From the NCBI GenBank assembly GCA_938084885.1, contig CALKGG010000018.1, forward strand, positions 1 through 64,000: a stretch of DNA of 64,000 bases. The letters are read 5' to 3'. The stretch is from an uncultured Acidimicrobiales bacterium. Lineage in GTDB: Bacteria; Actinomycetota; Acidimicrobiia; Acidimicrobiales; SHLQ01. The position numbers were made by a program, and so were the translations under genes. How positions within the stretch are numbered: the stretch's first letter is position 1; each line of letters opens with the position of its first letter. Positions 1-64,000 of the stretch are shown here, one piece after another. Below the pieces are notes generated by a model. That model had not been told where the DNA came from. It did no database searches and saw nothing but the letters and a program-made list of their open reading frames with translations.

Positions 1-5
1 TGGTC

Positions 6-2360
6 ATGGTTCTCAAGGCTCGAGCGCAGAAAAGAAACATCGACGCGTGGTTGGACGCAACCGCAATCACTTCGGGTGCGTTCCTGTTGTATTGGGTGGG
101 ATTCCTCGCTGAGTTCATGAGCAATCCGAACAACCCTCTCAATACCGTTGCGTTGAGCACGGTCTATAACGTCATCGTGTTCGGCGCAGGTGCGGTCCTC
201 CTGCGGATTGGAGCTACTCCTGGCCAGAGACCAATGAGTTACAAGCTACTCGGCGTCGCTGGAGTGTCATTCGTCATCGCTGACATTGCTGGGGCAATTT
301 CCGCGGCGAACGGCGACGGAATCCTCATCACGCTCGCCCTTTCTCCAATTGTCTACGGGCTTGCATTTGCCGCGACCTGGCACCCGAGCGCCGGAGAAAT
401 TGTTCGCCTTCCTGACGTCGCCGAGGATCGGCTCAGCAACTTCCGTCTCATTGCCTCTTCCCTCGCGTTGATCGTCCCGCTCTTTATCGCAGGTGCCCCA
501 GCGGCCCGCGACGGAATGGGTCAGATCGTTGCGCTCATCCTCGCAACAATAATTACTGCGGCACTCATCCTTCGCCTCACGCGCTTGCTCCGTTCGCAAC
601 AGGACCTGTTCGACCTCAAGGTAGAGCGCGAGGCTACCGAGCGGGCGAACGTGTCGATCGCTCAAAACGAACGACGTTTCAGAGCGCTCGTTCAGAACGC
701 AACCGATGTTGTCTTGGTGCTCGATGCTTCCGGTGTCCCGAGCTATGTCTCCCCCGCAATCGAGACCATCACCGGATACCCAGTTAGCGCCTACCTCGGC
801 CGCTCACTCGAGTGGACCACGCACAGGAACGACTGGGACGACATCTTGCACTCCTTCCGCCAAGTACTCAAACACGGCGAGTCTCAACGTGTCGAAATCC
901 GCACCATGACGTCGAGCAACGAGACCCGACTACTTTCCTGCGTAACGACCAACATGATGAACGTTGACGGCGTTGGTGGCATCGTTGTCAATGCAACGGA
1001 CATAACCTCTGAACGACTTCTCGAATCGGATCTCCGGACTGCAGAACTCTTCGATCCGCTTACGTTGTTGTTCAACCGCAACACGTTCATCGGCGAGGTG
1101 TCGCGGGCGATTCGGGAGAACTCCTTTACCCAAACCGAGACGGCGGTTGCCGTGATCAACCTCGACGAATTTCGCATTCTCAACGAGGGAATCGGCACCG
1201 AGGTCGGCGACGAGGTCCTCATTGAAACCGCAGCACGGATCCGTCGACACCTCCGTATTGGTGATGTAGTCGCCCGACTCAACGGCGACGAATTCGGCGT
1301 GCTCATGACCGTGGAGCACGATCCCGAGCAGATCACCGAGCCCATCGACCGCATCCTCACGGGTATTGCAAAGCCAATGACGATCGGCGGACACGACCTC
1401 ACGATCAGAGCAACCGCGGGCCTCGCTATCGATTCGGACGGCTCGCTCACTGGCGTGCAGCTCATGCGGAACGCGGACACTGCGGTCGATGCAGCAAAAG
1501 AAAGCCAACGAGGAGGTGTCCTGCTGTTCGAAGAGCAGATGGGCACCGAGGTCTCGCGCCAGATCGAGATCCGCAATCGGTTGCGCCATGCAATCGTGAA
1601 CGAAGAGCTCCGCTTGGTCTACCAGCCGCTGATCGATATCGGTACGGGCCGGATTGCGTCGCTGGAAGCACTGGCCCGGTGGAATGACCCCAAACTCGGA
1701 GAGATCAGCCCGGCGATCTTTATTCCCGTCGCCGAACGAACTGGCCTTATCGTCGAGTTCGGCGCGTGGGCGTTGCGCACGGTGTGTGAACAGATCTCGA
1801 AATGGGATGCCGCTGGCCTCAGGGACTTCTCGGTCAGTGTGAACCTCTCAGGCGACCAGCTACGTGACCCTGCAGTTACCACAATGGTGGCATCGGCCAT
1901 TACCGACGCAGGCATCGACCCCGAGCGCTTGACCATCGAGATCACCGAATCCATCCTGATCGACGATGACGAGATCATCAGCAAACGCATCCAGGAGATT
2001 CGTCAACTCGGTGTCAAACTCGCAATCGACGATTTTGGAACCGGCTACTCCTCGCTGAACTACCTCCGCCGATACGAGTTCGACATCTTGAAGATTGACC
2101 GAGACTTCGTGACACCGCTCGCCGACCCGAAGAACAGGCGGGAACGCCACATTGCGAAGGCCATGATCGGGCTTGCTCACGCATTAGATGCCATCACCGT
2201 TGCCGAGGGCATCGAGGAGGTGAGCGAACTCAACGCTCTCGCGGCATTGGGCTGCGACCACGCGCAAGGCTTTTTCTTCTACCGGCCGACCGAAGTTGCT
2301 GAGGTAGCCGAGGTGCTCTGGCGCTCCGCAAGCGTCCGGCACCAGCAGCTAGCGAGCTAA
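6..2360 (+). CDS. Membrane PAS-GGDEF-EAL cyclic-di-GMP protein
   Basis: Probable membrane-bound enzyme that makes and/or degrades cyclic di-GMP. The N-terminal ~200 residues hold several hydrophobic segments (an integral-membrane sensor of no family I recognise). A PAS domain follows from about residue 220 (NERRFRALVQNATDVV), then GGDEF (from DPLTLLFNRNTF; signature NGDEF near residue 425, first Gly replaced by Asn) and EAL from about residue 520 (SLEALARW near 553, DDFGTGYSSL, EGIEE). The EAL metal and catalytic motifs look complete, so phosphodiesterase activity is likely. The Asn in the GGDEF signature leaves cyclase activity uncertain. The frame is open to the window edge, so the true start may lie upstream of the ATG used here. 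It converges on the next gene with a 4-bp gap. Confidence 0.9.
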   Translation: MVLKARAQKRNIDAWLDATAITSGAFLLYWVGFLAEFMSNPNNPLNTVALSTVYNVIVFGAGAVLLRIGATPGQRPMSYKLLGVAGVSFVIADIAGAISAANGDGILITLALSPIVYGLAFAATWHPSAGEIVRLPDVAEDRLSNFRLIASSLALIVPLFIAGAPAARDGMGQIVALILATIITAALILRLTRLLRSQQDLFDLKVEREATERANVSIAQNERRFRALVQNATDVVLVLDASGVPSYVSPAIETITGYPVSAYLGRSLEWTTHRNDWDDILHSFRQVLKHGESQRVEIRTMTSSNETRLLSCVTTNMMNVDGVGGIVVNATDITSERLLESDLRTAELFDPLTLLFNRNTFIGEVSRAIRENSFTQTETAVAVINLDEFRILNEGIGTEVGDEVLIETAARIRRHLRIGDVVARLNGDEFGVLMTVEHDPEQITEPIDRILTGIAKPMTIGGHDLTIRATAGLAIDSDGSLTGVQLMRNADTAVDAAKESQRGGVLLFEEQMGTEVSRQIEIRNRLRHAIVNEELRLVYQPLIDIGTGRIASLEALARWNDPKLGEISPAIFIPVAERTGLIVEFGAWALRTVCEQISKWDAAGLRDFSVSVNLSGDQLRDPAVTTMVASAITDAGIDPERLTIEITESILIDDDEIISKRIQEIRQLGVKLAIDDFGTGYSSLNYLRRYEFDILKIDRDFVTPLADPKNRRERHIAKAMIGLAHALDAITVAEGIEEVSELNALAALGCDHAQGFFFYRPTEVAEVAEVLWRSASVRHQQLAS

Positions 2361-2364
2361 CGCG

Positions 2365-3162
2365 CTACCAAACTCGCCACGGTGCTTCGCCACGGTCCCA
2401 GAGCCTGTTGAGTTCTACGTACTCGCGGTAGGTGTCCATGCCACGCCAGAAGCCCTTGTGCAGGTAGTAATTGAGGTGGCCGTCGTTGGTCAGACGTTGA
2501 AGCGCATCTGACTCGAGCATCTCACCGTCCTCATCGGGCACGTAATCAAGGAACTTGCGATCGAACATGAAGTAGCCGCCATTGACCACACCGGTGTTGA
2601 GATCGGGTTTCTCGGAGAAATCCGTGACGACAGACCCATCGGTTTGGAGTTCACCGAAGCGCGAGGTCGGGTGAACTGCGGTGACCGTTCCGATCTTGCC
2701 GTGCTCGTAGTGGAACGCTCGAAGCGCTGCGATGTCGATGTCGGCTAGGCCGTCGCCGTACGTCAGCATGAAGTATGGCGAATCCTCGAGGTACTTCTTG
2801 GCCCGGCAAAGGCGTCCGCCGGTGAGCGTGTCGAGGCCGGTATAGGCCATTGTCACTTCGAAATTTTCGCTGCCGTAGTCGCCGTGAAATGACGTCTCAG
2901 CGTTGTTCAAGTTGACAGTGAAATCGCTGGTCTTTTCGCGGTAGGCAAGGAAGTACTCCTTAATGGTCCACGACTTGTAGCCGAGGAGAATGACGAACCG
3001 TGTGTGCCCATAGCTGGCGTAGGTCTTCATGATGTGCCACATGATTGGCTTGCCACCGACGTCGATCATGGGTTTCGGAAGCGATTCGGACGCCTCGCGA
3101 ATTCTCGTCCCCTTACCACCGGCAAGGATCACCACTGGAATGTCTGATGGATCGACTGTCAT
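2365..3162 (-). CDS. rfbF: Glucose-1-phosphate cytidylyltransferase
   Basis: Makes CDP-glucose from CTP and glucose-1-phosphate, the first step towards CDP-linked deoxysugars for surface glycans; cytosolic. About 265 residues, the normal family length. Signatures: nucleotide loop LAGGKGTRI at the N-terminus, the sugar-phosphate motif TYGDGLADID in the middle, then VVNGGYFMFDRKFLDY and KGFWRGMDT at the C-terminus, which separate RfbF from other sugar nucleotidyltransferases. The ATG at 3162 is preferred over the GTG at 3177 because GAGGAG lies 4 nt upstream of it. No other CDP-sugar gene is adjacent. The nearest glycan genes in the window are at the far right end. Confidence 0.93.
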   Translation of the reverse strand: MTVDPSDIPVVILAGGKGTRIREASESLPKPMIDVGGKPIMWHIMKTYASYGHTRFVILLGYKSWTIKEYFLAYREKTSDFTVNLNNAETSFHGDYGSENFEVTMAYTGLDTLTGGRLCRAKKYLEDSPYFMLTYGDGLADIDIAALRAFHYEHGKIGTVTAVHPTSRFGELQTDGSVVTDFSEKPDLNTGVVNGGYFMFDRKFLDYVPDEDGEMLESDALQRLTNDGHLNYYLHKGFWRGMDTYREYVELNRLWDRGEAPWRVW

Positions 3163-3249
3163 CGTTCTCCTCGTCACTGGATTTGCGTGCCCACCTCTAT
3201 GGTTCCATGAACCGGACAGTTTGACTCCGATGCATACGGATCAGTTGCA

Positions 3250-3840
3250 CTAGTCGACTTGGACCACTCCTTGACGAAGAACGTCGAGGTGGCCGCCACT
3301 CACATCCACGACTGTTGAGGCAAGTCCTTCGAGCTCTCCCCCATCGACAATCAGTTCGACCACATTGCCAAAGGCCGATACCAAACTTGTCGGATCGGTG
3401 ATGGTTGGCGACCCGTGAATGTTCGCACTTGTCGCTGCGACTGGTCCGAACATCCGGGCACACTCTTGCAGAAGCGGAAAATCTGGGACTCTGACACCAA
3501 TCGTGGCGACACCTTCCGCGTTGGCCGTGTCGCCCAAGTGGAACCCGAGGTTTCTTGCGCTAGCTGCAACTATCGTCAGCGCCCCTGGCCAATGACGGTT
3601 GGCGAGCTCGTCAAAGAAATCCGAAGATCGAACAAGCCCGCTGGCTTGTTCGATCGAGGCTGCGAGCACCGCAACTGGTACGCCTTCGGGGCGACGTTTG
3701 AGCTCGAACAGCCGAGCCATTGCAACGGGCGATTTCGGGTTTGCGGCGAGCCCATAGACGGTGTCGGTTGGAATGATCACGACGTCGTCGCGTTCGAGCG
3801 CGGCAACGACACGGGCTGCTTGGTCGTCGTTACTGGCCAC
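3250..3840 (-). CDS. Threonylcarbamoyl-AMP synthase (Sua5/YwlC/YrdC family)
   Basis: Forms threonylcarbamoyl-AMP from threonine, bicarbonate and ATP for the t6A37 modification of ANN-decoding tRNAs. About 196 residues, a single YrdC domain without the extra Sua5 C-terminal domain. Family signature IPTDTVYGLAANP near residues 22-34, and the SxTSAN-like stretch ATSANIHGSPT. A longer upstream frame exists but runs through prmC and is not YrdC-like. The GTG at 3840 (VASNDDQAARVV) is chosen, giving an 11-bp overlap with the end of prmC. This is the last gene of the prfA-prmC-sua5 run, as in mycobacteria. Confidence 0.9.
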   Translation of the reverse strand: MASNDDQAARVVAALERDDVVIIPTDTVYGLAANPKSPVAMARLFELKRRPEGVPVAVLAASIEQASGLVRSSDFFDELANRHWPGALTIVAASARNLGFHLGDTANAEGVATIGVRVPDFPLLQECARMFGPVAATSANIHGSPTITDPTSLVSAFGNVVELIVDGGELEGLASTVVDVSGGHLDVLRQGVVQVD

Positions 3841-4732
3841 GTTGCAACACCACCACTCGGTCAAGGCCGGCAAGATCGCAATGAATCTTCGCGACGTATC
3901 CGAGTGACGCTCCTTGGGCTGCGATCGTGCTGGTTTGTGTGTGGGCCATCTCCAACACAAGCGAACCGTTCGACCGCAACCACGTTGATGCGTGCTCGAC
4001 AATGTGTTGCAGATCTTTCAACCCGTCGTTACCGGCCCGAAGCGCCGATTCTGGTTCCCAGTCGACGACCGAGCAAGGCAGTTCCTCATCGGTCCCGATA
4101 TAGGGCGGGTTCGACACGATGACGTCACATTCGCCTCGGTAGTGGTCGGGCACTGCGTCGAACCAGGATCCGCAGGAAATCTCAACTCCGCGTGCGACAC
4201 TGCCAAGCCCCACCAAGTTCGCTCGCGCAACAGCGAGCGCATCTTTGCTCGCGTCGGTGAGGAGTACCCGGGTACCTGGCCGTTCTGCGGCGATGGATAG
4301 ACCAATTGCTCCTGAACCGGTGCCCATATCGATGACCGTGCCCCCACCATGGGGGCGCATGCGAATGAGTTCGTCGATAGCCAAACCAGCAACGAGCTCG
4401 GTTTCAGGTCGCGGGATGAGTACGCGTTGATCGATCAACAAATCGACGGAACGAAATTGCCAATGGCCGAGCACGTACTGAATAGGTTCTCCGGCGCTTC
4501 GGCGGCTCACGAGCGCGTCCAATTTGGCAACGCCGCGGGTCGTCGCGAAATCGTCGAGTGCTTCGTGGAAGTCAGTTCCAGTTGTCCCCGTTACTTCTTC
4601 GACTATCCAACGTGCTTCGAGCTTGGGGTTGTCGGCAGCACAGGACTGTTCGAGCAGCAATGAAGTCTCGGCAAGCAGCGCCCGCCACGTGATCGTGCCG
4701 TCGAGGTCGGCCCCATTGTCTTGGTCAGTCAT
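3830..4732 (-). CDS. prmC: Peptide chain release factor N5-glutamine methyltransferase
   Basis: SAM-dependent enzyme that methylates the glutamine of the GGQ motif in RF1 and RF2. 300 residues, the usual length. The N-terminal helical PrmC domain is followed by a Rossmann methyltransferase with SAM loop VIDMGTGSGAIGLSIA and the family signature SNPPYIG. The ATG at 4732 overlaps the end of prfA by 8 bp, so enzyme and substrate are translationally coupled. A much longer open frame upstream lies inside prfA and is a shadow. Confidence 0.94.
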   Translation of the reverse strand: MTDQDNGADLDGTITWRALLAETSLLLEQSCAADNPKLEARWIVEEVTGTTGTDFHEALDDFATTRGVAKLDALVSRRSAGEPIQYVLGHWQFRSVDLLIDQRVLIPRPETELVAGLAIDELIRMRPHGGGTVIDMGTGSGAIGLSIAAERPGTRVLLTDASKDALAVARANLVGLGSVARGVEISCGSWFDAVPDHYRGECDVIVSNPPYIGTDEELPCSVVDWEPESALRAGNDGLKDLQHIVEHASTWLRSNGSLVLEMAHTQTSTIAAQGASLGYVAKIHCDLAGLDRVVVLQRGQ

Positions 4733-5789
4733 CACCGGCGAGGCGACGCTGTTGATCGTCGTGCAATAGTGCGTCCGAAACCGTGTCGAGCTCCCCGGCG
4801 AGCACTTTGTCGAGGTTGTGCACGGTAAGGCCGATTCGGTGATCGGAAACGCGATTCTCTTTGAAGTTGTAGGTGCGGATCTTCTCCGAGCGGCCTCCGC
4901 CGCCCATCTGGCTCTTCCGTTGCTCGCTGGCTTCGGCGGCCTGACGATCTTGTTCGGCTTGAAGGATGCGACTTCGAAGCACGCGAAGCGCTTTGGCCTT
5001 GTTTTGGAGCTGGCTCTTCTCGTCCTGCATCGACACGACAACGCCGGTGGGCTTGTGGGTGATGCGGACGGCCGAGTCGGTGGTGTTCACCGACTGACCG
5101 CCCGGGCCCGACGCACGGTAGACATCGATCTGGAGGTCGTTCTCGTTGATCTCGACATCGACCTCTTCGGCTTCGGGGAGGACCGACACCGTGGCCGACG
5201 AGGTGTGCACGCGGCCCTGGGTCTCGGTCTTTGGCACACGCTGCACGCGGTGCACTCCCGCTTCGAACTTCATACGGCTCCAGACACCCTCACCCGAGAG
5301 GCTGAAGGTGACGCTGGTGAATCCGCCCATGTCGGACTCGTTGCCCTCCATCATCTCGAACTTCCAACCCATGCGGGAAGCAAAGGTCTTGAACATGTCG
5401 AAGAGGTCACGGGCAAAGAGGTTTGCCTCTTCGCCGCCTTCGGCCCCGCGAATTTCGATGATTGCGTTGCGGTCGTCGTTCGGGTCTTTCGGGAGCAGGG
5501 CCAGCCGGAACGCCGCCGTCGTCTCCTCGACTTTGGTCTCGAGTTCGGTGACCTCCGAGCGCCAGATTTCCCGTTCGTCGCCCTCGGACTCGTTAAACAT
5601 CTCCTGGGCGTCACCGAGGTCTTCGGTCGCACCACGTAGCGCACGTCCAATGCTCACGATGCTGTCGAGCTCTTTGTGCCGCCGAGCTTCTTGTTGAAAT
5701 CGCTTCTGATCGGCAATGAGCTGAGGATCACCCAGTCGGGCCTCTACGTCAGCAAATTCGCGTTCGAGGGATTCGAGTCGTTGGAGCAC
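4725..5789 (-). CDS. prfA: Peptide chain release factor 1
   Basis: Recognises UAA and UAG stop codons and triggers peptide release. 354 residues, the expected length. The GGQ hydrolysis motif is at about 230-232 (SGPGGQSVNTTDSAVR). The stop-codon reading tripeptide is PKT at about 186-188 in the context RVPKTETQGRVHTSSATV. This is the RF1-type PxT form, not the SPF of RF2. The start is a GTG with only a weak ribosome site. The 189 bp before it hold repeats listed separately. Since RF1 does not read UGA, it would not compete at the possible selenocysteine codon at 59286. Confidence 0.95.
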   Translation of the reverse strand: MLQRLESLEREFADVEARLGDPQLIADQKRFQQEARRHKELDSIVSIGRALRGATEDLGDAQEMFNESEGDEREIWRSEVTELETKVEETTAAFRLALLPKDPNDDRNAIIEIRGAEGGEEANLFARDLFDMFKTFASRMGWKFEMMEGNESDMGGFTSVTFSLSGEGVWSRMKFEAGVHRVQRVPKTETQGRVHTSSATVSVLPEAEEVDVEINENDLQIDVYRASGPGGQSVNTTDSAVRITHKPTGVVVSMQDEKSQLQNKAKALRVLRSRILQAEQDRQAAEASEQRKSQMGGGGRSEKIRTYNFKENRVSDHRIGLTVHNLDKVLAGELDTVSDALLHDDQQRRLAGDD

Positions 5790-5868
5790 GAAGACAACTT
5801 ACCGGCGCCACGGCGCGGTTTTCGGTTCTGCCCGAGCCAGATCACCACATCACCGATCACCGCATCAC

Positions 5869-5908
5869 GGGGTCGTACCCCTTTCGCCAAATTGGGGTCG
5901 TACCCCTT
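5869..5908. repeat. Tandem 15-bp palindromic repeat upstream of prfA
   Basis: GGGGTCGTACCCCTT occurs twice, at 5869-5883 and 5894-5908, with a 25-bp offset. Each copy is a small hairpin (GGGG, 5-nt loop, CCCC). The next stretch towards prfA (about 5841-5868) contains four near-repeats of ATCACC on the + strand. Together they fill most of the gap between prfA and the upstream gene. They could be protein-binding sites or RNA structure in the prfA leader. I see no clear promoter hexamers here. Confidence 0.75.
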
Positions 5909-5978
5909 GTTCGAAAAGAGGTCAGGGCACGTTACGTTTGTGTGACAGTTTTTGGGTGGCACGACCAGCGGTGCTTGC

Positions 5979-6968
5979 CTAGTGAGCGTTCGCTGCCCAC
6001 TCCCCTTCGATCGCAACGACTGACGACGGGATAGCCAACGCAGCAACGGCGTCGACGATGCGCTGATGCTGATCACGTGGCGGCACGACGACAACGACCT
6101 CATCGGGACGATGCAACGCCGAAAGCCCGGCGGCAGTCTCGGCAATACCCAGATCGAGCCCGACCGCACATGCCACCAGAACCGACGATCCATCGTGGGA
6201 CACCCCAAGTGCCGCTGCGGGCTGGGTTTCCATCAAACCAGGACGCGGAACGAGCAGCGGAACCGGGTTAAGCGTGGCGAGCCCGATCAGCGACGGCTCA
6301 CGAATGAGCTGAGCCCGCAACCATCGAGCCCGAGCAAGGCGGCCAATAGCGTGCGGAGCTGACGCTGCAGAACGATGGGGACGAACCATTGCAATCACTC
6401 CTTGGAGCGATTCGGCGACATCTCGGCCGTCCGGGTTGAGCGCAGCCGAGGCGAATTGGTCGAATGCGCCAACACCAATGTCGATGTCGCACGTGCCATC
6501 GCGCGTGCCAACTCGCGCAAGTTCGAGACCGTTGATCTCACCCAACCACACGCCATGGTCGGCAACAACATCGAGGCCGGCTTCCAACAGTAACGCAGTG
6601 AGGTCGGCGCAATCGGGCGCCGGTTCGACCTCTGGGGCAACCGGCGAGACGAGAGCCATGCCACGGCCTTCTACTTCCCAGACATTTGGAACCGGCGACT
6701 GGAACGCCGACGCCGAGAATGCCAGCGCGCTCGCTCCCTCATCGACGATGAGGTTGATCGCCGCACAGTTGTTTGCGTTCGCCCAAATAATGGCGGTGCC
6801 AAGCATTCCGGGCGTGTGCGTTGGAAAGTAGATCCAACCAGCACCACCCGCAACCGCCGACGCGCCGCCGCCGAGGCGGTTGACCTCGGCGGTTTCGATA
6901 TCGAGATGCTCAGTTACCAGCGCCCGCAGCTTCGCAGCTGCGAGTTCGGCGAGACGCTCGTTGTTCAG
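5979..6968 (-). CDS. Conserved hypothetical protein between rpmE and prfA, probable CTG start
   Basis: I do not recognise a family. The first ATG (6806) is internal. The frame stays open and protein-like for 54 more codons upstream ([20 protein letters not shown], then a Gly-rich stretch and [11 protein letters not shown]) to an in-frame TGA at 6975-6977. In those 54 codons there is no ATG, GTG or TTG. The first candidate is CTG at 6968-6966, which overlaps the rpmE stop as CTGA, as expected for translational coupling. From there the protein has about 329 residues, is Ala/Val-rich and looks cytosolic. It may work with the translation genes around it, but nothing in the sequence shows a reaction. 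Confidence 0.7.
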
Positions 6969-7315
6969 CTTTCGTCAGCTTTTGGCGCTGCCTCGTCGAC
7001 GGGTGCAGCACTTGCCTCTTCGACGGGCGCCTCAGCGACTGCTTCGTCCTCCGCAGGTGCACCGGCCTTCTTGCGGCGGGCACCATAACGACGCTCAAAG
7101 CGCTCCACACGACCAGCCGTATCGACGATCTTCATCTGTCCAGTGAAGAACGGATGACTGCGTGAAGAGAGCTCGACTTTGGCAAGAGGGTACTCAACGC
7201 CGTCGAGGGTAATGGACTCAGACGTTGGCATGGTCGAGCCAACGATGATGTTGTCTCCCGATGACTGGTCCTGAAAGACGACAGGACGGTACTCGGGGTG
7301 AATGTCGGGCTTCAT
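6965..7315 (-). CDS. rpmE2: 50S ribosomal protein L31, type B
   Basis: Ribosomal protein bL31. It starts [16 protein letters not shown], typical of the zinc-free type B form, and lacks the Cys pairs of type A. The core ends with [15 protein letters not shown]-terminal tail of about 35 residues, rich in Ala, Glu and Pro, extends beyond the usual ~85 residues. It lies between rho and prfA, its standard actinobacterial position, and its TGA overlaps the apparent CTG start of the next gene. Confidence 0.93.
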
Positions 7316-7348
7316 AGTGTCTCCAGTCTCGCTTGCGATCAGGCGAGA

Positions 7349-9061
7349 TCAAACTCCTTTGGCAACTTCTTTCAAGAAGGCCTCATTTGTTTTGAATGTA
7401 CGTAGGCGATCAATCAATAGCTCCAAGCCAGCAGTCGACCCGTTATTGGACTCCTGAGCCATATTCGACAGCACGCGGCGGAGCTTCCAGATCTGGTCGA
7501 CTTGCTTCTGTCCGTCAAAGAGCAGCTGTTCTTGACGGGTCGAACTGGCGTCGACATCGATGGCAGGGTAGATGCGGCGCTCGGCGGAACGGCGGTCGAG
7601 CCGAAGCTCCATGTTTCCGGTGCCCTTAAACTCTTCGAAGATCACCTCGTCCATCTTGGACCCGGTCTCGACCAGCGCCGTTGCGAGGATCGTCAGCGAG
7701 CCCCCTTCTTCGAGGTTGCGAGCTGCACCGAAGAACCGCTTTGGCGGGTAGAGCGCTCCAGAGTCGAGCCCTCCCGACATGATGCGACCATTGGCAGGTG
7801 CAGTCTGGTTATAGGCACGGGCCAAGCGGGTGATGCCATCGACGATCAGGACGACGTCGCGCCCTTCTTCGACCATGCGCTTCGCGCGTTCGATCGTGAT
7901 CTCGGCGAGCGCTGTGTGTTCATCGGCGGGACGGTCAAAGGTCGACGAGATGACCTCACCTTCCTGTAGTGACCGCTTGATATCGGTGACCTCTTCAGGC
8001 CGTTCATCGATGAGCAACACCATGAGGGCAACCTCGGGGTTGTTCTTCTCGATGGCCTGCGCGATGTTCTTCATGATCGTCGTCTTGCCCGCTTTGGGAG
8101 GCGAGACGATGAGGCCGCGCTGGCCCTTACCAATCGGGGCGATCAAATCGATGATCCGAGCGGTCATGTCGTCGGCGAAGCCCTTGCGCTCTTGCACAAG
8201 CTTTTCGTCTGGGTGCAGCGGCGTCAACGAATCGAAGTGCGGCCGGTTCTTGGCTCGTTCTGGGCTGCCACCGTTGACCGAGTCAATGGTGAGCATGGCC
8301 GGGTTCTTCTCGTTGCGGTTGGCTGGTCGGCTCGTACCGGTGAGTTGGTCACCCTTACGAAGGCCGAACTGGCGAACCTGCTTGACCGAAACGTATGCGT
8401 CTTCCTTTGACGATCGCATCGTGCCGACGCGCAAGAAGCCGTAGCCATCGTCGCGGAGGTCGAGGAATCCTTCGACCGTTACCGGCTCTGCATCTGGCTG
8501 ATTCTCTCCGTCAGCGCCACGGCCACGGCGTCGACGTCGACGGTTGCCACGGTCATCCTCGTCAACTTTTTGCTCCCCGTTGTTCTGTGCGTTCTGATTG
8601 TCGGCCTTGTTGCGATTGCGGCCCCGCTTTGTGGTGACGTTGCCAAAATCGAACTCACTATCGCCAGCGTGATAGGTGTTTGCCTCAGCGTCGTCACCAG
8701 CGTTGTCTCCACGGGCATTTGCGGCGGATTCGCCCGTGCCGCCGTCACCTTTTTCTGCCTTGGATTGCGTTGACTTGTTGGTATCGGACCGCTTGCGCGG
8801 CGACGCCTGTTTCGCTGTAGCGGTGCCTTTTGCATCGCCATCAGCCGACGCGCTGTCGCTCGCCGAATCAGCGCTGCCGCTCTCCGCATCGGTATCGGCA
8901 GGATCGGCACTGTCGCCCATTGCGGTCTTGATGATCAAGTCGACGATCTCGGCTTTGCGGGCCTTTGACGGGGGCTTTGAACCAAGGGCTGTTGCGATAG
9001 TGACCAATTCATCGCGGTCTTTACGCTCGAGCGTCGACCGGCGAAGTTCCGTGGATTCCAC
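7349..9061 (-). CDS. rho: Transcription termination factor Rho
   Basis: Hexameric RNA-dependent ATPase that ends transcription. About 570 residues from the GTG at 9061, which has AGAGG 5 nt upstream. A longer frame to 9169 lacks family similarity. Order: N-terminal Rho_N helical domain (residues 1-50), a disordered insert of about 140 residues rich in Asp, Asn and Ala with an Arg-rich patch (RRRRRGRG), the cold-shock RNA-binding domain ([16 protein letters not shown] near 195), then the ATPase domain with Walker A PPKAGKTT near 320 and the motor core to the end. Long inserts of this kind are typical of actinobacterial Rho. It follows thrC; thrB, usually between them, is absent. Confidence 0.95.
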
Positions 9062-9201
9062 GTCTACCTCTTCGTTTGTAGGGGTGTTGCATCTTTGGGG
9101 TGAATGCCGGGATGGGCCTCTACCCTCCCCGTTGCGCTTCCAGGCCCTGCCTCGAAGAGGCCAGCCCACCTACGGAACCGCAGGTTTTCCAAGCGACGCT
9201 A

Positions 9202-9230
9202 AGCGTAGCCGCCCGAGCTCACGACGTCAC
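9202..9230 (-). promoter_or_regulatory. Possible rho promoter
   Basis: On the minus strand, GTGACG (9230-9225) and TACGCT (9207-9202) are separated by 17 bp, a fair match to a vegetative -35/-10 pair. It would give a leader of roughly 135 nt before the rho GTG. The leader contains a GCCTC-loop-GAGGC hairpin (9149-9161). I see nothing else in the 299-bp gap between rho and thrC. Rho leaders are often attenuated, but no mechanism can be read here. Confidence 0.4.
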
Positions 9231-9360
9231 TTCCAGCGGCGCTTGTGTCGATTGTGACGAATGTCGAAACTGCGCGGTTCGTAGCGAGGGCCGAACGTTG
9301 CGCCGGGGCCATCGTTGAGTTTTTGTGCCACATTGGGCAACGAGCTGGCGCTGATGACAT

Positions 9361-10764
9361 CTACGAGCGGGGTGATCTGTGCGACTCGACAAACTCGCAC
9401 ACGGTCGCGAAATCGTTCGGGAGCACGTCGTAGTGCTCCGGGCGTTCGTAGAGGTCGGCAAGGTTGTCTGGGAGCGGTGGGCGAATACTCGTTGCCTTCT
9501 CCACTGCGTCAGGAAACTTGGCCGGATGGGCCGTGGCCATCACGATATGGGTTCCCTCAACACCGGACGCAACTTCGCTCTCGGCCGCACCAATCCCTAC
9601 CGCGGTGTGTGGATCGACGAGCATGTCGTCGGTCTCATGAATTGCCCTGATTACTTCGAGGGTCTGGTCGTCGGTGAGGCTGTACCCTGACCAGCCCGTC
9701 GTAAGTTCTTCGCCGATGGCTCCAGAAAAGTCGATGTGACCCGATGAGCGGAACTGCTGCATCATCTCGGCCACGACCGAACCCTGGTTGTCCAGCAATT
9801 CGTAGATCAGACGTTCGAGGTTGCTGCTGACCTGTATATCCATGCTCGGCGACAGCGAGGGCTCGACACCGCCGATCGTCATTGCTCGGCCTGTGAAGAA
9901 CTGGGTCAAGATGTCGTTGCGGTTGCTTGCAACGACGAATCTATCGATACCGGCCCCCGTGCGCTGGGCGACTCGTCCGGCGAAGACGTTGCCGAAATTC
10001 CCTGTTGGGACCGTTACCGTGACCAAGCCGCCGTCAGCGCAACGACCAGCACTGTTGGCCACGGCCCAGTGGTAGTACACGACTTGGGCCATCACGCGCG
10101 CCCAGTTGATCGAGTTCACGGCGCCGAGCTTGACCCGCTCGCGGAACGCAACGTCGGCAAACATTGCTTTAACGATGTCTTGGCAGTCGTCGAAGGTTCC
10201 GTCGACGGCAACATTGAACACGTTGGGAGCATCGACCGTGGTCATCTGGCGACGCTGGACCTCGCTGGTTCGCCCGTGCGGGTGCAGGATGAAGATGTCG
10301 GCGTTCTCTCGATCGCGGAATGCCTCGATCGCTGCCGATCCGGTGTCGCCAGACGTTGCCCCGACGATCGTCGTGCGCGTGCCTCGCCGGTCGAGTTCGT
10401 GATCGAAGAGACGCCCGAGCATTTGCATTGCCACGTCCTTGAACGCAAGCGTCGGTCCGTGAAAGAGCTCGACGAGTTCGATGCCGCTGCTCAGGGTCTC
10501 GATAGGAATAACAGCGTCGTTCGTAAACGTGTCATAGGCCGCCGCGCAGATTGCGTCGAAGTCGTGACGGTCGATCGTTCCAGCGACGAACGGCCACATG
10601 ATCTCTGCAGCGAACTGCGCGTATGGCAGCTCAGGGTCGACTGCGATTGCGCCGGGCCACACCTCGGGGACATAGAGCCCGCCATCGGGAGCCAACCCGG
10701 CCAAGAGGACATCACCAAAAGAACGTTTGGGCGACGCGCCGCGCGTGCTCGTGTAGCGAATCAC
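9361..10764 (-). CDS. thrC: Threonine synthase
   Basis: PLP enzyme converting O-phosphohomoserine to threonine. 467 residues, the long bacterial/fungal type. N-terminal YTSTRG, the PLP lysine in HGPTLAFKD (Lys109), the SGDTGSAA phosphate loop, and GNFGNVFAG for cofactor phosphate. The start is a GTG 3 nt after the hom stop codon, so it is co-transcribed with hom. Its substrate needs homoserine kinase, whose gene is not in this window. Confidence 0.94.
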   Translation of the reverse strand: MIRYTSTRGASPKRSFGDVLLAGLAPDGGLYVPEVWPGAIAVDPELPYAQFAAEIMWPFVAGTIDRHDFDAICAAAYDTFTNDAVIPIETLSSGIELVELFHGPTLAFKDVAMQMLGRLFDHELDRRGTRTTIVGATSGDTGSAAIEAFRDRENADIFILHPHGRTSEVQRRQMTTVDAPNVFNVAVDGTFDDCQDIVKAMFADVAFRERVKLGAVNSINWARVMAQVVYYHWAVANSAGRCADGGLVTVTVPTGNFGNVFAGRVAQRTGAGIDRFVVASNRNDILTQFFTGRAMTIGGVEPSLSPSMDIQVSSNLERLIYELLDNQGSVVAEMMQQFRSSGHIDFSGAIGEELTTGWSGYSLTDDQTLEVIRAIHETDDMLVDPHTAVGIGAAESEVASGVEGTHIVMATAHPAKFPDAVEKATSIRPPLPDNLADLYERPEHYDVLPNDFATVCEFVESHRSPRS

Positions 10765-10767
10765 TGA

Positions 10768-12057
10768 CTAGCTACCAATGACCCGAAGGACCTGCCCGAC
10801 GGTCTTCACGGCGTCGAGCTGGTCGAGGTCGGCCAGCGTCGAGCGGAAGTCGCGTTCGACCGCTTCGTGGGTGATGAAAACGAGTCGGGCAGACCCGTCA
10901 TCTGCGTTCTCTTGTTCCATCGAGCCGATCGAGACGCCGTGGTTTCCAAAGACTCCGGCGATCTCGGCGAGTACGCCGGGCTGATCGTTGGCATCGACGC
11001 TGAGGTAGAACGCCGAGCTGATGTCGTCGATCGAGCGGACGTTGGCCGCGGGCAGCTGACCGAGCTCATTGTTACATCCGGACTGGAGGTTGATCGCTGC
11101 GTTGACCGCATCGCCGACCATCATTGCTGCGGTCGGATGACCTCCAGCGCCGCGTCCGTAGAACATCACTTGATCCACTCCGCCACCTTCGACGAACACG
11201 GCGTTGAAGCTGTCGCGCACCGACGCGAGCGGATGGTCGACGGGAACCATTGTTGGGTGGACGCGCGCAGCAACGGAGCCGTCGGCGTTCTTCTCGACGA
11301 CCCCGAGAAGTTTGATCACATACCCGAGGCGTTGAGCATTGGCAATGTCATCGGCGGTGATCGATTCGATTCCTTCAATGTGCACGTCGCCGGCGCGCAC
11401 GGCCTGGCCGAAGGCGAGTGTTGCAATGATGGCTGCCTTTGAACCAGCGTCGAATCCTCCAACGTCGGCGGTTGGGTCGGCTTCGGCGAATCCGAGTTGC
11501 TGCGCTTCGGCGAGCGCCTCATCGTAGTCGGCACCGTTTTCGGTCATTTGCGACAGCATGTAGTTCGTCGTGCCGTTGAGGATTCCCATGACGCGGGTGA
11601 TCTCTTCGCCAATGAGGGACTCTCGTAGCGCCCGAATGAACGGCAGCCCGGCAGCGACCGACGCTTCGAGCTCAAGGTCGACTCCTGCTTCGGCCGCAGA
11701 TGCGAAGAGCTCGGGCATGTGGAGTGCGAGAAGTTCCTTGTTTGCGGTGACGACGGGTTTGCCGGCAGCAAATGCGCGAAGGACGAGTTCTCGCGTGTGG
11801 TCGACCCCGCCCATTGTCTCGATGATGATGTCAACATCGGGACGTTCGACAAGTGCTGCCGAATCGTTTGTGAGGATCGCCGGATCGACACCATCTCGAG
11901 TCTTGGTCATGTCGCGAACTGCGACCTGAACAACTTCGAGTGATAGTCCGGTTCGTCGTGCGATCTCGGGGGCTCGTTCGTTGATCAGCTGGCAGAACGA
12001 TGTACCGACCGTTCCGCAGCCGAGCACGCCAAGCCGCACGCTTTGGGTTTCTTCCAT
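10768..12057 (-). CDS. hom: Homoserine dehydrogenase
   Basis: Reduces aspartate semialdehyde to homoserine with NAD(P)H, the branch point to threonine and methionine. 429 residues: N-terminal nucleotide fold with GVLGCGTVGTS at residues 10-19, catalytic domain with GILNGTTNYML and the conserved stretch EAQQLGFAEADPTADVGG, and a C-terminal ACT domain from about residue 350 (DQPGVLAEIAGVFGNHGVSI), which usually gives feedback control by threonine. First gene of a hom-thrC pair. It is divergent from the kinase-like gene, with 157 bp between the two start codons. Confidence 0.95.
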   Translation of the reverse strand: MEETQSVRLGVLGCGTVGTSFCQLINERAPEIARRTGLSLEVVQVAVRDMTKTRDGVDPAILTNDSAALVERPDVDIIIETMGGVDHTRELVLRAFAAGKPVVTANKELLALHMPELFASAAEAGVDLELEASVAAGLPFIRALRESLIGEEITRVMGILNGTTNYMLSQMTENGADYDEALAEAQQLGFAEADPTADVGGFDAGSKAAIIATLAFGQAVRAGDVHIEGIESITADDIANAQRLGYVIKLLGVVEKNADGSVAARVHPTMVPVDHPLASVRDSFNAVFVEGGGVDQVMFYGRGAGGHPTAAMMVGDAVNAAINLQSGCNNELGQLPAANVRSIDDISSAFYLSVDANDQPGVLAEIAGVFGNHGVSIGSMEQENADDGSARLVFITHEAVERDFRSTLADLDQLDAVKTVGQVLRVIGS

Positions 12058-12214
12058 GGCAGAAATCTATCGGTGTGGCGAACACATGCCTGCCAAGGGC
12101 GGTGTTCAGTTACATCGAGCGCGCTGATGTACATACGGTCAACCTGCGTAACTGCCGCCAACCGTCCCACATGTCGATTTGTGCATTTCAATATTTTTCG
12201 ATATTCCTAGTGTT

Positions 12215-13627
12215 ATGCAGTTGCATGATGATCAACTTCCGAATGTTCACCACCAACCCGAATCCCTCGTCCCGATTCGCCTGCTCGACCTCCTCGGCAG
12301 TGGAGGCTCGGCGACGGTCTTTCGCGCAGAACGCCGGTTAGCGAATCAGCCACTCGCTGCAGCTGAGCGCGTGGCGGTCAAACTCCCCAACGCTGGCATC
12401 TCGCTTCGCGACGAAGCCGCTGCGCTCGCCCGCTTCGTCCATCCAAACATCGTGACCATGCTCGACGACCATACAGATCATGACCGAGGCGAATTCGCCG
12501 GGTCGATCGTTGTAGAACTCTGCGAAAACGGAACCTTGGAGGATCTCGTGATGCAACGGGCACTCTCGGCCGGCGAGGTACATTTCGTCGTCACCTCGAT
12601 TGGCTCGGCGCTGTCGGCCGTGCACGCCGGTGGATGGATCCATGGCGACGTGACGCCGAGCAACATTGGCTTGCGGTCATCGCAACCGCCATGCCTCTTC
12701 GACTTCGATTCGTGCCGGCGGGTCGCCAATGACATTCCTTCTGGAACCAAAGGCACTCCCGGGTTCACCGAACCTCTACTTGCCAGTTCGCCCGTCTTTG
12801 ACGCACGGTCGCTCGCGAAAACCGCCCTCTGGTCACTCGGCGCTCCAGAAGAATTCTCCACCGACGACCATCGGGTTGCGTCGGGCTTGCGCTCGTTCAT
12901 CGAAGAATGCGACCAGCAGGTGGCGCCGACCGGCCGTTCGATTCGCGACCCGGACTATGCACCGCTGAGCGATCTCTACAACGTGTTCTCCAACGTGCCG
13001 GCCACACCAATCGCCGTATCGCTCCCTACCCGAGTCGCCAGTACCGTCCGAGACCCCAACGACCCAGCCCGTCCTCGCACCCGACCGTTTGGTCCCCGTC
13101 CAGGCGACGTTGACGAGCCAGCGAACGCGCCGCAGCCTTCGCAACGTCCAAGTCGCAAGCGTCAGATTGCCGCCGTTGGTGCCGCAGTCGCTCTCCTGTG
13201 CCTCGTGAGCATCGAACTCGGTGGATCATCTCCTGCAGCAGCGACAGCACCCGCTCCGCCAGCGCCAGCCCCGCTCGAAACCTCATCGACCACTGCCGCG
13301 ACCAAAACCAACGCTGAGGAGACCTTGACCACTGCCGGAGTTGCGTGGTCGAGCGAGCACGGTTCGGCTCATGTGGTTCTTGACGGTGTAGCCACGAGCT
13401 TCGCGCCGGGACAACGTGGAGACCTCGGCGCCATTGGCGATTGGAACTGTGACGGCACCGAAACACTCGGAATCTTCCGGCCATCGACGGGTACCTGGTT
13501 CACCTTCGATGGCTGGACCCCGAACGCGACCTCGACCGTCGAGATCATCACCGACCCAAACTCCGACGACGAACAGCTCATGGTGCACACCCGCAGCGAT
13601 GGGTGCGATTACCCAGCGCTGCAATGA
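12215..13627 (+). CDS. Membrane-anchored protein-kinase-like protein with altered active site
   Basis: The N-terminal ~270 residues have a Ser/Thr kinase fold: glycine loop LGSGGSATVF, VAVK lysine, catalytic loop HGDVTPSN and DFD in place of DFG. The catalytic-loop Lys (usual D-x-K-P-x-N) is Thr and HRD is HGD, so activity is doubtful. A Pro/Arg-rich linker leads to one membrane helix (about residues 328-345) and an outer domain. That domain contains one repeat of the type GDWNCDGTETLGIFRPSTGTW, seen in secreted beta-propeller-like proteins. The ATG at 12215 is chosen over an upstream TTG. It sits inside an insertion in the lysA-hom synteny and converges on the nucleotidyltransferase gene with a 3-bp gap, so the two may act together. 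Confidence 0.75.
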   Translation: MQLHDDQLPNVHHQPESLVPIRLLDLLGSGGSATVFRAERRLANQPLAAAERVAVKLPNAGISLRDEAAALARFVHPNIVTMLDDHTDHDRGEFAGSIVVELCENGTLEDLVMQRALSAGEVHFVVTSIGSALSAVHAGGWIHGDVTPSNIGLRSSQPPCLFDFDSCRRVANDIPSGTKGTPGFTEPLLASSPVFDARSLAKTALWSLGAPEEFSTDDHRVASGLRSFIEECDQQVAPTGRSIRDPDYAPLSDLYNVFSNVPATPIAVSLPTRVASTVRDPNDPARPRTRPFGPRPGDVDEPANAPQPSQRPSRKRQIAAVGAAVALLCLVSIELGGSSPAAATAPAPPAPAPLETSSTTAATKTNAEETLTTAGVAWSSEHGSAHVVLDGVATSFAPGQRGDLGAIGDWNCDGTETLGIFRPSTGTWFTFDGWTPNATSTVEIITDPNSDDEQLMVHTRSDGCDYPALQ

Positions 13628-13630
13628 CCG

Positions 13631-14719
13631 CTATCTCCTCTTTAACAAGTCCTTGATGCGGTCGAGCGGTTCGGCGCCTTCAGGAAGACCGACCGCGAGT
13701 GCATACGCTGGCCGATCACTCATTGGAAGCGCTCGGAACGTCGCTGGAGCTAACGCTGCGAATCGGCCGTCTTCTCCCTCGACCAAATAGGGCTCAAGTG
13801 CCTGGATTTCGGCCGCGTCGACCGATGCTGTGCGATACCACGACAGTTCCGCTGGGAGAGAACATCGAAGCCTTCGTTCAACAAGGCGAATCGCCCGTCG
13901 AATGACTGGTCGACCGCGCCACCGATCGACCGATTGATCAAATCGTCCAGCATCAAAGCCAAGCGTGCTGCTGGTCCCGGCGAGCAGGGCGACGTCGCGA
14001 AGGTTCGACAACGCTGGCTCGACCTGGCCGAGGGCCACGTGATAGCAGGCGTGCAGAAGGTTGTCGGTAGGATCGAGAATTGGGACATCGACGTCGGCAA
14101 TTGCCACGACACTTCGGAGCACGAAGAGGTCACCTGGCTTCATCCAGACCCCGAACGGGCCCGGGCACAGCACCCGATGCAGGTCGATTTCGATTCCGTC
14201 GAGACGCATCGTGACCGACTTTGCGAACCGGCTGTCATACCCGGGACGCAGCTCGGGTTGTGCTCGGGTTGCCCCTTCTTTTGCCAAGGCGGCAACGGCT
14301 CGATCGATATCTGACGAGCCAACGAGTAGGTCGACGTCGCGAAAGGAGCGCTCTGCGGGGTCGGAGTAGACCGTGTGGGCAAGGGCGGCGCCCTTCAGCA
14401 ACCGATGGTCGACGCCTAAGCCCGTCAGCAAGTCCGAGACCCGAACCGCCATGACCTCGGTACGCATGGTTTGGCTCATCACATCGTCGTGGAGCGCCAC
14501 GATGCGGTCTGCAGTTTCGTTCGAGACGTCCATCCCGCCATCGATGAGGCAGACGACGCCAGCTCCGGCGATCCGTTCGGCTTTCAACCCCTCGATGAGT
14601 TCGGTTGCCTCGTCATTGGAAACCACCAACGGGGCGGTTTCTTCGGCCTGCGGCCCGATTCGGTGAGCGGCAATGGCCTCGAGTTTGGAGGTGATACCAG
14701 AGTTGAGGGCGAGCGTCAT
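13631..14719 (-). CDS. NTP_transf_5-like nucleotidyltransferase family protein
   Basis: About 362 residues. Resembles the uncharacterised nucleotidyltransferase family whose core motif is LLKG...FRDVDLLV (near residues 107-132), with the two acidic metal ligands in DVD and a third in EIDLH. Such proteins occur next to PqqD-like proteins in peptide-modification or HPr-related clusters, and here its start overlaps the PqqD-like gene by ATGA. Substrate unknown. It is the last gene of argS-lysA-pqqD-like-NTase. No radical-SAM enzyme or obvious precursor peptide was found nearby. Confidence 0.75.
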   Translation of the reverse strand: MTLALNSGITSKLEAIAAHRIGPQAEETAPLVVSNDEATELIEGLKAERIAGAGVVCLIDGGMDVSNETADRIVALHDDVMSQTMRTEVMAVRVSDLLTGLGVDHRLLKGAALAHTVYSDPAERSFRDVDLLVGSSDIDRAVAALAKEGATRAQPELRPGYDSRFAKSVTMRLDGIEIDLHRVLCPGPFGVWMKPGDLFVLRSVVAIADVDVPILDPTDNLLHACYHVALGQVEPALSNLRDVALLAGTSSTLGFDAGRFDQSVDRWRGRPVIRRAIRLVERRLRCSLPAELSWYRTASVDAAEIQALEPYLVEGEDGRFAALAPATFRALPMSDRPAYALAVGLPEGAEPLDRIKDLLKRR

Positions 14720-14997
14720 TGGACGACCACCAGCTTCTGCATGACAAACGATTCGACCGCAGCGCGTACACCGGCCTCGATCGTGTCGCTCGGGTCAGAG
14801 AAACGCTCGGCGAGCTGTTCGACGACCTGCCCAATCGTCGGGTGGGAACCAAGAAGGTCCCAAATGAGCGGCGCAGAACCGGACAGTTGCACTGCTTTCG
14901 ACGAGTCGAGGCGCTGCACGAGCAGACGCCCGTTGGCCAGGTTCCGCTCGACGACGGGGACCTTTCGATACGTGGAGTCCGGGGCCGCAATGCTCAT
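14716..14997 (-). CDS. PqqD-family peptide-binding protein
   Basis: 93 residues with the PqqD / RiPP recognition fold pattern: short beta strands at the N-terminus (RLLVQRLDSSKAVQLSG), then APLIWDLLGSHPTIGQVVEQL and the helix that closes the winged domain. In known systems this fold binds a leader peptide and presents it to a modifying enzyme. It starts 1 nt after the lysA stop (TGA-C-ATG) and overlaps the nucleotidyltransferase by 4 bp, so it is in the argS-lysA transcript. A precursor peptide gene could not be identified. Confidence 0.8.
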   Translation of the reverse strand: MSIAAPDSTYRKVPVVERNLANGRLLVQRLDSSKAVQLSGSAPLIWDLLGSHPTIGQVVEQLAERFSDPSDTIEAGVRAAVESFVMQKLVVVQ

Positions 14998-14998
14998 G

Positions 14999-16303
14999 TC
15001 ACACGTCCCGGGCCAGCAAATCGTCGAGCGTCTCTCGCCGGACGACCAGGCGGGCGTCTCCGTTCGAGCAGAAAAGCACCGCGGGCCTTGTCACGGCGTT
15101 GTAGTTCGATCCCATGGAATGACCGTACGCACCTGTCACCGGCGTTGCCAGTAAATCGCCCACCTTTGTGTTCGAGGGGACCTGCGCTTCGCGTACGAGT
15201 ACGTCGCCGGACTCGCAGTGTTTCCCGACGATGCGGACGCGAAGATCGCGCTCGGCGGTTGATCGTTCCGGGAGAAACGCCTCGTAGCCACTGCCGTAAA
15301 GCACAGGCCGCGGGTTGTCGGACATGCCTCCGTCGACAGCGACGTAGGTACGGATGCCTTCGAGCTCTTTGACCGTCCCAACCGTGTAGACGGTGATGGC
15401 TGCAGCAGCGGCGATGGATCGGCCAGGTTCGGCGGTCACACGGGCTGTTACTCCCGACGCCTCGAGCGCGTCGTGCACAACGTTCGCCCACTCGGCAATG
15501 CTGAAGCTCTCTTCACCCGCGACGTATGGAACGCCGAGGCCGCCCCCGACCGAAACCTCGTCGAGGCCATATGGGGCCCCGACCGCAGCGATGACCTCAG
15601 CGGATTTGGCGAACGAATCGACGCGAAAGACCTGCGACCCAATATGTGCGTGAATGCCTCGGAGGTTCATCGATTCCGACTCCATTGCGCGCTCGATAGC
15701 GGCGGTGGCCAACCCTGTCGACACGGTGAAACCGAACTTCGAATCGTCGCGTCCGGTGCTGATGAACTCGTGGGTGTGCGCTTCGATGCCTGGGGTGATT
15801 CGGATGAGCACGTCGGGAGTTGACAGTCCCTCCTCATGCAAGGCATCGAGTCGGTCCATCTCGTCGAAGCTGTCGATGATGATCCGGTTCACCCCGGCGC
15901 TGATGACCGTTCGCAGTTCATCGAGCGATTTGTTGTTGCCGTGAAAGATGAGGTGACGGGCAGGCACTCCAGCGGCGGTGGCGATGTGAAACTCGCCTGC
16001 GGTTGACACATCGAGATCCATACCCTCTTCATGAACGAGTTGTGCCATGGCTTTGCAGAGAAACGCCTTGCTTGCGTACGCAACACCGGGACCAAAGGCG
16101 GACACGGCCTCGCGAACACGATTGCGAAGGTGTTCTTCGTCGTAGATGAACAGCGGGGTGCCGTAGGCCGCTGCAAGGTCCGCGACCGAGCACCCGCCGA
16201 TCGTGAGACCGCCGTCATCATCGAGCGCTGCGGTTTCTGGCAACAGGGCAAAATCGACTGGCTTGGTCGACGGTTGGTAGTTGGACGGGGAGTCACTCGC
16301 CAT
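14999..16303 (-). CDS. lysA: Diaminopimelate decarboxylase
   Basis: PLP enzyme for the last step of lysine synthesis. About 434 residues. PLP lysine at residue 79 in AYASKAFLC, glycine-rich phosphate loop SVGGGLGVPY, EPGRSI, and the catalytic Cys in CESGD near the C-terminus. The ATG at 16303 has GGAGG 8 nt upstream and overlaps the end of argS by 11 bp. The ATG at 16330 has no such site. argS-lysA adjacency is standard in actinobacteria; hom, the usual next gene, is displaced by three inserted genes. Confidence 0.95.
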   Translation of the reverse strand: MASDSPSNYQPSTKPVDFALLPETAALDDDGGLTIGGCSVADLAAAYGTPLFIYDEEHLRNRVREAVSAFGPGVAYASKAFLCKAMAQLVHEEGMDLDVSTAGEFHIATAAGVPARHLIFHGNNKSLDELRTVISAGVNRIIIDSFDEMDRLDALHEEGLSTPDVLIRITPGIEAHTHEFISTGRDDSKFGFTVSTGLATAAIERAMESESMNLRGIHAHIGSQVFRVDSFAKSAEVIAAVGAPYGLDEVSVGGGLGVPYVAGEESFSIAEWANVVHDALEASGVTARVTAEPGRSIAAAAAITVYTVGTVKELEGIRTYVAVDGGMSDNPRPVLYGSGYEAFLPERSTAERDLRVRIVGKHCESGDVLVREAQVPSNTKVGDLLATPVTGAYGHSMGSNYNAVTRPAVLFCSNGDARLVVRRETLDDLLARDV

Positions 16304-17972
16304 CGTTAGAACCTCCGTCTGGTCCACCATCGGTCGATGTCATGGCAGCTTCAACTTCTTCACTCCACATCGACTCGGGAGCGGACACGCCAAGCCGGCC
16401 GAGCGTCGCGGCGAGACCGATTCGAGCGGCCTCGATCAGCCAGAGCCGCGCTTGGGTGAGCTCTGGAGACACGTTGTCGCCAATCACGTAGCAGTCGTTG
16501 TTCTGGTAGAAGCCGTGCACTGCGGATGCCAGTTCTCGTACCCATCCCACGACCCGGTGCGGTGACCGTTCTCGCGCCGCAAGTTCGATAGTGTCGGAAA
16601 TCCCGAAGAGCACGCGGAGAATTTCGATCTCGCGCGGATGGGTAAGGAGCGCCAGATCGACGTCGTCGATGGGGGCCCGTGTAATGCCCGCTTCGGCGAC
16701 GCGGGTTTGCACCCGACGAATGCGCGCATGTGCGTATTGGGTGTTGAAGACCGGGTTGTCGCTGGCTTGGGAAGCCGCCAACGCCAGATCGAAGGTTTGC
16801 TGGGAGTCGATGGAGTGAAGCAGGTAGGTGAACCGTGTCGCGTCTGGGCCGACTTCGTCGATGAGGTCGCGCAGCAACTCGATGTCGCCAGCCCGCTTGG
16901 ACAGCTTGATCTCTTTTCCCTCACGCATGAGTTTCACCATTTGGGTGACCTGGACGTCGAGGTTGGCTGGATCGTGACCGAGCGCTTCCATGGCGGCCTT
17001 CATCCGTGGGATGTACCCGTGGTGATCGGCACCCCATACGTTGACCAATTCGCTGGCTCGGCTGAACTTGTCATCGTGGTAGGCAATGTCGGGGGTCAGG
17101 TAGGTGTACTGCCCGTCGGACTTGACGAGCACCCGATCCTTGTCGTCGCCGAAATCGGTACTGCGCAGCCACGTCGCGTCATCTTCGTCGTAGACCATTC
17201 CCCGGTCGCGCAAGCGTGCCAGCGCCGCATCGAGTTTCCCGTCGTCCACGAGCGAACGTTCGCTGAACCACACATCGAACTCGATGTTGAGCATGGCCAG
17301 CACTTCTTTTTGATCGCGAAGTGCCCGGGAGTATCCCCATTCGACCGGGTCGGCGTCGTCGGGCATTTCGTTGGCCCAATCAATGATGTACTGACCCATG
17401 TAGCCGCCCTCGTCGGGCTCGCGTCCGGACTTGCGGGCAGCGAGCGAAGTGCCGAAGGTTTGCATCTGCACGCCACGGTCGTTGAGGTAGCACTCGCGCG
17501 TGACGTCGTAGCCGGTCCATTCGAGTACGCGGGCGAGGGCATCACCATAGACCGCTCCCCTGCCGTGGCCTGCATGAAGCGGCCCGGTGGGGTTTGCCGA
17601 GACAAACTCGACATTGATTGTGGAACCTGACCCGGTGGTGCTCGCTCCAAAGCCATCGAGTCCGCCATCGACCACAGCGCTCAGCACGGCGTGGAGCCAC
17701 GTTGGTTCAAGATGGAAGTTGATGAAACCAGGGCCGGCGATGTCGATCTTCGACACGTGCTCGATGTTCTGGGACTCGAGGCGCTCCACGAGACGAGTGG
17801 CGAGATCTCGGGGGTTTCCGCCGACTTGTTTCGACGTGGCCAGTGCAAGGTTGGATGACCAGTCGCCGTGCTCGCGATTCGCTGGCTGTTCTAGCCCAAT
17901 GTTCTCGGGCACGGTGAGTCCTTCGGCTTCCCCGGCAAGGGCGAGCGCGGCGCGGAGCTGTACATCGATCAT
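16293..17972 (-). CDS. argS: Arginyl-tRNA synthetase
   Basis: Class I synthetase that charges tRNA-Arg. 559 residues. N-terminal Add-1 domain, the HIGH-type motif as HAGH at about 133-136 (ANPTGPLHAGHGRGA), and the KMSKS equivalent as KLSKRAGD near residue 366, then the anticodon-binding DALR domain. The C-terminal ~15 residues are a Gly/Asp-rich tail that overlaps the lysA start. A tRNA-Arg gene lies 0.8 kb upstream on the same strand. Confidence 0.95.
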   Translation of the reverse strand: MIDVQLRAALALAGEAEGLTVPENIGLEQPANREHGDWSSNLALATSKQVGGNPRDLATRLVERLESQNIEHVSKIDIAGPGFINFHLEPTWLHAVLSAVVDGGLDGFGASTTGSGSTINVEFVSANPTGPLHAGHGRGAVYGDALARVLEWTGYDVTRECYLNDRGVQMQTFGTSLAARKSGREPDEGGYMGQYIIDWANEMPDDADPVEWGYSRALRDQKEVLAMLNIEFDVWFSERSLVDDGKLDAALARLRDRGMVYDEDDATWLRSTDFGDDKDRVLVKSDGQYTYLTPDIAYHDDKFSRASELVNVWGADHHGYIPRMKAAMEALGHDPANLDVQVTQMVKLMREGKEIKLSKRAGDIELLRDLIDEVGPDATRFTYLLHSIDSQQTFDLALAASQASDNPVFNTQYAHARIRRVQTRVAEAGITRAPIDDVDLALLTHPREIEILRVLFGISDTIELAARERSPHRVVGWVRELASAVHGFYQNNDCYVIGDNVSPELTQARLWLIEAARIGLAATLGRLGVSAPESMWSEEVEAAMTSTDGGPDGGSNDGE

Positions 17973-18125
17973 GGGGCGTAACTTTAGTGGGGTGCTCTAC
18001 CGAAACGGCCGGGGGCTACCACCACCGGCCCTGCTCCGATACAAGAGGCCGGATATGGGCGACGGACGAGGTTGAGACTGGGTGCCGGCGGAGCCGCTCT
18101 GCTGAGGGCCCCACCGGCGTGACAA

Positions 18126-18542
18126 CTAGGTCAGTTGCATGAGTCCGCCGTGGGTGGGCTCGAAGCCGCAAGACCCGATGTAGAAGTCCCGAAGGCCTTC
18201 TTCGAAGCCGACGTGCAAGAACTCGCAACCAGCGGATTGGGCTCCGTCTCGTGCGGCGTGTACGACACCGACACCGATGCCCCGGTGTCGGTAGGCCACG
18301 TCGACCATGACGTCTTCGATGAACGCATGAACCAGCCCGTCCCAGAGCACGTTGACGAATCCGACGAAGCGATCGCCGTGTCGTGCCACGACCCAGCCGA
18401 GGCTGTGCCGATAGGTCTGTTCGACCCAGTCCCACTCGGACTCGTCGAACAGTCGCGTCTCGAACGCTGCTGCGTGAAGTGCGTGGATCTCGTCGTTGGT
18501 GAACGACGCGCGCCACGTATAGGTGATGTTGCCGTGAGGCAT
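18126..18542 (-). CDS. GNAT-family N-acetyltransferase
   Basis: 138 residues with a GNAT fold: VGFVNVLWDGLVHAFIEDVMV (strands 4-5 region) and the acetyl-CoA loop YRHRGIGVGVV, followed by the C-terminal FYIGSCGFEP motif. Substrate unknown; small proteins of this type acetylate amines, antibiotics or protein N-termini. The ATG at 18542 has AAGGAG a few nt upstream. A 19-codon ORF with its own strong ribosome site precedes it on the same strand, suggesting leader-peptide control. Confidence 0.85.
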   Translation of the reverse strand: MPHGNITYTWRASFTNDEIHALHAAAFETRLFDESEWDWVEQTYRHSLGWVVARHGDRFVGFVNVLWDGLVHAFIEDVMVDVAYRHRGIGVGVVHAARDGAQSAGCEFLHVGFEEGLRDFYIGSCGFEPTHGGLMQLT

Positions 18543-18590
18543 TGGACTCTCCTTGAGAAGAAAGAAGCGATACCCCGGCTGCGAACAGAC

Positions 18591-18650
18591 TCAGTCGATG
18601 AGCAGCCCGTGCACAGCGAGGGCAGAGAAGTTGAAACGTGCGGTATCCAT
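18591..18650 (-). CDS. 19-residue leader-peptide-like ORF
   Basis: Short ORF encoding MDTARFNFSALAVHGLLID, with GAGGAGG 6 nt before its ATG (18663-18657), one of the best ribosome sites in the window. It ends 48 nt before the acetyltransferase ATG on the same strand. No family recognised. The peptide is neither basic nor Cys-rich, so it does not match the known actinobacterial Cys-attenuator type. It may be a regulatory leader or a small protein. Confidence 0.5.
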   Translation of the reverse strand: MDTARFNFSALAVHGLLID

Positions 18651-18762
18651 CAGGGGCCTCCTCATAGAGCGGGTCAAACCAGGCAGACGGATCGAGCGGA
18701 CCGGTCCCCAGGCATGCGCCCCTCGGTTGTCGGGTCGTCGATCCCGTCGAACTTCACAATCG

Positions 18763-18834
18763 CGCCCTCGGCAGGATTCGAACCTGCGCTCACGGCTCCG
18801 GAGGCCGATGCTCTATCCCCTGAGCTACGAGGGC
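18763..18834 (-). tRNA. tRNA-Arg, anticodon CCG (reads CGG)
   Basis: Full cloverleaf on the minus strand. The 7-bp acceptor stem is GCCCTCG with CGAGGGC; D-arm GCTC...GAGC. The anticodon loop is CTCCGGA with CCG at positions 34-36, and the T-arm loop is TTCGAAT. The anticodon stem has a T-T mismatch at its outer pair (27-43), which is tolerated in many tRNAs. CCA is not encoded. Confidence 0.95.
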
Positions 18835-19052
18835 TTGCCGAGTGATACTACCGGTTCGCCTTGACGGTTGAGGCATTTGGTCGTTTCGGGGTTCGTTTCT
18901 TACTGTCTTTGGATCATTTTTGTTGTGGTCTCGTTGGACGTTTGTGAAAAGTGCCTGTTTCCGGGGCTGAATTTCGTTGTTTTGGTGTTCGGGCTCAGTC
19001 ATTTGTAACCTCGGGAACTGATGCGTCTGCATCATTGATTTCCGGAGTAGGG

Positions 19053-21992
19053 ATGTCCAGTAACGATCAGTCTCACGAAGACGGTCAGACAGAGCGGGAA
19101 ACCTCAGACGATGGGCGCGGGCGCACGAGTCGCCTTGCCTCTGACCGCTGGCGTACTCCAGTGGTCGAGGACCAGAGTTCGCAGCTCATTCGCGAGCGCG
19201 AGTCCCTTGTCGAGTTTGCTGGAGAGCTTCGCGCTTTTCGCCTCGATCTTGAGCGCCAGCGCGACGAGCTTGAGGCAACAGCACGGGAGCAGAGTCGTCG
19301 ACGGGTCACGCTCGATATGGAGTTGTCGTCCCTTGAGGCGAACGAAACAGAGCTCACGAGCCTGACCGATTCGTTGACGAACGAGGTCAATGCACTCGAA
19401 CGTCGTATGCGCGACACGATGGAGTCGAATAGCGCGGCGGCTGCCGAGCTTGAGGCGGTTGAGCGAGAGCGGGGTCGAATCGAGCATGCTCGCAAGGACC
19501 TTCGCAACGATCAAGATGCGCTCGTCGACGCGCAGGAGCGTCTGAAGAAGCAGCTCGACGACCTTGCGTTTCAGCAGGGGTCGGCAAGCCGGGAAGAGCT
19601 CGAACTTGAGCGCCGTCTCGAGTCGCTTCGGGAGAAGAGCCAAGAGCTTGAGCATCTCAACGCCGACCTTGCCGAAGAGGAAGCGACGCTTGCGGCTCGT
19701 ACCTCCGAGATTGGCCGGCGTACCGCACAGGTGGCTGAGCAGCGCAGTGCGCTGGAACAGGCAAGTGCCGCTCTCGCGGAGATCGAAATCGAGCATGCGC
19801 GGCGAAATGCCGAGCTGGAGCTTTCCGATACTGATCTTCGGCTCCAGGAATCTGAGGTCGACCAGCAGCGTCGTGCGCTCGAGACGCGAACCTCTGAGCT
19901 GGAAGCTCGCCGGGTCGAGCTTGTCGCTGCCGAGGAAGAACTTGTCGAACTTGCTGCGGCGGTTGCTGAACAGCGGGCGTCACTTGCCAAGGAGCGTGAA
20001 GCCCACCATCTCGAGGCTGAGAAGTTGCGGGTGGAGAGCGCCGAGCAGGTGACTGCTGCTGAGGAACTCGCCTCGGTCCGTAAGCGTGCAATCGAAGAGC
20101 AACAGCTCGAGCTCGACGGAATGGCCAATGAACTTGAGCGGCGCCGGCTTGGCCTTGCTGCCGAAGCTGATCAGCTCGCGGGTGCTCGGGCTGAACTCGA
20201 TATCGAGCGGGACGATATTGAAGCTGAGCGCATTGTGCTCGCTGCGCAATCCGAAGAGATCGATCAGCTCGAGGACTCGCTCGACGAGCGTCGGATGTCG
20301 ATCGATATCATTACGTCTCGCCAAGCAGACCTCGCTGCCCAAAGCCTCGAGCTCGACGCTGAGGAGCAGGCCCTCGATGTCCGCAGGGCGCAGTTGGCCG
20401 ATATCGAGGCCGGCCTTGCCGACCAGGAAGAGCGCGCTCGCACCCTTGAGATTGTTCAGGCCGAGGTCGATGAGAAGCGTCGCTCTATCGAGTCCGAGCA
20501 GAAGGAACTTGCTGACGCCGTCGAGGCGCATCGGGCGTGGCGGGCAGAGATCGACCTTGAGCGCAGCTGGCTCGAGTCCGAGCAAGAGGGCCTCGATGCC
20601 CGTGCCACGGTCGTCAAGACCACCCAACTTGAGCTCGATGATCGGGAGACGCGGATCGGCGACCGTCAAGCCGCGGTCGATGAGCGCGAGCGAGAGCTGC
20701 TTCGCCTGAACAGCGTGCTCGACGAACAGCAGGCGGTGCTCAGCACCCGAGTTGCCGAGCTTGAGGAACTTCATCGCCAGATCGAGGTTCGCACGGTTGA
20801 GCTCGAGGACCAACATGCTCGCCTCGACGCCCGTGACGACGCGCTTCAGGCCCGTCGTGAAGCCCAGGACGCCGCCGAGCGCGAGCTCGAGTTGCTCGAT
20901 GCGGAGATTCTCGAGAACGCCGAAGAGCTGAACCAGCGGGTTTCAGAGTTGCAGGTCCGAGAAACGCAAGTGGCGAGCCGCGAAGCCCAGTACAACGAGC
21001 AGCGCCAGTCGATGATTGATCGGATGGCCCAAATCGAGACCGACCGGGCGCAGCTCGAAGAAGCCGAACGGCTGATCTCGCGGCTCGAAAATGAGCGGGC
21101 CGAGGTCGATGGCGAGTTGTTGGCGTTGCAGACCCGCCGCGAAGAGTTGTCGATCGAGAAGGCTCGTCTCGCTGGCACAGAAGAAGAGTTGAAGATCACC
21201 GCCGAACAGCTCGAGATGGAACGTATGCAGCTCGCGGGCGAGCGCCATGACATTGCAGTCCAGCGTGAATCTGTCTCCGATCAACGCGGCCGATTGGTGA
21301 ACGCTGAGGCGGCGCTGCGGGCACGTGAGAAGGATTTGGACGCTGAGCATGAGGTTCTCGACGCGGACGTTGCCCGCCTCGCGGAGCGTCGTCGACTCCT
21401 GACCGACGAACGTCGTGGTCTCGATGAGATGACGTTGCAGCTCGACGCTCGTCGAGTGGCGGTCGAAAACGATCAGGTTGCGCTCGAAGCCGACTTCGAG
21501 GCCGTTGTCGACGATCAGGTCGAGAGCCAACGTCAGCGCGAGGCGCAACGGCAACTTCTCAGCGAGGTGCAAGCACGCGCCGAGGCGTTGCGCCAACAAT
21601 CGGCCAAGATCGACGTGCGTACTCGCAGCCTGTCGTCGACCGAAGCGTCGCTCGATGAAACTGCTGCTGTCCTTGAGGTTCGGTCGGCTGAGCAGGGCGA
21701 GGCTGCGAACTTGCTCGAGGATGAGCGTCGCATGCTCGAAGATGAGCGCCGGGCAATCGAGGTTCGACGCCGAGCGCTCGTGACCGAGCGGACGAGGATC
21801 GAGGAGATGTGGTCACTGATGGAACAGCACCGCGAAACTTCAGCTCAGCTCGTCGACTCGTTGGCACCCGCCGCCGAGATCGATATCACCAACAGCGACG
21901 CCGGCACCGTACCGAGTGCACCTGCGTCGTTCCCTGCGGTGGTTGATTTGACCGAACCCGTCCGACCAGAAATCACGAACGACAGCGCCTAG
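19053..21992 (+). CDS. Giant coiled-coil protein A (tandem paralogue)
   Basis: About 979 residues. After a short polar N-terminus it is almost entirely alpha-helical coiled coil with dense Glu/Arg/Leu/Gln heptads and no recognisable catalytic domain, signal peptide or membrane segment. I noticed no cysteine. The last ~60 residues contain the tail ERTRIEEMWSLMEQHRETSA, shared with the next gene. The ATG at 19053 is chosen because GGAGTAGGG lies just upstream; the frame is open 34 codons further. By analogy with Scy, FilP or crescentin-type filament formers it may be cytoskeletal, but this is only inference from shape. Confidence 0.85.
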   Translation: MSSNDQSHEDGQTERETSDDGRGRTSRLASDRWRTPVVEDQSSQLIRERESLVEFAGELRAFRLDLERQRDELEATAREQSRRRVTLDMELSSLEANETELTSLTDSLTNEVNALERRMRDTMESNSAAAAELEAVERERGRIEHARKDLRNDQDALVDAQERLKKQLDDLAFQQGSASREELELERRLESLREKSQELEHLNADLAEEEATLAARTSEIGRRTAQVAEQRSALEQASAALAEIEIEHARRNAELELSDTDLRLQESEVDQQRRALETRTSELEARRVELVAAEEELVELAAAVAEQRASLAKEREAHHLEAEKLRVESAEQVTAAEELASVRKRAIEEQQLELDGMANELERRRLGLAAEADQLAGARAELDIERDDIEAERIVLAAQSEEIDQLEDSLDERRMSIDIITSRQADLAAQSLELDAEEQALDVRRAQLADIEAGLADQEERARTLEIVQAEVDEKRRSIESEQKELADAVEAHRAWRAEIDLERSWLESEQEGLDARATVVKTTQLELDDRETRIGDRQAAVDERERELLRLNSVLDEQQAVLSTRVAELEELHRQIEVRTVELEDQHARLDARDDALQARREAQDAAERELELLDAEILENAEELNQRVSELQVRETQVASREAQYNEQRQSMIDRMAQIETDRAQLEEAERLISRLENERAEVDGELLALQTRREELSIEKARLAGTEEELKITAEQLEMERMQLAGERHDIAVQRESVSDQRGRLVNAEAALRAREKDLDAEHEVLDADVARLAERRRLLTDERRGLDEMTLQLDARRVAVENDQVALEADFEAVVDDQVESQRQREAQRQLLSEVQARAEALRQQSAKIDVRTRSLSSTEASLDETAAVLEVRSAEQGEAANLLEDERRMLEDERRAIEVRRRALVTERTRIEEMWSLMEQHRETSAQLVDSLAPAAEIDITNSDAGTVPSAPASFPAVVDLTEPVRPEITNDSA

Positions 21993-22054
21993 CTTCGACC
22001 AATCGATGGTGCTTCGCATATGCTCTGACACCAACCGGAACCAAGAGAGTTTTG

Positions 22055-24397
22055 ATGTCTGACAAGACGAACGAAAACGAGGATGGTCAGGACAACGATC
22101 CTGCTGGCGACCTCCGTCGTCTGCGCCTTGAGCGCTCTTCTTCCTCGCTCGACGCTGAGGAAGAACTCCTACACACGAGACGCGATCAGCTCGACAAGCT
22201 CCGTGAGCAGATCGAACGGACCCAAGGCGAACAACGCGCCGAACTTGCACGTATCGAAGAGGCACGTCGTCAACTCAACGAGCTGGCATCTGATGTTGAG
22301 AAGCGTCGCTCCGAGGTCGATGACTTTCGGGCCAAACTCATCGAGGCCGAAAACGATGTGAGTGCGCGCCGTCGGGCACTTGACGACACCGACGTCTCGT
22401 CTGGATCACAGCTGGGCACGGGCTCGGCAGGCAACGATGTCGCAACCGACCAAGCTGCTCTCGACGATGCTCGCAATGCCTTGTCCAAAGAGCGCGAGGA
22501 CATTGCAAGCCAGTCGGCTGAATTGAGCGAGATCCGCGCTGCACTCGAATACGACCGCTCGCAGATTGAGAAGCGTACCAAGCAGCTCGCCGACGAAGCT
22601 GAGCGGCTCGAAGGGCTCGATGCCGATGCGGTGAAGATGCGTGCTGAGGCCGAGGCCGAGCACGTGCGTCTCATGGCCGAGGTCGACGACGAACGCAAGA
22701 AGCTCGAGGCCGAGGTAGCCGAGCAGAAGTCTGCCCTCGAACTAAGGCGCCGCGAACTCGATTCCGAGCAACAGAAGCTTTCCGAACTCGACGAGACCCT
22801 CGGCAACGAAAAGGATGCGCTCGACGAGGTAAAGGCAGCTCGCGAGACGACCACGTCAGAGCGCGAGGCGCTGGAAGCAGAACTCGCGGATCTTGAAGAC
22901 GTCCGAACTCGTCTCGTCTCGGCGAATGAGGAGATCGAGACACTCCGCTCGTCAATCGACGGCGGCGACGGCGACGCGGAGACACCGACCATCCTTCTTG
23001 GCGAGGTCGATGCAGAGAAGCGCAAGAAGGCCATCGCCCGAGCCAACAACGAGCTCGATGCAAAAGAGGCCAAGCTCGAGAAGCGACGTTCAACGCTTGC
23101 GGATCAAGAGGCGGAGATTGCTCAGTCGCAGAAGGATGCAATCGTTGCGCTCGAAGAAGAGTTCGACGCTGAGCGCCAGCGAATAACCGAAGAACACGAG
23201 GAGAAGCTCGCTGAGCTCGAAAGCCTCGAGGAGCAAACGAGTTCGATCGACAGCCGCCGCGATGAGCTTGCTGCCAACCAAAAAGCTCTCGCCGAGATCG
23301 AAGCCGACCTTGCCTCTACCGCTACCGCGCTCGAAGAACGAGCAGCAGCGATCGAAGCGACCGAAGAGAACGTGGTCGCCAACGAACGAGCTCTCGAAGT
23401 TCGTAAGGCTCAGTACGACACCGAGTCGCAGTCGGTCGAGGCTCGTTTCGCCGAGATCGACGACCGTCGCAGTGAGCTCCAAGCGCAACGCTCGTCGATG
23501 GCGGAAAGCGAAGCCGAACTTTTGCAGCTTCGGGATCGGGCAGCCACCCTTGACAAGGAACGTGAGCAGCTCGATATGGACGCTGCGTTGTTGTCTCGTC
23601 AGCGGGCGCAGATCGATCACGAGCGCTCGCAGCTCGCCGGCACGTCGGTCGAGCTCGACGACCAGCGCACGATGGTCGCGGAACAACGGGAGCACCTCGA
23701 CGCCGAAAAGCTTTTGCTCGACGAGCAGCGCCAAGCGCTCGCAGAGCAGCGCCGTCAGCTAAACGAACAGAACGAGTTCATTTCACGTCAGCAACACCAG
23801 CTGATCGAGCGTCGACGCCAACTCGACGAAGAGGGAAACATCCTCGACGAACGTGCCAAACAGTACGACCGAGACCGCGACGTGCTCGACGACAAGCTCG
23901 AATCGTTGGCCCGTCAGCAAACCGATTTCGAGGCCGCCGAAAGCCGCTCCGAAGTCGAGGCCGCCCAACTCAACGAGACACGTGCCGACATCAACATGCG
24001 TCGCGAAGCAATCAAGGGCGAAGAAGCCGAACTGCGCAAGTTGGCAGCGATCGTGAACGACCGACGCGAGACGCTGAACAACAGTCAGCTCGAATTCGAC
24101 CGTAAGCAAACCGAGATCGCCGCAGACAGCGGTCGTCTCGATTCACTGCGAGCAGACAACGCCGAGGAGAAGCGTCGCCTCGACGCCGAGCGCATCCACC
24201 TCGAAGAGGTCAACAAGCGGCTCGCTGCTGAAGAGCGGGCACTCAACGAAGAGCGTGCTCGTATCGCAGAGATGTGGGAGCTGGTCGGCCGTCACCGCGA
24301 GCAGGCCCGACAGATCATCTCGGCGCTTGGCCCCGAAACGTTGGGCACGCTTAGCGAGAACGCCCCTGGTCTTGATGCGATTGACGGTGGCGCGTAA
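22055..24397 (+). CDS. Giant coiled-coil protein B (tandem paralogue)
   Basis: About 780 residues, almost all coiled coil. It starts 63 nt after protein A and is probably in the same transcript. Acidic N-terminus (MSDKTNENEDGQDND), then continuous heptads interrupted around residues 300-320 by a short Gly/Asp-rich break (SIDGGDGDAETPTIL). The C-terminal tail ERARIAEMWELVGRHREQAR matches protein A (R-x-R-I-x-E-M-W-x-L-x-x-x-H-R-E). AGAGAG precedes the ATG. The pair could co-assemble into a filament or scaffold. A hairpin terminator follows. Confidence 0.85.
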   Translation: MSDKTNENEDGQDNDPAGDLRRLRLERSSSSLDAEEELLHTRRDQLDKLREQIERTQGEQRAELARIEEARRQLNELASDVEKRRSEVDDFRAKLIEAENDVSARRRALDDTDVSSGSQLGTGSAGNDVATDQAALDDARNALSKEREDIASQSAELSEIRAALEYDRSQIEKRTKQLADEAERLEGLDADAVKMRAEAEAEHVRLMAEVDDERKKLEAEVAEQKSALELRRRELDSEQQKLSELDETLGNEKDALDEVKAARETTTSEREALEAELADLEDVRTRLVSANEEIETLRSSIDGGDGDAETPTILLGEVDAEKRKKAIARANNELDAKEAKLEKRRSTLADQEAEIAQSQKDAIVALEEEFDAERQRITEEHEEKLAELESLEEQTSSIDSRRDELAANQKALAEIEADLASTATALEERAAAIEATEENVVANERALEVRKAQYDTESQSVEARFAEIDDRRSELQAQRSSMAESEAELLQLRDRAATLDKEREQLDMDAALLSRQRAQIDHERSQLAGTSVELDDQRTMVAEQREHLDAEKLLLDEQRQALAEQRRQLNEQNEFISRQQHQLIERRRQLDEEGNILDERAKQYDRDRDVLDDKLESLARQQTDFEAAESRSEVEAAQLNETRADINMRREAIKGEEAELRKLAAIVNDRRETLNNSQLEFDRKQTEIAADSGRLDSLRADNAEEKRRLDAERIHLEEVNKRLAAEERALNEERARIAEMWELVGRHREQARQIISALGPETLGTLSENAPGLDAIDGGA

Positions 24398-24407
24398 CCA
24401 TCTGGTC

Positions 24408-24427
24408 CCGGGCGGCTTTTCGCCCGG
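24408..24427. terminator. Hairpin after coiled-coil gene B
   Basis: CCGGGCG (24408-24414), loop of 6 including TTTT, and CGCCCGG (24421-24427) in the 53-bp gap between two converging genes. The following run is short (TTA), so termination on the + strand would be weak or Rho-assisted. Confidence 0.5.
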
Positions 24428-24450
24428 TTACCTCACTACCGGCGTATGGG

Positions 24451-24783
24451 TTAGGCAGGTACGTCGGCTTCGCTGAACTCACACGGCAGCGACACGTTTT
24501 CGAAGAGCTGCCGCTGTTCGAGTGTCAGACCTGCGGGATCGTCGCGGAGCATCTCATCGAGTTCGATGAAGCCGTCGAAGCCAAATTCGGACGCCGCGGT
24601 GTAGAAGGCGCACTGGCAGAACTCGGTTGCGTCGTCACCCTCCTGGGCTGCCTCGCAGGCCGAAACGAACTGGGTCTCAACACGCCCGTCCTGGTCAGCA
24701 AAGGAACCAGGTGTTCCCTCGCTCGTACATGCGGCGAGAAACAGGCCGGTGGCGAGAATGATCAATCGAAGTCGTCGAGACAT
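24451..24783 (-). CDS. Small lipoprotein, function unknown
   Basis: 110 residues from the ATG at 24783. Basic start (MSRRLR), hydrophobic stretch and lipobox LAAC-T give a clear lipoprotein signal, so the mature protein (about 90 residues) should be tethered outside the membrane. The mature part is acidic and has four further Cys (ACEAAQ, FCQCAF, LPCEF), likely disulfides. I do not recognise the family. It shares a divergent-free minus-strand run with udgB, separated by 66 bp. Confidence 0.75.
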   Translation of the reverse strand: MSRRLRLIILATGLFLAACTSEGTPGSFADQDGRVETQFVSACEAAQEGDDATEFCQCAFYTAASEFGFDGFIELDEMLRDDPAGLTLEQRQLFENVSLPCEFSEADVPA

Positions 24784-24849
24784 GGACGAAAGGTTAGCGG
24801 CATTCTGCAAAGACATACGGGGCTCGCCGAGTAAGAAATCGAACGACCT

Positions 24850-25515
24850 CTATGTGTTGGCACTCAACGCCTTTGCTCGCTCGAAGATCGCGTCGAGCAT
24901 CGGCTCGGTGAGCCGCCCAGTGAACGTGTTTTGCTGACTCACGTGATAACTGCACAGCATTGTGAGTTGCTCGGAGATTTTGACTTCAACGCCGTGCCCG
25001 AACCTTGGTCGTGGACGGATGTCAAAGTGCCGTGCAACAGCCGTGGTAGCAATGCCACCGAGCGTCACGATGACCAACAGGTTAGGTAGGGCGGAGAGCT
25101 CTCGGGTGAGAAACGGCCGACACGTATTCTGCTCTTCTGCAGTCGGTTTGTTGTCGGGCGGCGCACACTTTAGTGCGTTCGTGACCCACACATTGGTCAG
25201 TTCGAGACCATCGTCGCGACCCGTCGATTCGGGTTGATTCCCAAGTCCAGCCCGATAGAGCCCGCCGTAGAGCCAGTCACCCGACCTGTCCCCGGTGAAC
25301 ATTCGCCCGGTTCGGTTTGCACCGTGGGCTGCTGGGGCGAGGCCCACAACGGCAATCGCTGCTTCGGGATCGCCGAATCCGGGCACTGGACGACCCCAAT
25401 AGTCCTGATTGCTATAGGCAGCGCGTTTGTCACGAGCAACGGTCTCACACCATTCGATCAATCGCGGACACGAACGGCACTTCTCAATTTCTGAGTTCAC
25501 CTTCACAAGGTCCAT
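24850..25515 (-). CDS. udgB: Type 5 uracil-DNA glycosylase
   Basis: Removes uracil, and in known members hypoxanthine or xanthine, from DNA. About 221 residues. Active-site motif GLAPAAHGANRTGRMFTGD (family 5 carries Ala where other families have Asp/Asn), an iron-sulfur Cys pair CRSC near the N-terminus with further Cys (ALKCAPPDNK, NTCRPF), and the late motif SYHVSQQNTFTGRLT. A longer frame exists, but the ATG at 25515 fits family length. Divergent from the phosphatase gene, 34 bp apart. Confidence 0.93.
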   Translation of the reverse strand: MDLVKVNSEIEKCRSCPRLIEWCETVARDKRAAYSNQDYWGRPVPGFGDPEAAIAVVGLAPAAHGANRTGRMFTGDRSGDWLYGGLYRAGLGNQPESTGRDDGLELTNVWVTNALKCAPPDNKPTAEEQNTCRPFLTRELSALPNLLVIVTLGGIATTAVARHFDIRPRPRFGHGVEVKISEQLTMLCSYHVSQQNTFTGRLTEPMLDAIFERAKALSANT

Positions 25516-25549
25516 TGCTCGCAACGTAGTGCCGGTAGCGTGAAAAGCA

Positions 25550-26194
25550 ATGCCAAAGAAGACTGCACCAAAGCCAACCATTGTTTTGTTCGTACGACAC
25601 GGCCAAACACCGACCACCGGGACCTCGTTGCCTGGCCGAGCGCCGGGTTTGCATCTCGCCGAGACCGGTCGTGCACAAGCCGAACGGGCGGGCACACGAA
25701 TTGCGGCCCTTGCGAAGGTTTCGGCGGTTTACGCGTCGCCAATGGAGCGCACCCAAGAGACCGCTGCGCCCATTGCCAAGGCGTGCAAACTGCGAGTTCG
25801 GACTCACAAGGGCCTGATCGAAGCCGACTTTGGCGCATGGACGGGTAAGAAGCTGGCGGATCTTCGCAAGCTTCCTGAGTGGGCCACGGTGCAGAACTAT
25901 CCGAGTGGCTTCCGCTTTCCCCGGGGAGAATCGTTCCCCGAGATGCAGACGCGCATGACCGGTGCAGTGACCGAGCTCGTCGGCAAACACCCCGGTGAGA
26001 CCATCGTCGCGGTTTCTCACGCGGACACGATCAAAGCTGCCGTCGCCGATGCTGCGGGCACTCCTCTCGATCTCTTTCAACGCATCGTCATTTCGCCGTG
26101 TTCGATCAGCGCCGTCATGTACACCGCGACCGGACCCATCGTGCTCGCGATTAATTCGACAGGCGACGACCTTTCGTCGCTCGTCCCCAGCTAG
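25550..26194 (+). CDS. Histidine phosphatase, MSMEG_4193-type
   Basis: 214 residues. RHG signature VRHGQTPTT near residue 16 with the phospho-accepting His, second His in AVSHADTIKAA, and Arg/Glu of the active site (SPMERTQET, GLIEADFG). It is the first of three closely spaced genes with DUF3090 and SCO1664-type proteins. From memory, these occur together across Actinobacteria as an uncharacterised trio in which this protein is called a putative phosphomutase. Substrate unknown. Confidence 0.88.
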   Translation: MPKKTAPKPTIVLFVRHGQTPTTGTSLPGRAPGLHLAETGRAQAERAGTRIAALAKVSAVYASPMERTQETAAPIAKACKLRVRTHKGLIEADFGAWTGKKLADLRKLPEWATVQNYPSGFRFPRGESFPEMQTRMTGAVTELVGKHPGETIVAVSHADTIKAAVADAAGTPLDLFQRIVISPCSISAVMYTATGPIVLAINSTGDDLSSLVPS

Positions 26195-26204
26195 GACACA
26201 ACGT

Positions 26205-26690
26205 ATGGATTTTGAAATCGGCCAGGTGGACTCGTTCACCGCTGGGACCGTCGGGCCGAAGGGCCAACGAACATTTTTTCTTCAGGCGATCGCAAACGGC
26301 ACGACGGTTTCGCTAAAGCTGGAGAAGCAGCAGGTGTTGGCAATGGCCGACCACCTATCGAATTTGTTGGCAGACCTTCCAGAGATTGACGCCCAGGAAT
26401 GGACGAGCGCTCCGTTACTCGTCGAACCAATCGAACCCATGTGGGCCGTTGGAGCAATGGGTGCAATGTACGACACCGGCTCTGACAGCATTGTCGTGAT
26501 GGCTGAGGAGATCGTGGAAGATCCTGATCTCGAACGTGCCGCTACCGCCACGTTTCTGTTGGGCCGGGCCCAGACGCTTGCCTTTATCGAGCGCGCACAT
26601 GAAATCGTCGATGCCGGCCGGCCGCCGTGCCAATGGTGCACCCGTCCCTTGAACCATGGCGAGGATGGCTTTTGCCCATGCTGGAACTAG
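26205..26690 (+). CDS. DUF3090 family protein
   Basis: 161 residues, starting at the ATG at 26205, 10 nt after the phosphatase. N-terminal MDFEIGQVDSFTAGTVGPKG is the family hallmark. It ends with a zinc-ribbon-like cluster (CQWCTRPL, then CPCWN). Middle gene of the conserved actinobacterial trio. No catalytic motif seen; perhaps an adaptor between the phosphatase and the kinase-like third protein. Confidence 0.87.
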   Translation: MDFEIGQVDSFTAGTVGPKGQRTFFLQAIANGTTVSLKLEKQQVLAMADHLSNLLADLPEIDAQEWTSAPLLVEPIEPMWAVGAMGAMYDTGSDSIVVMAEEIVEDPDLERAATATFLLGRAQTLAFIERAHEIVDAGRPPCQWCTRPLNHGEDGFCPCWN

Positions 26691-26696
26691 TCGAGC

Positions 26697-27497
26697 ATGG
26701 CTGCTGCTGTATCTATGGCAGCGGAGACGACCGTCTTGTCTGACAACGCAGACGATGACCATTCCGAGAGTCCGTTCCGATCTCGAGAACCGCTCGCGAC
26801 CGAAGAGGCGCTCGCGATCTTGCGTACCGCGCAGATCCACCCACTTGGCCAGATGCCGTACAGCTCGAACGCCACCTTCTTGGTGGACCTCGAACTCGAC
26901 GGCGAGATTCCCGCACAAGCAATTTATAAGCCCGAGGCTGGCGAACAGCCGCTGTGGGATTTCCCTGGTTCGCTCTACCGTCGAGAGGTTGGGGCATTTC
27001 TTCTGTCCGAACAGCTCGGTTGGGGCCATGTCCCGCCGACGGTTATCGCCGAAGGGCCAGCGGGAGTTGGCTCGCTGCAACTGTTCATTCCGGCGATCTT
27101 CGACGAGCACTACTTCACGCTCCTCGACGACGAGCAGTATCACCGTGGGTTCAAGGAGATCTGCGCGTTCGACTTTGTTGCGAACAACACCGATCGCAAA
27201 GCTGGCCATATTCTGCTCGGCGAGGATGGCGAGCTATGGGCGATCGATAACGGCCTCAGCTTTCATCAGGAGTTCAAGCTCCGAACGGTCATCTGGGATT
27301 TCGCTGGAGACGACCTGAGCAATGAGGTTCGCGATGGCCTCAGTGCCCTGCTCGATGAAGGGCTCGGCGACGACCTCGCCGAGCTGCTCACGCCATTCGA
27401 ACGTGACGCGGTCGTGACCCGAGCTCGATCGATGCTCCATGCAGGGCTGTATCCAACGGATCCAACCGGCCGCAGATACCCCTGGCCAATGGTCTAG
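26697..27497 (+). CDS. SCO1664-family PI3/4-kinase-like protein
   Basis: 266 residues. Family features: LGQMPYSSNATFLVDL at the N-terminal third, IYKPEAGEQPLWDFPG with the likely ATP-binding Lys, FDFVANNTDRKAGHIL as catalytic loop, and AIDNGLSFH as metal-binding loop, the pattern of the lipid/protein-kinase-like PI3/4 kinase group. It follows DUF3090 after 6 nt. Role unknown. With a phosphatase and a kinase-like protein in one operon, a phosphorylation cycle on a shared substrate is a reasonable guess. Confidence 0.85.
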   Translation: MAAAVSMAAETTVLSDNADDDHSESPFRSREPLATEEALAILRTAQIHPLGQMPYSSNATFLVDLELDGEIPAQAIYKPEAGEQPLWDFPGSLYRREVGAFLLSEQLGWGHVPPTVIAEGPAGVGSLQLFIPAIFDEHYFTLLDDEQYHRGFKEICAFDFVANNTDRKAGHILLGEDGELWAIDNGLSFHQEFKLRTVIWDFAGDDLSNEVRDGLSALLDEGLGDDLAELLTPFERDAVVTRARSMLHAGLYPTDPTGRRYPWPMV

Positions 27498-27593
27498 ATC
27501 GTCGGGCGGTCCTCACGGAGCGTCTCGAATTGTGCCGTTCCTTGTGCCTAGCGTTCCCACTGCTCGCTCCTGAAATCGTCGGTACAACGACAA

Positions 27594-27619
27594 ACGCCCC
27601 CGGCCTCAGCCGGGGGCGT
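27594..27619. terminator. Bidirectional intrinsic terminator
   Basis: Perfect 11-bp stem ACGCCCCCGGC / GCCGGGGGCGT with a 4-nt loop between two converging genes. On the minus strand it is followed by TTGTCGTTGT, so it should end etfA transcripts. On the + strand the tail is less T-rich. Confidence 0.85.
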
Positions 27620-27658
27620 CTGTTCACTCGTAACGAGCAGAATCTTTGCAGCGTGCTG

Positions 27659-28630
27659 TTAGCCGCGAGCCTTAATGGCTTCGATTAGTTTCGGCATCAC
27701 ATCGTGCACGTCGCCAACAATTCCGAGGTCGGCCACGCCAAAGATCGGTGCTTCTTCATCTTTGTTGATCGCAATGATGTGCTTTGAGCCCTTCATGCCC
27801 ACGAGATGCTGGGTAGCTCCCGAGATGCCGAGTGCAAGGTAGACGTCTGGTTTGACGACCTTGCCGGTCTGCCCAACCTGGGAGCTGTAGGGAACCCAGC
27901 CAGCATCGACGATCGCTCGAGACGCACCTGCGGCGCCTCCGACGAGTTGCGCCATTTCCTCGACCAACGAGAACTTCTCCGCGTCGCCAAGGCCACGACC
28001 GCCGGACACGACAAAGGCTGCTTCGTCGAGCTTGGGCCCGTCGCTCTCTTCAACGAACCGATCAACGACTTCAGCTGCTCCGGCAGCGCCACAATCGGCG
28101 GTTGCGAGAGCTGCGGTAGCTGCTGGCCCGTTACTGGTTTCCTCGGCAACGAAGCTCTTCGGACGGATGAGCGCAATCTGTGCCGAACCACCGGTGAAGG
28201 TGGTCTTTACGTTGGTCGTGCCACCAAAGATCGGCGAGGTGCCAACGAGTGCGTCACCGTCGACCTCGAGGTCGACCAGGTTGCTGATGACTGGGGCGTC
28301 GAGCGCAACCGACAGGCGAGCTGCAACGTCGCGCCCGTCGTAGGTCGTGCCCGCAAGCACGGCATCGGGGCCAGCGCCAGCTTCGATCGCCGCGGCGATG
28401 GCTGCGGCCACGTGGACGCCCTGAAGACCTGCTCCAAGGTCGCCGGTTGCGTGGACGGTGCCGGCGCCGTGAGCGCCTGCGGTTGCCGCCACTGCGTCAC
28501 TTGCTTCGCCGCCAATGACGACGTCGACCTGATCGCTGAGCGTGCGAGCCTTCGCAAGCATCTCGGTGGTGAGGGTCGACAGTTCGCCCTCGACAACTTC
28601 TCCGTAGACCCAAATGGATGAGATTCCCAT
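27659..28630 (-). CDS. etfA: Electron transfer flavoprotein alpha subunit
   Basis: FAD-binding subunit of ETF, which passes electrons from acyl-CoA and other dehydrogenases to the quinone pool. 323 residues. N-terminal alpha/beta domain, then the FAD domain with [27 protein letters not shown] and [11 protein letters not shown], ending [20 protein letters not shown]. It follows etfB by 2 nt, forming an etfBA operon. Confidence 0.95.
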
Positions 28631-28632
28631 AA

Positions 28633-29412
28633 TTAGAGCACCTTCAAATCTTCAAGGAACGCAATGATGCGCTCGTGGGCGTCGCCCTCATCAACAATCT
28701 TCTCGCCAGCTTCACGTGCTTCGGCCTCTTCGACCTGCACGATCGACTGGCCACAGCCAGCAGCTCCAACCAATGCGGGGTCGATGGAGAGGTCTGCCAG
28801 AGTGACCTCGTCGACTGGCTTGGACTTCGCTGCCATGATCCCCTTAAAGGACGGGTAGCGAGGTTCGACCACTCCGGCGGTTACCGAGACGAGGCATGGC
28901 GTGGGGCAGGTGACCGAGTCGTAGCCGAATTCGGTTTGCCGCTGAACAGCGACCGATCCGTCTCCGACTTCGATCGACTTTGCGAAGGTGACCGATGGGA
29001 GGCCCATGACCGCTGCGATCTGTTCGGGCACTGTCCCGGTGTAGCCGTCGCTCGATTCGGTGGCGGCGAGCACGAGGTCGGGCTCGGCGCGTGAAATTGC
29101 TGCGGCGAGAACCTTCGCGGTCGACAATGCATCTGAACCAGCGAGTGCCTCATCGCTGACGAGAATTGCGTCATCGGCTCCCATGGCGAGCGCGGTACGC
29201 AGACCAGCTTGCTCTTGGTTCGGGGCCATCGAGACAAGAGTAACCTTGCCCCCTCCGGCGGCTTCGACGAGCTGCAACGCCATCTCGACTCCGTAGGAGT
29301 CGGACTCGTCGAGGATCGGCTTGGAATCACGGTTCAAAGTGTTGGTGTCAGGATTCAGCGAGCCGGTCTCCGCCGGATCGGGAATCTGTTTCACGCATAC
29401 GACAACGTTCAT
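28633..29412 (-). CDS. etfB: Electron transfer flavoprotein beta subunit
   Basis: Partner of EtfA; binds AMP and carries the docking loop for dehydrogenases. About 259 residues from the ATG at 29412 (MNVVVCVKQIPDP), the standard start. The frame extends 106 codons upstream without family similarity. Later motifs: ALAMGADDAILVSD, ATESSDGYTGTVPEQIA (AMP-binding region), and SFKGIMAAKSKP for the recognition loop. Confidence 0.95.
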   Translation of the reverse strand: MNVVVCVKQIPDPAETGSLNPDTNTLNRDSKPILDESDSYGVEMALQLVEAAGGGKVTLVSMAPNQEQAGLRTALAMGADDAILVSDEALAGSDALSTAKVLAAAISRAEPDLVLAATESSDGYTGTVPEQIAAVMGLPSVTFAKSIEVGDGSVAVQRQTEFGYDSVTCPTPCLVSVTAGVVEPRYPSFKGIMAAKSKPVDEVTLADLSIDPALVGAAGCGQSIVQVEEAEAREAGEKIVDEGDAHERIIAFLEDLKVL

Positions 29413-29661
29413 TGGCCTAACATGCCCCTTGTTCTGTTGACTTGTGACTTGTACGACCGCATGCGTTATCAGTGGCCTCAGCCAATGACTTCGACATGTC
29501 GTGGCCAGCTGACCAAGGTCGTATCCACCAAGATAGTTGGACTTCCGATTTTTCCACACAACATTACCGATGAGTAACTTCCATGCGATCCCCGGAGCCC
29601 TGTTGAGAACGTACAACTGCAAGTCGATGAGAAGACGATCGATTGGACTGGCAGACCCGCG

Positions 29662-30612
29662 ATGAAAATCGTCCTGATCGCGAATGCATCGGCATCTTCG
29701 GTGACCGCCCGCACGAGGGTCGTCATCCAAAAGGCACTGTCAGCAGACCACGACGTGCAGCTGCGCGAGACCGCCCGTCGCGGCCATGCAACACGTATTG
29801 CCAAAGGGGCAGCCGCTGAAGGCGTCGACATTGTTGCGGTGCTTGGCGGAGATGGCACACTCAACGAAGCAGCAAATGGGGTCGTTGGCACGAACACGGC
29901 TTTGGCCCCAATCCCTGGCGGATCGACGAACGTGTTTGCTCGCACGCTCGGACTGCCCGAAGACCCCGTGCACGCAACGGCGGTCACGTTGGAAGCAATC
30001 GAATCACATTCCATCCGATCGATTGGACTTGGTTCGGCCAACGAACGCTATTTCTTGTTCCACGTCGGCGTTGGATTCGATGCAGCGGTGGTTGAACAGG
30101 TCGAGAAACGAGGCCACCTGAAGCGATATGGCGGCCATGCGTTCTTTGCGTGGGCGGGCCTTGACACATGGCTTCGTCGCTTCGATCGCAAACGTCCACA
30201 TTTTCACGTCGAGCACAACGACGGCACCGTGATCGAAGACGGCTATTTCAGCATCTGCCTCAATACCGACCCGTACACCTATCTCGGGACGCGCCCATTC
30301 ACCGTTGTTCCGAGTGCAACACTCGATACGCCGTTGAGCCTCGTGACGCTTCGATCGTTGAGCGCGTTCAATCTGACCAGGCTCATGGTTTCGAGTTTGT
30401 CGAACCCCGACGGCCTAACGACCGGACGCGGCGTCGACGTGAGAAACGACGTCACGTCGGCCCGACTGACGAGCGACCAACCATTCCCGTATCAACTCGA
30501 TGGCGACTATCTCGGCAATGTCACATCGATCGACCTGCGCTGGCGGCCCGAAGCGCTACGCCTGGTCGTGCCCGACGGTCGCCATGTGCCGCGTCCTGAA
30601 CCAATCCTCTAA
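29662..30612 (+). CDS. Diacylglycerol/lipid kinase family protein
   Basis: 316 residues, DAGK catalytic domain at the N-terminus: LIANASASS, nucleotide motif AVLGGDGTLNEAANG (about residues 59-73) and PIPGGSTNVFART. The C-terminal beta-rich domain contains the YQLDGD motif. Likely phosphorylates diacylglycerol or another lipid at the membrane face. The 249 bp before it, shared with divergent etfB, contain no clear element I could name. Confidence 0.87.
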   Translation: MKIVLIANASASSVTARTRVVIQKALSADHDVQLRETARRGHATRIAKGAAAEGVDIVAVLGGDGTLNEAANGVVGTNTALAPIPGGSTNVFARTLGLPEDPVHATAVTLEAIESHSIRSIGLGSANERYFLFHVGVGFDAAVVEQVEKRGHLKRYGGHAFFAWAGLDTWLRRFDRKRPHFHVEHNDGTVIEDGYFSICLNTDPYTYLGTRPFTVVPSATLDTPLSLVTLRSLSAFNLTRLMVSSLSNPDGLTTGRGVDVRNDVTSARLTSDQPFPYQLDGDYLGNVTSIDLRWRPEALRLVVPDGRHVPRPEPIL

Positions 30613-30636
30613 CTCCGCGGGCGATGTGACGCGCGG

Positions 30637-31317
30637 TTAGCGCAGCGCCTGAACCGCCACGTCGGGCACGTTGGTGATGATTCCGGCCACGCCCATCTTC
30701 GCCAGTTCAACCATTCGTTCAGGATCGTCGACCGTCCACACATTCACGGCGAGTTCGGCTTCCTGCGCCGCTGCAATCCAACGGGTCGAGACAATGTCGT
30801 CCCATGGATTAATCGACGAATGCGAGTGCGCCGTCACGCGGCCGATCGACACCTCGGGGCCAACGTCGTCCATTGTGATAAACGCTGTTGGCATGCGAGG
30901 GTCGAGGTCGCGAACTGCATTCACCGCTCCCATGTCGAACGAGCTGATGAGACACTTCTCCAACGACAGATGTTCGCGGGCCACGGCGAGCACACCGGGC
31001 ACCATTGCGTGCTCGGGGTCGAAACTTGGCTTCGCGGGATCGTTCTTGATCTCGATATTCACACCCATGTCGCCACACGCTCGAATTGCCTCGGCGAGAG
31101 TCGGGATGAAATCCGGTAGATCGCCAAAGGCCGTCTGCGATAGCAACTCACCAGTCGGCAGCTCTTCGTCGTGGTAGACAGCGAGTGTGCCGTCGGCTGT
31201 TTGCTGGACGTCGAGCTCGACCCAGTCAGCGCCGAGTTCTTGAGCGCCTGCAAAAGCTTCGACAGTGTTTTCGGTAAACGCCGCCGACGCTCCCCTATGT
31301 CCAAAGATGAGAGTCAT
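30637..31317 (-). CDS. Glycerophosphodiester phosphodiesterase
   Basis: Hydrolyses glycerophosphodiesters to glycerol-3-phosphate and an alcohol. About 226 residues. GDPD signatures: FGHRGASAAFTENTVEAF (catalytic His), WVELDVQQTADGTLAVYHD (metal Glu/Asp and second His), EIKND, and VNVWTVDD near the C-terminus. No signal peptide, so cytosolic. The ATG at 31317 is chosen over an upstream TTG. Converges on the lipid kinase with 24 bp between. Confidence 0.92.
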   Translation of the reverse strand: MTLIFGHRGASAAFTENTVEAFAGAQELGADWVELDVQQTADGTLAVYHDEELPTGELLSQTAFGDLPDFIPTLAEAIRACGDMGVNIEIKNDPAKPSFDPEHAMVPGVLAVAREHLSLEKCLISSFDMGAVNAVRDLDPRMPTAFITMDDVGPEVSIGRVTAHSHSSINPWDDIVSTRWIAAAQEAELAVNVWTVDDPERMVELAKMGVAGIITNVPDVAVQALR

Positions 31318-31436
31318 GGCCGAGATCGTAGCCAACCGCCGACCTCGCCGACTGAGGCTCGCTACCTAGTCGGCCCCGAAAACCCCATATTCGTTGAGAT
31401 TTTGGTGGCGATATCGCCGGCAAACTACATCGGTGT

Positions 31437-31451
31437 AACACTAATAGTGTT
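31437..31451. promoter_or_regulatory. Palindrome upstream of whiB
   Basis: AACACTA-A-TAGTGTT, a perfect 7-bp inverted repeat, lies about 25 nt before the first possible start (31476). It overlaps AT-rich DNA that could include a -10 element. It may be an operator; no specific regulator can be named. Confidence 0.4.
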
Positions 31452-31580
31452 CCTTCACCCACAAAGAGAGAGGAAATGCTTGCTACCCAGAGTGCACGCA
31501 TATACATTCTGCGTAGCGAGTCACGTTCCGGGCATGTTGGGCGGCATGGGCATGGGACGGATTCGATGTGTGGAGGAAAT

Positions 31581-31910
31581 GTGTCAATCTCAATTGAAGA
31601 TCCAGCGGTATTCCCAACTCGGGAATCCATCGAACCAAAGGTGTGGCGCAGCGATGCGGCATGCCGGGATACCGATCCCGATCTGTTCTTTCCCGTCGGC
31701 CAAACCGGACCGGCAATCGAACACATCGAGAACGCAAAAGCGGTCTGTCAGACATGCGTTGTTCGAGTCGAGTGCCTTGAGTACGCGCTGATGACGAATC
31801 AAGATGCCGGAATCTGGGGTGGCCTCACCGAAGATGACCGTCGCAAGATCCGTCGTGAGCGCCGCAAGGCCAACCGAGCTGCACAGGCCGCTGCACAAGC
31901 ACAGGTCTAA
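31581..31910 (+). CDS. WhiB-family iron-sulfur regulator, WhiB1-like
   Basis: 109 residues from the GTG at 31581. Four Fe-S cysteines are present: AACRD, then C-x2-C-x5-C in VCQTCVVRVECLEYAL. It also has DLFFPVGQTGPA, typical of WhiB1, and the GIWGGLTEDDRR turn followed by a basic Arg/Lys tail. WhiB1 proteins sense NO through a 4Fe-4S cluster and act with the main sigma factor. GGAGG lies 4-5 nt before the GTG. The same frame is open to an ATG at 31476, which also has a ribosome site (AGAGAGG), so a longer 144-residue form is possible. Confidence 0.92.
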   Translation: MSISIEDPAVFPTRESIEPKVWRSDAACRDTDPDLFFPVGQTGPAIEHIENAKAVCQTCVVRVECLEYALMTNQDAGIWGGLTEDDRRKIRRERRKANRAAQAAAQAQV

Positions 31911-31958
31911 CCAACGAGCTGCGAGCGACCCTGCTGGTCAGGGGCGGGGCTGTTCGCA

Positions 31959-32822
31959 CTAGTCAGGCATCGAGAAATCGAGTTGAAGCGCCAGGTCATA
32001 GACCTGGCGCTTCTTCGCGTTCGTCATCGCAACAACCGTTTCGACCGCATCGCGGCGCGTCGCCCCGCCTTCGGCCTCGCGCCGCAACGCCCGAGTGAGC
32101 GCCTCTGGCGAAGTATCGACCGGGGTCGCCCCCGAAAGCACGAGCACGTACTCGCCACGAGGTTCGTGCCCGTCGCAGTACGTGGCAGCGTCAGCGAGCG
32201 AACCGCGCCACACCTGCTCGAACGTCTTGGTGAGCTCACGAGCAAGTGCTATCGAGCGATCTCCGCCGAGGGCCTCGACGAGATCGTTCACCGTTCGAGC
32301 CAAACGATGCGGAGCCTCAAAGAGCACAACAGTTCGCGCTTCGGTCACGAGCTCGCCAATTCGCCGCACACGGTCTGCACCTTTGCGTGGCAAAAAGCCA
32401 TCGAAACAAAAGCGGTCGGTTGCCAACCCGCTCACCAACAGTCCCACGAGCGCGGCGCTCGCACCCGGAATTGCTTCGACATGTTGGCCTTGCTCGATCA
32501 CCGCCTGCACGACTCGCTGCCCCGGGTCCGACACAGCCGGAGTCCCGGCATCGGACACAAGGGCGACGACCTCTCCCCTGCTGATCCGAGAGACGATCTC
32601 GGCACTCGCAGCGGCCTCGGTGTGTTCGTTGCACACAATGAACGGATCGTGGGCAATACCGAAATGGGCAAACAAGGAACCAGTGCGCCTCGTGTCTTCA
32701 CAGGCAACGGAGTCCGCAGCAGCCAGCGCTTCGATCGATCGAGGCGAAAGGTCGCCGAGGTTTCCAATCGGCGTCGAAACTAAGATGAGCCCGGCACGAC
32801 GTTGGGCACCGAGGCTGCTCAC
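31959..32822 (-). CDS. rsmI: 16S rRNA 2'-O-ribose C1402 methyltransferase
   Basis: Methylates the 2'-O of C1402 in 16S rRNA using SAM. 287 residues. Tetrapyrrole-methylase fold with LILVSTPIGNLGDLSPR at the start, CEDTRRTG, LVSDAGTPAVSDPG, IPGASA and FDGFLPRKG, all classic RsmI motifs. Its start overlaps the DUF192 gene by ATGA. Codons near its 3' end form a perfect 13-bp hairpin listed separately. Confidence 0.95.
   Translation of the reverse strand: MSSLGAQRRAGLILVSTPIGNLGDLSPRSIEALAAADSVACEDTRRTGSLFAHFGIAHDPFIVCNEHTEAAASAEIVSRISRGEVVALVSDAGTPAVSDPGQRVVQAVIEQGQHVEAIPGASAALVGLLVSGLATDRFCFDGFLPRKGADRVRRIGELVTEARTVVLFEAPHRLARTVNDLVEALGGDRSIALARELTKTFEQVWRGSLADAATYCDGHEPRGEYVLVLSGATPVDTSPEALTRALRREAEGGATRRDAVETVVAMTNAKKRQVYDLALQLDFSMPD
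31985..32013. terminator. Perfect hairpin inside the 3' end of rsmI
   Basis: GAAGCGCCAGGTC / GACCTGGCGCTTC with a 3-nt ATA loop, 13 of 13 bp paired, inside rsmI codons (K-R-Q-V-Y-D-L-A-L) and about 25 bp before its stop. On the + strand it lies 75 nt after whiB and is followed by TTCTTCGCGTT, so it probably terminates whiB transcripts. It may also end rsmI from within its coding region. Confidence 0.65.
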
Positions 32823-33184
32823 CCGTTGCTCGCGACCGGTTCGCCACCCCCGGGTTCACCGCGAATCTCGAGCTGTGCTCCCGGTTCTACGCGCCAATGA
32901 TTGAAGCGCCCCGCCGATGTCTCGATGGCGCACGCCGCCCCGAACTCGACCTTTGACACGCGATGTTTCGCCATCGTCACAATCCGAAGGACCTTCAGAT
33001 CCTCGTCACAGAACGCCACGTCGATCGGAAACTTCATGCCAATCGTGTGCACACTCTTTGCCTTGTCCAAGAGCAGCGCTCCATCGATCTGGTCTCGACC
33101 AAGAAGCCCGAGCGTGCGCGACTTCACCGAGTCTGCTCGCTCAACGGACGCTAAGACCGTCCCTTCGTGTACCAGCCATGCCAT
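32819..33184 (-). CDS. DUF192 family protein
   Basis: About 121 residues. DUF192 core: SRTLGLLGRD, the motif HTIGMKFPIDVAFCDEDLKV and the late NHWRVEPGAQLEI. Archaeal and bacterial members are small beta-barrel proteins of unknown function. Here there is no signal peptide. The ATG at 33184 is chosen over a TTG two codons upstream. Overlaps rsmI by 4 bp; divergent from ychF. Confidence 0.85.
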   Translation of the reverse strand: MAWLVHEGTVLASVERADSVKSRTLGLLGRDQIDGALLLDKAKSVHTIGMKFPIDVAFCDEDLKVLRIVTMAKHRVSKVEFGAACAIETSAGRFNHWRVEPGAQLEIRGEPGGGEPVASNG

Positions 33185-33253
33185 GGCCAAGAGCTTAGGA
33201 CTTACGTGGGCTGGAGAACGAATGGAGCACCCGCCGGTAGGCTCGTCAACCGT

Positions 33254-34327
33254 ATGGAACGATTTGGCTTCGTTGGACTCCCGAACGCGGGAAAGTCCTC
33301 ACTCTTCAACGCCCTCGCCGGCGGTGGCGCTCTCGCTGCCCCCTACGCGTTTGCGACCACCGACCCGAACGTTGGCGTAGCCAAGGTTTTCGACAACCGA
33401 ATCGACGCGCTGTCGGAGATGTCGGGTTCCCAAAAGCGCATCCACGCAAGCGTGCAGTTCAACGACATTGGCGGACTTGTCGAGGGAGCGAGCCAGGGTG
33501 AAGGCCTCGGCAACAAGTTTCTTGCGGGAATTCGAGAAGTCGACGCCATCGTTTTCGTTCTTCGAGCATTTCCCGACGACGACGTGCCCGGCCCAACAGA
33601 CCCACTCGAGCACTTGGCAATCGTCGAAACCGAGCTCGCCCTTGCCGACCTCGACACCGCCGAAAAGCAGTTGGAGAAGGTCGGTCGAGCTGCCCGGGTC
33701 GACAAGTCCAAAGAAGGCGAGACGGCGTTGCTCGAACGGGTCGTTCAACTTCTCGGCGATGGAACTCCGCTCTACAAGAGCGACCTGAGCAACGAAGACC
33801 GCGAGGAGCTCAAGCCATTCTTCTTTCTCACCAACAAACCAGTGCTCGCGGTCGTCAACATTGGTGAGGATCAGCTCGAAGACGGCGATGTGCTCGCTGC
33901 TCCGGTGAGCGAGGCGCTCGGAGGGGCCCAGGTGGTTGCCACCTGTGTGCAGCTCGAAGCAGAGGCAGCAATGCTCGACGAGGGCGAACGAGCAGAGATG
34001 CTCGAAGGGCTCGGTTTGGGCGAGGGGGCAATGCCGCGTTTCATCCGGGCGGCGTACGAGCTCATGGGCCTTCGCACCTATCTAACCACCGGCGAGAAGG
34101 AGACCCGGGCCTGGACCTTTCGTGCCGGTTCGACCGCGCCGCAGGCCGCGGGCGTCATTCACACCGACTTCGAGCGAGGCTTCATCCGTGCCGAGACCAT
34201 CAACTGGGAAGAACTTGTATCGGCAGGGTCATGGGCCGCAGCGCGTGACAAAGGCTTGGTTCGTTCCGAAGGCAAGGATTACATTGTGCAAGACGGCGAT
34301 GTCATGGAGTTCAGATTCAACGTGTAG
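33254..34327 (+). CDS. ychF: Redox-regulated ATPase YchF
   Basis: OLA1/YchF P-loop NTPase that binds ribosomes and prefers ATP. 357 residues from the ATG at 33254 (MERFGFVGLPNAGKSSLFNA). G1 as LPNAGKSS, G3 region FNDIGGLVEGASQGEGLGN, and the ATP-specific NxxE motif VNIGE in place of NKxD. The helical coiled-coil arm is followed by a C-terminal TGS domain (TYLTTGEKETRAW...RAETINWEELVSAGSW). A strong terminator follows. Confidence 0.95.
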   Translation: MERFGFVGLPNAGKSSLFNALAGGGALAAPYAFATTDPNVGVAKVFDNRIDALSEMSGSQKRIHASVQFNDIGGLVEGASQGEGLGNKFLAGIREVDAIVFVLRAFPDDDVPGPTDPLEHLAIVETELALADLDTAEKQLEKVGRAARVDKSKEGETALLERVVQLLGDGTPLYKSDLSNEDREELKPFFFLTNKPVLAVVNIGEDQLEDGDVLAAPVSEALGGAQVVATCVQLEAEAAMLDEGERAEMLEGLGLGEGAMPRFIRAAYELMGLRTYLTTGEKETRAWTFRAGSTAPQAAGVIHTDFERGFIRAETINWEELVSAGSWAAARDKGLVRSEGKDYIVQDGDVMEFRFNV

Positions 34328-34395
34328 GCCCGTTGTCGCTACCACCACTCGAAACATCGCGACTTTCACGTTCGGTCGTGCGTCGAACTCTCCGT

Positions 34396-34439
34396 AAGCG
34401 CTGCAGGTAACCCGCCACCTGCAGCGCTTGCATATTTTT
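34396..34439 (+). terminator. Intrinsic terminator after ychF
   Basis: Perfect 13-bp stem AAGCGCTGCAGGT (34396-34408) / ACCTGCAGCGCTT (34417-34429), 8-nt loop, then GCATATTTTT. The best Rho-independent terminator in the window. Confidence 0.92.
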
Positions 34440-34503
34440 GGCGTGCGTACGAGAGAACTGACCGAATTCGCGAATCTCGACCGGAAGTCCACGCGAGTCC
34501 GGC

Positions 34504-34509
34504 TATATT
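34504..34509 (+). promoter_or_regulatory. Likely -10 element of a leaderless mRNA for the bL37-like gene
   Basis: TATATT ends 7 nt before the A of the ATG at 34517, so transcription would start at or next to the start codon. No Shine-Dalgarno site precedes the ATG, which fits a leaderless transcript, common in actinobacteria. A -35 match is not obvious. Confidence 0.5.
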
Positions 34510-34516
34510 TGTCCGA

Positions 34517-34606
34517 ATGTCGAAGCGCACCCAGAAGAAGAAGTTGAAGGCTCGCCGCTCGAAGGCCAACCACGGTCGCAAGCCAAACATGGGCCGCAAC
34601 AGCTAA
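34517..34606 (+). CDS. Mini ribosomal protein, bL37-like
   Basis: 29 residues, very basic. Begins MSKRTQKKKLKARR and contains SKANHGRKPN near its C-terminus, matching the KANHG(K/R)(R/K)PN signature that I recall for bL37, the actinobacterial 50S mini-protein of about 24 residues. Only short genes of this type are so basic and conserved. It stands alone between the ychF terminator and a small membrane ORF. The family name rests on memory of the signature, not on a search. Confidence 0.75.
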   Translation: MSKRTQKKKLKARRSKANHGRKPNMGRNS

Positions 34607-34650
34607 CTCCTGTTCACGGCCAGATACGACCGCCCTATGGAATCTCCTTC

Positions 34651-34800
34651 GTGTCCGTAGTTGGAGCGTTCGCAATCGGCCTCATGGTGGTCGTCTTAGC
34701 TATTGCTGTTTTCTCTCTTGTGGTTTTGGCGATTATTCCCATCGGCCGATACCTGGAACGGCGAACTCTCCGCGACGCCGACGACCACGACGTTCGATAG
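34651..34800 (+). CDS. Small single-span membrane protein
   Basis: Possible 49-residue protein from a GTG. Residues 1-30 form one strongly hydrophobic helix (VSVVGAFAIGLMVVVLAIAV and beyond), followed by a charged tail (RYLERRTLRDADDHDVR). No good ribosome site, so moderate support. It follows the bL37-like gene by 44 nt and could be in the same transcript. No family recognised. Confidence 0.5.
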   Translation: MSVVGAFAIGLMVVVLAIAVFSLVVLAIIPIGRYLERRTLRDADDHDVR

Positions 34801-34992
34801 AACCGTCGTCCACAACGGATCGACACCACCTATTCACGCAGGCGATGTCCCCTAGTTCAGAGACTGTCGCCGAATAACTTCTGTGAATTGTGACCCCCGA
34901 ATACTCCCCGGCCCACCGATTGGGTAGTTTGAGGGCCGTTAGAGAGGCGGCCAACACGGGCTCGCCTGCGCGACACGCCGGAGGGGCAACCT
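34801..34992 (+). promoter_or_regulatory. Leader region of the BMP ABC transporter operon
   Basis: 192 bp without a gene before the BMP lipoprotein. It contains TAGTTTGAGGGCC (34924-34936), a GGCCG-loop-CGGCC hairpin (about 34934-34952) and GGAGG 8 nt before the start. No known riboswitch could be matched. No clear -35/-10 pair beyond TAGTTT. Confidence 0.35.
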
Positions 34993-36111
34993 ATGCGCAG
35001 AAATTCCAAACTCATCCTCGCGCTGATATCAGTGCTCAGCCTTTTGGCAGTGGCTTGCGGTAGCACCACTGACGCAGTGACTGACGCAGCGAGCGACGCC
35101 GTCGACGAAGCTGTCGAAGCTTCCGGTGATTCCGTTGGCCTCGTCTACGACATTGGTGGCCGCGGTGACCTCTCGTTCAACGATTCAGCTGCTGCTGGTC
35201 TCGACCGAGCGGATGCCGAACTCGGCATCTCGTTCACCGACCTTTCACCAAACGATGACGGCTCGAACCGCGCCGAGCTGCTTCAGCTCGCCGCCGACGA
35301 CAATCCCATCGTGATCGGCGTTGGATTCCTCTTCGAGGCTGACGCAGCTGATACTGCTGCGGAGAACCCAGACACCAACTTCGCAGTCGTCGACTCGTCG
35401 ATGATCGACTTCAGCCAGGACCCACCTGCACCGTACGGCGACAACGTTGCTGGCCTCGTCTTTGCTGAAGAGCAGGGCTCGTACCTCGTTGGCGTAGCGG
35501 CAGCACTCAAGTCCGAGACCAACTCGCTTGGCTTCATCGGCGGCGTGAGCGGCATTGGCCTCATCGAGAAGTTCGAAGCTGGATTCCGTGCCGGCGCACT
35601 CTCGGTTAACCCGGACATCGAAATCGTTGCTGAGTACATCACGGCAGCTCCTGACTTCGATGGCTTCAACCAGCCCGATCGCGCCCAGGTCATTGCAACC
35701 ACGATGTACGAAGATGGCGCAGACATCATCTACCACGCCGCTGGTGGCGCTGGAAACGGCATGTTCCAAGCTGCGGCTGACTTCACCGATGACAACGGCA
35801 GCAAGGTATGGGGCATCGGTGTTGACTCCGATCAGTTCAACACTGTTGGTGTGAACAACCCCGAGCTTCAAGAGTTCATCTTGACCTCGATGCTCAAGCG
35901 TGTCGACGTAGCCGTATTCGAAATTCTCGAAGCACAGCAGAACGGCGAGTTTGTCGCTGGACCAAACACCTATGACCTCGCAGTTGATGGTGTTGGCTAT
36001 GCAACGTCGGGCGGATTCATCGATGACATCATCGACGACATCGAAGCTGCCAAGGCATCGATCATCGCCGGCGACGTCGTTGTGCCAACCGATCCAACCG
36101 AGATCAGCTAG
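34993..36111 (+). CDS. BMP-family ABC transporter substrate-binding lipoprotein
   Basis: Captures a solute, probably a nucleoside, outside the membrane for the ABC transporter encoded next. 372 residues. Signal with lipobox LAVAC, an Ala/Asp-rich linker (residues ~25-45), then the BMP/Med domain: LVYDIGGRGDLSFND at its start, later ADIIYHAAGGAGNGMF and WGIGVDSDQFN. GGAGG precedes the ATG. Spacer of 148 bp to the ATPase gene contains small hairpins that could favour a higher level of this binding protein. Confidence 0.92.
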   Translation: MRRNSKLILALISVLSLLAVACGSTTDAVTDAASDAVDEAVEASGDSVGLVYDIGGRGDLSFNDSAAAGLDRADAELGISFTDLSPNDDGSNRAELLQLAADDNPIVIGVGFLFEADAADTAAENPDTNFAVVDSSMIDFSQDPPAPYGDNVAGLVFAEEQGSYLVGVAAALKSETNSLGFIGGVSGIGLIEKFEAGFRAGALSVNPDIEIVAEYITAAPDFDGFNQPDRAQVIATTMYEDGADIIYHAAGGAGNGMFQAAADFTDDNGSKVWGIGVDSDQFNTVGVNNPELQEFILTSMLKRVDVAVFEILEAQQNGEFVAGPNTYDLAVDGVGYATSGGFIDDIIDDIEAAKASIIAGDVVVPTDPTEIS

Positions 36112-36248
36112 TCGCTACCGCTGAGTTTCACCGGCCGGGTGTAACGGCCGAATGAGCTTCACAGGACCGGGCGCTCCCCGCTTTCATCCTCACGGATGGA
36201 TCGGGTAGTGTCCGGTCTCGGTCGTTTTACGGAGGGTTTGAAAGCGAC

Positions 36249-36263
36249 ATGGCTAACGAATGA
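36249..36263 (+). CDS. Four-codon leader ORF (MANE-stop) coupled to the ABC ATPase
   Basis: ATG GCT AAC GAA TGA, with GGAGGG 12 nt upstream. Its stop overlaps the ATPase start as ATGA (ATPase ATG at 36260). The only good ribosome site in front of the ATPase is this one, 23 nt from the ATPase ATG, and a TAA at 36254-36256 closes the ATPase frame. The ATPase may therefore be translated by re-initiation after this mini-ORF. Confidence 0.4.
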   Translation: MANE

Positions 36264-37840
36264 GTGCCGCAATCGAACTGACCGGTATCACAAAGCGTTT
36301 TCCCGGCGTTATTGCCAATGACAACGTGAATTTGACCGTCGAGAAGGGCGAAATTCACGCGATTTGTGGCGAGAACGGCGCTGGTAAATCCACCTTGATG
36401 AAGATTCTCTACGGGCTGCAGCCTCCCGATGAGGGAACCATGAAGGTCAACGGCGAAGAGGTTCGTTTCTCGACACCAAACGACGCGATCGACCGCGGCA
36501 TTGGGATGGTCCATCAGCATTTCATGCTCGCTGACCAGTTGACCGTGCTCGAGAACATCATCCTTGGCGCTGAGCCAGCGGGCCCGGGCGGTGTGATCAA
36601 GTTCAAAGAAGCCGAGGCGCACTTGGCAACAGTTGCAGCCGATTATGGCCTGACGATCGACGCGAACGATCTGATCGAGACACTCGAGGTCGGTGAACGC
36701 CAGCGGGTGGAGATTATCAAGGTGCTCTACCGGGGCGCCGACATTTTGATCCTCGACGAACCAACCGCGGTGCTCGTGCCCCAAGAGGTCGAAGCGCTCT
36801 TTGAGAATATGCGAGACCTGAAAGCGGCCGGTGCAACGATCTTGTTCATCGATCATAAGCTCGAAGAGGTCCTTGAGATTTCTGACAGCATCACGGTGCT
36901 CCGGCATGGGAAGACCGTTGCGAGCATGCCCAATGAAGGTGTGACAGCACACGACCTCGCCGAGCTGATGGTGGGGAGCGAGCTTCCAACGCCAGCGACC
37001 GAGGAGTCGACGGTCACGACCGAGGTTGCCCTCGCTGTTCGCGGCGTCACGGTCGCTGACGATGATGGACGTCCGGCGATTGAGGACGTGAACCTGACGA
37101 TTCACAAAGGCGAGATTCTTGGTATTGCTGGTGTCGAAGGCAATGGGCAGGCAGAGCTTGTCGATGCGCTGATCGGCACGGCGAGTGTCTCGGCTGGCGA
37201 GATCAGCCTGCTCGGCGAGGACATCACGAAGCTTTCGGTTCGGCGTCGACGTGAGGGTGGAATTGGCCATATTCCCGAAGATCGCCATCACGAGGGGCTC
37301 TTGCTCGAGGCTCCGCTTTGGGAGAATGCGGCATTGGGCCATCAGACGCAGGCTCCGTATGGATCTCGGTGGCTGATCAACCGGCCAGGCGCTCGCCAGC
37401 AAACTGAGGCCATTAAGGCTGAGTTCGATGTGCGCACGCCAAATATTGATGTGTCGGCGCATGCGCTTTCTGGTGGAAACCAACAGAAACTGATCGTGGG
37501 GCGGGAACTTACGGCGAACCCGACGTTGCTTGTCGCAGCTCACCCGACCCGTGGCGTCGATGTCGGCGCGCAGGCGGCAATCTGGGAACAGATTCGCGAC
37601 GCCCGAGCGAATGGTTTGGCGACACTGTTGATTTCGGCCGACCTCGACGAGTTGATTGGCTTGTCTGATCGGATCGTGGTGATGTTCCGCGGCAAGCTGG
37701 TGGCTACTGTTGACCCTGACACGGTCACGCCGAGAGACTTGGGAGCGTATATGACCGGCGCTGCCTCGCAGAACAGCGACGAAGGAGCTGCGCAGAACAG
37801 CGACGAAGGAGCTGCGAAGAACAGCGGAGGGCCATCATGA
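36260..37840 (+). CDS. ABC transporter ATPase, two-domain (sugar/nucleoside import type)
   Basis: 526 residues with two ABC domains, as in the YufO/RbsA group. First: Walker A GENGAGKS, signature LEVGERQRVEI, Walker B ILILDEPTAVL. Second (from ~residue 257): GVEGNGQ in place of a full Walker A, signature LSGGNQQKLIVG, and LVAAHPTRGVDV in place of a normal Walker B. The second site is degenerate, usual for this family. The C-terminus carries the repeat QNSDEGAA. Overlaps the permease gene by ATGA. Confidence 0.95.
   Translation: MSAAIELTGITKRFPGVIANDNVNLTVEKGEIHAICGENGAGKSTLMKILYGLQPPDEGTMKVNGEEVRFSTPNDAIDRGIGMVHQHFMLADQLTVLENIILGAEPAGPGGVIKFKEAEAHLATVAADYGLTIDANDLIETLEVGERQRVEIIKVLYRGADILILDEPTAVLVPQEVEALFENMRDLKAAGATILFIDHKLEEVLEISDSITVLRHGKTVASMPNEGVTAHDLAELMVGSELPTPATEESTVTTEVALAVRGVTVADDDGRPAIEDVNLTIHKGEILGIAGVEGNGQAELVDALIGTASVSAGEISLLGEDITKLSVRRRREGGIGHIPEDRHHEGLLLEAPLWENAALGHQTQAPYGSRWLINRPGARQQTEAIKAEFDVRTPNIDVSAHALSGGNQQKLIVGRELTANPTLLVAAHPTRGVDVGAQAAIWEQIRDARANGLATLLISADLDELIGLSDRIVVMFRGKLVATVDPDTVTPRDLGAYMTGAASQNSDEGAAQNSDEGAAKNSGGPS
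37769..37816 (+). repeat. 24-bp tandem repeat at the ABC ATPase C-terminus
   Basis: Two exact 24-bp units (37769-37792, 37793-37816) starting CAGAACAGCGACGAAGGAGC, plus a partial third unit, encode QNSDEGAA-QNSDEGAA-KNS. The reading frame is kept whatever the copy number, so length variation between strains would be silent for the core protein. Confidence 0.9.
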
Positions 37841-38961
37841 GATCGCTTGCCTTTAACCTCGCCGCTCCCGTGGGTGCATTCGTTCTGACGCTAATCATCT
37901 CGTCATTGGCGCTGGTCGCGTTTGGTTCGAATCCAATCGCCGCGTTTTCTGACATGCTCGGGCACGCATCCGAGCTCGAAACGCAGGTCGAGATCCTCAA
38001 CCGAGCAACTCCGCTGTATCTCTCGGCGGTAGCCGCGGCGATTGGGTTCCGTATGAACCTGTTCAATATCGGTGTCGAAGGGCAATATCTGTTTGCGTTC
38101 ATCGTGGCAGCCCAGGTTGGTTCGCTCGTTTCGCTTCCGTCGATCCTGCACATTCCGCTCATCTTGATTACCTCGATGGTGGTCGGTGGGCTCTTCTCGG
38201 GAATTGCCGGGCTCTTGAAGGTGACTCGCGGCGTCAACGAGGTGATCTCGACGATCATGCTCAACTCGATCGCTGTCGCTGGCCTGATCGCTGCACTTCA
38301 GGCGCGTTGGCAACCTGAGCAGGAGAATTTCACGGCGACCACCCTCGGCACTGCGCCGGTCGATGAGTCCGGTTTGCTTCCCGACGCCAATGGGCTGGTG
38401 GAACTCTTCACCCCCGAGATTGGTCAGGGTGTCGAGCTGACCGGCATGATTTTCGTCGCGGCCATCGTCGGCATTCTCTACTACGTGCTCCTGAACAAGA
38501 TGCGATTCGGATTCGACCTGCGGGCGAGCGGGCTTAACCCGTTTGCAGCCAAAGCGGGCGGTGTGCCCCCAAAGCAGATGATCGTCATGGCGATGTTCCT
38601 TTCGGGCGCTGTTGCTGGCCTGATTGGCATGGTCGAACTGGCCGAGATTGGCCGATTCCCTGCCGATCCAATTCAGGGGCTGGGGTTCGCAGGAATCGCT
38701 GTTGCGCTGCTCGGGCGAAACAATCCTGGGGCCATGGCCTTCTCTGCACTGTTGTTCGCGTTTCTTGACGTGTCCGCTGGCATTTTGCAAAGCACGCAAA
38801 CCGCAACAAAGGAGATCGTAAACATCATGCAAGGCATCGTGCTGTTGGCAGCGGTTATTGCCTACGGAGTCACGAAGCGGATCCAGACCCGCGAAGAGGC
38901 AAAGGCAACCGCCGAAGCTCTTCGGGAAGACAGTAACGACACGGTGGGTGTGCTGTCATGA
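37837..38961 (+). CDS. ABC transporter permease (BPD_transp_2 family), first
   Basis: 374 residues with about 9-10 hydrophobic segments, membrane channel half of the BMP-type importer (YufP-like). Family motifs: FNIGVEGQYLF and the cytoplasmic coupling loop GLNPFAAKAGGVPPKQM, then GLGFAGIAVALLGRNNPGAM. The C-terminal tail is polar. Coupled by ATGA overlaps to both neighbours. Confidence 0.92.
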   Translation: MRSLAFNLAAPVGAFVLTLIISSLALVAFGSNPIAAFSDMLGHASELETQVEILNRATPLYLSAVAAAIGFRMNLFNIGVEGQYLFAFIVAAQVGSLVSLPSILHIPLILITSMVVGGLFSGIAGLLKVTRGVNEVISTIMLNSIAVAGLIAALQARWQPEQENFTATTLGTAPVDESGLLPDANGLVELFTPEIGQGVELTGMIFVAAIVGILYYVLLNKMRFGFDLRASGLNPFAAKAGGVPPKQMIVMAMFLSGAVAGLIGMVELAEIGRFPADPIQGLGFAGIAVALLGRNNPGAMAFSALLFAFLDVSAGILQSTQTATKEIVNIMQGIVLLAAVIAYGVTKRIQTREEAKATAEALREDSNDTVGVLS

Positions 38962-40196
38962 ACGCGTTGCGCGAGCTTCCTGCATGGATTCGTTGGCCGT
39001 TGTATGCCTTCATCGGGATTTTTCTGCTCACTGTTGTGCAGTCGATCTCCGATACCGAACGACTGACGCAGGTCGCGACATCTCGACAGATGTTGCGTTT
39101 TGCGGTGCCGATCTTTCTCGCTGGCCTCGGAGGCCTTTTTAGCGAACGGTCGGGAGTGGTCAACATTGGGTTGGAGGGCATGTTGATCCTTGGGATGTGG
39201 TTCGGTGCGTGGGGTTCGATCGAGTTCGGGCCCTGGTGGGGGCTGCTGATTGGAATGATCGGCGGGGGAATCGGTGGACTTCTCCATGCAATCGCCACCG
39301 TGACCTTTGGTGTCGATCACATCATTTCGGGTGTGGCGATCAATATTTTGGCCCCGGCATTCACAAGGTTTTTGTCCGACGAAGTGTGGGCCTCGCCAAC
39401 GACGTCTCCGCAAACCCAAAGCGTCGGGACATGGGATGTGCCGTTCCTTGCTGGCGGAACAGTGTTTGGTTGGGAATCTCCCGATTGGCTCCTCAGCATC
39501 AGCCAACTCGAGGTGTGGTTCCTCAGCGACACTGCCCAGCTCGCACGGGGGCTTCTCCGGGGTACCCATTGGGTCTCGTATTTAGTGATTGTGCTCGTTC
39601 CCGCAACGTCATGGCTTATTTGGCGTACCCGATTCGGCCTTCGTCTCCGTATTGCTGGTGAGAATCCGCAAGCGGGAGCGGCCCAGGGCATCAACATTCT
39701 TCGGTACAAGTATGTGGCCGTGATCATGTCGGGCGTGCTCGCTGGTCTGGGTGGCGCGTTTATCTCGACCGAGCTGTCCGGGCTCTTCCAGGGAGGCAAC
39801 AGCGCTGGCCGAGGCTTCATTGGGCTCGCAGCATTGATCTTTGGCAACTGGCGACCAGGTGGTGTGCTCATTGGAGCGTTGCTGTTTGGTTATGTGTTCG
39901 GCCTCGACCTTCGTGACCTCGACGGCACTTCGTCTCATGCAATGTTATTGGTGAACACGATCGCCCTCGCCGGCGTGGCGGTTTGGGCGTTGAAGGGCAA
40001 ACGACGCTCCGACGCGGTCATGGCGGTCATCCTTGGATCACTGTCGTTCATTTGGTGGTTGTCCACCGAGACGGTTCCGAGTTGGTGGAGCGATGTGCTT
40101 CCGTTCGTTCTCGTGTTGTTGGTCCTTGTGTTCTTTTCTCAGAGGCTTCGGGCACCGGAGAAACTGGGTGCTCCGTATTTCAAGGGATCGAGCTAG
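38958..40196 (+). CDS. ABC transporter permease (BPD_transp_2 family), second
   Basis: 412 residues, second channel half (YufQ-like). Motifs VNIGLEGMLILG, VDHIISGVAINILAPA, the coupling loop RIAGENPQAGAAQGIN, and GRGFIGLAALIFGNW. About 10 hydrophobic segments, with three extra ones at the C-terminus beyond the usual ~310 residues. The long loop between residues ~135 and 205 is also an extension. The next gene begins directly after its stop codon. Confidence 0.92.
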   Translation: MNALRELPAWIRWPLYAFIGIFLLTVVQSISDTERLTQVATSRQMLRFAVPIFLAGLGGLFSERSGVVNIGLEGMLILGMWFGAWGSIEFGPWWGLLIGMIGGGIGGLLHAIATVTFGVDHIISGVAINILAPAFTRFLSDEVWASPTTSPQTQSVGTWDVPFLAGGTVFGWESPDWLLSISQLEVWFLSDTAQLARGLLRGTHWVSYLVIVLVPATSWLIWRTRFGLRLRIAGENPQAGAAQGINILRYKYVAVIMSGVLAGLGGAFISTELSGLFQGGNSAGRGFIGLAALIFGNWRPGGVLIGALLFGYVFGLDLRDLDGTSSHAMLLVNTIALAGVAVWALKGKRRSDAVMAVILGSLSFIWWLSTETVPSWWSDVLPFVLVLLVLVFFSQRLRAPEKLGAPYFKGSS

Positions 40197-41039
40197 GTGT
40201 TTAACGCAGCCGACTTCGCCGACAACGGTGTCGCGGTCTTTCCTGACGCCTTTTCGTCTGATGATCTTGCTGGTTTCCGCGCTGCGGTCGACCGTTTGGT
40301 CGACGAGTTTGATCCCGCAGGTGTACGAACCGTCTTTTCGACCGACGACCAAAGCCATGCACGCAGCGAATATTTTCTTACCTCTGGTGACAAGGTCCGA
40401 TATTTTCTTGAGGATGAAGCGCTGGATGCCGACGGCGAACTCGTGCTCAACAAGCGGCAGGCATTGAACAAGATCGGCCATGCAATGCACGATGTCGATC
40501 CGGGTGTGGCGACCTTTTGCCGCTCGGAAGGATTCGTCCGATCTGCCGAGGCGGTTGGGATGGCCGACCCTCACCTCTTGCAATCGATGATCATATTTAA
40601 GAACCCGCAGGTGGGCGGCGAAGTCAGCGTCCATACCGACCACACCTTCTTGTGGACCGAGCCACAGAGCGTCATTGGTTTTTGGGTGGCGATCGATGAC
40701 GCAACGGTCGACAACGGATGTTTGTGGGCCCTTCCCGGTGGCCACCACATTCCAGTGAAGGCGCGCTTCCAGCGAACGCCCGAAGGAGATGCAACCAAAA
40801 TGGTCGTCTTCGATGAGGAGCCCTATCCGTCGCAGGGTTGGGTTCCGCTCGAGGTCGACGCGGGGACGCTGATTGCGTTGCACGGAACCCTTCCCCACTA
40901 CAGCGCTCCGAATCACTCCACCAAGCCTCGTCTCGCTTTTACCCTTCACTGCATCGAGGCAGCAGCTGACTACCCAGCAACAAACTGGCTGCAACGCCCC
41001 AACCTTCCCCTCGCCGGATTCTCGAGCCCCAACTTCTAG
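40197..41039 (+). CDS. Phytanoyl-CoA dioxygenase (PhyH) family protein
   Basis: Non-heme Fe(II)/2-oxoglutarate oxygenase, 280 residues. Iron ligands likely His-x-Asp in VHTDHTFLW and the distal His in ALHGTLPHYSAPN; Arg for 2-oxoglutarate in KPRLAFTLH. GTG start immediately after the permease stop, so part of the ABC operon. Substrate unknown. Its presence in the operon suggests it acts on what the transporter brings in. Confidence 0.9.
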   Translation: MFNAADFADNGVAVFPDAFSSDDLAGFRAAVDRLVDEFDPAGVRTVFSTDDQSHARSEYFLTSGDKVRYFLEDEALDADGELVLNKRQALNKIGHAMHDVDPGVATFCRSEGFVRSAEAVGMADPHLLQSMIIFKNPQVGGEVSVHTDHTFLWTEPQSVIGFWVAIDDATVDNGCLWALPGGHHIPVKARFQRTPEGDATKMVVFDEEPYPSQGWVPLEVDAGTLIALHGTLPHYSAPNHSTKPRLAFTLHCIEAAADYPATNWLQRPNLPLAGFSSPNF

Positions 41040-41048
41040 GGTTGGGGT

Positions 41049-43142
41049 GTGGAAATTCGCCCGACCTCAGACACGCCAACCAGTACCTCCGATCCCCATC
41101 TGTGGTTGGAAGAGGTTGAGGGAGAAGAGGCTCTCGACTGGGTTCGCCGTCAGAACGAGCGGACCCTTTCGGCGCTGCAGGCCAACCCGCGCTATCCCGA
41201 GTTCGAGGCGGCAGCGCTCGAGGTTTTGACCGCCGACGACCGCATTGCATACGGCACGATCCGGAACGGCTGGGTGTATAACTTCTGGCAAGACAGCGAA
41301 CATGTCCGAGGTCTCTGGCGGCGGACCACCCTCGAGAGCTACCGGACCAATACCCCCGAGTGGGATGTTCTCCTCGATGTCGACGCGTTGGCCTTAGCCG
41401 AAGATGCCAACCATGTCTTCAAAGGAGCGAACGTTTTTCGATGTGGCGACGGTGCGTCGTTCAAGTGCCTCATCTCGCTATCGAATGGCGGCAAGGACGC
41501 GATTACCCAACGCGAGTTCGATATGGAGACCCGAACGTTTGTCCCAGCCGGATTCGTCACCGGCGAAGCTAAGCAGGGCGCGGTCTTTGTCGATGAGGAC
41601 ACGCTGCTCATAGCGACGGACTGGGGCGACGAGGACTCGCCTACGGTAACCGAATCGGGCTATCCCTTTGTTGTCAAGCGTTGGGAGCGCGGCACCCCAC
41701 TTGACGAAGCCACCGAAATTTTGCGCGGCACACCGACCGATGTTGGAGTCTTTCCCTTCACGTTGGAACTCGAGGACGGCTCGCGGATTGCCGGCGCGCA
41801 GCAGGCGGATACGTTCTTTACGACGACCTACTGGCTCTTCACAAACTCGGGTGCTGTTCGATTGCCACTCCCTCCAAAGTGTACGCCGAGCGAGATTTCC
41901 CATGGCCGCTTGCTGGTATCGCTCGAACAGGACTGGCAACCTAATGAGAGCAACCTGTTCCTGTCCGGCGATCTCGTGGCATTTGATCTCGATACCTTTT
42001 TGGCCAGCGGGCAACCTGGAATGGTCGAACTCGTCTTTCGACCATCCCCTGCTCAGGCCGTCAACGGAGTTGCTGTTGGAGCGGGAGGCACGCTCCTTGC
42101 AATCACTGAAAATGTGGTTGGGCGGGTACTTCGGCTCGAACCTCGCTCGTCGGGGTGGAACGCCACCCCGATCGAGTTGCCCGGCTCTGGGGACGTGTCC
42201 ATCACGTTCTCGGATCGTTTCGAGAAGCTTGTACTACTGAACTACGAGGACTTCTTGACCCCGAGTTCGCTGCTGGCTCTCGACTCGACGACCAACACGG
42301 TCGAGACGCTCACGACCGTGCCGCCGCGCTTTGATGCGTCTGGTCTTGTCGTCGAGCAGTTGATGGCATCCTCGAGCGACGGCACGCAGATCCCCCACTT
42401 CGTCGTCCGCCAAGAGGACACGACATTTACTGGTTCCACTCCGACGCTGCTCTATGGCTATGGAGGATTCCAAGTGTCGCTGAACCCGTCTTATAGCGGG
42501 ACGATCGGCCGGAATTGGCTCGAGCACGGCGGCGCATTCGTCTTGGCCAACATTCGCGGCGGCGGTGAATTCGGCCCATCGTGGCATCAGGCTGGGCGAA
42601 AGACGAACCGTCAACGCGTCTACGACGACTTCATCTCGGTTGCTGAATCGGTCATTGCTTCGGGCCTCACATCTGCTGAGCACCTCGGGATCATGGGTGG
42701 CTCGAACGGGGGCCTGCTCATGGGGGTGATGTTGAATCAACGTCCCGACTTGTGGAATGCCGTCGTCATTCAGGTGCCTCTCCTCGACATGTTGCGCTAC
42801 CACCTGTTGCTCGCCGGCGCGTCGTGGGTCGATGAGTATGGCTCGCCCGATGATCCAGATGAGCGGGAGTTTTTGGAGACGATCTCGCCCTACCAGAACT
42901 TTGATGAAGCGCTGCAGTACCCCACCCCACTCTTCGTCACCTCGACCAAGGATGATCGGGTGCATCCCGGTCATGCCAGAAAGCTCGCCAAAAAATTCGA
43001 GGACGCCGGCTTGGCCTTTTGGTACTACGAGAACATCGACGGTGGGCATTCAGCCGCGGCAAACCAGACCGAGGCCGCGAAACGAACAGCACTCGAATAC
43101 ACCTACCTCACCACCCAACTCACCCCCAAACAGGATTTGTGA
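41049..43142 (+). CDS. Prolyl oligopeptidase family serine peptidase (S9)
   Basis: 697 residues: N-terminal beta-propeller (with SDPHLWLEEVEGEEALDWV at its start, the S9A hallmark) and C-terminal alpha/beta hydrolase. Catalytic Ser in MGGSNGGLLMG, Asp in TKDDRVHPGHA, His in NIDGGHSAA. No signal peptide, so cytosolic cleavage of short peptides after proline is likely. GTG start 9 nt after the PhyH gene. It ends Gln-Asp-Leu-stop inside a palindromic element shared in mirror image with the converging gene. Confidence 0.93.
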   Translation: MEIRPTSDTPTSTSDPHLWLEEVEGEEALDWVRRQNERTLSALQANPRYPEFEAAALEVLTADDRIAYGTIRNGWVYNFWQDSEHVRGLWRRTTLESYRTNTPEWDVLLDVDALALAEDANHVFKGANVFRCGDGASFKCLISLSNGGKDAITQREFDMETRTFVPAGFVTGEAKQGAVFVDEDTLLIATDWGDEDSPTVTESGYPFVVKRWERGTPLDEATEILRGTPTDVGVFPFTLELEDGSRIAGAQQADTFFTTTYWLFTNSGAVRLPLPPKCTPSEISHGRLLVSLEQDWQPNESNLFLSGDLVAFDLDTFLASGQPGMVELVFRPSPAQAVNGVAVGAGGTLLAITENVVGRVLRLEPRSSGWNATPIELPGSGDVSITFSDRFEKLVLLNYEDFLTPSSLLALDSTTNTVETLTTVPPRFDASGLVVEQLMASSSDGTQIPHFVVRQEDTTFTGSTPTLLYGYGGFQVSLNPSYSGTIGRNWLEHGGAFVLANIRGGGEFGPSWHQAGRKTNRQRVYDDFISVAESVIASGLTSAEHLGIMGGSNGGLLMGVMLNQRPDLWNAVVIQVPLLDMLRYHLLLAGASWVDEYGSPDDPDEREFLETISPYQNFDEALQYPTPLFVTSTKDDRVHPGHARKLAKKFEDAGLAFWYYENIDGGHSAAANQTEAAKRTALEYTYLTTQLTPKQDL

Positions 43143-43184
43143 AGGATTTCGTACCGTATAGGTAGCAAATCCTTCACAAATCCT
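43132..43184. repeat. 53-bp palindromic element, copy 1
   Basis: Left arm 43132-43149, AGGATTTGTGAAGGATTT; 17-bp centre 43150-43166 containing TACC-GTATA-GGTA; right arm 43167-43184, the exact reverse complement of the left arm. The S9 peptidase stop (43140-43142) and the stop of the converging DUF72 gene (43176-43174) fall at mirror positions in the two arms, so both proteins end in Asp-Leu encoded by the element. It should also fold as a strong hairpin and act as a bidirectional terminator. The second copy is at 47234. Confidence 0.93.
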
Positions 43185-44043
43185 CGGTGAAGAGGGTTGG
43201 GGCGTTGATGTGCGGAACGTCAGGTTGTGGAGCGAGATCGGGAACGGCTGACCGAACGTCGTCATAGAACTGTCGAGCGAGATCGATGGCCGCAGCATTG
43301 TCCGGGGTGTGCACGAACACGATCGGACAACGCCCATCTCGAAGCCACCGAGCAACCGTCCCTACCCACGGCACCCAGAACTGCGGGTTTACCTCGGGTG
43401 CAGTTTGGCCAATGAAACGCACGATCGGAGTCTGACTTGTCGCGACTGCGCGCACCGGCAGTCGAGGTTTGTTCTCGAACGCTTCGTGTTCTGCCGCGGT
43501 CACGCGAGGGCCTGCAAAGACCGCTCGGGAGTCGAGCGTGATCCGATCGACCTTGAGTAAGGCAAGCAGATCGTTGAGGGCGTACTCATTCGTTGCGCCA
43601 TCGAAGAACTCAAGGTGGCGCACCTCGACGGCGTATCTCACCATCGACGGAAGCGACCGAATGAACGCTTCGAGTACACCGAGTGCGTCCGGCCCGAAGG
43701 ACGCAGGCAGCTGGATTGCGACAGGATCCATCTTGGCTAGGCACGGGTCAAGAGCACGAAAGAACGCCGAAACGTCGTCGGCGCAGTTGCGTAGCTTTCG
43801 ATCGTGGGTGATTTCCTTCGGGAGCTTGAAAACGAAACGAAAGTGCCCTGGGGTGGCGTCGGCCCAACGTTGGGCCACCTCAGGCGTTGGGAGCGCGTAG
43901 AACGAGGTGTTCCCCTCCACCGCCGACACGACAGAGGAATAGGCAGCGAGCTCGCCGCCAACCGGAGTCGGTTTCGGGATCGACCGACCCGGCCACGCAG
44001 CGTTCGTCCACATCGCACAACCCACACGAAGTTCACCAACCAC
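43174..44043 (-). CDS. DUF72 family protein
   Basis: 289 residues, TIM-barrel DUF72 fold: RVGCAMWTNAAWPG at the start, the motif YSSVVSAVEGNTSFYALPT, FRFVFKLPKEITHDR, and AVEVRHLEFF. The C-terminal region has PIVFVHTPDNAAAIDLARQF. Function unknown; some distant relatives are linked to nucleases. GTG start. Its last codons and stop are supplied by the palindromic element. Divergent from the next gene with 103 bp between. Confidence 0.88.
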   Translation of the reverse strand: MVGELRVGCAMWTNAAWPGRSIPKPTPVGGELAAYSSVVSAVEGNTSFYALPTPEVAQRWADATPGHFRFVFKLPKEITHDRKLRNCADDVSAFFRALDPCLAKMDPVAIQLPASFGPDALGVLEAFIRSLPSMVRYAVEVRHLEFFDGATNEYALNDLLALLKVDRITLDSRAVFAGPRVTAAEHEAFENKPRLPVRAVATSQTPIVRFIGQTAPEVNPQFWVPWVGTVARWLRDGRCPIVFVHTPDNAAAIDLARQFYDDVRSAVPDLAPQPDVPHINAPTLFTEDL

Positions 44044-44146
44044 AGAGAGAATCTAGCCTTGTGGCGCAAAACCGACGTGACGACCGTGACGACAAGAAAG
44101 CTCAATCGGTCGGCCGAACGCACACGTTCACTGGCAAGCTAGGGGC

Positions 44147-45367
44147 ATGTCTTCAACTGCTGATCTCCTCGTCATCGGTGCAGGCCCGGCGGGGGCAGCT
44201 ACTGCGATACGAGCCGCACGTGGCGGCGCCAAGGTCGTCGTGTTCGACAAGGCCCCTTATGGCCGAGACAAGGTCTGCGGAGACGGTCTCACACCACGGG
44301 CAATCGCCGCGCTGCAAGAACTCGAGATCGATTTCAGCGACGCCCACCACATTGCGGGCCTGCGTATGATCGCCAATACAACAGTTCGCGAGCTCGACTG
44401 GCCGTCGGGCGGCCGCTTTCCGAATCATGGAGCCGTCTGGCCCCGCCGTCGGCTCGATGCATCACTGATCGACGCAGCGACAGCCGCTGGTGCCGAGGTC
44501 ATTTGGGAAACCGAGGCGTTGCCGATTATCGAAGGTGATCGAGTTGTCGGCGTGACCGCTGGCGACATTGTGTGGAAGGCGCCAATGACCGTGATCGCCG
44601 CTGGCGCCCCCGGCAAGGTCGCCAAGATGCTCGGTACTGATCGGGTCGAAGACGAACCGTTCGGACTTGCGATCCGCGCGTATGTCCCGTCGTCGCGCCA
44701 CACCGACCAGCATCTCGAAGCTTGTCTGACGCTCAAGGACGAGCACGGCACAGCGGTTCCCGGATATGGCTGGATGTTTCCCGCCGGCGATGGCACGGTC
44801 AACATTGGTGCGGGTGCGCTCAGCACGATGAAGGGATTCAAGAAACTCAACCTCAACAAACTGCTTGACTCCTATAGAGACATGGTGCGTGAAAGTTGGG
44901 GGCTTGGCGATTACGTCGAACGCCCACGAGCATGGCGACTACCAATGAGCGCACAGCGGCGCCACGGAACGGGTTGGGTGGCCATTGGCGACGCGGCGGG
45001 CCTCATCAACCCGATGAACGGCGAGGGAATCGACTACGGACTCGAAAGCGGCATCCTCGCCGCCGACTTCTTCCTCGAGAACGCAGTGACTGCGCCAGCC
45101 CGCTACGACCTTGCCGTCGAGGAGATGTTCGATGGTTTCTTGAGCACCGGGCGCCGATTCAGTTTCCTCATTGGCCACCCATGGATCTTGAACAGCGGCT
45201 TGAAGATGGCGGTTGGAACTGACGCAATTGCAAAGATCACTCTGCAAGTCATGGGTAATCTTGTGGATGGCCAAACTCCCGGGGCTGCGGGTCGCATTTT
45301 CCGACTCACCGACAAGACCCTCAAAACCGCTGACCCAATTCTTCGTCGCACGCGCGCTGCGGCCTAG
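44147..45367 (+). CDS. Geranylgeranyl-reductase-family FAD oxidoreductase
   Basis: 406 residues. FAD fold: LLVIGAGPAGAATAIRAA at the N-terminus, substrate loop APYGRDKVCGDGLTPRA typical of geranylgeranyl reductases, and WVAIGDAAGLINPMNGEGIDYGLESG. Relatives saturate isoprenoid chains of menaquinone (MenJ), chlorophyll or lipids. Menaquinone is the likely target in an actinobacterium. First of a + strand run with the HAD hydrolase and adenosine deaminase. Confidence 0.88.
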   Translation: MSSTADLLVIGAGPAGAATAIRAARGGAKVVVFDKAPYGRDKVCGDGLTPRAIAALQELEIDFSDAHHIAGLRMIANTTVRELDWPSGGRFPNHGAVWPRRRLDASLIDAATAAGAEVIWETEALPIIEGDRVVGVTAGDIVWKAPMTVIAAGAPGKVAKMLGTDRVEDEPFGLAIRAYVPSSRHTDQHLEACLTLKDEHGTAVPGYGWMFPAGDGTVNIGAGALSTMKGFKKLNLNKLLDSYRDMVRESWGLGDYVERPRAWRLPMSAQRRHGTGWVAIGDAAGLINPMNGEGIDYGLESGILAADFFLENAVTAPARYDLAVEEMFDGFLSTGRRFSFLIGHPWILNSGLKMAVGTDAIAKITLQVMGNLVDGQTPGAAGRIFRLTDKTLKTADPILRRTRAAA

Positions 45368-45379
45368 ATCGGCCTCCTA

Positions 45380-46105
45380 GTGGCGCTCCGGCCGACCCCT
45401 GACGCCGAGATACAACTCGTCATCTTCGATCTCATGGGCACGCTGATTCGCGACGACGGTGTAGTCGATCGGGCATATGACGCCGCGCTGAACCATGCCG
45501 GGATCACATCAGCTGACCCTCGGTATTCGGACGCATGGAAAACGATTGCTGCGCTTCGGGGTCGACCGACGCTTGTCGTCCTCATCGACGTTCTCGGCAA
45601 TCCCGTCAGCGCCGAAGAAGCTACGTGGGCGTTCGACGACAGCATTCTGGCCTCGGTCGACGCAATGGCTCCCATTGCGGGGGCGCCCGAAGTGCTCGGT
45701 CGCCTCGCCGAGCGAAACATCCTCACGGCAGTGACCACGAGCTTCACACCAGAGGTCCGGAAGGCCGTCCTTTCCAAATTCGGCTGGACCGACACCTTTG
45801 CCGCAACGCTCTCGGCTCGCGGCACACGGCGTGGACATCCAGCCCCCGACCTGCTCCTCGAAGCAATTCTCAACCTCGGTATCGATAGTGTTGGTCAGGT
45901 TGCGATTATCGGGGACAGTGCAGCCGATCTCGAGGCTGGCAACCGGGCCGGTGCCGGACTCGTTATTGGGGTGCGCTCGGGTGGAGCATTACCCGGAAAG
46001 CTCGAGTCTGCTCCGCACACGCACCTTATCGACTCGGTCGCCGATCTCGAAGCGGTTCTCAACTCCCCTCGCACCGAGGGCGCTCGCCGCCTGTCAGACC
46101 GGTAA
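45380..46105 (+). CDS. HAD-family hydrolase, phosphonatase-like
   Basis: 241 residues, GTG start 12 nt after the reductase gene. Motif I is FDLMGTLI, with Met where most HAD phosphatases have the second Asp, as in phosphonatase-like members (D-x-A-G-T). Motif II Thr in AVTTSF, motif III Lys region RRGHPAPDLLLEAI, motif IV GDSAADLEAG. Substrate cannot be told; a small phosphorylated or phosphonate metabolite is likely. Confidence 0.85.
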   Translation: MALRPTPDAEIQLVIFDLMGTLIRDDGVVDRAYDAALNHAGITSADPRYSDAWKTIAALRGRPTLVVLIDVLGNPVSAEEATWAFDDSILASVDAMAPIAGAPEVLGRLAERNILTAVTTSFTPEVRKAVLSKFGWTDTFAATLSARGTRRGHPAPDLLLEAILNLGIDSVGQVAIIGDSAADLEAGNRAGAGLVIGVRSGGALPGKLESAPHTHLIDSVADLEAVLNSPRTEGARRLSDR

Positions 46106-46152
46106 CAGCGCACGCATTGAACACCTCACATCGTGAGGAGGCATACTGGGAC

Positions 46153-47244
46153 ATGTCCTCTTCTTTACCAACCCGCGAGACATTAGCCGAGGCCCCCAAG
46201 GTCCTCCTTCACGATCACCTCGATGGTGGGCTGCGGCCAGCAACAGTGATCGAACTGGCGGATCAGTTTGGTTACGACGGACTCCCAACGTCTGACCCCG
46301 ACGAGCTGGCGATCTGGATGACTCGAGGTGCCGATCGGAAAGATCTGGTGCTGTACCTCGACACCTTTGCGCACACAACCGGGGTGATGCAGACCGCAGA
46401 TGCTCTTCATCGCGTGGCGCGCGAGTGTGCCGAAGACCTCGCGGCTGATGGCGTTGTCTACGCAGAGGTTCGCTTTGCGCCGGAGCTTCATGTGGAGAAG
46501 GGTCTCGACATGAACAGCGTTCTTGAAGCAGTGACCTCAGGGTTTGAGGACGGTAGCGCTGCAACCCCGTTGACCATTCGCACGATTTGTTCGGCAATGC
46601 GACAGAACGACCGAAGCCTTGAGGTCTGCCAGCTCGCCATTGCCTGGCGAGACAAGGGTGTTCTTGGTTTCGACATCGCCGGCCCGGAAAACGGCTTCCC
46701 GCCAGATGACCATCTCTTGGCGTTCCAGTTCGCCGAGCGGGAGAACTTTCACTTCACTATTCACGCTGGCGAGGCGTACGGGCCGCGTTCGATCTGGAAA
46801 GCACTCCAGTGGTGTGGCGCCGAGCGCCTCGGACATGGCGTTCGCATCATGGATGACATCACGATTTCCGCAGATGGTGAAGCCGAGCTTGGTCGGCTGG
46901 CTCACTCGATTCGAGATCGACGAATTCCACTCGAAGTCTGCCCGTCGTCGAACCTGCACACCGGCGTTGTCGATGACCTTGCTGACCATCCAATTCGGCT
47001 GTTCAAAGAACTAAAGTTCCGGGTCACGCTCAACACTGACAACCGTCTCATGAGCAACATTTCAATGACCGGCGAGATGGAAAACATGGTCAACGTCTTT
47101 GGTTGGGACCTTGCCGATATGCAGTGGCTCACCGTGAACGCGATGAAGAGCGCGTTCCTTCCGTTCGATGAGCGCCTCGATTTGATCAACAATGTGATCA
47201 AACCCCAGTACGCCAAACTCCTCGCCACCCATCAGGATTTGTGA
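46153..47244 (+). CDS. add: Adenosine deaminase
   Basis: Zn enzyme turning adenosine to inosine. About 363 residues. Metal ligands HDHLDGG near the start, catalytic HAGEAYGP, ERLGHGVRI, VCPSSNLHTG, and LNTDNRLMS carrying the last Asp. This Asp-Asn form is the one I know from actinobacterial deaminases. The ATG at 46153 is used; GAGGAGG lies 12 nt before it. It ends Gln-Asp-Leu-stop within the second palindromic element. Confidence 0.93.
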   Translation: MSSSLPTRETLAEAPKVLLHDHLDGGLRPATVIELADQFGYDGLPTSDPDELAIWMTRGADRKDLVLYLDTFAHTTGVMQTADALHRVARECAEDLAADGVVYAEVRFAPELHVEKGLDMNSVLEAVTSGFEDGSAATPLTIRTICSAMRQNDRSLEVCQLAIAWRDKGVLGFDIAGPENGFPPDDHLLAFQFAERENFHFTIHAGEAYGPRSIWKALQWCGAERLGHGVRIMDDITISADGEAELGRLAHSIRDRRIPLEVCPSSNLHTGVVDDLADHPIRLFKELKFRVTLNTDNRLMSNISMTGEMENMVNVFGWDLADMQWLTVNAMKSAFLPFDERLDLINNVIKPQYAKLLATHQDL

Positions 47245-47286
47245 AGGATTTTGAACCCATACGGTTCAAAATCCTTCACAAATCTA
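47234..47286. repeat. 53-bp palindromic element, copy 2
   Basis: Same geometry as copy 1: arm 47234-47251 identical to copy 1, 17-bp centre 47252-47268 (TGAACC-CATAC-GGTTCA), right arm 47269-47286, differing from copy 1 only at its last two bases. Here the pairing runs unbroken for 22 bp around a 5-nt loop. It supplies Gln-Asp-Leu-stop of adenosine deaminase. The stop of the converging DUF6356 gene (TAG, 47286-47284) lies at the other edge. Confidence 0.93.
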
Positions 47287-47514
47287 GGCGGCGGTGGGTT
47301 CTTCGGCGCGGGCTCCAGCGGTGACGACGGAGTGCAGTTCTTTGATGGCGGTACTGCCACTGGTGCAATGACGCCACGGCATGACCGCATGCACAGCGCA
47401 GCACCAGGCGGCTTTGATCAGCTTTCGTGACATACCCGCGGCAAACACAAAATGCTCAAGATAGGTCTCGTCAACCGACGCCGGGTGCTCGGTGAATTTC
47501 TGCTTGAGCTTCAT
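47284..47514 (-). CDS. DUF6356 family small protein
   Basis: 76 residues. Contains KFTEHPASVDETYLEHFVFA, the hallmark of a small family (DUF6356, as I recall) with one hydrophobic segment (LIKAAWCCAVHAVMPW), so probably membrane-associated. The ATG at 47514 is directly preceded by GAGGGG. The frame is open 25 codons more. Function unknown. Divergent from the Lrp regulator. Confidence 0.7.
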   Translation of the reverse strand: MKLKQKFTEHPASVDETYLEHFVFAAGMSRKLIKAAWCCAVHAVMPWRHCTSGSTAIKELHSVVTAGARAEEPTAA

Positions 47515-47557
47515 CCCCTCACCATAAACAGGTTGCCGTAGCATGTGGTCGCAACAT

Positions 47558-47586
47558 TTGACGCACCTACTGAATATCAGAGTCAA
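47558..47586. promoter_or_regulatory. TTGAC/GTCAA inverted half-sites upstream of lrp-like gene
   Basis: TTGAC (47558-47562) and GTCAA (47582-47586) with centres 24 bp apart lie in the 116-bp divergent region. The spacing suits a dimeric regulator such as Lrp binding its own promoter. TTGAC could equally be a -35 element. Confidence 0.3.
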
Positions 47587-47630
47587 CACTGTTCGCCATA
47601 TCTGAACTCATAGAGCATAAACTTCCAAAC

Positions 47631-48089
47631 ATGGATGCCATCGACAAGAAAATCTTGCTGCTACTACAAGAGAACGCGTCGATTTCGGTGCGACAGATCG
47701 CCGATGAGGTCGGTTTAACCTCGACACCATGCTGGCGGCGAATCCAAGCTCTGGAAACACGTGGGGTAATCACAAAACGAGTCGCCATCGTCGACCCGCA
47801 GCAGGTGAATTTGGCGCTGACCGCCCTCGTCCTCATCAGGACCAGCGAGCACAACGCACAATGGACTGAGCGTTTCCTTGCGACCGTTCAACGATTCGAC
47901 GAAGTGGTCGAGGCCTACCGCACGAGCGGCGAACTCGACTACCTACTGAAGGTCGTTGTGCCAAACATGGACGCGTATGACCAGTTCTACCTGCGGTTGA
48001 TCGAGTACATCGACCTCTATGACGTCAGAAGCACGTTCGTTATGGAACAAATGAAGCACACAACCGCACTTCCCCTCGACTACGTCTAG
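47631..48089 (+). CDS. Lrp/AsnC-family transcription regulator
   Basis: 152 residues. N-terminal helix-turn-helix (MDAIDKKILLLLQENASISVRQIADEVGLTSTPCWRR) within the first 45 residues, then the RAM ligand-binding domain (FDEVVEAYRTSGELDYLLKVVVPNMDAYDQF). Lrp-type proteins bind amino acids and form octamers. The divergent DUF6356 gene is the nearest likely target besides itself. Confidence 0.93.
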   Translation: MDAIDKKILLLLQENASISVRQIADEVGLTSTPCWRRIQALETRGVITKRVAIVDPQQVNLALTALVLIRTSEHNAQWTERFLATVQRFDEVVEAYRTSGELDYLLKVVVPNMDAYDQFYLRLIEYIDLYDVRSTFVMEQMKHTTALPLDYV

Positions 48090-48129
48090 CCAAGCGCTCA
48101 GCGCGCCCATTCAGTGGCGTCGACGGAAA

Positions 48130-48870
48130 CTAGCTCGGAGAACACGCGAGTGCCGCGCCGACAATGCCCGCCTTGTTCAGCATTTGCGCCGGCACGACCG
48201 GCGTCCGCACCTTGTCGAGGTACTCGCTGAAGCCATCGAAGTTCTTGCTGATCCCGCCGCCCAGGATGAAGAGCTCTGGCCAGAACAGCTTTTCGATCTC
48301 TCGAAGCACATCCTCAACCTCACCGCCCCACTTCTTGAACGACAGATCCTTTTCGTCCTTGACCCGCGATGATGCTCGAGCTTCAGCGATTTTGCCGTCA
48401 AGCTCAAGATGACCAAACTCGGTGTTCGCAACGAGCTTTCCATCGGAGAACACCGCCGAGCCAATCCCGGTTCCCAGCGTCAACAGGATCACCGTTCCAC
48501 GAACCCCGAGGCCAGCTCCATATCGAATCTCCGCGAGGCCAGCGGCATCTGCGTCGTTGATCATGGTGACATCACAGCCGATCGTCTTCGAAAAAAGCGC
48601 GTCGCCATCGACGTCGAGCCACGAGTCATCGAGGTTCGCTGCTGTTCTGATAACGCCGTTCTGGACAACCCCAGGAAAGCCAATACCCACAGGGCCAGTC
48701 CACTCGTGATACTCGGCAAGTTGTCGAGCAACGTCCGCAACAGCATCCGGTGTCGCCGGAGTCGGGGTGACGATCCGATGCCGGTCCGACACCATTTCAC
48801 CCTTTACGGTGTCGACCGTCGCCGCCTTCACGCCGGAACCACCGATATCAATACCTAGAACAAGCGACAC
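48130..48870 (-). CDS. ppgK: Polyphosphate glucokinase
   Basis: ROK-family kinase that phosphorylates glucose with polyphosphate or ATP; typical of actinobacteria. 246 residues. [12 protein letters not shown] phosphate loop at residues 6-17, [48 protein letters not shown] (catalytic Asp), [13 protein letters not shown] and [14 protein letters not shown], all matching PpgK closely, with the HAGIVGAA-like C-terminus. Confidence 0.94.
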
Positions 48871-48934
48871 TGCAACTTTCCCTTTGCCATAGCCGGACGG
48901 ACGGGCGGCGCCGCCGCGACCTAAAGGCTAGGGG

Positions 48935-50350
48935 TTAGGCCGGAGGTTCTGGTGCAGCGACCTGATCGAGTTCCTCGGAAACCGCAATTTGGTCAGCCTC
49001 AGAGGTTGTCTCGGTCAGCGCCGGCGCTCCGGCACTGGGTGAAGCAGCGCTCGCAGCACCCTCGCCCGGTTCCAGTGCTTCGCCAGAGCGCAGGCCGCCC
49101 GCCATCCTGTCGCGCAACGGCCCCATAATGTCGACACCGGTAGCGGTCTCGATCTGTTCGGCGATGGCGATCACCGAGGCCGGCAGCTGCTTTGCGATCC
49201 CGGGGAGCGCCTGTCCGTCACCGCCTGCGTCGATCACGGTCATCTTGTCGATATCGATGCCGTTGACCGTGGACACGATCTGCTCGATCAGATCTGGCAG
49301 CATATTGAGCACGAAGATGTCGTGAGCGTCAGTGCCTGCGGCCTTGTACTGATCGGTCAAACGCTCAAAGACCTCGACCTGTGCAGTACCTTCCTCGATG
49401 ATGTGGGCAGCATCTGCACGAGCTTGCAATTGGCGAGCTTCGAGCTCAGCTTGCGCGGGAAGCACGACATCGGCCTGCAAACGACGCTTCTCCAACTCGA
49501 TACGTTCAAGCTCGAGCTCTTGTTCGGCAATAGTTTTTGCCTTTTCACCAGCGACGCGTGCTTCTTCTTCAGACGCACGGGCAATGCCGTCAAGCTCAGC
49601 GCTACGAACCCGGAGAAGGTTTCGTTCTTCGACGACCTTGAGCTCTGCCTGAGCTTGCGCGATCTGTGCTCGCTGCTGCGAATCGGCCTCGGCTTGCTCG
49701 GCCTCGGCCTGCTTCTCAGCCTCGGTCACACGGGCAGACTTCAACACGTCGGCAGTTCGGCGACGTCCGACTGCGTCGAGATAACCAACCTCGTCGGTGA
49801 CATTCTGAATCTTCAGCACATCGAGCTCAAGACCGAGCGTTTTGATGTCGTCGTCGGCCTCTTCGATGAGGAATTGGGAGAACTTCAGGCGGTCTTCGTT
49901 GACCTCCTCGGGGGTGAGCGTCGCCAAGACACCACGCAGGTTTGCTTCGAGTGTTTCCTTGGCGATCTGAGCGATCGACTGGTGAGGAACGTTGAGGAAA
50001 CGCTCGACCGAGTTCCCAAGGAGCGAGTCGACGCTCGACACCTTCACGTTGGCAATGCCCTGAACGTTGAGCGGAATCGCTCCCTTCGAGTAGGCGTTGA
50101 GAACCGAAACCTCGAGGGGAATGTTGTTGAGATCCATCCACGAAACCTGCTCGAGTAACGGGATCCGAATCGTGCGTCCACCCTTGACGGTTCGATAGCC
50201 GAGCTTGCGCCCGTCGGGGCCGACCTGTCCTTTGCCACCGGAGATGACCGCAACACGGTTCGGCGGACAGATGATGATCAGGCTCTTCACCACAAAGATC
50301 GCGGTGAGAATCGCTAAGAGAACCGCAGCTCCAAGAATCGCAAAAATCAT
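48935..50350 (-). CDS. Flotillin-like SPFH protein
   Basis: About 471 residues. One N-terminal membrane helix (IFAILGAAVLLAILTAIFVV), SPFH domain (PPNRVAVISGGKG to ~residue 200), then a long Glu/Ala-rich coiled coil (TEAEKQAEAEQAEADSQQRA) and a C-terminal flotillin domain ending in an Ala/Pro/Glu-rich tail. Flotillins organise ordered membrane zones. The ATG at 50350 is chosen; a GTG 10 codons upstream is possible. It follows the NfeD-like gene by 66 bp, the usual flotillin/NfeD pairing. Confidence 0.92.
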   Translation of the reverse strand: MIFAILGAAVLLAILTAIFVVKSLIIICPPNRVAVISGGKGQVGPDGRKLGYRTVKGGRTIRIPLLEQVSWMDLNNIPLEVSVLNAYSKGAIPLNVQGIANVKVSSVDSLLGNSVERFLNVPHQSIAQIAKETLEANLRGVLATLTPEEVNEDRLKFSQFLIEEADDDIKTLGLELDVLKIQNVTDEVGYLDAVGRRRTADVLKSARVTEAEKQAEAEQAEADSQQRAQIAQAQAELKVVEERNLLRVRSAELDGIARASEEEARVAGEKAKTIAEQELELERIELEKRRLQADVVLPAQAELEARQLQARADAAHIIEEGTAQVEVFERLTDQYKAAGTDAHDIFVLNMLPDLIEQIVSTVNGIDIDKMTVIDAGGDGQALPGIAKQLPASVIAIAEQIETATGVDIMGPLRDRMAGGLRSGEALEPGEGAASAASPSAGAPALTETTSEADQIAVSEELDQVAAPEPPA

Positions 50351-50416
50351 AAAAACACGTACCTTCCCGTCTGTGTCCACAGTAGAGCACTCGTGGACTC
50401 CCTCATATTCCGACCG

Positions 50417-51013
50417 TTAAAGCTCAGGATCGACCGCCATAACTTGAGCGATCCCCCCATCGACTTTGACAATGACAACTTCGTCACCGCGTGAAAACCC
50501 TGTCTCTGGCATCGATTCGATCGCACCGGCGGTGAGTTGCAGCCGTTCGCCACCAGTGTCGATGGTGACGCGGCCCCGTTTGCCCGCTTCGATCGGCACA
50601 CTCACCGTGGCGATCCGTCCTTCGAGTTGCCGATCACTAATCGAACTATCGGACTGGGTGTTACGCAGAAAGCTGAACAGCGCCGTGTTGACACCGCCGG
50701 CAAAGACGCCGAGGACGACGGCGAGCGCCAAGGTTGCAATCGCCCCGACACCGACAAGCGATGAGAACACACCAACGCCACCAAAGAACGCAAGAAACGA
50801 TACGTACGAGCTGATTGGAATTCGTTTGAACGCAGAAACATCGCCAATGCCACCGTCAGCACCGCTGATGTCGACGTCGGCGCCTCCAACATCGGCGTCA
50901 AAGTCGACGTCTAGGCCAGCGCCGATCTCGCCCTCAACATCGCCGCCGCCGAGAGCAAAGAGCGCCAAGAGCGGAATACCGACGATTGCGCAAAAGAGAT
51001 ATACCCCGAACAT
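50417..51013 (-). CDS. NfeD-like membrane protein (YuaF/YqiJ type)
   Basis: About 198 residues. N-terminal membrane helix (MFGVYLFCAIVGIPLLALFA), an Asp/Gly-rich loop likely outside, two further hydrophobic segments (SYVSFLAFFGGVGVFSSLVG, AIATLALAVVLGVFAGG), and a C-terminal OB-fold (LEGRIATVSVPIEAGKRGRV, VIVKVDGGIAQV). This is the partner type found with flotillins. The ATG at 51013 is preferred; the start region is divergent from upp. Confidence 0.85.
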   Translation of the reverse strand: MFGVYLFCAIVGIPLLALFALGGGDVEGEIGAGLDVDFDADVGGADVDISGADGGIGDVSAFKRIPISSYVSFLAFFGGVGVFSSLVGVGAIATLALAVVLGVFAGGVNTALFSFLRNTQSDSSISDRQLEGRIATVSVPIEAGKRGRVTIDTGGERLQLTAGAIESMPETGFSRGDEVVIVKVDGGIAQVMAVDPEL

Positions 51014-51084
51014 CGATCCAGTGTAGTTGCTCTTCAGCGCAACAATCCTCTCGTGACCAAGAAACGCGACGCTACATTCGGGGG

Positions 51085-51708
51085 ATGGCAACACACCTCG
51101 TCGAGCACCCGCTTATCTCTGAACGACTGACTCAATTGCGAATGCGGGCAACCCCACGACCTGACTTTCGACGCGTCCTCACCGAACTATCTGGCTTTGT
51201 CATCTACGAGGCCATGCGGGGACTTGAGACCACAACGATCGATATCGATACGCCGCTCGAACCCACCACCGGCGTCAAGATCACCGCGTCGCCACTCTTG
51301 GTTCCGGTCATGCGGGCAGGTCTCGGGATGCTCGATGCTGCGCTCGATCTGCTCCCCGAGTCGCGGGTTGGGTTCATTGGCCTGAAGCGAGATGAGGACA
51401 CGCTCCTCCCCCACGCCTACGCGAATACCGTGCCCGGCGACCTCGACGGCCGCTCGACGCTTATCCTCGACCCGATGCTTGCAACCGGCGGATCGCTTGC
51501 GCATACCTGCAAGCTGCTGATCGAATCGAATGCCGGAACCATTACTGTTGCCTGCGTCTTGACCTGCCCAGAAGGAATTGCACTGATGGATGAGAAGTAT
51601 CCCGACATCGACATCTACACGAGTGCCATCGATGCCTCACTCAATGAGGTTGGCTTCATCCGGCCGGGTCTCGGCGACGCAGGCGACCGCCAGTTCGGCC
51701 TCTCCTAA
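51085..51708 (+). CDS. upp: Uracil phosphoribosyltransferase
   Basis: Makes UMP from uracil and PRPP. 207 residues. Typical VEHPLISERLTQLRM start, PVMRAGLGMLDAALDLLP, PRPP loop LILDPMLATGGSLAHT, and the C-terminal FIRPGLGDAGDRQFG. ATG at 51085. Its stop overlaps the next gene's start by one base (TAATG). Confidence 0.95.
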   Translation: MATHLVEHPLISERLTQLRMRATPRPDFRRVLTELSGFVIYEAMRGLETTTIDIDTPLEPTTGVKITASPLLVPVMRAGLGMLDAALDLLPESRVGFIGLKRDEDTLLPHAYANTVPGDLDGRSTLILDPMLATGGSLAHTCKLLIESNAGTITVACVLTCPEGIALMDEKYPDIDIYTSAIDASLNEVGFIRPGLGDAGDRQFGLS

Positions 51709-52283
51709 TGCTCGACCACGTCTTTGCCGACGCAATTGGCGCCCTCCGATCCGCACTCGAGTTGGCCATGCTCGAACGCCAAGCGATCGAAGAACGGTTT
51801 ACCACCGATGCCCTCTTGGGCGATACCCGTTGGGAAACGTCGTACAGCATTCCCGGCGAGGGAGTGCCCCCTCGGGTACAAGCCGATATGACCTTGCTGT
51901 GGCCAACGTGGTCACAAACTGCGTATCGCAGCTGGTATCTGTCAGGAGAGCTCAACAACATCCCCGCAATCGAGGCCGAGGTCGTCGCCAGAGCGCAACG
52001 TCTCACCGAACCGCCCGACCCAGTAGTGGTCCTTGGCGCCATTCCCGCAACGTCTCCGCTCATTGGCAACAATTTCCTCGAACGCTCCGAGGAAACGACG
52101 ATCGAAACGATCTACGGACCTGACGTGAGCCGCGCCGAGTACGCGATCGAGATTGGTTACTCGGGCATCTTCGAACTGCATGCCGACGTTCTCGCCGACG
52201 GCAACCTACTCGACGAGATCTTTCAGGCTGCCGGCGGCTGGATTTCGAGCACGCTCATCCAGCTCTCCGACTGCGTCAGCTAG
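51708..52283 (+). CDS. Hypothetical protein coupled to upp
   Basis: 191 residues, no family recognised. Soluble, acidic, aromatic-rich middle (TLLWPTWSQTAYRSWYLSGE), no signal peptide or clear motif. Translation is coupled to upp by TAATG, which suggests a related role, but none can be deduced. Converges on the isomerase gene. Confidence 0.75.
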   Translation: MLDHVFADAIGALRSALELAMLERQAIEERFTTDALLGDTRWETSYSIPGEGVPPRVQADMTLLWPTWSQTAYRSWYLSGELNNIPAIEAEVVARAQRLTEPPDPVVVLGAIPATSPLIGNNFLERSEETTIETIYGPDVSRAEYAIEIGYSGIFELHADVLADGNLLDEIFQAAGGWISSTLIQLSDCVS

Positions 52284-52306
52284 AACAGCCCGTCCGCGAA
52301 CCGTCG

Positions 52307-53146
52307 CTACAGGCCGGTGTGAATTTCGGGGAGATCGTCGAACTGTGGCTCACGTCCCTCGGCTTTGGCGCCAAACGACTCGATCATGTCGGTCGGCTGA
52401 AACATGCCAGTCTGCCACGCCGCAATGTACTGAAGAGCATCGGCAACGGTGTGGTCACGGGTGTAGTTGATCGTCTCTTTGGTTCCGTGAATCGCAAGCG
52501 GCGACTTCGATGCAATGCGCGCGGCGACGTCCATCACGGCTTCGAGCATCGTGTCTTGGTCGGGGTACACCTCGTTGACCAAACCAACCTCTTTGGCACG
52601 AGCCGCTGGCATCCGGTCACCAGTGAACGCCAGCTCTCGAGCAATCCCCTCGGGAATGATCTTGGGGAGACGTTGAAGCGTGCCGACATCGGCGGTCATC
52701 CCGATGTTGATCTCGTGAATACAAAACCAGGAGTCCTCGGTGGCATAGCGCATATCGCAGGCGGTGATCATGTCGACCCCAGCGCCGACGACGCCTCCTT
52801 GGGTTGCGACCAGCACCGGCATCCGGGCGCGTTCTAGTGCGTTGAATGTGTCTTGCAAATGGAGCACGTTGTAGCGAAACACCGACCGCGCTCGACCCAC
52901 CTCGACCTCGCTGTTGTCATCGAGCGCTCCCCCGGTAAACACGCTCAAGTCCATGCCCGCAGTGAAGTGTTTCCCCGTCGAGGAGATCACGATGGCGCGG
53001 GCCGCGCCGCGGTTGCTTATCTCATCGACGAGCTGGGGCAACTCGCGCCAGAAATCCGGCGTCATCGAGTTGAGCTCATCGGGACGATTCAACACGATGT
53101 GCGCGATCGAATCGGACTCGGTTACCGCAAAACACTGATTTCCCAT
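52307..53146 (-). CDS. Enoyl-CoA hydratase/isomerase, dienoyl-CoA isomerase (ECH1) type
   Basis: 279 residues, crotonase fold. Oxyanion-hole loops GKHFTAGMDLS and QGGVVGAGVDM. The stretch IHEINIGMTADVGTLQRLPK matches the ECH1 dienoyl-CoA isomerase pattern, with the two acidic catalytic residues (Glu and Asp) in place. Likely shifts double bonds during unsaturated fatty-acid oxidation; ETF in this window could serve the same pathway. 10 bp separate it from the upstream PfkB gene. Confidence 0.9.
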   Translation of the reverse strand: MGNQCFAVTESDSIAHIVLNRPDELNSMTPDFWRELPQLVDEISNRGAARAIVISSTGKHFTAGMDLSVFTGGALDDNSEVEVGRARSVFRYNVLHLQDTFNALERARMPVLVATQGGVVGAGVDMITACDMRYATEDSWFCIHEINIGMTADVGTLQRLPKIIPEGIARELAFTGDRMPAARAKEVGLVNEVYPDQDTMLEAVMDVAARIASKSPLAIHGTKETINYTRDHTVADALQYIAAWQTGMFQPTDMIESFGAKAEGREPQFDDLPEIHTGL

Positions 53147-53156
53147 AACGGGGAGA

Positions 53157-54134
53157 TTACTCGGCGCAGAAGCTCTTCAACGACTGGAGCGGCCGCGCCC
53201 CAATGTGTCCAATAATCTCGGCTGCTGCACAACTCCCCATCCGTCCAGCGACCCCGAGCGGTGCTCCACTCGCGAGTCCGGCCAAGACACCAGCGGCGTA
53301 GAGATCGCCCGCTCCGGTAGTGTCGACCCGCTTGTCGACCTCCACGACAGGAATTTCAATGACGTCATCGCGTGTCACGATCAGCGACCCGGCACGACCC
53401 TGGGTGATGCATGCAGTCTCGGTGAGGTCTCGCACACCAGAGATCAGCGCGTCGTGATCGCCGGTGCCAAGCAGGGAGACGAGCTCGTCGTGATTGCCGA
53501 ACAGCAAGGTGACTCGATCCTGGATCAGCGAAAGCCACTCGTCGCGATGGCGCTCGACCGCAAACGGATCCGACAGCGTAAGCGACGCAGTCACACCGTT
53601 ATCTCGGGCAATGTCCATTGCGAGCCGGATGGCTTGCTTGGCTTCCTCGAGGTCCCACAGGTACCCCTCGCAGTAGAGGATCTTCGCTGACGCGACGAGC
53701 TCTTCGGAGATGTCACTGGTCGTGAGCCGAGCGCTTGCGCCGAGGAACGTGTTCATTGTCCGCTCGCCGTCGGGTGTGACCTGGATGAGACAGCGCGCCG
53801 TGGCCGGACCCGACTCGGCAGCAGCGACATCGAACTGCACGCCAGTCTCGCGAATATCGTCGACGAACACGTCGCCGAGCTCGTCGTTACGGATCTTCCC
53901 AACATATGCAGCGCTGACCCCAAAGGACGCAACACCGACCATCGTGTTGGCAGCTGAACCACCGGACTCCTTGAGCCCGTCGGGCATGAGCGTCGTCAGC
54001 GACTCGGCCCGAGGTTCATCGATCAAGGTCATCGACCCACGGTTGAGGTCGTTCTCCGAAATAAAGCTCTCGGGAACCTGGCCGATCACATCGACGATCG
54101 CATTACCGACACCGACCACATCTGCAGAACTCAT
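53157..54134 (-). CDS. PfkB-family kinase, adenosine-kinase-like
   Basis: 325 residues. PfkB signature 2 DTTGAGDLYAAGVLAG with catalytic Asp, and the N-terminal GGSAANTMVGVASFG. The N-terminus VVGVGNAIVDVIGQVPESFI and the motif LGASARLTTSDI resemble adenosine kinases, so AMP from adenosine is the likely product, but other nucleosides or sugars cannot be excluded. Divergent from pepN. Confidence 0.87.
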   Translation of the reverse strand: MSSADVVGVGNAIVDVIGQVPESFISENDLNRGSMTLIDEPRAESLTTLMPDGLKESGGSAANTMVGVASFGVSAAYVGKIRNDELGDVFVDDIRETGVQFDVAAAESGPATARCLIQVTPDGERTMNTFLGASARLTTSDISEELVASAKILYCEGYLWDLEEAKQAIRLAMDIARDNGVTASLTLSDPFAVERHRDEWLSLIQDRVTLLFGNHDELVSLLGTGDHDALISGVRDLTETACITQGRAGSLIVTRDDVIEIPVVEVDKRVDTTGAGDLYAAGVLAGLASGAPLGVAGRMGSCAAAEIIGHIGARPLQSLKSFCAE

Positions 54135-54254
54135 TTACTCTCCTCGCCGCTTTGGCACGGCCACCGAAGGTACCATTCTGAACTCCGGCCTCCACCATTC
54201 GCTGCAGCCCGCACGGGCCACTCCAGCGCACCTTCGACCAACAAGAGGAATCTC

Positions 54255-56753
54255 ATGACGCATCGCCTCCCCCGCACGATCCTTCCGGATGCCTACACCG
54301 TCGAGATCAAGCCCGACCTCACCAACCACGTATTCTCCGGGTCGGTAACCGCGGTGTGTCAGGTTGTCGAACCCACGAACGAATTGCGATGCAATGTTGC
54401 AGATCTCCAACTCACTCGCGTCAGCATCGATGGGAAGCCGGCATTGTTCACCATCGACGACGCCGGCGAACAGCTCATTGTCGACCTCGGTGAACACCGT
54501 CCGGTCGGTAATCTCACATTCTCAGCCACATTCGACGGCGAGTTGAACGATGCGCTGAAGGGTTTTTACCGGTCGACCTTCACCGACGACGACGGCACCG
54601 AGCACACGATTGCGACCACCCAATTCCAGTCGACGGATGCTCGCCGCGCCTTTCCCTGCTGGGATGAGCCCGACATGAAGGCGACCTTCGACGTCACCTT
54701 GGTCGTCGACCCTTTGTTCACCGCCGTCAGCAATGGCGCAGAGGTATCTCGAGAAGACCGGAACGACGGGCTCGTTGCGATTCGCTTTGCCGAGACGATG
54801 AAGATGTCGACCTATCTTGTTGCGTTCGTCGTTGGGCCACTCGAGGTTTCCCGGCCTGTGTTCCATGGCGACGTGCCGATTCGGATTGTGCACCGTCCCG
54901 GGCAGGGCCATCTCACCGAGTTCGCGCTCGACGTTGCGGTGCACGCCCTCGCGTATTTCGAGGACTACTACGGCATTGCCTATCCAACGGACAAGCTCGA
55001 CATGATAGCGCTTCCGGACTTTGCGATGGGAGCGATGGAAAACCTGGGATGTGTCACGTATCGCGAGATTCTTCTGCTGGTCGACCCCGACAGCGCCACC
55101 CAGCCCGAACTCCAGAACGTTGCCGACGTGATCAACCACGAACTGGCACATATGTGGTTCGGCGACCTTGTGACCATGGGCTGGTGGAACGGCATTTGGC
55201 TGAACGAAGCCTTCGCCACATTCATGGAGATGAAGGCCACGGACGATCACAAGCCAGAGTGGATGCGTTGGACCAGCTTTGGCATCAGTCGATCAGCCGC
55301 ATTTGACATCGACAGCCTCGAAGCCACTCGTCCAATCGAGTTCCCGGTTGTGTCGCCCGAAGACGCCGAGGCCATGTTCGACCTCTTGACCTACGAGAAG
55401 GGCGCGGCGGTGGTCCGCATGCTCGAACAATGGCTCGGCGAAGACACCTTCAGAGACGGAATCCGCCACTACTTAAAGACGCACTCGTACGGAAATACCG
55501 AAACCCATCACTTGTGGGATGCGTTGGAACACATCTCGGGACGCCCCGTGACGACAGCCATGGAAACATGGATCTTCCAGGGCGGCTATCCCGTGATCGA
55601 AGTCGATACCGGCGCCCTCCATCAGCGCCGCTTCACCTACACCGGCGATGGCGCAGCCCAGATCTGGTCGGTTCCGGTACAGCTGCGAACAACATCGGGA
55701 GAGGTCCACACCGTTGAAGTCCATGACGCGTCGGCCGAGTTGCCGGTGCCTGCCGCCGAGGTCGCCACGTTCAACCATTCGGGTAATGGGTTCTTCCGTG
55801 TGTTGGTCCCGAGCGAACAGCTCGCCGCGTTTGGCGCTGACGGCGTTGGGGAACTTGCACCCGTCGAGCGGTTTGGGTTGCTCGACGACACCTACACGCT
55901 CACCTTGGCGGGAGAGATCTCGCTGGCCGACTACTTCACGCTTCTCGGCGGCTACCGCAACGAGACCGATGTGTCGGTCTGGCAGCGGGCCATTGGCTCG
56001 CTCAGTTTCATTGGTCATGTCGCCGCAAACGACCAACGATCCGGTCTTGGCGAGATGGTCGACGAGTTGATCGCCCCCGCCATTCACCGCCTCGGCTCCA
56101 ATCCAGTATCGGGTGAGTCATCGCGCGATAGCCAGCTTCGAGGCTCGCTGTTCGCCGCCGCGGGCACACTGACGGCCAGCGGGTCGCCCACTCGCACGGC
56201 GGCCATTGATCGGGCTCGCGAGATTCTCGCCGATGCTGCCCCAGATGCCGAGCTGCGAAGTGCTGCGGTCAAGATCGTTGCTGCAAACGGCACCGACGAC
56301 GACTTCGCCGTGTTCCGTTCCGGGTTCGAAACCGCAGCGACTCCACAGGACGAAGTTCGAAACCTGTATGCGCTTCCGGCGTTTCCTGGAGCGTCCCAAA
56401 TCGAAACCGTGGTGTCGATGGCGCTCGACGGTTCGATCCGTTCCCAAAACGCGCCGTTCGTTCTGGCACAGGCCCTGATGAACCGAGACCATGGCGCGAT
56501 GGTGTGGGATGTACTTGCGCAACGCTGGGACGACGTCAACGAACAGTTCCCGTCGAACACGATCGTCCGAATGCTCACCGGCATCCGGTGGCTCACCAAC
56601 GAAGACACGAACGCATCGGTGCGAGGCTTCTTCGCCGATCGCGAGATCCCCCAGGGACAAAAACAACTCGATCAGCACCTCGAACGGCTCGATGTCAACA
56701 CAGCGTTTCAGGACCGGGTCCGACAAAACCTCGCGAGCGCCCTCGAACGTTGA
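54255..56753 (+). CDS. pepN: Aminopeptidase N (M1 family)
   Basis: Zn aminopeptidase, 832 residues. Substrate motif GAMENLGCVTYRE (about 258-270), zinc site HELAH at 295-299 with the third ligand Glu in WLNEAFATFME, followed by the catalytic Tyr region. A long helical C-terminal domain completes the actinobacterial form. Its stop overlaps the next gene's TTG start (TTGA). Confidence 0.95.
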   Translation: MTHRLPRTILPDAYTVEIKPDLTNHVFSGSVTAVCQVVEPTNELRCNVADLQLTRVSIDGKPALFTIDDAGEQLIVDLGEHRPVGNLTFSATFDGELNDALKGFYRSTFTDDDGTEHTIATTQFQSTDARRAFPCWDEPDMKATFDVTLVVDPLFTAVSNGAEVSREDRNDGLVAIRFAETMKMSTYLVAFVVGPLEVSRPVFHGDVPIRIVHRPGQGHLTEFALDVAVHALAYFEDYYGIAYPTDKLDMIALPDFAMGAMENLGCVTYREILLLVDPDSATQPELQNVADVINHELAHMWFGDLVTMGWWNGIWLNEAFATFMEMKATDDHKPEWMRWTSFGISRSAAFDIDSLEATRPIEFPVVSPEDAEAMFDLLTYEKGAAVVRMLEQWLGEDTFRDGIRHYLKTHSYGNTETHHLWDALEHISGRPVTTAMETWIFQGGYPVIEVDTGALHQRRFTYTGDGAAQIWSVPVQLRTTSGEVHTVEVHDASAELPVPAAEVATFNHSGNGFFRVLVPSEQLAAFGADGVGELAPVERFGLLDDTYTLTLAGEISLADYFTLLGGYRNETDVSVWQRAIGSLSFIGHVAANDQRSGLGEMVDELIAPAIHRLGSNPVSGESSRDSQLRGSLFAAAGTLTASGSPTRTAAIDRAREILADAAPDAELRSAAVKIVAANGTDDDFAVFRSGFETAATPQDEVRNLYALPAFPGASQIETVVSMALDGSIRSQNAPFVLAQALMNRDHGAMVWDVLAQRWDDVNEQFPSNTIVRMLTGIRWLTNEDTNASVRGFFADREIPQGQKQLDQHLERLDVNTAFQDRVRQNLASALER

Positions 56754-57904
56754 GCACTCGACGACCGCGACTCAGATCGCCACTCGCATCTCTCCACGAC
56801 CACGAAGTCTTCGCCGTCGAAGCTCGTCGGGCCCAGTTGTGTGTTCGATCGCCGAGCCGCGAGGTGGTCGTGAGCGTGGCGGGTCAAACCATCGCGGCAC
56901 CGACGACGACCGGCGTTGCTGTCGTTGCCGTCGAGAACCTTCATCCAAACACGACCTACGTTGCGGTACTCGAAGACGCAAACGGCCAGCCCCTCGGACA
57001 GCTGTTCTTCACGACTCGCCCACCGCTCGATGGGCCGACCACGAAGTTTGCGACGATCTCCGATGTGCACCTCGGTGCGGTCGACTTCGGAGGCCAACCG
57101 TCGATTACCGAGCCAAAGGGAACGTATCCGCCATTTGCGCTTCGATGTGCAAAAGCTGCGGTGGCTGAGGCAATCGCGTGGGGCGCCGAGATGCTCGTGA
57201 TCAAGGGCGATCTGACAGATACTGGATCGAAGGACGATTGGAAGCTCGCCCACCAGCTGCTCGACGACCTTCCAATTCCGGTAATCGCAACGTGGGGTAA
57301 CCACGACGTGTGGAAGACCCGAGATCTCGACCCAGCCACCGCCGTCGAGTCCTTTCAATTCGACGCGTTGCCCGTCGTGACCGCCGACCTCGGCGCGGTC
57401 CGAATTGTGTTGGCCGACACCTCTATCCCCGATCGCGGACACGGTGACCTCGCCCAGCATGGCGACCGAATTCTCGAACATGTGGACACGAACAAGCCCG
57501 TGTTTCTTGGCATTCATCACCACATCATGCGGACACCGCTCCCTTGGTTTTGGCCGCCCGGGATTCCGTCGACAAACACCCACCGGCTGCTCGATTCGCT
57601 GGCCAGAACCAACCCCAATACCTTCATCAGCGCTGGGCACACCCACCGAAACCGTCGACACTGCGTCGGCCCAGGTGGCGCGCTGACCTTCACCGAGGTC
57701 TCCGCTACAGCGGACTATCCGGGGGCATGGGCTGGCTATGAAGTCTCTGCTGGGGTCATCCGACAAACCGTGCAGCGAACAGCATCCCCCGATGCTTTGG
57801 CCTGGAGCGAACGTCTACGCGGTGCACTCGGCGGCATCTGGCCCCGCTGGGCGCAAGGCCGTCTCGATGATCGATGCGTCGACATGGTCTCGACGAACGG
57901 GTAG
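56750..57904 (+). CDS. Metallophosphoesterase with N-terminal fibronectin-like domain
   Basis: 384 residues starting at TTG (56750), which overlaps the pepN stop. The N-terminal ~85 residues resemble a fibronectin/purple-phosphatase type beta domain (VVAVENLHPNTTYVAVLEDA). The phosphoesterase domain has ISDVHLGAVDF, VIKGDLTDTG, ATWGNHDVW, LGIHHHIM and SAGHTHRNRR, all five metal-binding motifs. No signal peptide. Substrate unknown. Confidence 0.88.
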   Translation: MSTRRPRLRSPLASLHDHEVFAVEARRAQLCVRSPSREVVVSVAGQTIAAPTTTGVAVVAVENLHPNTTYVAVLEDANGQPLGQLFFTTRPPLDGPTTKFATISDVHLGAVDFGGQPSITEPKGTYPPFALRCAKAAVAEAIAWGAEMLVIKGDLTDTGSKDDWKLAHQLLDDLPIPVIATWGNHDVWKTRDLDPATAVESFQFDALPVVTADLGAVRIVLADTSIPDRGHGDLAQHGDRILEHVDTNKPVFLGIHHHIMRTPLPWFWPPGIPSTNTHRLLDSLARTNPNTFISAGHTHRNRRHCVGPGGALTFTEVSATADYPGAWAGYEVSAGVIRQTVQRTASPDALAWSERLRGALGGIWPRWAQGRLDDRCVDMVSTNG

Positions 57905-57960
57905 CGCACGAGGCCGGCGATATCAGAATCGTCGATGGGCTGGGTAGTAGCCTTCTGCGT

Positions 57961-59220
57961 ATGGACCTTGATCTCACACCGACCGAACTCCGGGTACTGT
58001 GCGCCCTGCTTGAGAAAGAAGCGACAACTCCAGATCAGTATCCACTGAGCACCACAGCTCTCCGGGCCGCGTGCAACCAGAAGACGAGCCGCGACCCGGT
58101 CACCGAGTTCACCGATGCCGAGGTTGAAACAACCGTGGTAGCGCTTCGCGAGCGCGGGGCCGTCCGAAGTCTGAAACCGTCTGGCTCACGCGGCTGGAAA
58201 CATCGACACACCCTCGACGAGGTGCTCCCGTTGACCGCCCCAGAAATGGCGCTGCTCACGGTGCTTGGACTGCGCGGACCACAGACCCCTGGTGAGATCC
58301 GACAGCGAACCGAACGCATCCATGCCTTCGACTCTGTTGAGGAGGTTGACGCCTCACTGCAAGATCTTCTGAACCGGCCAGATCCTCTCGCGAAGAACCT
58401 GGGGCGCGAACCCGGCCAGAGTCAAGATCGGTGGACCCATTGCCTCGATAGCGCCGCCCAGACTTCTGAGCAGGGGCGACAACGGGTGATGGCTGCAGAG
58501 TTCGCTGCATTGCATGAATCGGGATTCTTTGCACTGCCCAACCCGTGGGACCTCTTCTCGGCTCGGGCCATGGAGGCAGCTGGCGCTCGTGCTGTAGCGA
58601 CGAGCAGCTCGGCGCTTGCGACGGTGCTTGGAAAGCAGGACTACGAGATCGAACGGGCCGAGCTCATCGACCACGTCACACTGCTGACAGCGAACCTCAA
58701 TATTCCCGTGCACGTCGATGGGGAACGACTCTTTCCCGAAGAACAGGGCGGCATTGCCGAGACCGTCCGTTTGCTGGCCAACGCTGGCGCCGCTGGCGTC
58801 TCCATCGAGGATTACGACTCCACCTCGGACGCCATCATCGATCTCCCGAGCGCTCGGGCTGCCGTAGCCGAAGCAGCCCAGGCATGCGAGCAAAACCACA
58901 TGCTGCTGACCGCTCGCTGCGAGAGCCACCTGTATGCAAACCCATTACTCGATGACACGGTCGAGCGGTTGTCGACATACGCAGACGCTGGCGCCGGATG
59001 CGTGTACGCACCGGGCCTGACGAGCGTCGAAGATATCGAGCGCATCGTGCAAGACGTCAACGCCCCGGTCAACGTGCTTGCGTTAGCGAACGCCCCAGAC
59101 AACGAGATGCTGGAACTCATCGGCGTCCGTCGAGCCTCGACTGGTTCTCGCCTGTTCCAGACTGTCCAGAACGCTATGGTCGATGCAACGACCGCATTCC
59201 TAAGAAACCACGCTCCATGA
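57961..59220 (+). CDS. DUF480 (YceH) - isocitrate lyase/PEP mutase fusion protein
   Basis: 419 residues in two parts. Residues ~1-160 are DUF480: LTPTELRVLCALLEKEATTP, YPLSTTALRAACNQKTSRDP and GLRGPQTPGEIRQRTERIHA, two winged-helix units. Residues ~170-419 are a PEP mutase / isocitrate lyase family barrel: FALPNPWDLFSARAMEAAGA, HVDGERLF, SIEDYDS (acidic metal residues), and CVYAPGLTSVEDIERIV. The isocitrate lyase Cys motif is absent, so a lyase/mutase of unknown substrate. I have not seen this fusion described. Next gene starts by ATGA overlap. Confidence 0.88.
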   Translation: MDLDLTPTELRVLCALLEKEATTPDQYPLSTTALRAACNQKTSRDPVTEFTDAEVETTVVALRERGAVRSLKPSGSRGWKHRHTLDEVLPLTAPEMALLTVLGLRGPQTPGEIRQRTERIHAFDSVEEVDASLQDLLNRPDPLAKNLGREPGQSQDRWTHCLDSAAQTSEQGRQRVMAAEFAALHESGFFALPNPWDLFSARAMEAAGARAVATSSSALATVLGKQDYEIERAELIDHVTLLTANLNIPVHVDGERLFPEEQGGIAETVRLLANAGAAGVSIEDYDSTSDAIIDLPSARAAVAEAAQACEQNHMLLTARCESHLYANPLLDDTVERLSTYADAGAGCVYAPGLTSVEDIERIVQDVNAPVNVLALANAPDNEMLELIGVRRASTGSRLFQTVQNAMVDATTAFLRNHAP

Positions 59221-59867
59221 CCACCTCGTCCACCGGGTCACAAACAACTCGACCGGTCCAACTCACCGTCTATTCCGACTTTCTCTGACCGTGGTGCTAC
59301 GTCGGGACCGTGCGTCTCGACAAACTCAAAGCGCAGATGACGAGTCGGGTCTCGATCACGTGGAAGTCGTTCCTGCTTCGCGCCGAACCCAAAACCGGAG
59401 ATCGTGACGCGTTCCTCGAATACACCAAGTCGTGGCTTCGCCCCGCCGAGGTCGAACCCGACGTCACATTCACGGTGTGGGCAAGTGACGAAGACCAACC
59501 GTCATCGAGCGTGCCCGCGCACGTTGCATACAAGACAGTGGAAGCCATTGCCCCCGAGCTGGCGAAGCCGTTCCATGACCGGCTCATGCGCGGGTACTTC
59601 ACCGACAATCAAAACATCGCAGACAGCAACGTACTGATGGCGTTGGCCGCCGATGTTGGAGTCGACCCTGACGCGCTCGCAGCTGCGGGGGTCGAGCGAC
59701 GCAACGAGTTCACCAACGCAGTGATCGAGGAACATAACAGCGCCATATCAAACAACGTGACCGGCATCCCGACCGTGGTGTTCGAGAACCAATTTCCTGT
59801 GCCCGGAGCGCAACCTCTCGAGGCCTATGTCCGGCTGGTTGAGCGCATTGAACGTCGCCTCGACTAG
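59217..59867 (+). CDS. DsbA/FrnE-like thiol oxidoreductase, probable selenoprotein (UGA at codon 24)
   Basis: 216 codons from the ATG at 59217 (ATGA overlap with the previous gene) if the in-frame TGA at 59286-59288 is read through. The N-terminus runs VQLTVYSDFL-TGA-PWCYVG; relatives have D-F-x-CPWC-Y-x-G, so TGA replaces exactly the first active-site Cys, giving U-P-W-C (Sec24, Cys27). A hairpin of 8 bp with a 5-nt loop lies at 59301-59321, 20 nt between UGA and loop. The rest is a normal thioredoxin-fold DsbA protein with helical insert and cis-Pro loop VTGIPTVVFEN. Starting after the stop would remove the active site. If not Sec, it is a broken gene. Confidence 0.8.
59301..59321 (+). promoter_or_regulatory. 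Candidate bacterial SECIS hairpin
   Basis: GUCGGGAC (59301-59308) pairs with GUCUCGAC (59314-59321) over 8 bp (one G-U). The apical loop is CGUGC (59309-59313). The loop begins 20 nt after the UGA and has G as its second base, within the published bSECIS ranges (loop 16-37 nt from UGA, a G in the first two loop bases). It sits inside the coding frame, as bacterial SECIS elements do. Confidence 0.65.
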
Positions 59868-59970
59868 ACCACCGACGGCCGCTGCAACATCTCGCTCCTC
59901 AGAATACGGGTCGTGACCTGACCAATTGTGCAGTGTTGGCTACGGTGTGGCTGAACCGGCGGCTCTGCAT

Positions 59971-60564
59971 ATGACATTTTCTTTCGAACCACAACTCATA
60001 AAACAGGACTCGGCGGTTCCGCTACGGATGATGACCGGCGGATGGGTCGCTGGGGCCCTGATCATCTTTGTCGATGGCCCGGTCGCGAACCGACTGATTG
60101 CGCTCATGGGCATCTCCCTCGTTGCGGGAGGATTGATTGGTCTGCACCTGCGGGCCACCCGAATGTGGAGAATGGTGCTCGGCGCGAGCACTGGGGCGTT
60201 CGCTGCCTGGTTGGGCTTCCGGTTCGCATTTTCCGACCGCCTCCTCCCGTCGGTGGGCGACCCGTTGGAATTGGCCGATTCAGGCCGATTGTTTGCGATT
60301 GGACTCGGACTGTGTGTGTTGTCGATCGGCACCGGCGGCGTGCTCGAAGCTGTTCGCGCCCAGGGCACTCCTGGATCCTCGCCGTTGTGGGTGAAAGTTT
60401 TCCTGATCATCGTTGGCCTAATCATCACCGGAGCAATCGCGAGCGGCGCCGGAGTCTCGACCGGAATCACGTTGCTTCTCGCTGTCGCTGCGGCTGCGGG
60501 ACTCGCCGCAATGGCGTTCCTTCGAAGAGAACGACCCGCAAGCGACTTCATGCCCGCACCCTGA
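59971..60564 (+). CDS. Multi-span membrane protein, function unknown
   Basis: About 197 residues with five or six hydrophobic segments (for example MTGGWVAGALIIFV, LIALMGISLVAGGLIGLHL, LWVKVFLIIVGLIITGAIAS) and an Arg-rich C-terminal end. No family recognised. The ATG at 59971 is used; a GTG 15 codons upstream is possible. It stands between the redox gene and the glycosyltransferase cluster. Confidence 0.7.
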   Translation: MTFSFEPQLIKQDSAVPLRMMTGGWVAGALIIFVDGPVANRLIALMGISLVAGGLIGLHLRATRMWRMVLGASTGAFAAWLGFRFAFSDRLLPSVGDPLELADSGRLFAIGLGLCVLSIGTGGVLEAVRAQGTPGSSPLWVKVFLIIVGLIITGAIASGAGVSTGITLLLAVAAAAGLAAMAFLRRERPASDFMPAP

Positions 60565-60580
60565 CGACTAGCCTCTCGGC

Positions 60581-61765
60581 GTGCGCGTTCTCGTCATCTC
60601 CAACGACATCACCGCCGGATTCGGCATTCCTGTAGCGGCGCCCGGATTGCGAGCGATGGGTCTCGCAGAAGGCCTCGCTGCGCATGGACACGACGTGTCG
60701 ATCACGGTTCCCCACGATCTTGTGACTCGACTCTTCGGAGATTCGCTACCCGCTGCCCCCAACGGCGTGGCCATCGTGTCGCCACCGGAGCTGATGACCC
60801 ACATTTCCGAGATCGGCGCCGACACGGTTGTGTTCATCAACTCGAACCTCACGCCGCACCTGTATCCGGTGGCCGGCGTTTCCTTTGTCTACGATCTGTT
60901 CGCACCAAAGCTGCTCGAGGGTTTGGCCAGCACATTGGGTGGCCGGCCCTTTGCTGAGGCCGCCGCCGAGAAGGAACGGGCATTGGCTCTTTCGGACGCG
61001 GTGTGGGTCAATGGCCGGCGCAAGATGGGCTACGCCCTTGGTTGGCTTCTTCGCGATGGCGTCGATCGCATTCGGACCAATGACTTTCACAAGCCGTCGC
61101 TTCGAGATCGCTCGATCGCAGACATGATCAGCCTGGTGGAGATGCCAGTACCGATTCCCCGTTCGATCGAGCTCGATGCCCAACCGCGAACCGCAACGAC
61201 CGCATTCTCCGGTAGGCGGGCAGCCCGTCTCGGTGTCGCTGGATACGCCCAAGCGTGGAGCACGCTGTCCACAGTGGCGATCGGACACCAGATACTCGTC
61301 CAAAACGGCCATGAGCTCCACGCCCTCACGCCGCAACACTGGGCAGCTGATCCTTCGGTGGCGACCTCCAACGCGCTTCCGCCCGAAACGGTCGTCTATG
61401 ACGGGCCGCTCCCCTTTGATGAGTTTGCACGGTGGGTCCAGTCAATGGATGCAATGGTCGACGTGTTCGAGCCAAGCGCCGAGCGCGCCTTCGCCATGAT
61501 TACGCGCAGTGCCGTTGCGCTTCGGCTCGGCGTCCCCCTGATCCATGCGGTCGATTCGGAGATCTCCGACCTGATCGAGTTCTACGATGCTGGCTGGGTC
61601 GTCGAGCCAAGTAATGCAGACCGCTGGGCCCAGGTCGCCGGAGAGGTCGCCGACCCCGAAACGCTCGCGAACAAGCGCGCCGGGGCAATGCGCATTTCAC
61701 GCGAGCGGTTGGCACCGAAGGCCGCTCTCGCAGCGGCGGCGACTCGGCTTCACCACAGCGAATAA
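60581..61765 (+). CDS. Glycosyltransferase, GT4-like
   Basis: 394 residues from a GTG. GT-B fold: RVLVISNDITAGFGIPVAAPG at the N-terminus, later LVEMPVPIPRSI, and the C-terminal nucleotide-sugar region with PETVVYDGPLPFDEF and DVFEPSAERAFAMITRSAVALRLGVPLI. The E-x7-E motif is partly altered. Likely adds a sugar to a surface glycan. First gene of the cluster running to the window end, 9 nt before the next. Confidence 0.82.
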   Translation: MRVLVISNDITAGFGIPVAAPGLRAMGLAEGLAAHGHDVSITVPHDLVTRLFGDSLPAAPNGVAIVSPPELMTHISEIGADTVVFINSNLTPHLYPVAGVSFVYDLFAPKLLEGLASTLGGRPFAEAAAEKERALALSDAVWVNGRRKMGYALGWLLRDGVDRIRTNDFHKPSLRDRSIADMISLVEMPVPIPRSIELDAQPRTATTAFSGRRAARLGVAGYAQAWSTLSTVAIGHQILVQNGHELHALTPQHWAADPSVATSNALPPETVVYDGPLPFDEFARWVQSMDAMVDVFEPSAERAFAMITRSAVALRLGVPLIHAVDSEISDLIEFYDAGWVVEPSNADRWAQVAGEVADPETLANKRAGAMRISRERLAPKAALAAAATRLHHSE

Positions 61766-61773
61766 GAGATCCG

Positions 61774-62805
61774 ATGCGCTCTGGCTCACTACCCACTCAT
61801 CTCCATGTACTCATCCCTTTCTGGGGTCTGGCGGGCGGCGTCATCAAGATCCTCGATTACGCAGCACATGGCCGCGACCTTGGAATCGGCGTCACGCTCT
61901 GGGCGCCAAAGATCCCCGATTCCACCGCGCCGATTCATCAGCTGCCGGCGGCTCGTCGACTTCTCGACGATTCCGAGATCCTTGTTCGCTCGCTGTCCAA
62001 CCTTAACCTTCGAACAGTCTCTGATGACCACGTCGTGCTGTTCACCGAGCCAACCCATCACCGGTTGATCGAGGACGCAATCGACCAGCCCTTGGGAGCT
62101 CGGTTGTGTCACCTCATTCAGGGCACTCGTCATGGCAATCCCGAGTGGCAGAACGGGGAGAACTATCGGCTACTCCACCGCCCAATGAGCCGCATTGCCG
62201 TCACACCACAGGTCGTTGACGCCATCTCGCCACATGTGAATAGTCGCTATGGCCTCGCCACGATCCTTGAAGGCCATGCGGTCGAGTATTTCAGCGGTCG
62301 CCCGCACCCATCGCTGACCGTTGGTGCCGCAGCCGAGCATCCGCCGCAACGACTCCGGGTGCTCTACACGACGTGGAAGTCTGACCTTGGCGACCGCGTC
62401 GCCGCTGCGTTAGCGGGCGACGATGTGTTCGCGTGGATTCCTGTGCGAACCGAGATGACTTGGCCGGCGCTTCGAAACCGTTACCACGGCTCCGACGTGT
62501 TGCTCTGTACCCCCGGCCCAGAGGAAGGCTTCTACCTTCCCGGCCTCGAAGCCATGGCGGCTCGGGTCGCGGTGATCTCGTCGATCGTTGGAGGAAACGC
62601 GAGTTATCTCGTTCCCGACGTCAATGCACTCGTTGCGTCCTATGACGACGTCGACGAACATGTAGCCGCACTCAAACGGTTGGCCTCTGACCCTTTCCTG
62701 CGAAACAATCTCGTACAAGCGGGGAACGAAACGATTCAACGACACACCCTTCGTCGGGAGCGTGACGAGTTCATGGCTGTACTCGGCTCACTCGTTGGCA
62801 ACTAA
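61774..62805 (+). CDS. Glycosyltransferase, GT4 family
   Basis: 343 residues. N-terminal LHVLIPFWGLAGGVIKILDY, middle RVLYTTWKSD, and a clear C-terminal donor site PGPEEGFYLPGLEAMAARVAVI with both Glu of the E-x7-E motif. Cytosolic face enzyme of polysaccharide or glycolipid assembly. Follows the first glycosyltransferase closely. Confidence 0.88.
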   Translation: MRSGSLPTHLHVLIPFWGLAGGVIKILDYAAHGRDLGIGVTLWAPKIPDSTAPIHQLPAARRLLDDSEILVRSLSNLNLRTVSDDHVVLFTEPTHHRLIEDAIDQPLGARLCHLIQGTRHGNPEWQNGENYRLLHRPMSRIAVTPQVVDAISPHVNSRYGLATILEGHAVEYFSGRPHPSLTVGAAAEHPPQRLRVLYTTWKSDLGDRVAAALAGDDVFAWIPVRTEMTWPALRNRYHGSDVLLCTPGPEEGFYLPGLEAMAARVAVISSIVGGNASYLVPDVNALVASYDDVDEHVAALKRLASDPFLRNNLVQAGNETIQRHTLRRERDEFMAVLGSLVGN

Positions 62806-62833
62806 CCTACGAAGCGAACGACCAGGAGACCCC

Positions 62834-63136
62834 GTGAGCAGCGACCAGCCCGACATTGGACTCACACCAGCGGTACCGATCACCGCCGACGAAAAAGCAG
62901 AGCTCAACTTCCTTCGCTACGAGGCTGCCTACATGCAACAGCGTTTGGACGCTGTCGAAGACGAGCTCGAGCAAACAATTATCGAGCGAGACACTATTCG
63001 CCACGAGCGGAACCTGATGGCTCAAGATTTCTCGTGGACGCTTCGACGCCTCGCCCGTTCCCCCGCCGGTCCAATCTTGTCTCGCACCGAAGGCTTTACC
63101 CGCATGCTGGAAACGTGGGGACATGCAGCCGACTGA
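62834..63136 (+). CDS. Small coiled-coil protein in glycan cluster
   Basis: 100 residues from the GTG at 62834, preceded by AGGAG. The middle is a coiled coil (LNFLRYEAAYMQQRLDAVED and on), resembling the coiled linkers often attached to glycosyltransferases or methyltransferases. Overlaps the next gene by 14 bp. No family recognised. Confidence 0.7.
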   Translation: MSSDQPDIGLTPAVPITADEKAELNFLRYEAAYMQQRLDAVEDELEQTIIERDTIRHERNLMAQDFSWTLRRLARSPAGPILSRTEGFTRMLETWGHAAD

Positions 63137-63884
63137 CCGTCCATCGACCGAGATCCTGCTCGCCGACGACGAGACCGATCCCGCGACACCGCTGCAGGCC
63201 GACTCGACGGCAACACGACGGGCCTGCCACTACGTGGGACGGTTCGGAGGCGACGCTCGACCAGCGCAGCTCCTGCAACTGCCAACGTTCAATCGTGACG
63301 GCACCCTCGACGTGGCGTTCGAGGATGATGTGCTTCCAGCCACTCTTTTGGCGGCGATGACGGCGGTGGACATGGTCATCATCCATGATCCGCTCTCGTT
63401 TCCGTGGAACTCGATCGACGTGGACATTCCAACACCGATCATCGTCGACGCGTCGAGATGCTGCACGAACGATCTCAATGCGCTGTACCCCGTACTTTCG
63501 ACGCTGACCGAGGCGGACACATTGCTGTTGCCCGCGCCGCCGTCACCCAACGCCGTCCCACCTCTGCCCGAGTCGGTGCCTGCAATGCGCAGTGAGGTGC
63601 CAACTCCCAAGGACTGGGCGGCGTTGTGTACCCAGAAGCAACTCCACCGCTTTGATCAAAGGATCCACGACCGAGCTGCACGCGAGGTCGGGGCGCACGT
63701 ACTCCTTCATCGCCTTGACCACAGCGACTTCACATCGAGCGACCACGAGATGCCCGCCGTTCTCGCCGAGATCGAAAACAGCATGAATGCTCGGCTCGTC
63801 GGCCTGTGGGGAGTTCGCACGGCTCCCGGCGTTCGAGTCAACCATGCGTGGGCGGTCCTCGAACCATCCGGTGGTTCGCACTGA
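63123..63884 (+). CDS. Hypothetical protein in glycan cluster
   Basis: 253 residues, acidic, no family recognised. Contains RRACHYVGRFGGDA near the N-terminus and NARLVGLWGVRTAPGVRVNHAWAVL at the end. Its stop overlaps the sulfotransferase start (TGATG). Context suggests a role in surface glycan or sulfated product assembly. Confidence 0.7.
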   Translation: MQPTDRPSTEILLADDETDPATPLQADSTATRRACHYVGRFGGDARPAQLLQLPTFNRDGTLDVAFEDDVLPATLLAAMTAVDMVIIHDPLSFPWNSIDVDIPTPIIVDASRCCTNDLNALYPVLSTLTEADTLLLPAPPSPNAVPPLPESVPAMRSEVPTPKDWAALCTQKQLHRFDQRIHDRAAREVGAHVLLHRLDHSDFTSSDHEMPAVLAEIENSMNARLVGLWGVRTAPGVRVNHAWAVLEPSGGSH

Positions 63885-64000
63885 TGCAGCCCGTCCTCAT
63901 CACGGGCTTTCACCGGAGCGGAACGTCGTGGGTTGCCCGCGCCTTGCACGAGAGCGGCATGCACCTCGGTGATGACCTGCTCGCCGATGCGCTCGGAAAC
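63884..64000 (+). CDS. Sulfotransferase family protein, N-terminal part
   Basis: Starts MQPVLITGFHRSGTSWVARA, the PAPS 5'-phosphate loop of sulfotransferases, and continues HLGDDLL to the window end. The remainder lies outside. A sulfotransferase after glycosyltransferases points to a sulfated surface glycan or lipid. Confidence 0.85.
   Translation, partial: MQPVLITGFHRSGTSWVARALHESGMHLGDDLLADALGN

Follow-up and report, generated by a model that had tools for sequence, protein, structure and literature searches.

The question raised by this locus is whether a TGA codon that interrupts an otherwise complete plus-strand reading frame is a stop codon or is read as selenocysteine (Sec). The frame occupies positions 59217 to 59867 of the window, by which we mean the whole analysed stretch of 64,000 nucleotides from an uncultured Acidimicrobiales bacterium. 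Translation gave MTTSSTGSQTTRPVQLTVYSDFL-TGA-PWCYVG and then an open frame to the TAG stop, with 216 codons before that stop and one TGA only. When TGA was read as U, the product began with MTTSS and continued through SDFL into UPWCYVG. The first-pass annotation had described just such a frame, opening at ATG 59217, broken by the TGA at 59286, followed by PWCYVG and free of any further stop, and the translation bears this out. The ATG (59217 to 59219) shares bases with the stop codon of the preceding gene in an ATGA overlap (59217 to 59220), and an ATG is present at roughly this position in close relatives. The TGA (59286 to 59288) would encode Sec24 of a U24-P-W-C27 motif, in which Cys27 (59295 to 59297), the putative resolving cysteine, is the sole Cys in the inventory of the translated protein. 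Ordinary gene callers would take the GTG at 59310 to 59312 as the start. As had been foreseen, mechanical ORF calling yields a 185-aa product (59310 to 59867) that lacks the active site.

Conservation of the TGA codon

Orthologues were searched for in 395 genomes of the class, 51 genomes of the sister family, and 40 close relatives. This search revealed 49 full-length genes, including that of the window, to whose protein the other 48 were 37 to 70% identical. A single in-frame TGA was present at the same codon in all 49, in the context D-[FY]-L-TGA-P-W-C. The TGA was also found in two remoter genes that belong to other classes of the phylum (L103, 40% identity; L104, 32%). Conversely, TGC or TGT was found there in relatives further removed, as well as in five from within the clade. 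Alignment with Cys-containing homologues, which the first-pass annotation had proposed, thus set TGA against TGC or TGT at one codon, and confirmed that the TGA lies at the codon for the first Cys of the relatives' CPWC. One mark of a bacterial selenoprotein is a UGA, in frame, where homologues have Cys, and this is the arrangement found here.

The sequence 3′ of the TGA is under purifying selection, with dN/dS values of 0.05 to 0.24 in seven pairs of genes, while an eighth pair was saturated. SDFL, which precedes the Sec codon, and UPWC are conserved in one frame. In the few loci for which an extra TAG or TAA was reported, that codon precedes the start. One relative, L079 (G434:C107), keeps the TGA and the N terminus; its downstream sequence is unrelated or shifted and diverges inside the SECIS region. 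This copy may represent a frameshift, an assembly join, or a decayed gene.

The downstream hairpin and the selenium machinery

We folded the RNA of positions 59286 to 59330. The structure is a stem of 8 bp, including one G-U pair (59301 to 59308 with 59314 to 59321), closed by the loop CGUGC, with a free energy of -12.1 kcal/mol. The stem begins 12 nt and the loop 20 nt past the UGA, and G is the second loop base. The geometry given in the first-pass annotation (59301 to 59321, 12 nt, 20 nt, G) was therefore exact. As a stand-alone argument the stem-loop failed: of 200 dinucleotide shuffles, 72 gave a fold at least as stable as that of the window's hairpin, which by itself lacks significance (z, -0.34). 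Consequently, we rejected single-sequence folding as proof, and the question was decided by comparison.

For the covariation analysis we used 48 distinct TGA sequences, aligned without gaps. The stem positions paired in 91.4 to 91.9% of cells, compared with 32 to 44% in slid controls. Both sides of a pair had changed in 53 cells, compared with 21.7 in shuffles, and 0 of 500 shuffles reached the observed pairing or the observed double changes; as the TGA sequences are related, these counts are not probabilities. Stem pair 21-31 is G-C in 30 sequences and C-G in 14, a swap that ties the choice between Leu and Val after the loop to the third position of a Gly/Ala codon. Stem pair 22-30 is A-U, G-C or G-U in 48/48. 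Within the loop, the G and U are invariant (N-G-U-N′-C). Loop bases 1 and 4, both synonymous third codon positions, pair in 46 of the 48 sequences (C-G in 23, A-U in 8, G-U in 8, and G-C in 7). Some orthologues have one or two stem mismatches.

We also resampled synonymous codons according to each gene's own codon usage. The stem retained 262.6 ± 6.2 pairs after resampling, compared with 358 of 392 observed, and the loop pair 20.1 ± 3.5, compared with 47 of 49. The mean folding-energy z score was -2.19 in the hairpin window, and no other sliding window along the gene fell below -0.74. In the Cys relatives the hairpin is absent, and the mean z score at the same window was -0.37. The contrasts between the hairpin window and the other windows, and between TGA and Cys genes, do not depend on the kinship of the sequences. 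We consider the comparative evidence decisive, as the orthologues share the TGA and the covariation is far above the controls.

An Rfam search with the hairpin gave no family match. The passages on the bSECIS model in a 2026 review (PMC13188914) describe a loop of 3 to 9 nt, an upper stem of 4 to 16 bp, a distance of 16 to 37 nt from the UGA to the apical loop, and a minimum free energy of -7.5 kcal/mol or lower. They also describe a G in the first two loop positions and, mostly, N1/N2 pairing across G[G/U]. On every one of these points the hairpin agrees with the model as given there, having a 5-nt loop, an 8-bp stem, a 20-nt distance, the N-G-U-N′-C loop, and -12.1 kcal/mol.

Expression of a selenoprotein calls for selA, selB, selD and a tRNA-Sec, and the first-pass annotation had proposed to look for them in the genome. 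All were present. SelA (E value, 2e-115) adjoins SelB (7e-83), SelD was detected at 1e-75, and the tRNA-Sec has the anticodon tca (UCA). The computation thus shows a complete Sec machinery beside the recoding signal and its conservation. SelB scored over the cut-off in 50/52 genomes with the TGA gene, compared with 219/395 genomes of the class. It was not matched in two TGA genomes, G188 (79% complete; locus L039, G188:C104) and G631 (98% complete; locus L103, G631:C359). Possible reasons are a missed or fragmentary SelB, a binning error, or an orphan selenoprotein gene.

The gene for the formate dehydrogenase alpha subunit FdhA (L099, G000:C62:29781-31646) has one in-frame TGA and is the second TGA gene of the genome. 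There, the UGA is followed by GUCGUC-GGUCU-GGCGAC, at the same UGA-to-hairpin distance and with the same GU-containing loop type as in the FrnE-type gene. An annotation taking TGA as a stop would split FdhA. SelD (G000:C23:40590-41495; L025:1402-3609) occupies the C-terminal half of a protein of 735 aa. By its sequence motifs, the N-terminal half resembles an NADH-dehydrogenase-like domain with FAD. In SelD itself, Cys appears to be used instead of Sec (CGGCGAKVG).

Two explanations without Sec were weighed against these data. If the TGA were a true stop, or a sequencing or assembly error, the gene would be the 185-aa ORF from GTG 59310 or a pseudogene, which would fit both the mechanical ORF call and the broken look of L079. 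However, a start codon at the GTG position is not a conserved feature. Among the 52 TGA loci this codon is GTG in 27, GTT in 17 and GTC in 8 (that is, GTT or GTC in 25/52), and L034 has no start codon within the next 80 codons. The truncated product was therefore ruled out. The identical TGA in the 49 full-length orthologues speaks against a base-calling error and, together with the low dN/dS, rules out a sequencing error or a pseudogene; the single conserved frame across the TGA and the covarying hairpin also stand against this explanation, whose chance we put at close to nil. Hardly more probable is that the UGA is decoded as another amino acid, through readthrough by a near-cognate tRNA or a reassigned code. 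Sec is indeed a residue predicted from sequence, but UGA works as a stop nearby, where the upstream gene ends in TGA (59218 to 59220), residue 24 replaces a catalytic Cys, the bSECIS covaries in TGA forms only, and nearly all of the TGA genomes have SelB. The first-pass annotation had named three outcomes as contrary to a selenoprotein: a genome lacking sel genes, raw reads with TGC or TGT in place of the TGA, and frameshifts or further stops in relatives. On testing, none of the three held, the second being answered by the conserved TGA. L079 is the sole broken copy, and the selenoprotein interpretation is supported. The best explanation overall, with a probability of about 0.96, is a Sec24 selenoprotein made through SelB and the hairpin, predicted to be a FrnE-type DsbA-fold reductase/isomerase.

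Protein family and predicted function

The Pfam DSBA domain (PF01323) matched residues 16 to 205 with an E value of 2.7e-26 and 93 bits, compared with a cut-off of 25.6. PF01323 together with UxxC, here UPWC, is the combination that characterizes DsbA-like selenoproteins. We made an AlphaFold model with Cys in place of Sec, and its mean pLDDT was 95.3. Ten positions are invariant over 46 aligned sequences: D21, U/C24, P25, W26, C27, L54, F128, V169, P185 and G197. Pro185 (59769 to 59771) belongs to a TGIP motif at the cis-Pro loop that thioredoxin folds typically have; its cis state is presumed from the fold family. No NCBIfam model reached its cut-off for the window protein. The NF041057 family (Rcas_1661 family thioredoxin-like (seleno)lipoprotein, DsbG-like) gave a short match over active-site residues 12 to 29 (E value, 1.5e-5), and membership was rejected because 24.6 bits is far under the family cut-off of 190. 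A tblastn search of plasmids returned FrnE-type relatives of about 30% identity only.

The best match in the PDB, both in sequence (E value, 1.2e-16) and in fold (TM score, 0.76 to 0.81; 22 to 24% identity in the structure alignment), is FrnE of Deinococcus radiodurans (DR_0659; PDB 5cnw, 5cp1 and 5co3). Its CPWC aligns with the UPWC of the window protein. The FrnE hallmarks of a DsbA fold with CXXC and of DR_0659 as nearest relative are present in the window protein, except that its first Cys is Sec. An export signal is visible in neither protein, the N terminus of the window protein having been judged by eye. D. radiodurans FrnE isomerizes and reduces disulfides, confers protection from cadmium and diamide, and regenerates its active site through a C-terminal CX4C (PMC8945050). 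This CXXXXC occurs in many but not all FrnE proteins, those of S. roseofulvus and D. maricopensis being without it (PMC8945050). The motif is not in the window protein, which has one Cys (Cys27) besides Sec24. The same fold is shared by DsbM, a cytosolic disulfide reductase of Pseudomonas aeruginosa whose structure was solved with GSH (PDB 5hfi; TM score, 0.71 to 0.75; about 21% identity).

Selenoproteins of this kind have been seen before, among DsbA-like proteins of COG2761, which we take to be the FrnE group. The family goes back to Zhang and co-workers, from 2005 on. In that year a Sargasso Sea member, placed in COG2761, was described (PMC1088965). There are also a UxxC-bearing "DsbA 1" in the GOS set (PMC2398784), a 2006 account of four sequences (PMC1794560), and occurrences in 41 organisms in 2016 (PMC5029168). 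A 2026 table lists "DsbA-like protein form 1, PF01323, UxxC" (PMC13188914). As the cited passages describe them, these proteins and the window protein share a DsbA/FrnE-type fold, UxxC with Sec at the first Cys, and a bSECIS just 3′ of the UGA. The first-pass annotation had spoken of a probable new selenoprotein; "selenoprotein" stands, and "new" was overstated, since the family has been listed since 2005 (PMC1088965, PMC2398784, PMC13188914). Compared by description, the published examples come from marine metagenomes, Deltaproteobacteria and Clostridia, and none of the cited passages names Acidimicrobiia. For selenoproteins of this class, our literature search found only work on sponge symbionts, which notes SelA/SelB in symbiont bins of various phyla. 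The window gene and its clade are new members of a known family, probably undescribed in Acidimicrobiia. This lineage is drawn from L010, a relative named as an uncultured Acidimicrobiales bacterium, whose sequence around the UGA is identical to that of L085 in G442, a genome from the same genus as the window.

By analogy with its relatives, the product is probably a small soluble FrnE-type oxidoreductase of the DsbA fold, acting as a cytoplasmic disulfide reductase or isomerase. In the mechanism that we propose, SelB carrying Sec-tRNA(UCA) would bind the hairpin 12 nt past the UGA and, competing with termination, insert Sec at residue 24. The Sec24 selenolate would most likely attack a substrate disulfide, in reduction or isomerization, and Cys27 would resolve the mixed selenide-sulfide. 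As the window protein lacks the C-terminal CX4C relay found in D. radiodurans FrnE, an external thiol or a thioredoxin-type reductant would regenerate the enzyme. The direction of the reaction, the cytoplasmic location, and a role in thiol/oxidative-stress repair are suggested by homologues only.

A selenoprotein with another role, as an oxidase, a GSH-transferase/HCCA-isomerase-like enzyme or a chaperone, is the less favoured possibility, though one with an appreciable share of the probability. The fold is common to kappa GST and HCCA isomerase (PDB 3rpp, 3fz5 and 2imd), and no operon partner points to a pathway. Against this, both CxxC active-site positions are kept, with U and C invariant, the solved structures closest in sequence and fold are those of FrnE disulfide oxidoreductases, and neither a DsbB-like partner nor an export signal was seen at the locus. 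The upstream gene (57874 to 59220, plus strand) is an in-frame fusion of a DUF480 (YceH-like) domain and a phosphoenolpyruvate mutase-like domain (Pfam PF04337 and PF13714), conserved as a neighbour only within the genus (10 genus loci). The downstream gene in the ORF list (59926 to 60564, plus strand; likely start, ATG 59971) encodes a predicted membrane protein of unknown function without a Pfam match, also a conserved neighbour within the genus (a cluster of 11 loci). Because these neighbours are not the same in the sister family, they reveal no pathway, and an operon-based function was rejected.

Selenocysteine and cysteine forms in the clade

We placed 62 proteins from a quick search on a tree that was midpoint-rooted for drawing only. 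The Cys form L043 is sister to the Sec form L039, and the Cys form L042 to the Sec form L041, each with an SH-aLRT support of 98. A constraint placing all Sec forms together was rejected (AU test, P = 0.0003), and the Sec/Cys label requires five changes on this tree. SelB persists in the genomes that carry L040, L042 and L043, which are actinobacterial Cys forms, and the hairpins of these genes are gone. Judged from the sequences, Sec is the rule in the well-resolved actinobacterial clade, with Cys versions nested within it and SelB kept. The direction of change is likely from Sec to Cys; the drawing-only root and the quick search keep this short of proof. In the nested Cys forms L012/L042 and L013/L043, the invariant loop GU was lost because Val changed to Phe or Ile. 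This suggests that the Val at the loop GU is maintained for the sake of the RNA signal, not of the protein.

A broader reading, to which we give an even chance, is that this undescribed actinobacterial FrnE-type clade is ancestrally Sec-containing and kept Sec across several families, with separate Sec-to-Cys replacements in genomes that hold SelB, accompanied by loss of the covarying hairpin. If this is true, the clade would lend itself to testing why one enzyme keeps or gives up Sec. It offers closely related Sec/Cys pairs in which to measure what selenium adds to a disulfide oxidoreductase. Where a gene caller takes the TGA as a stop, the enzyme is truncated and its active site lost, so that dozens of genomes probably carry a wrong annotation of a redox enzyme found across the lineage.
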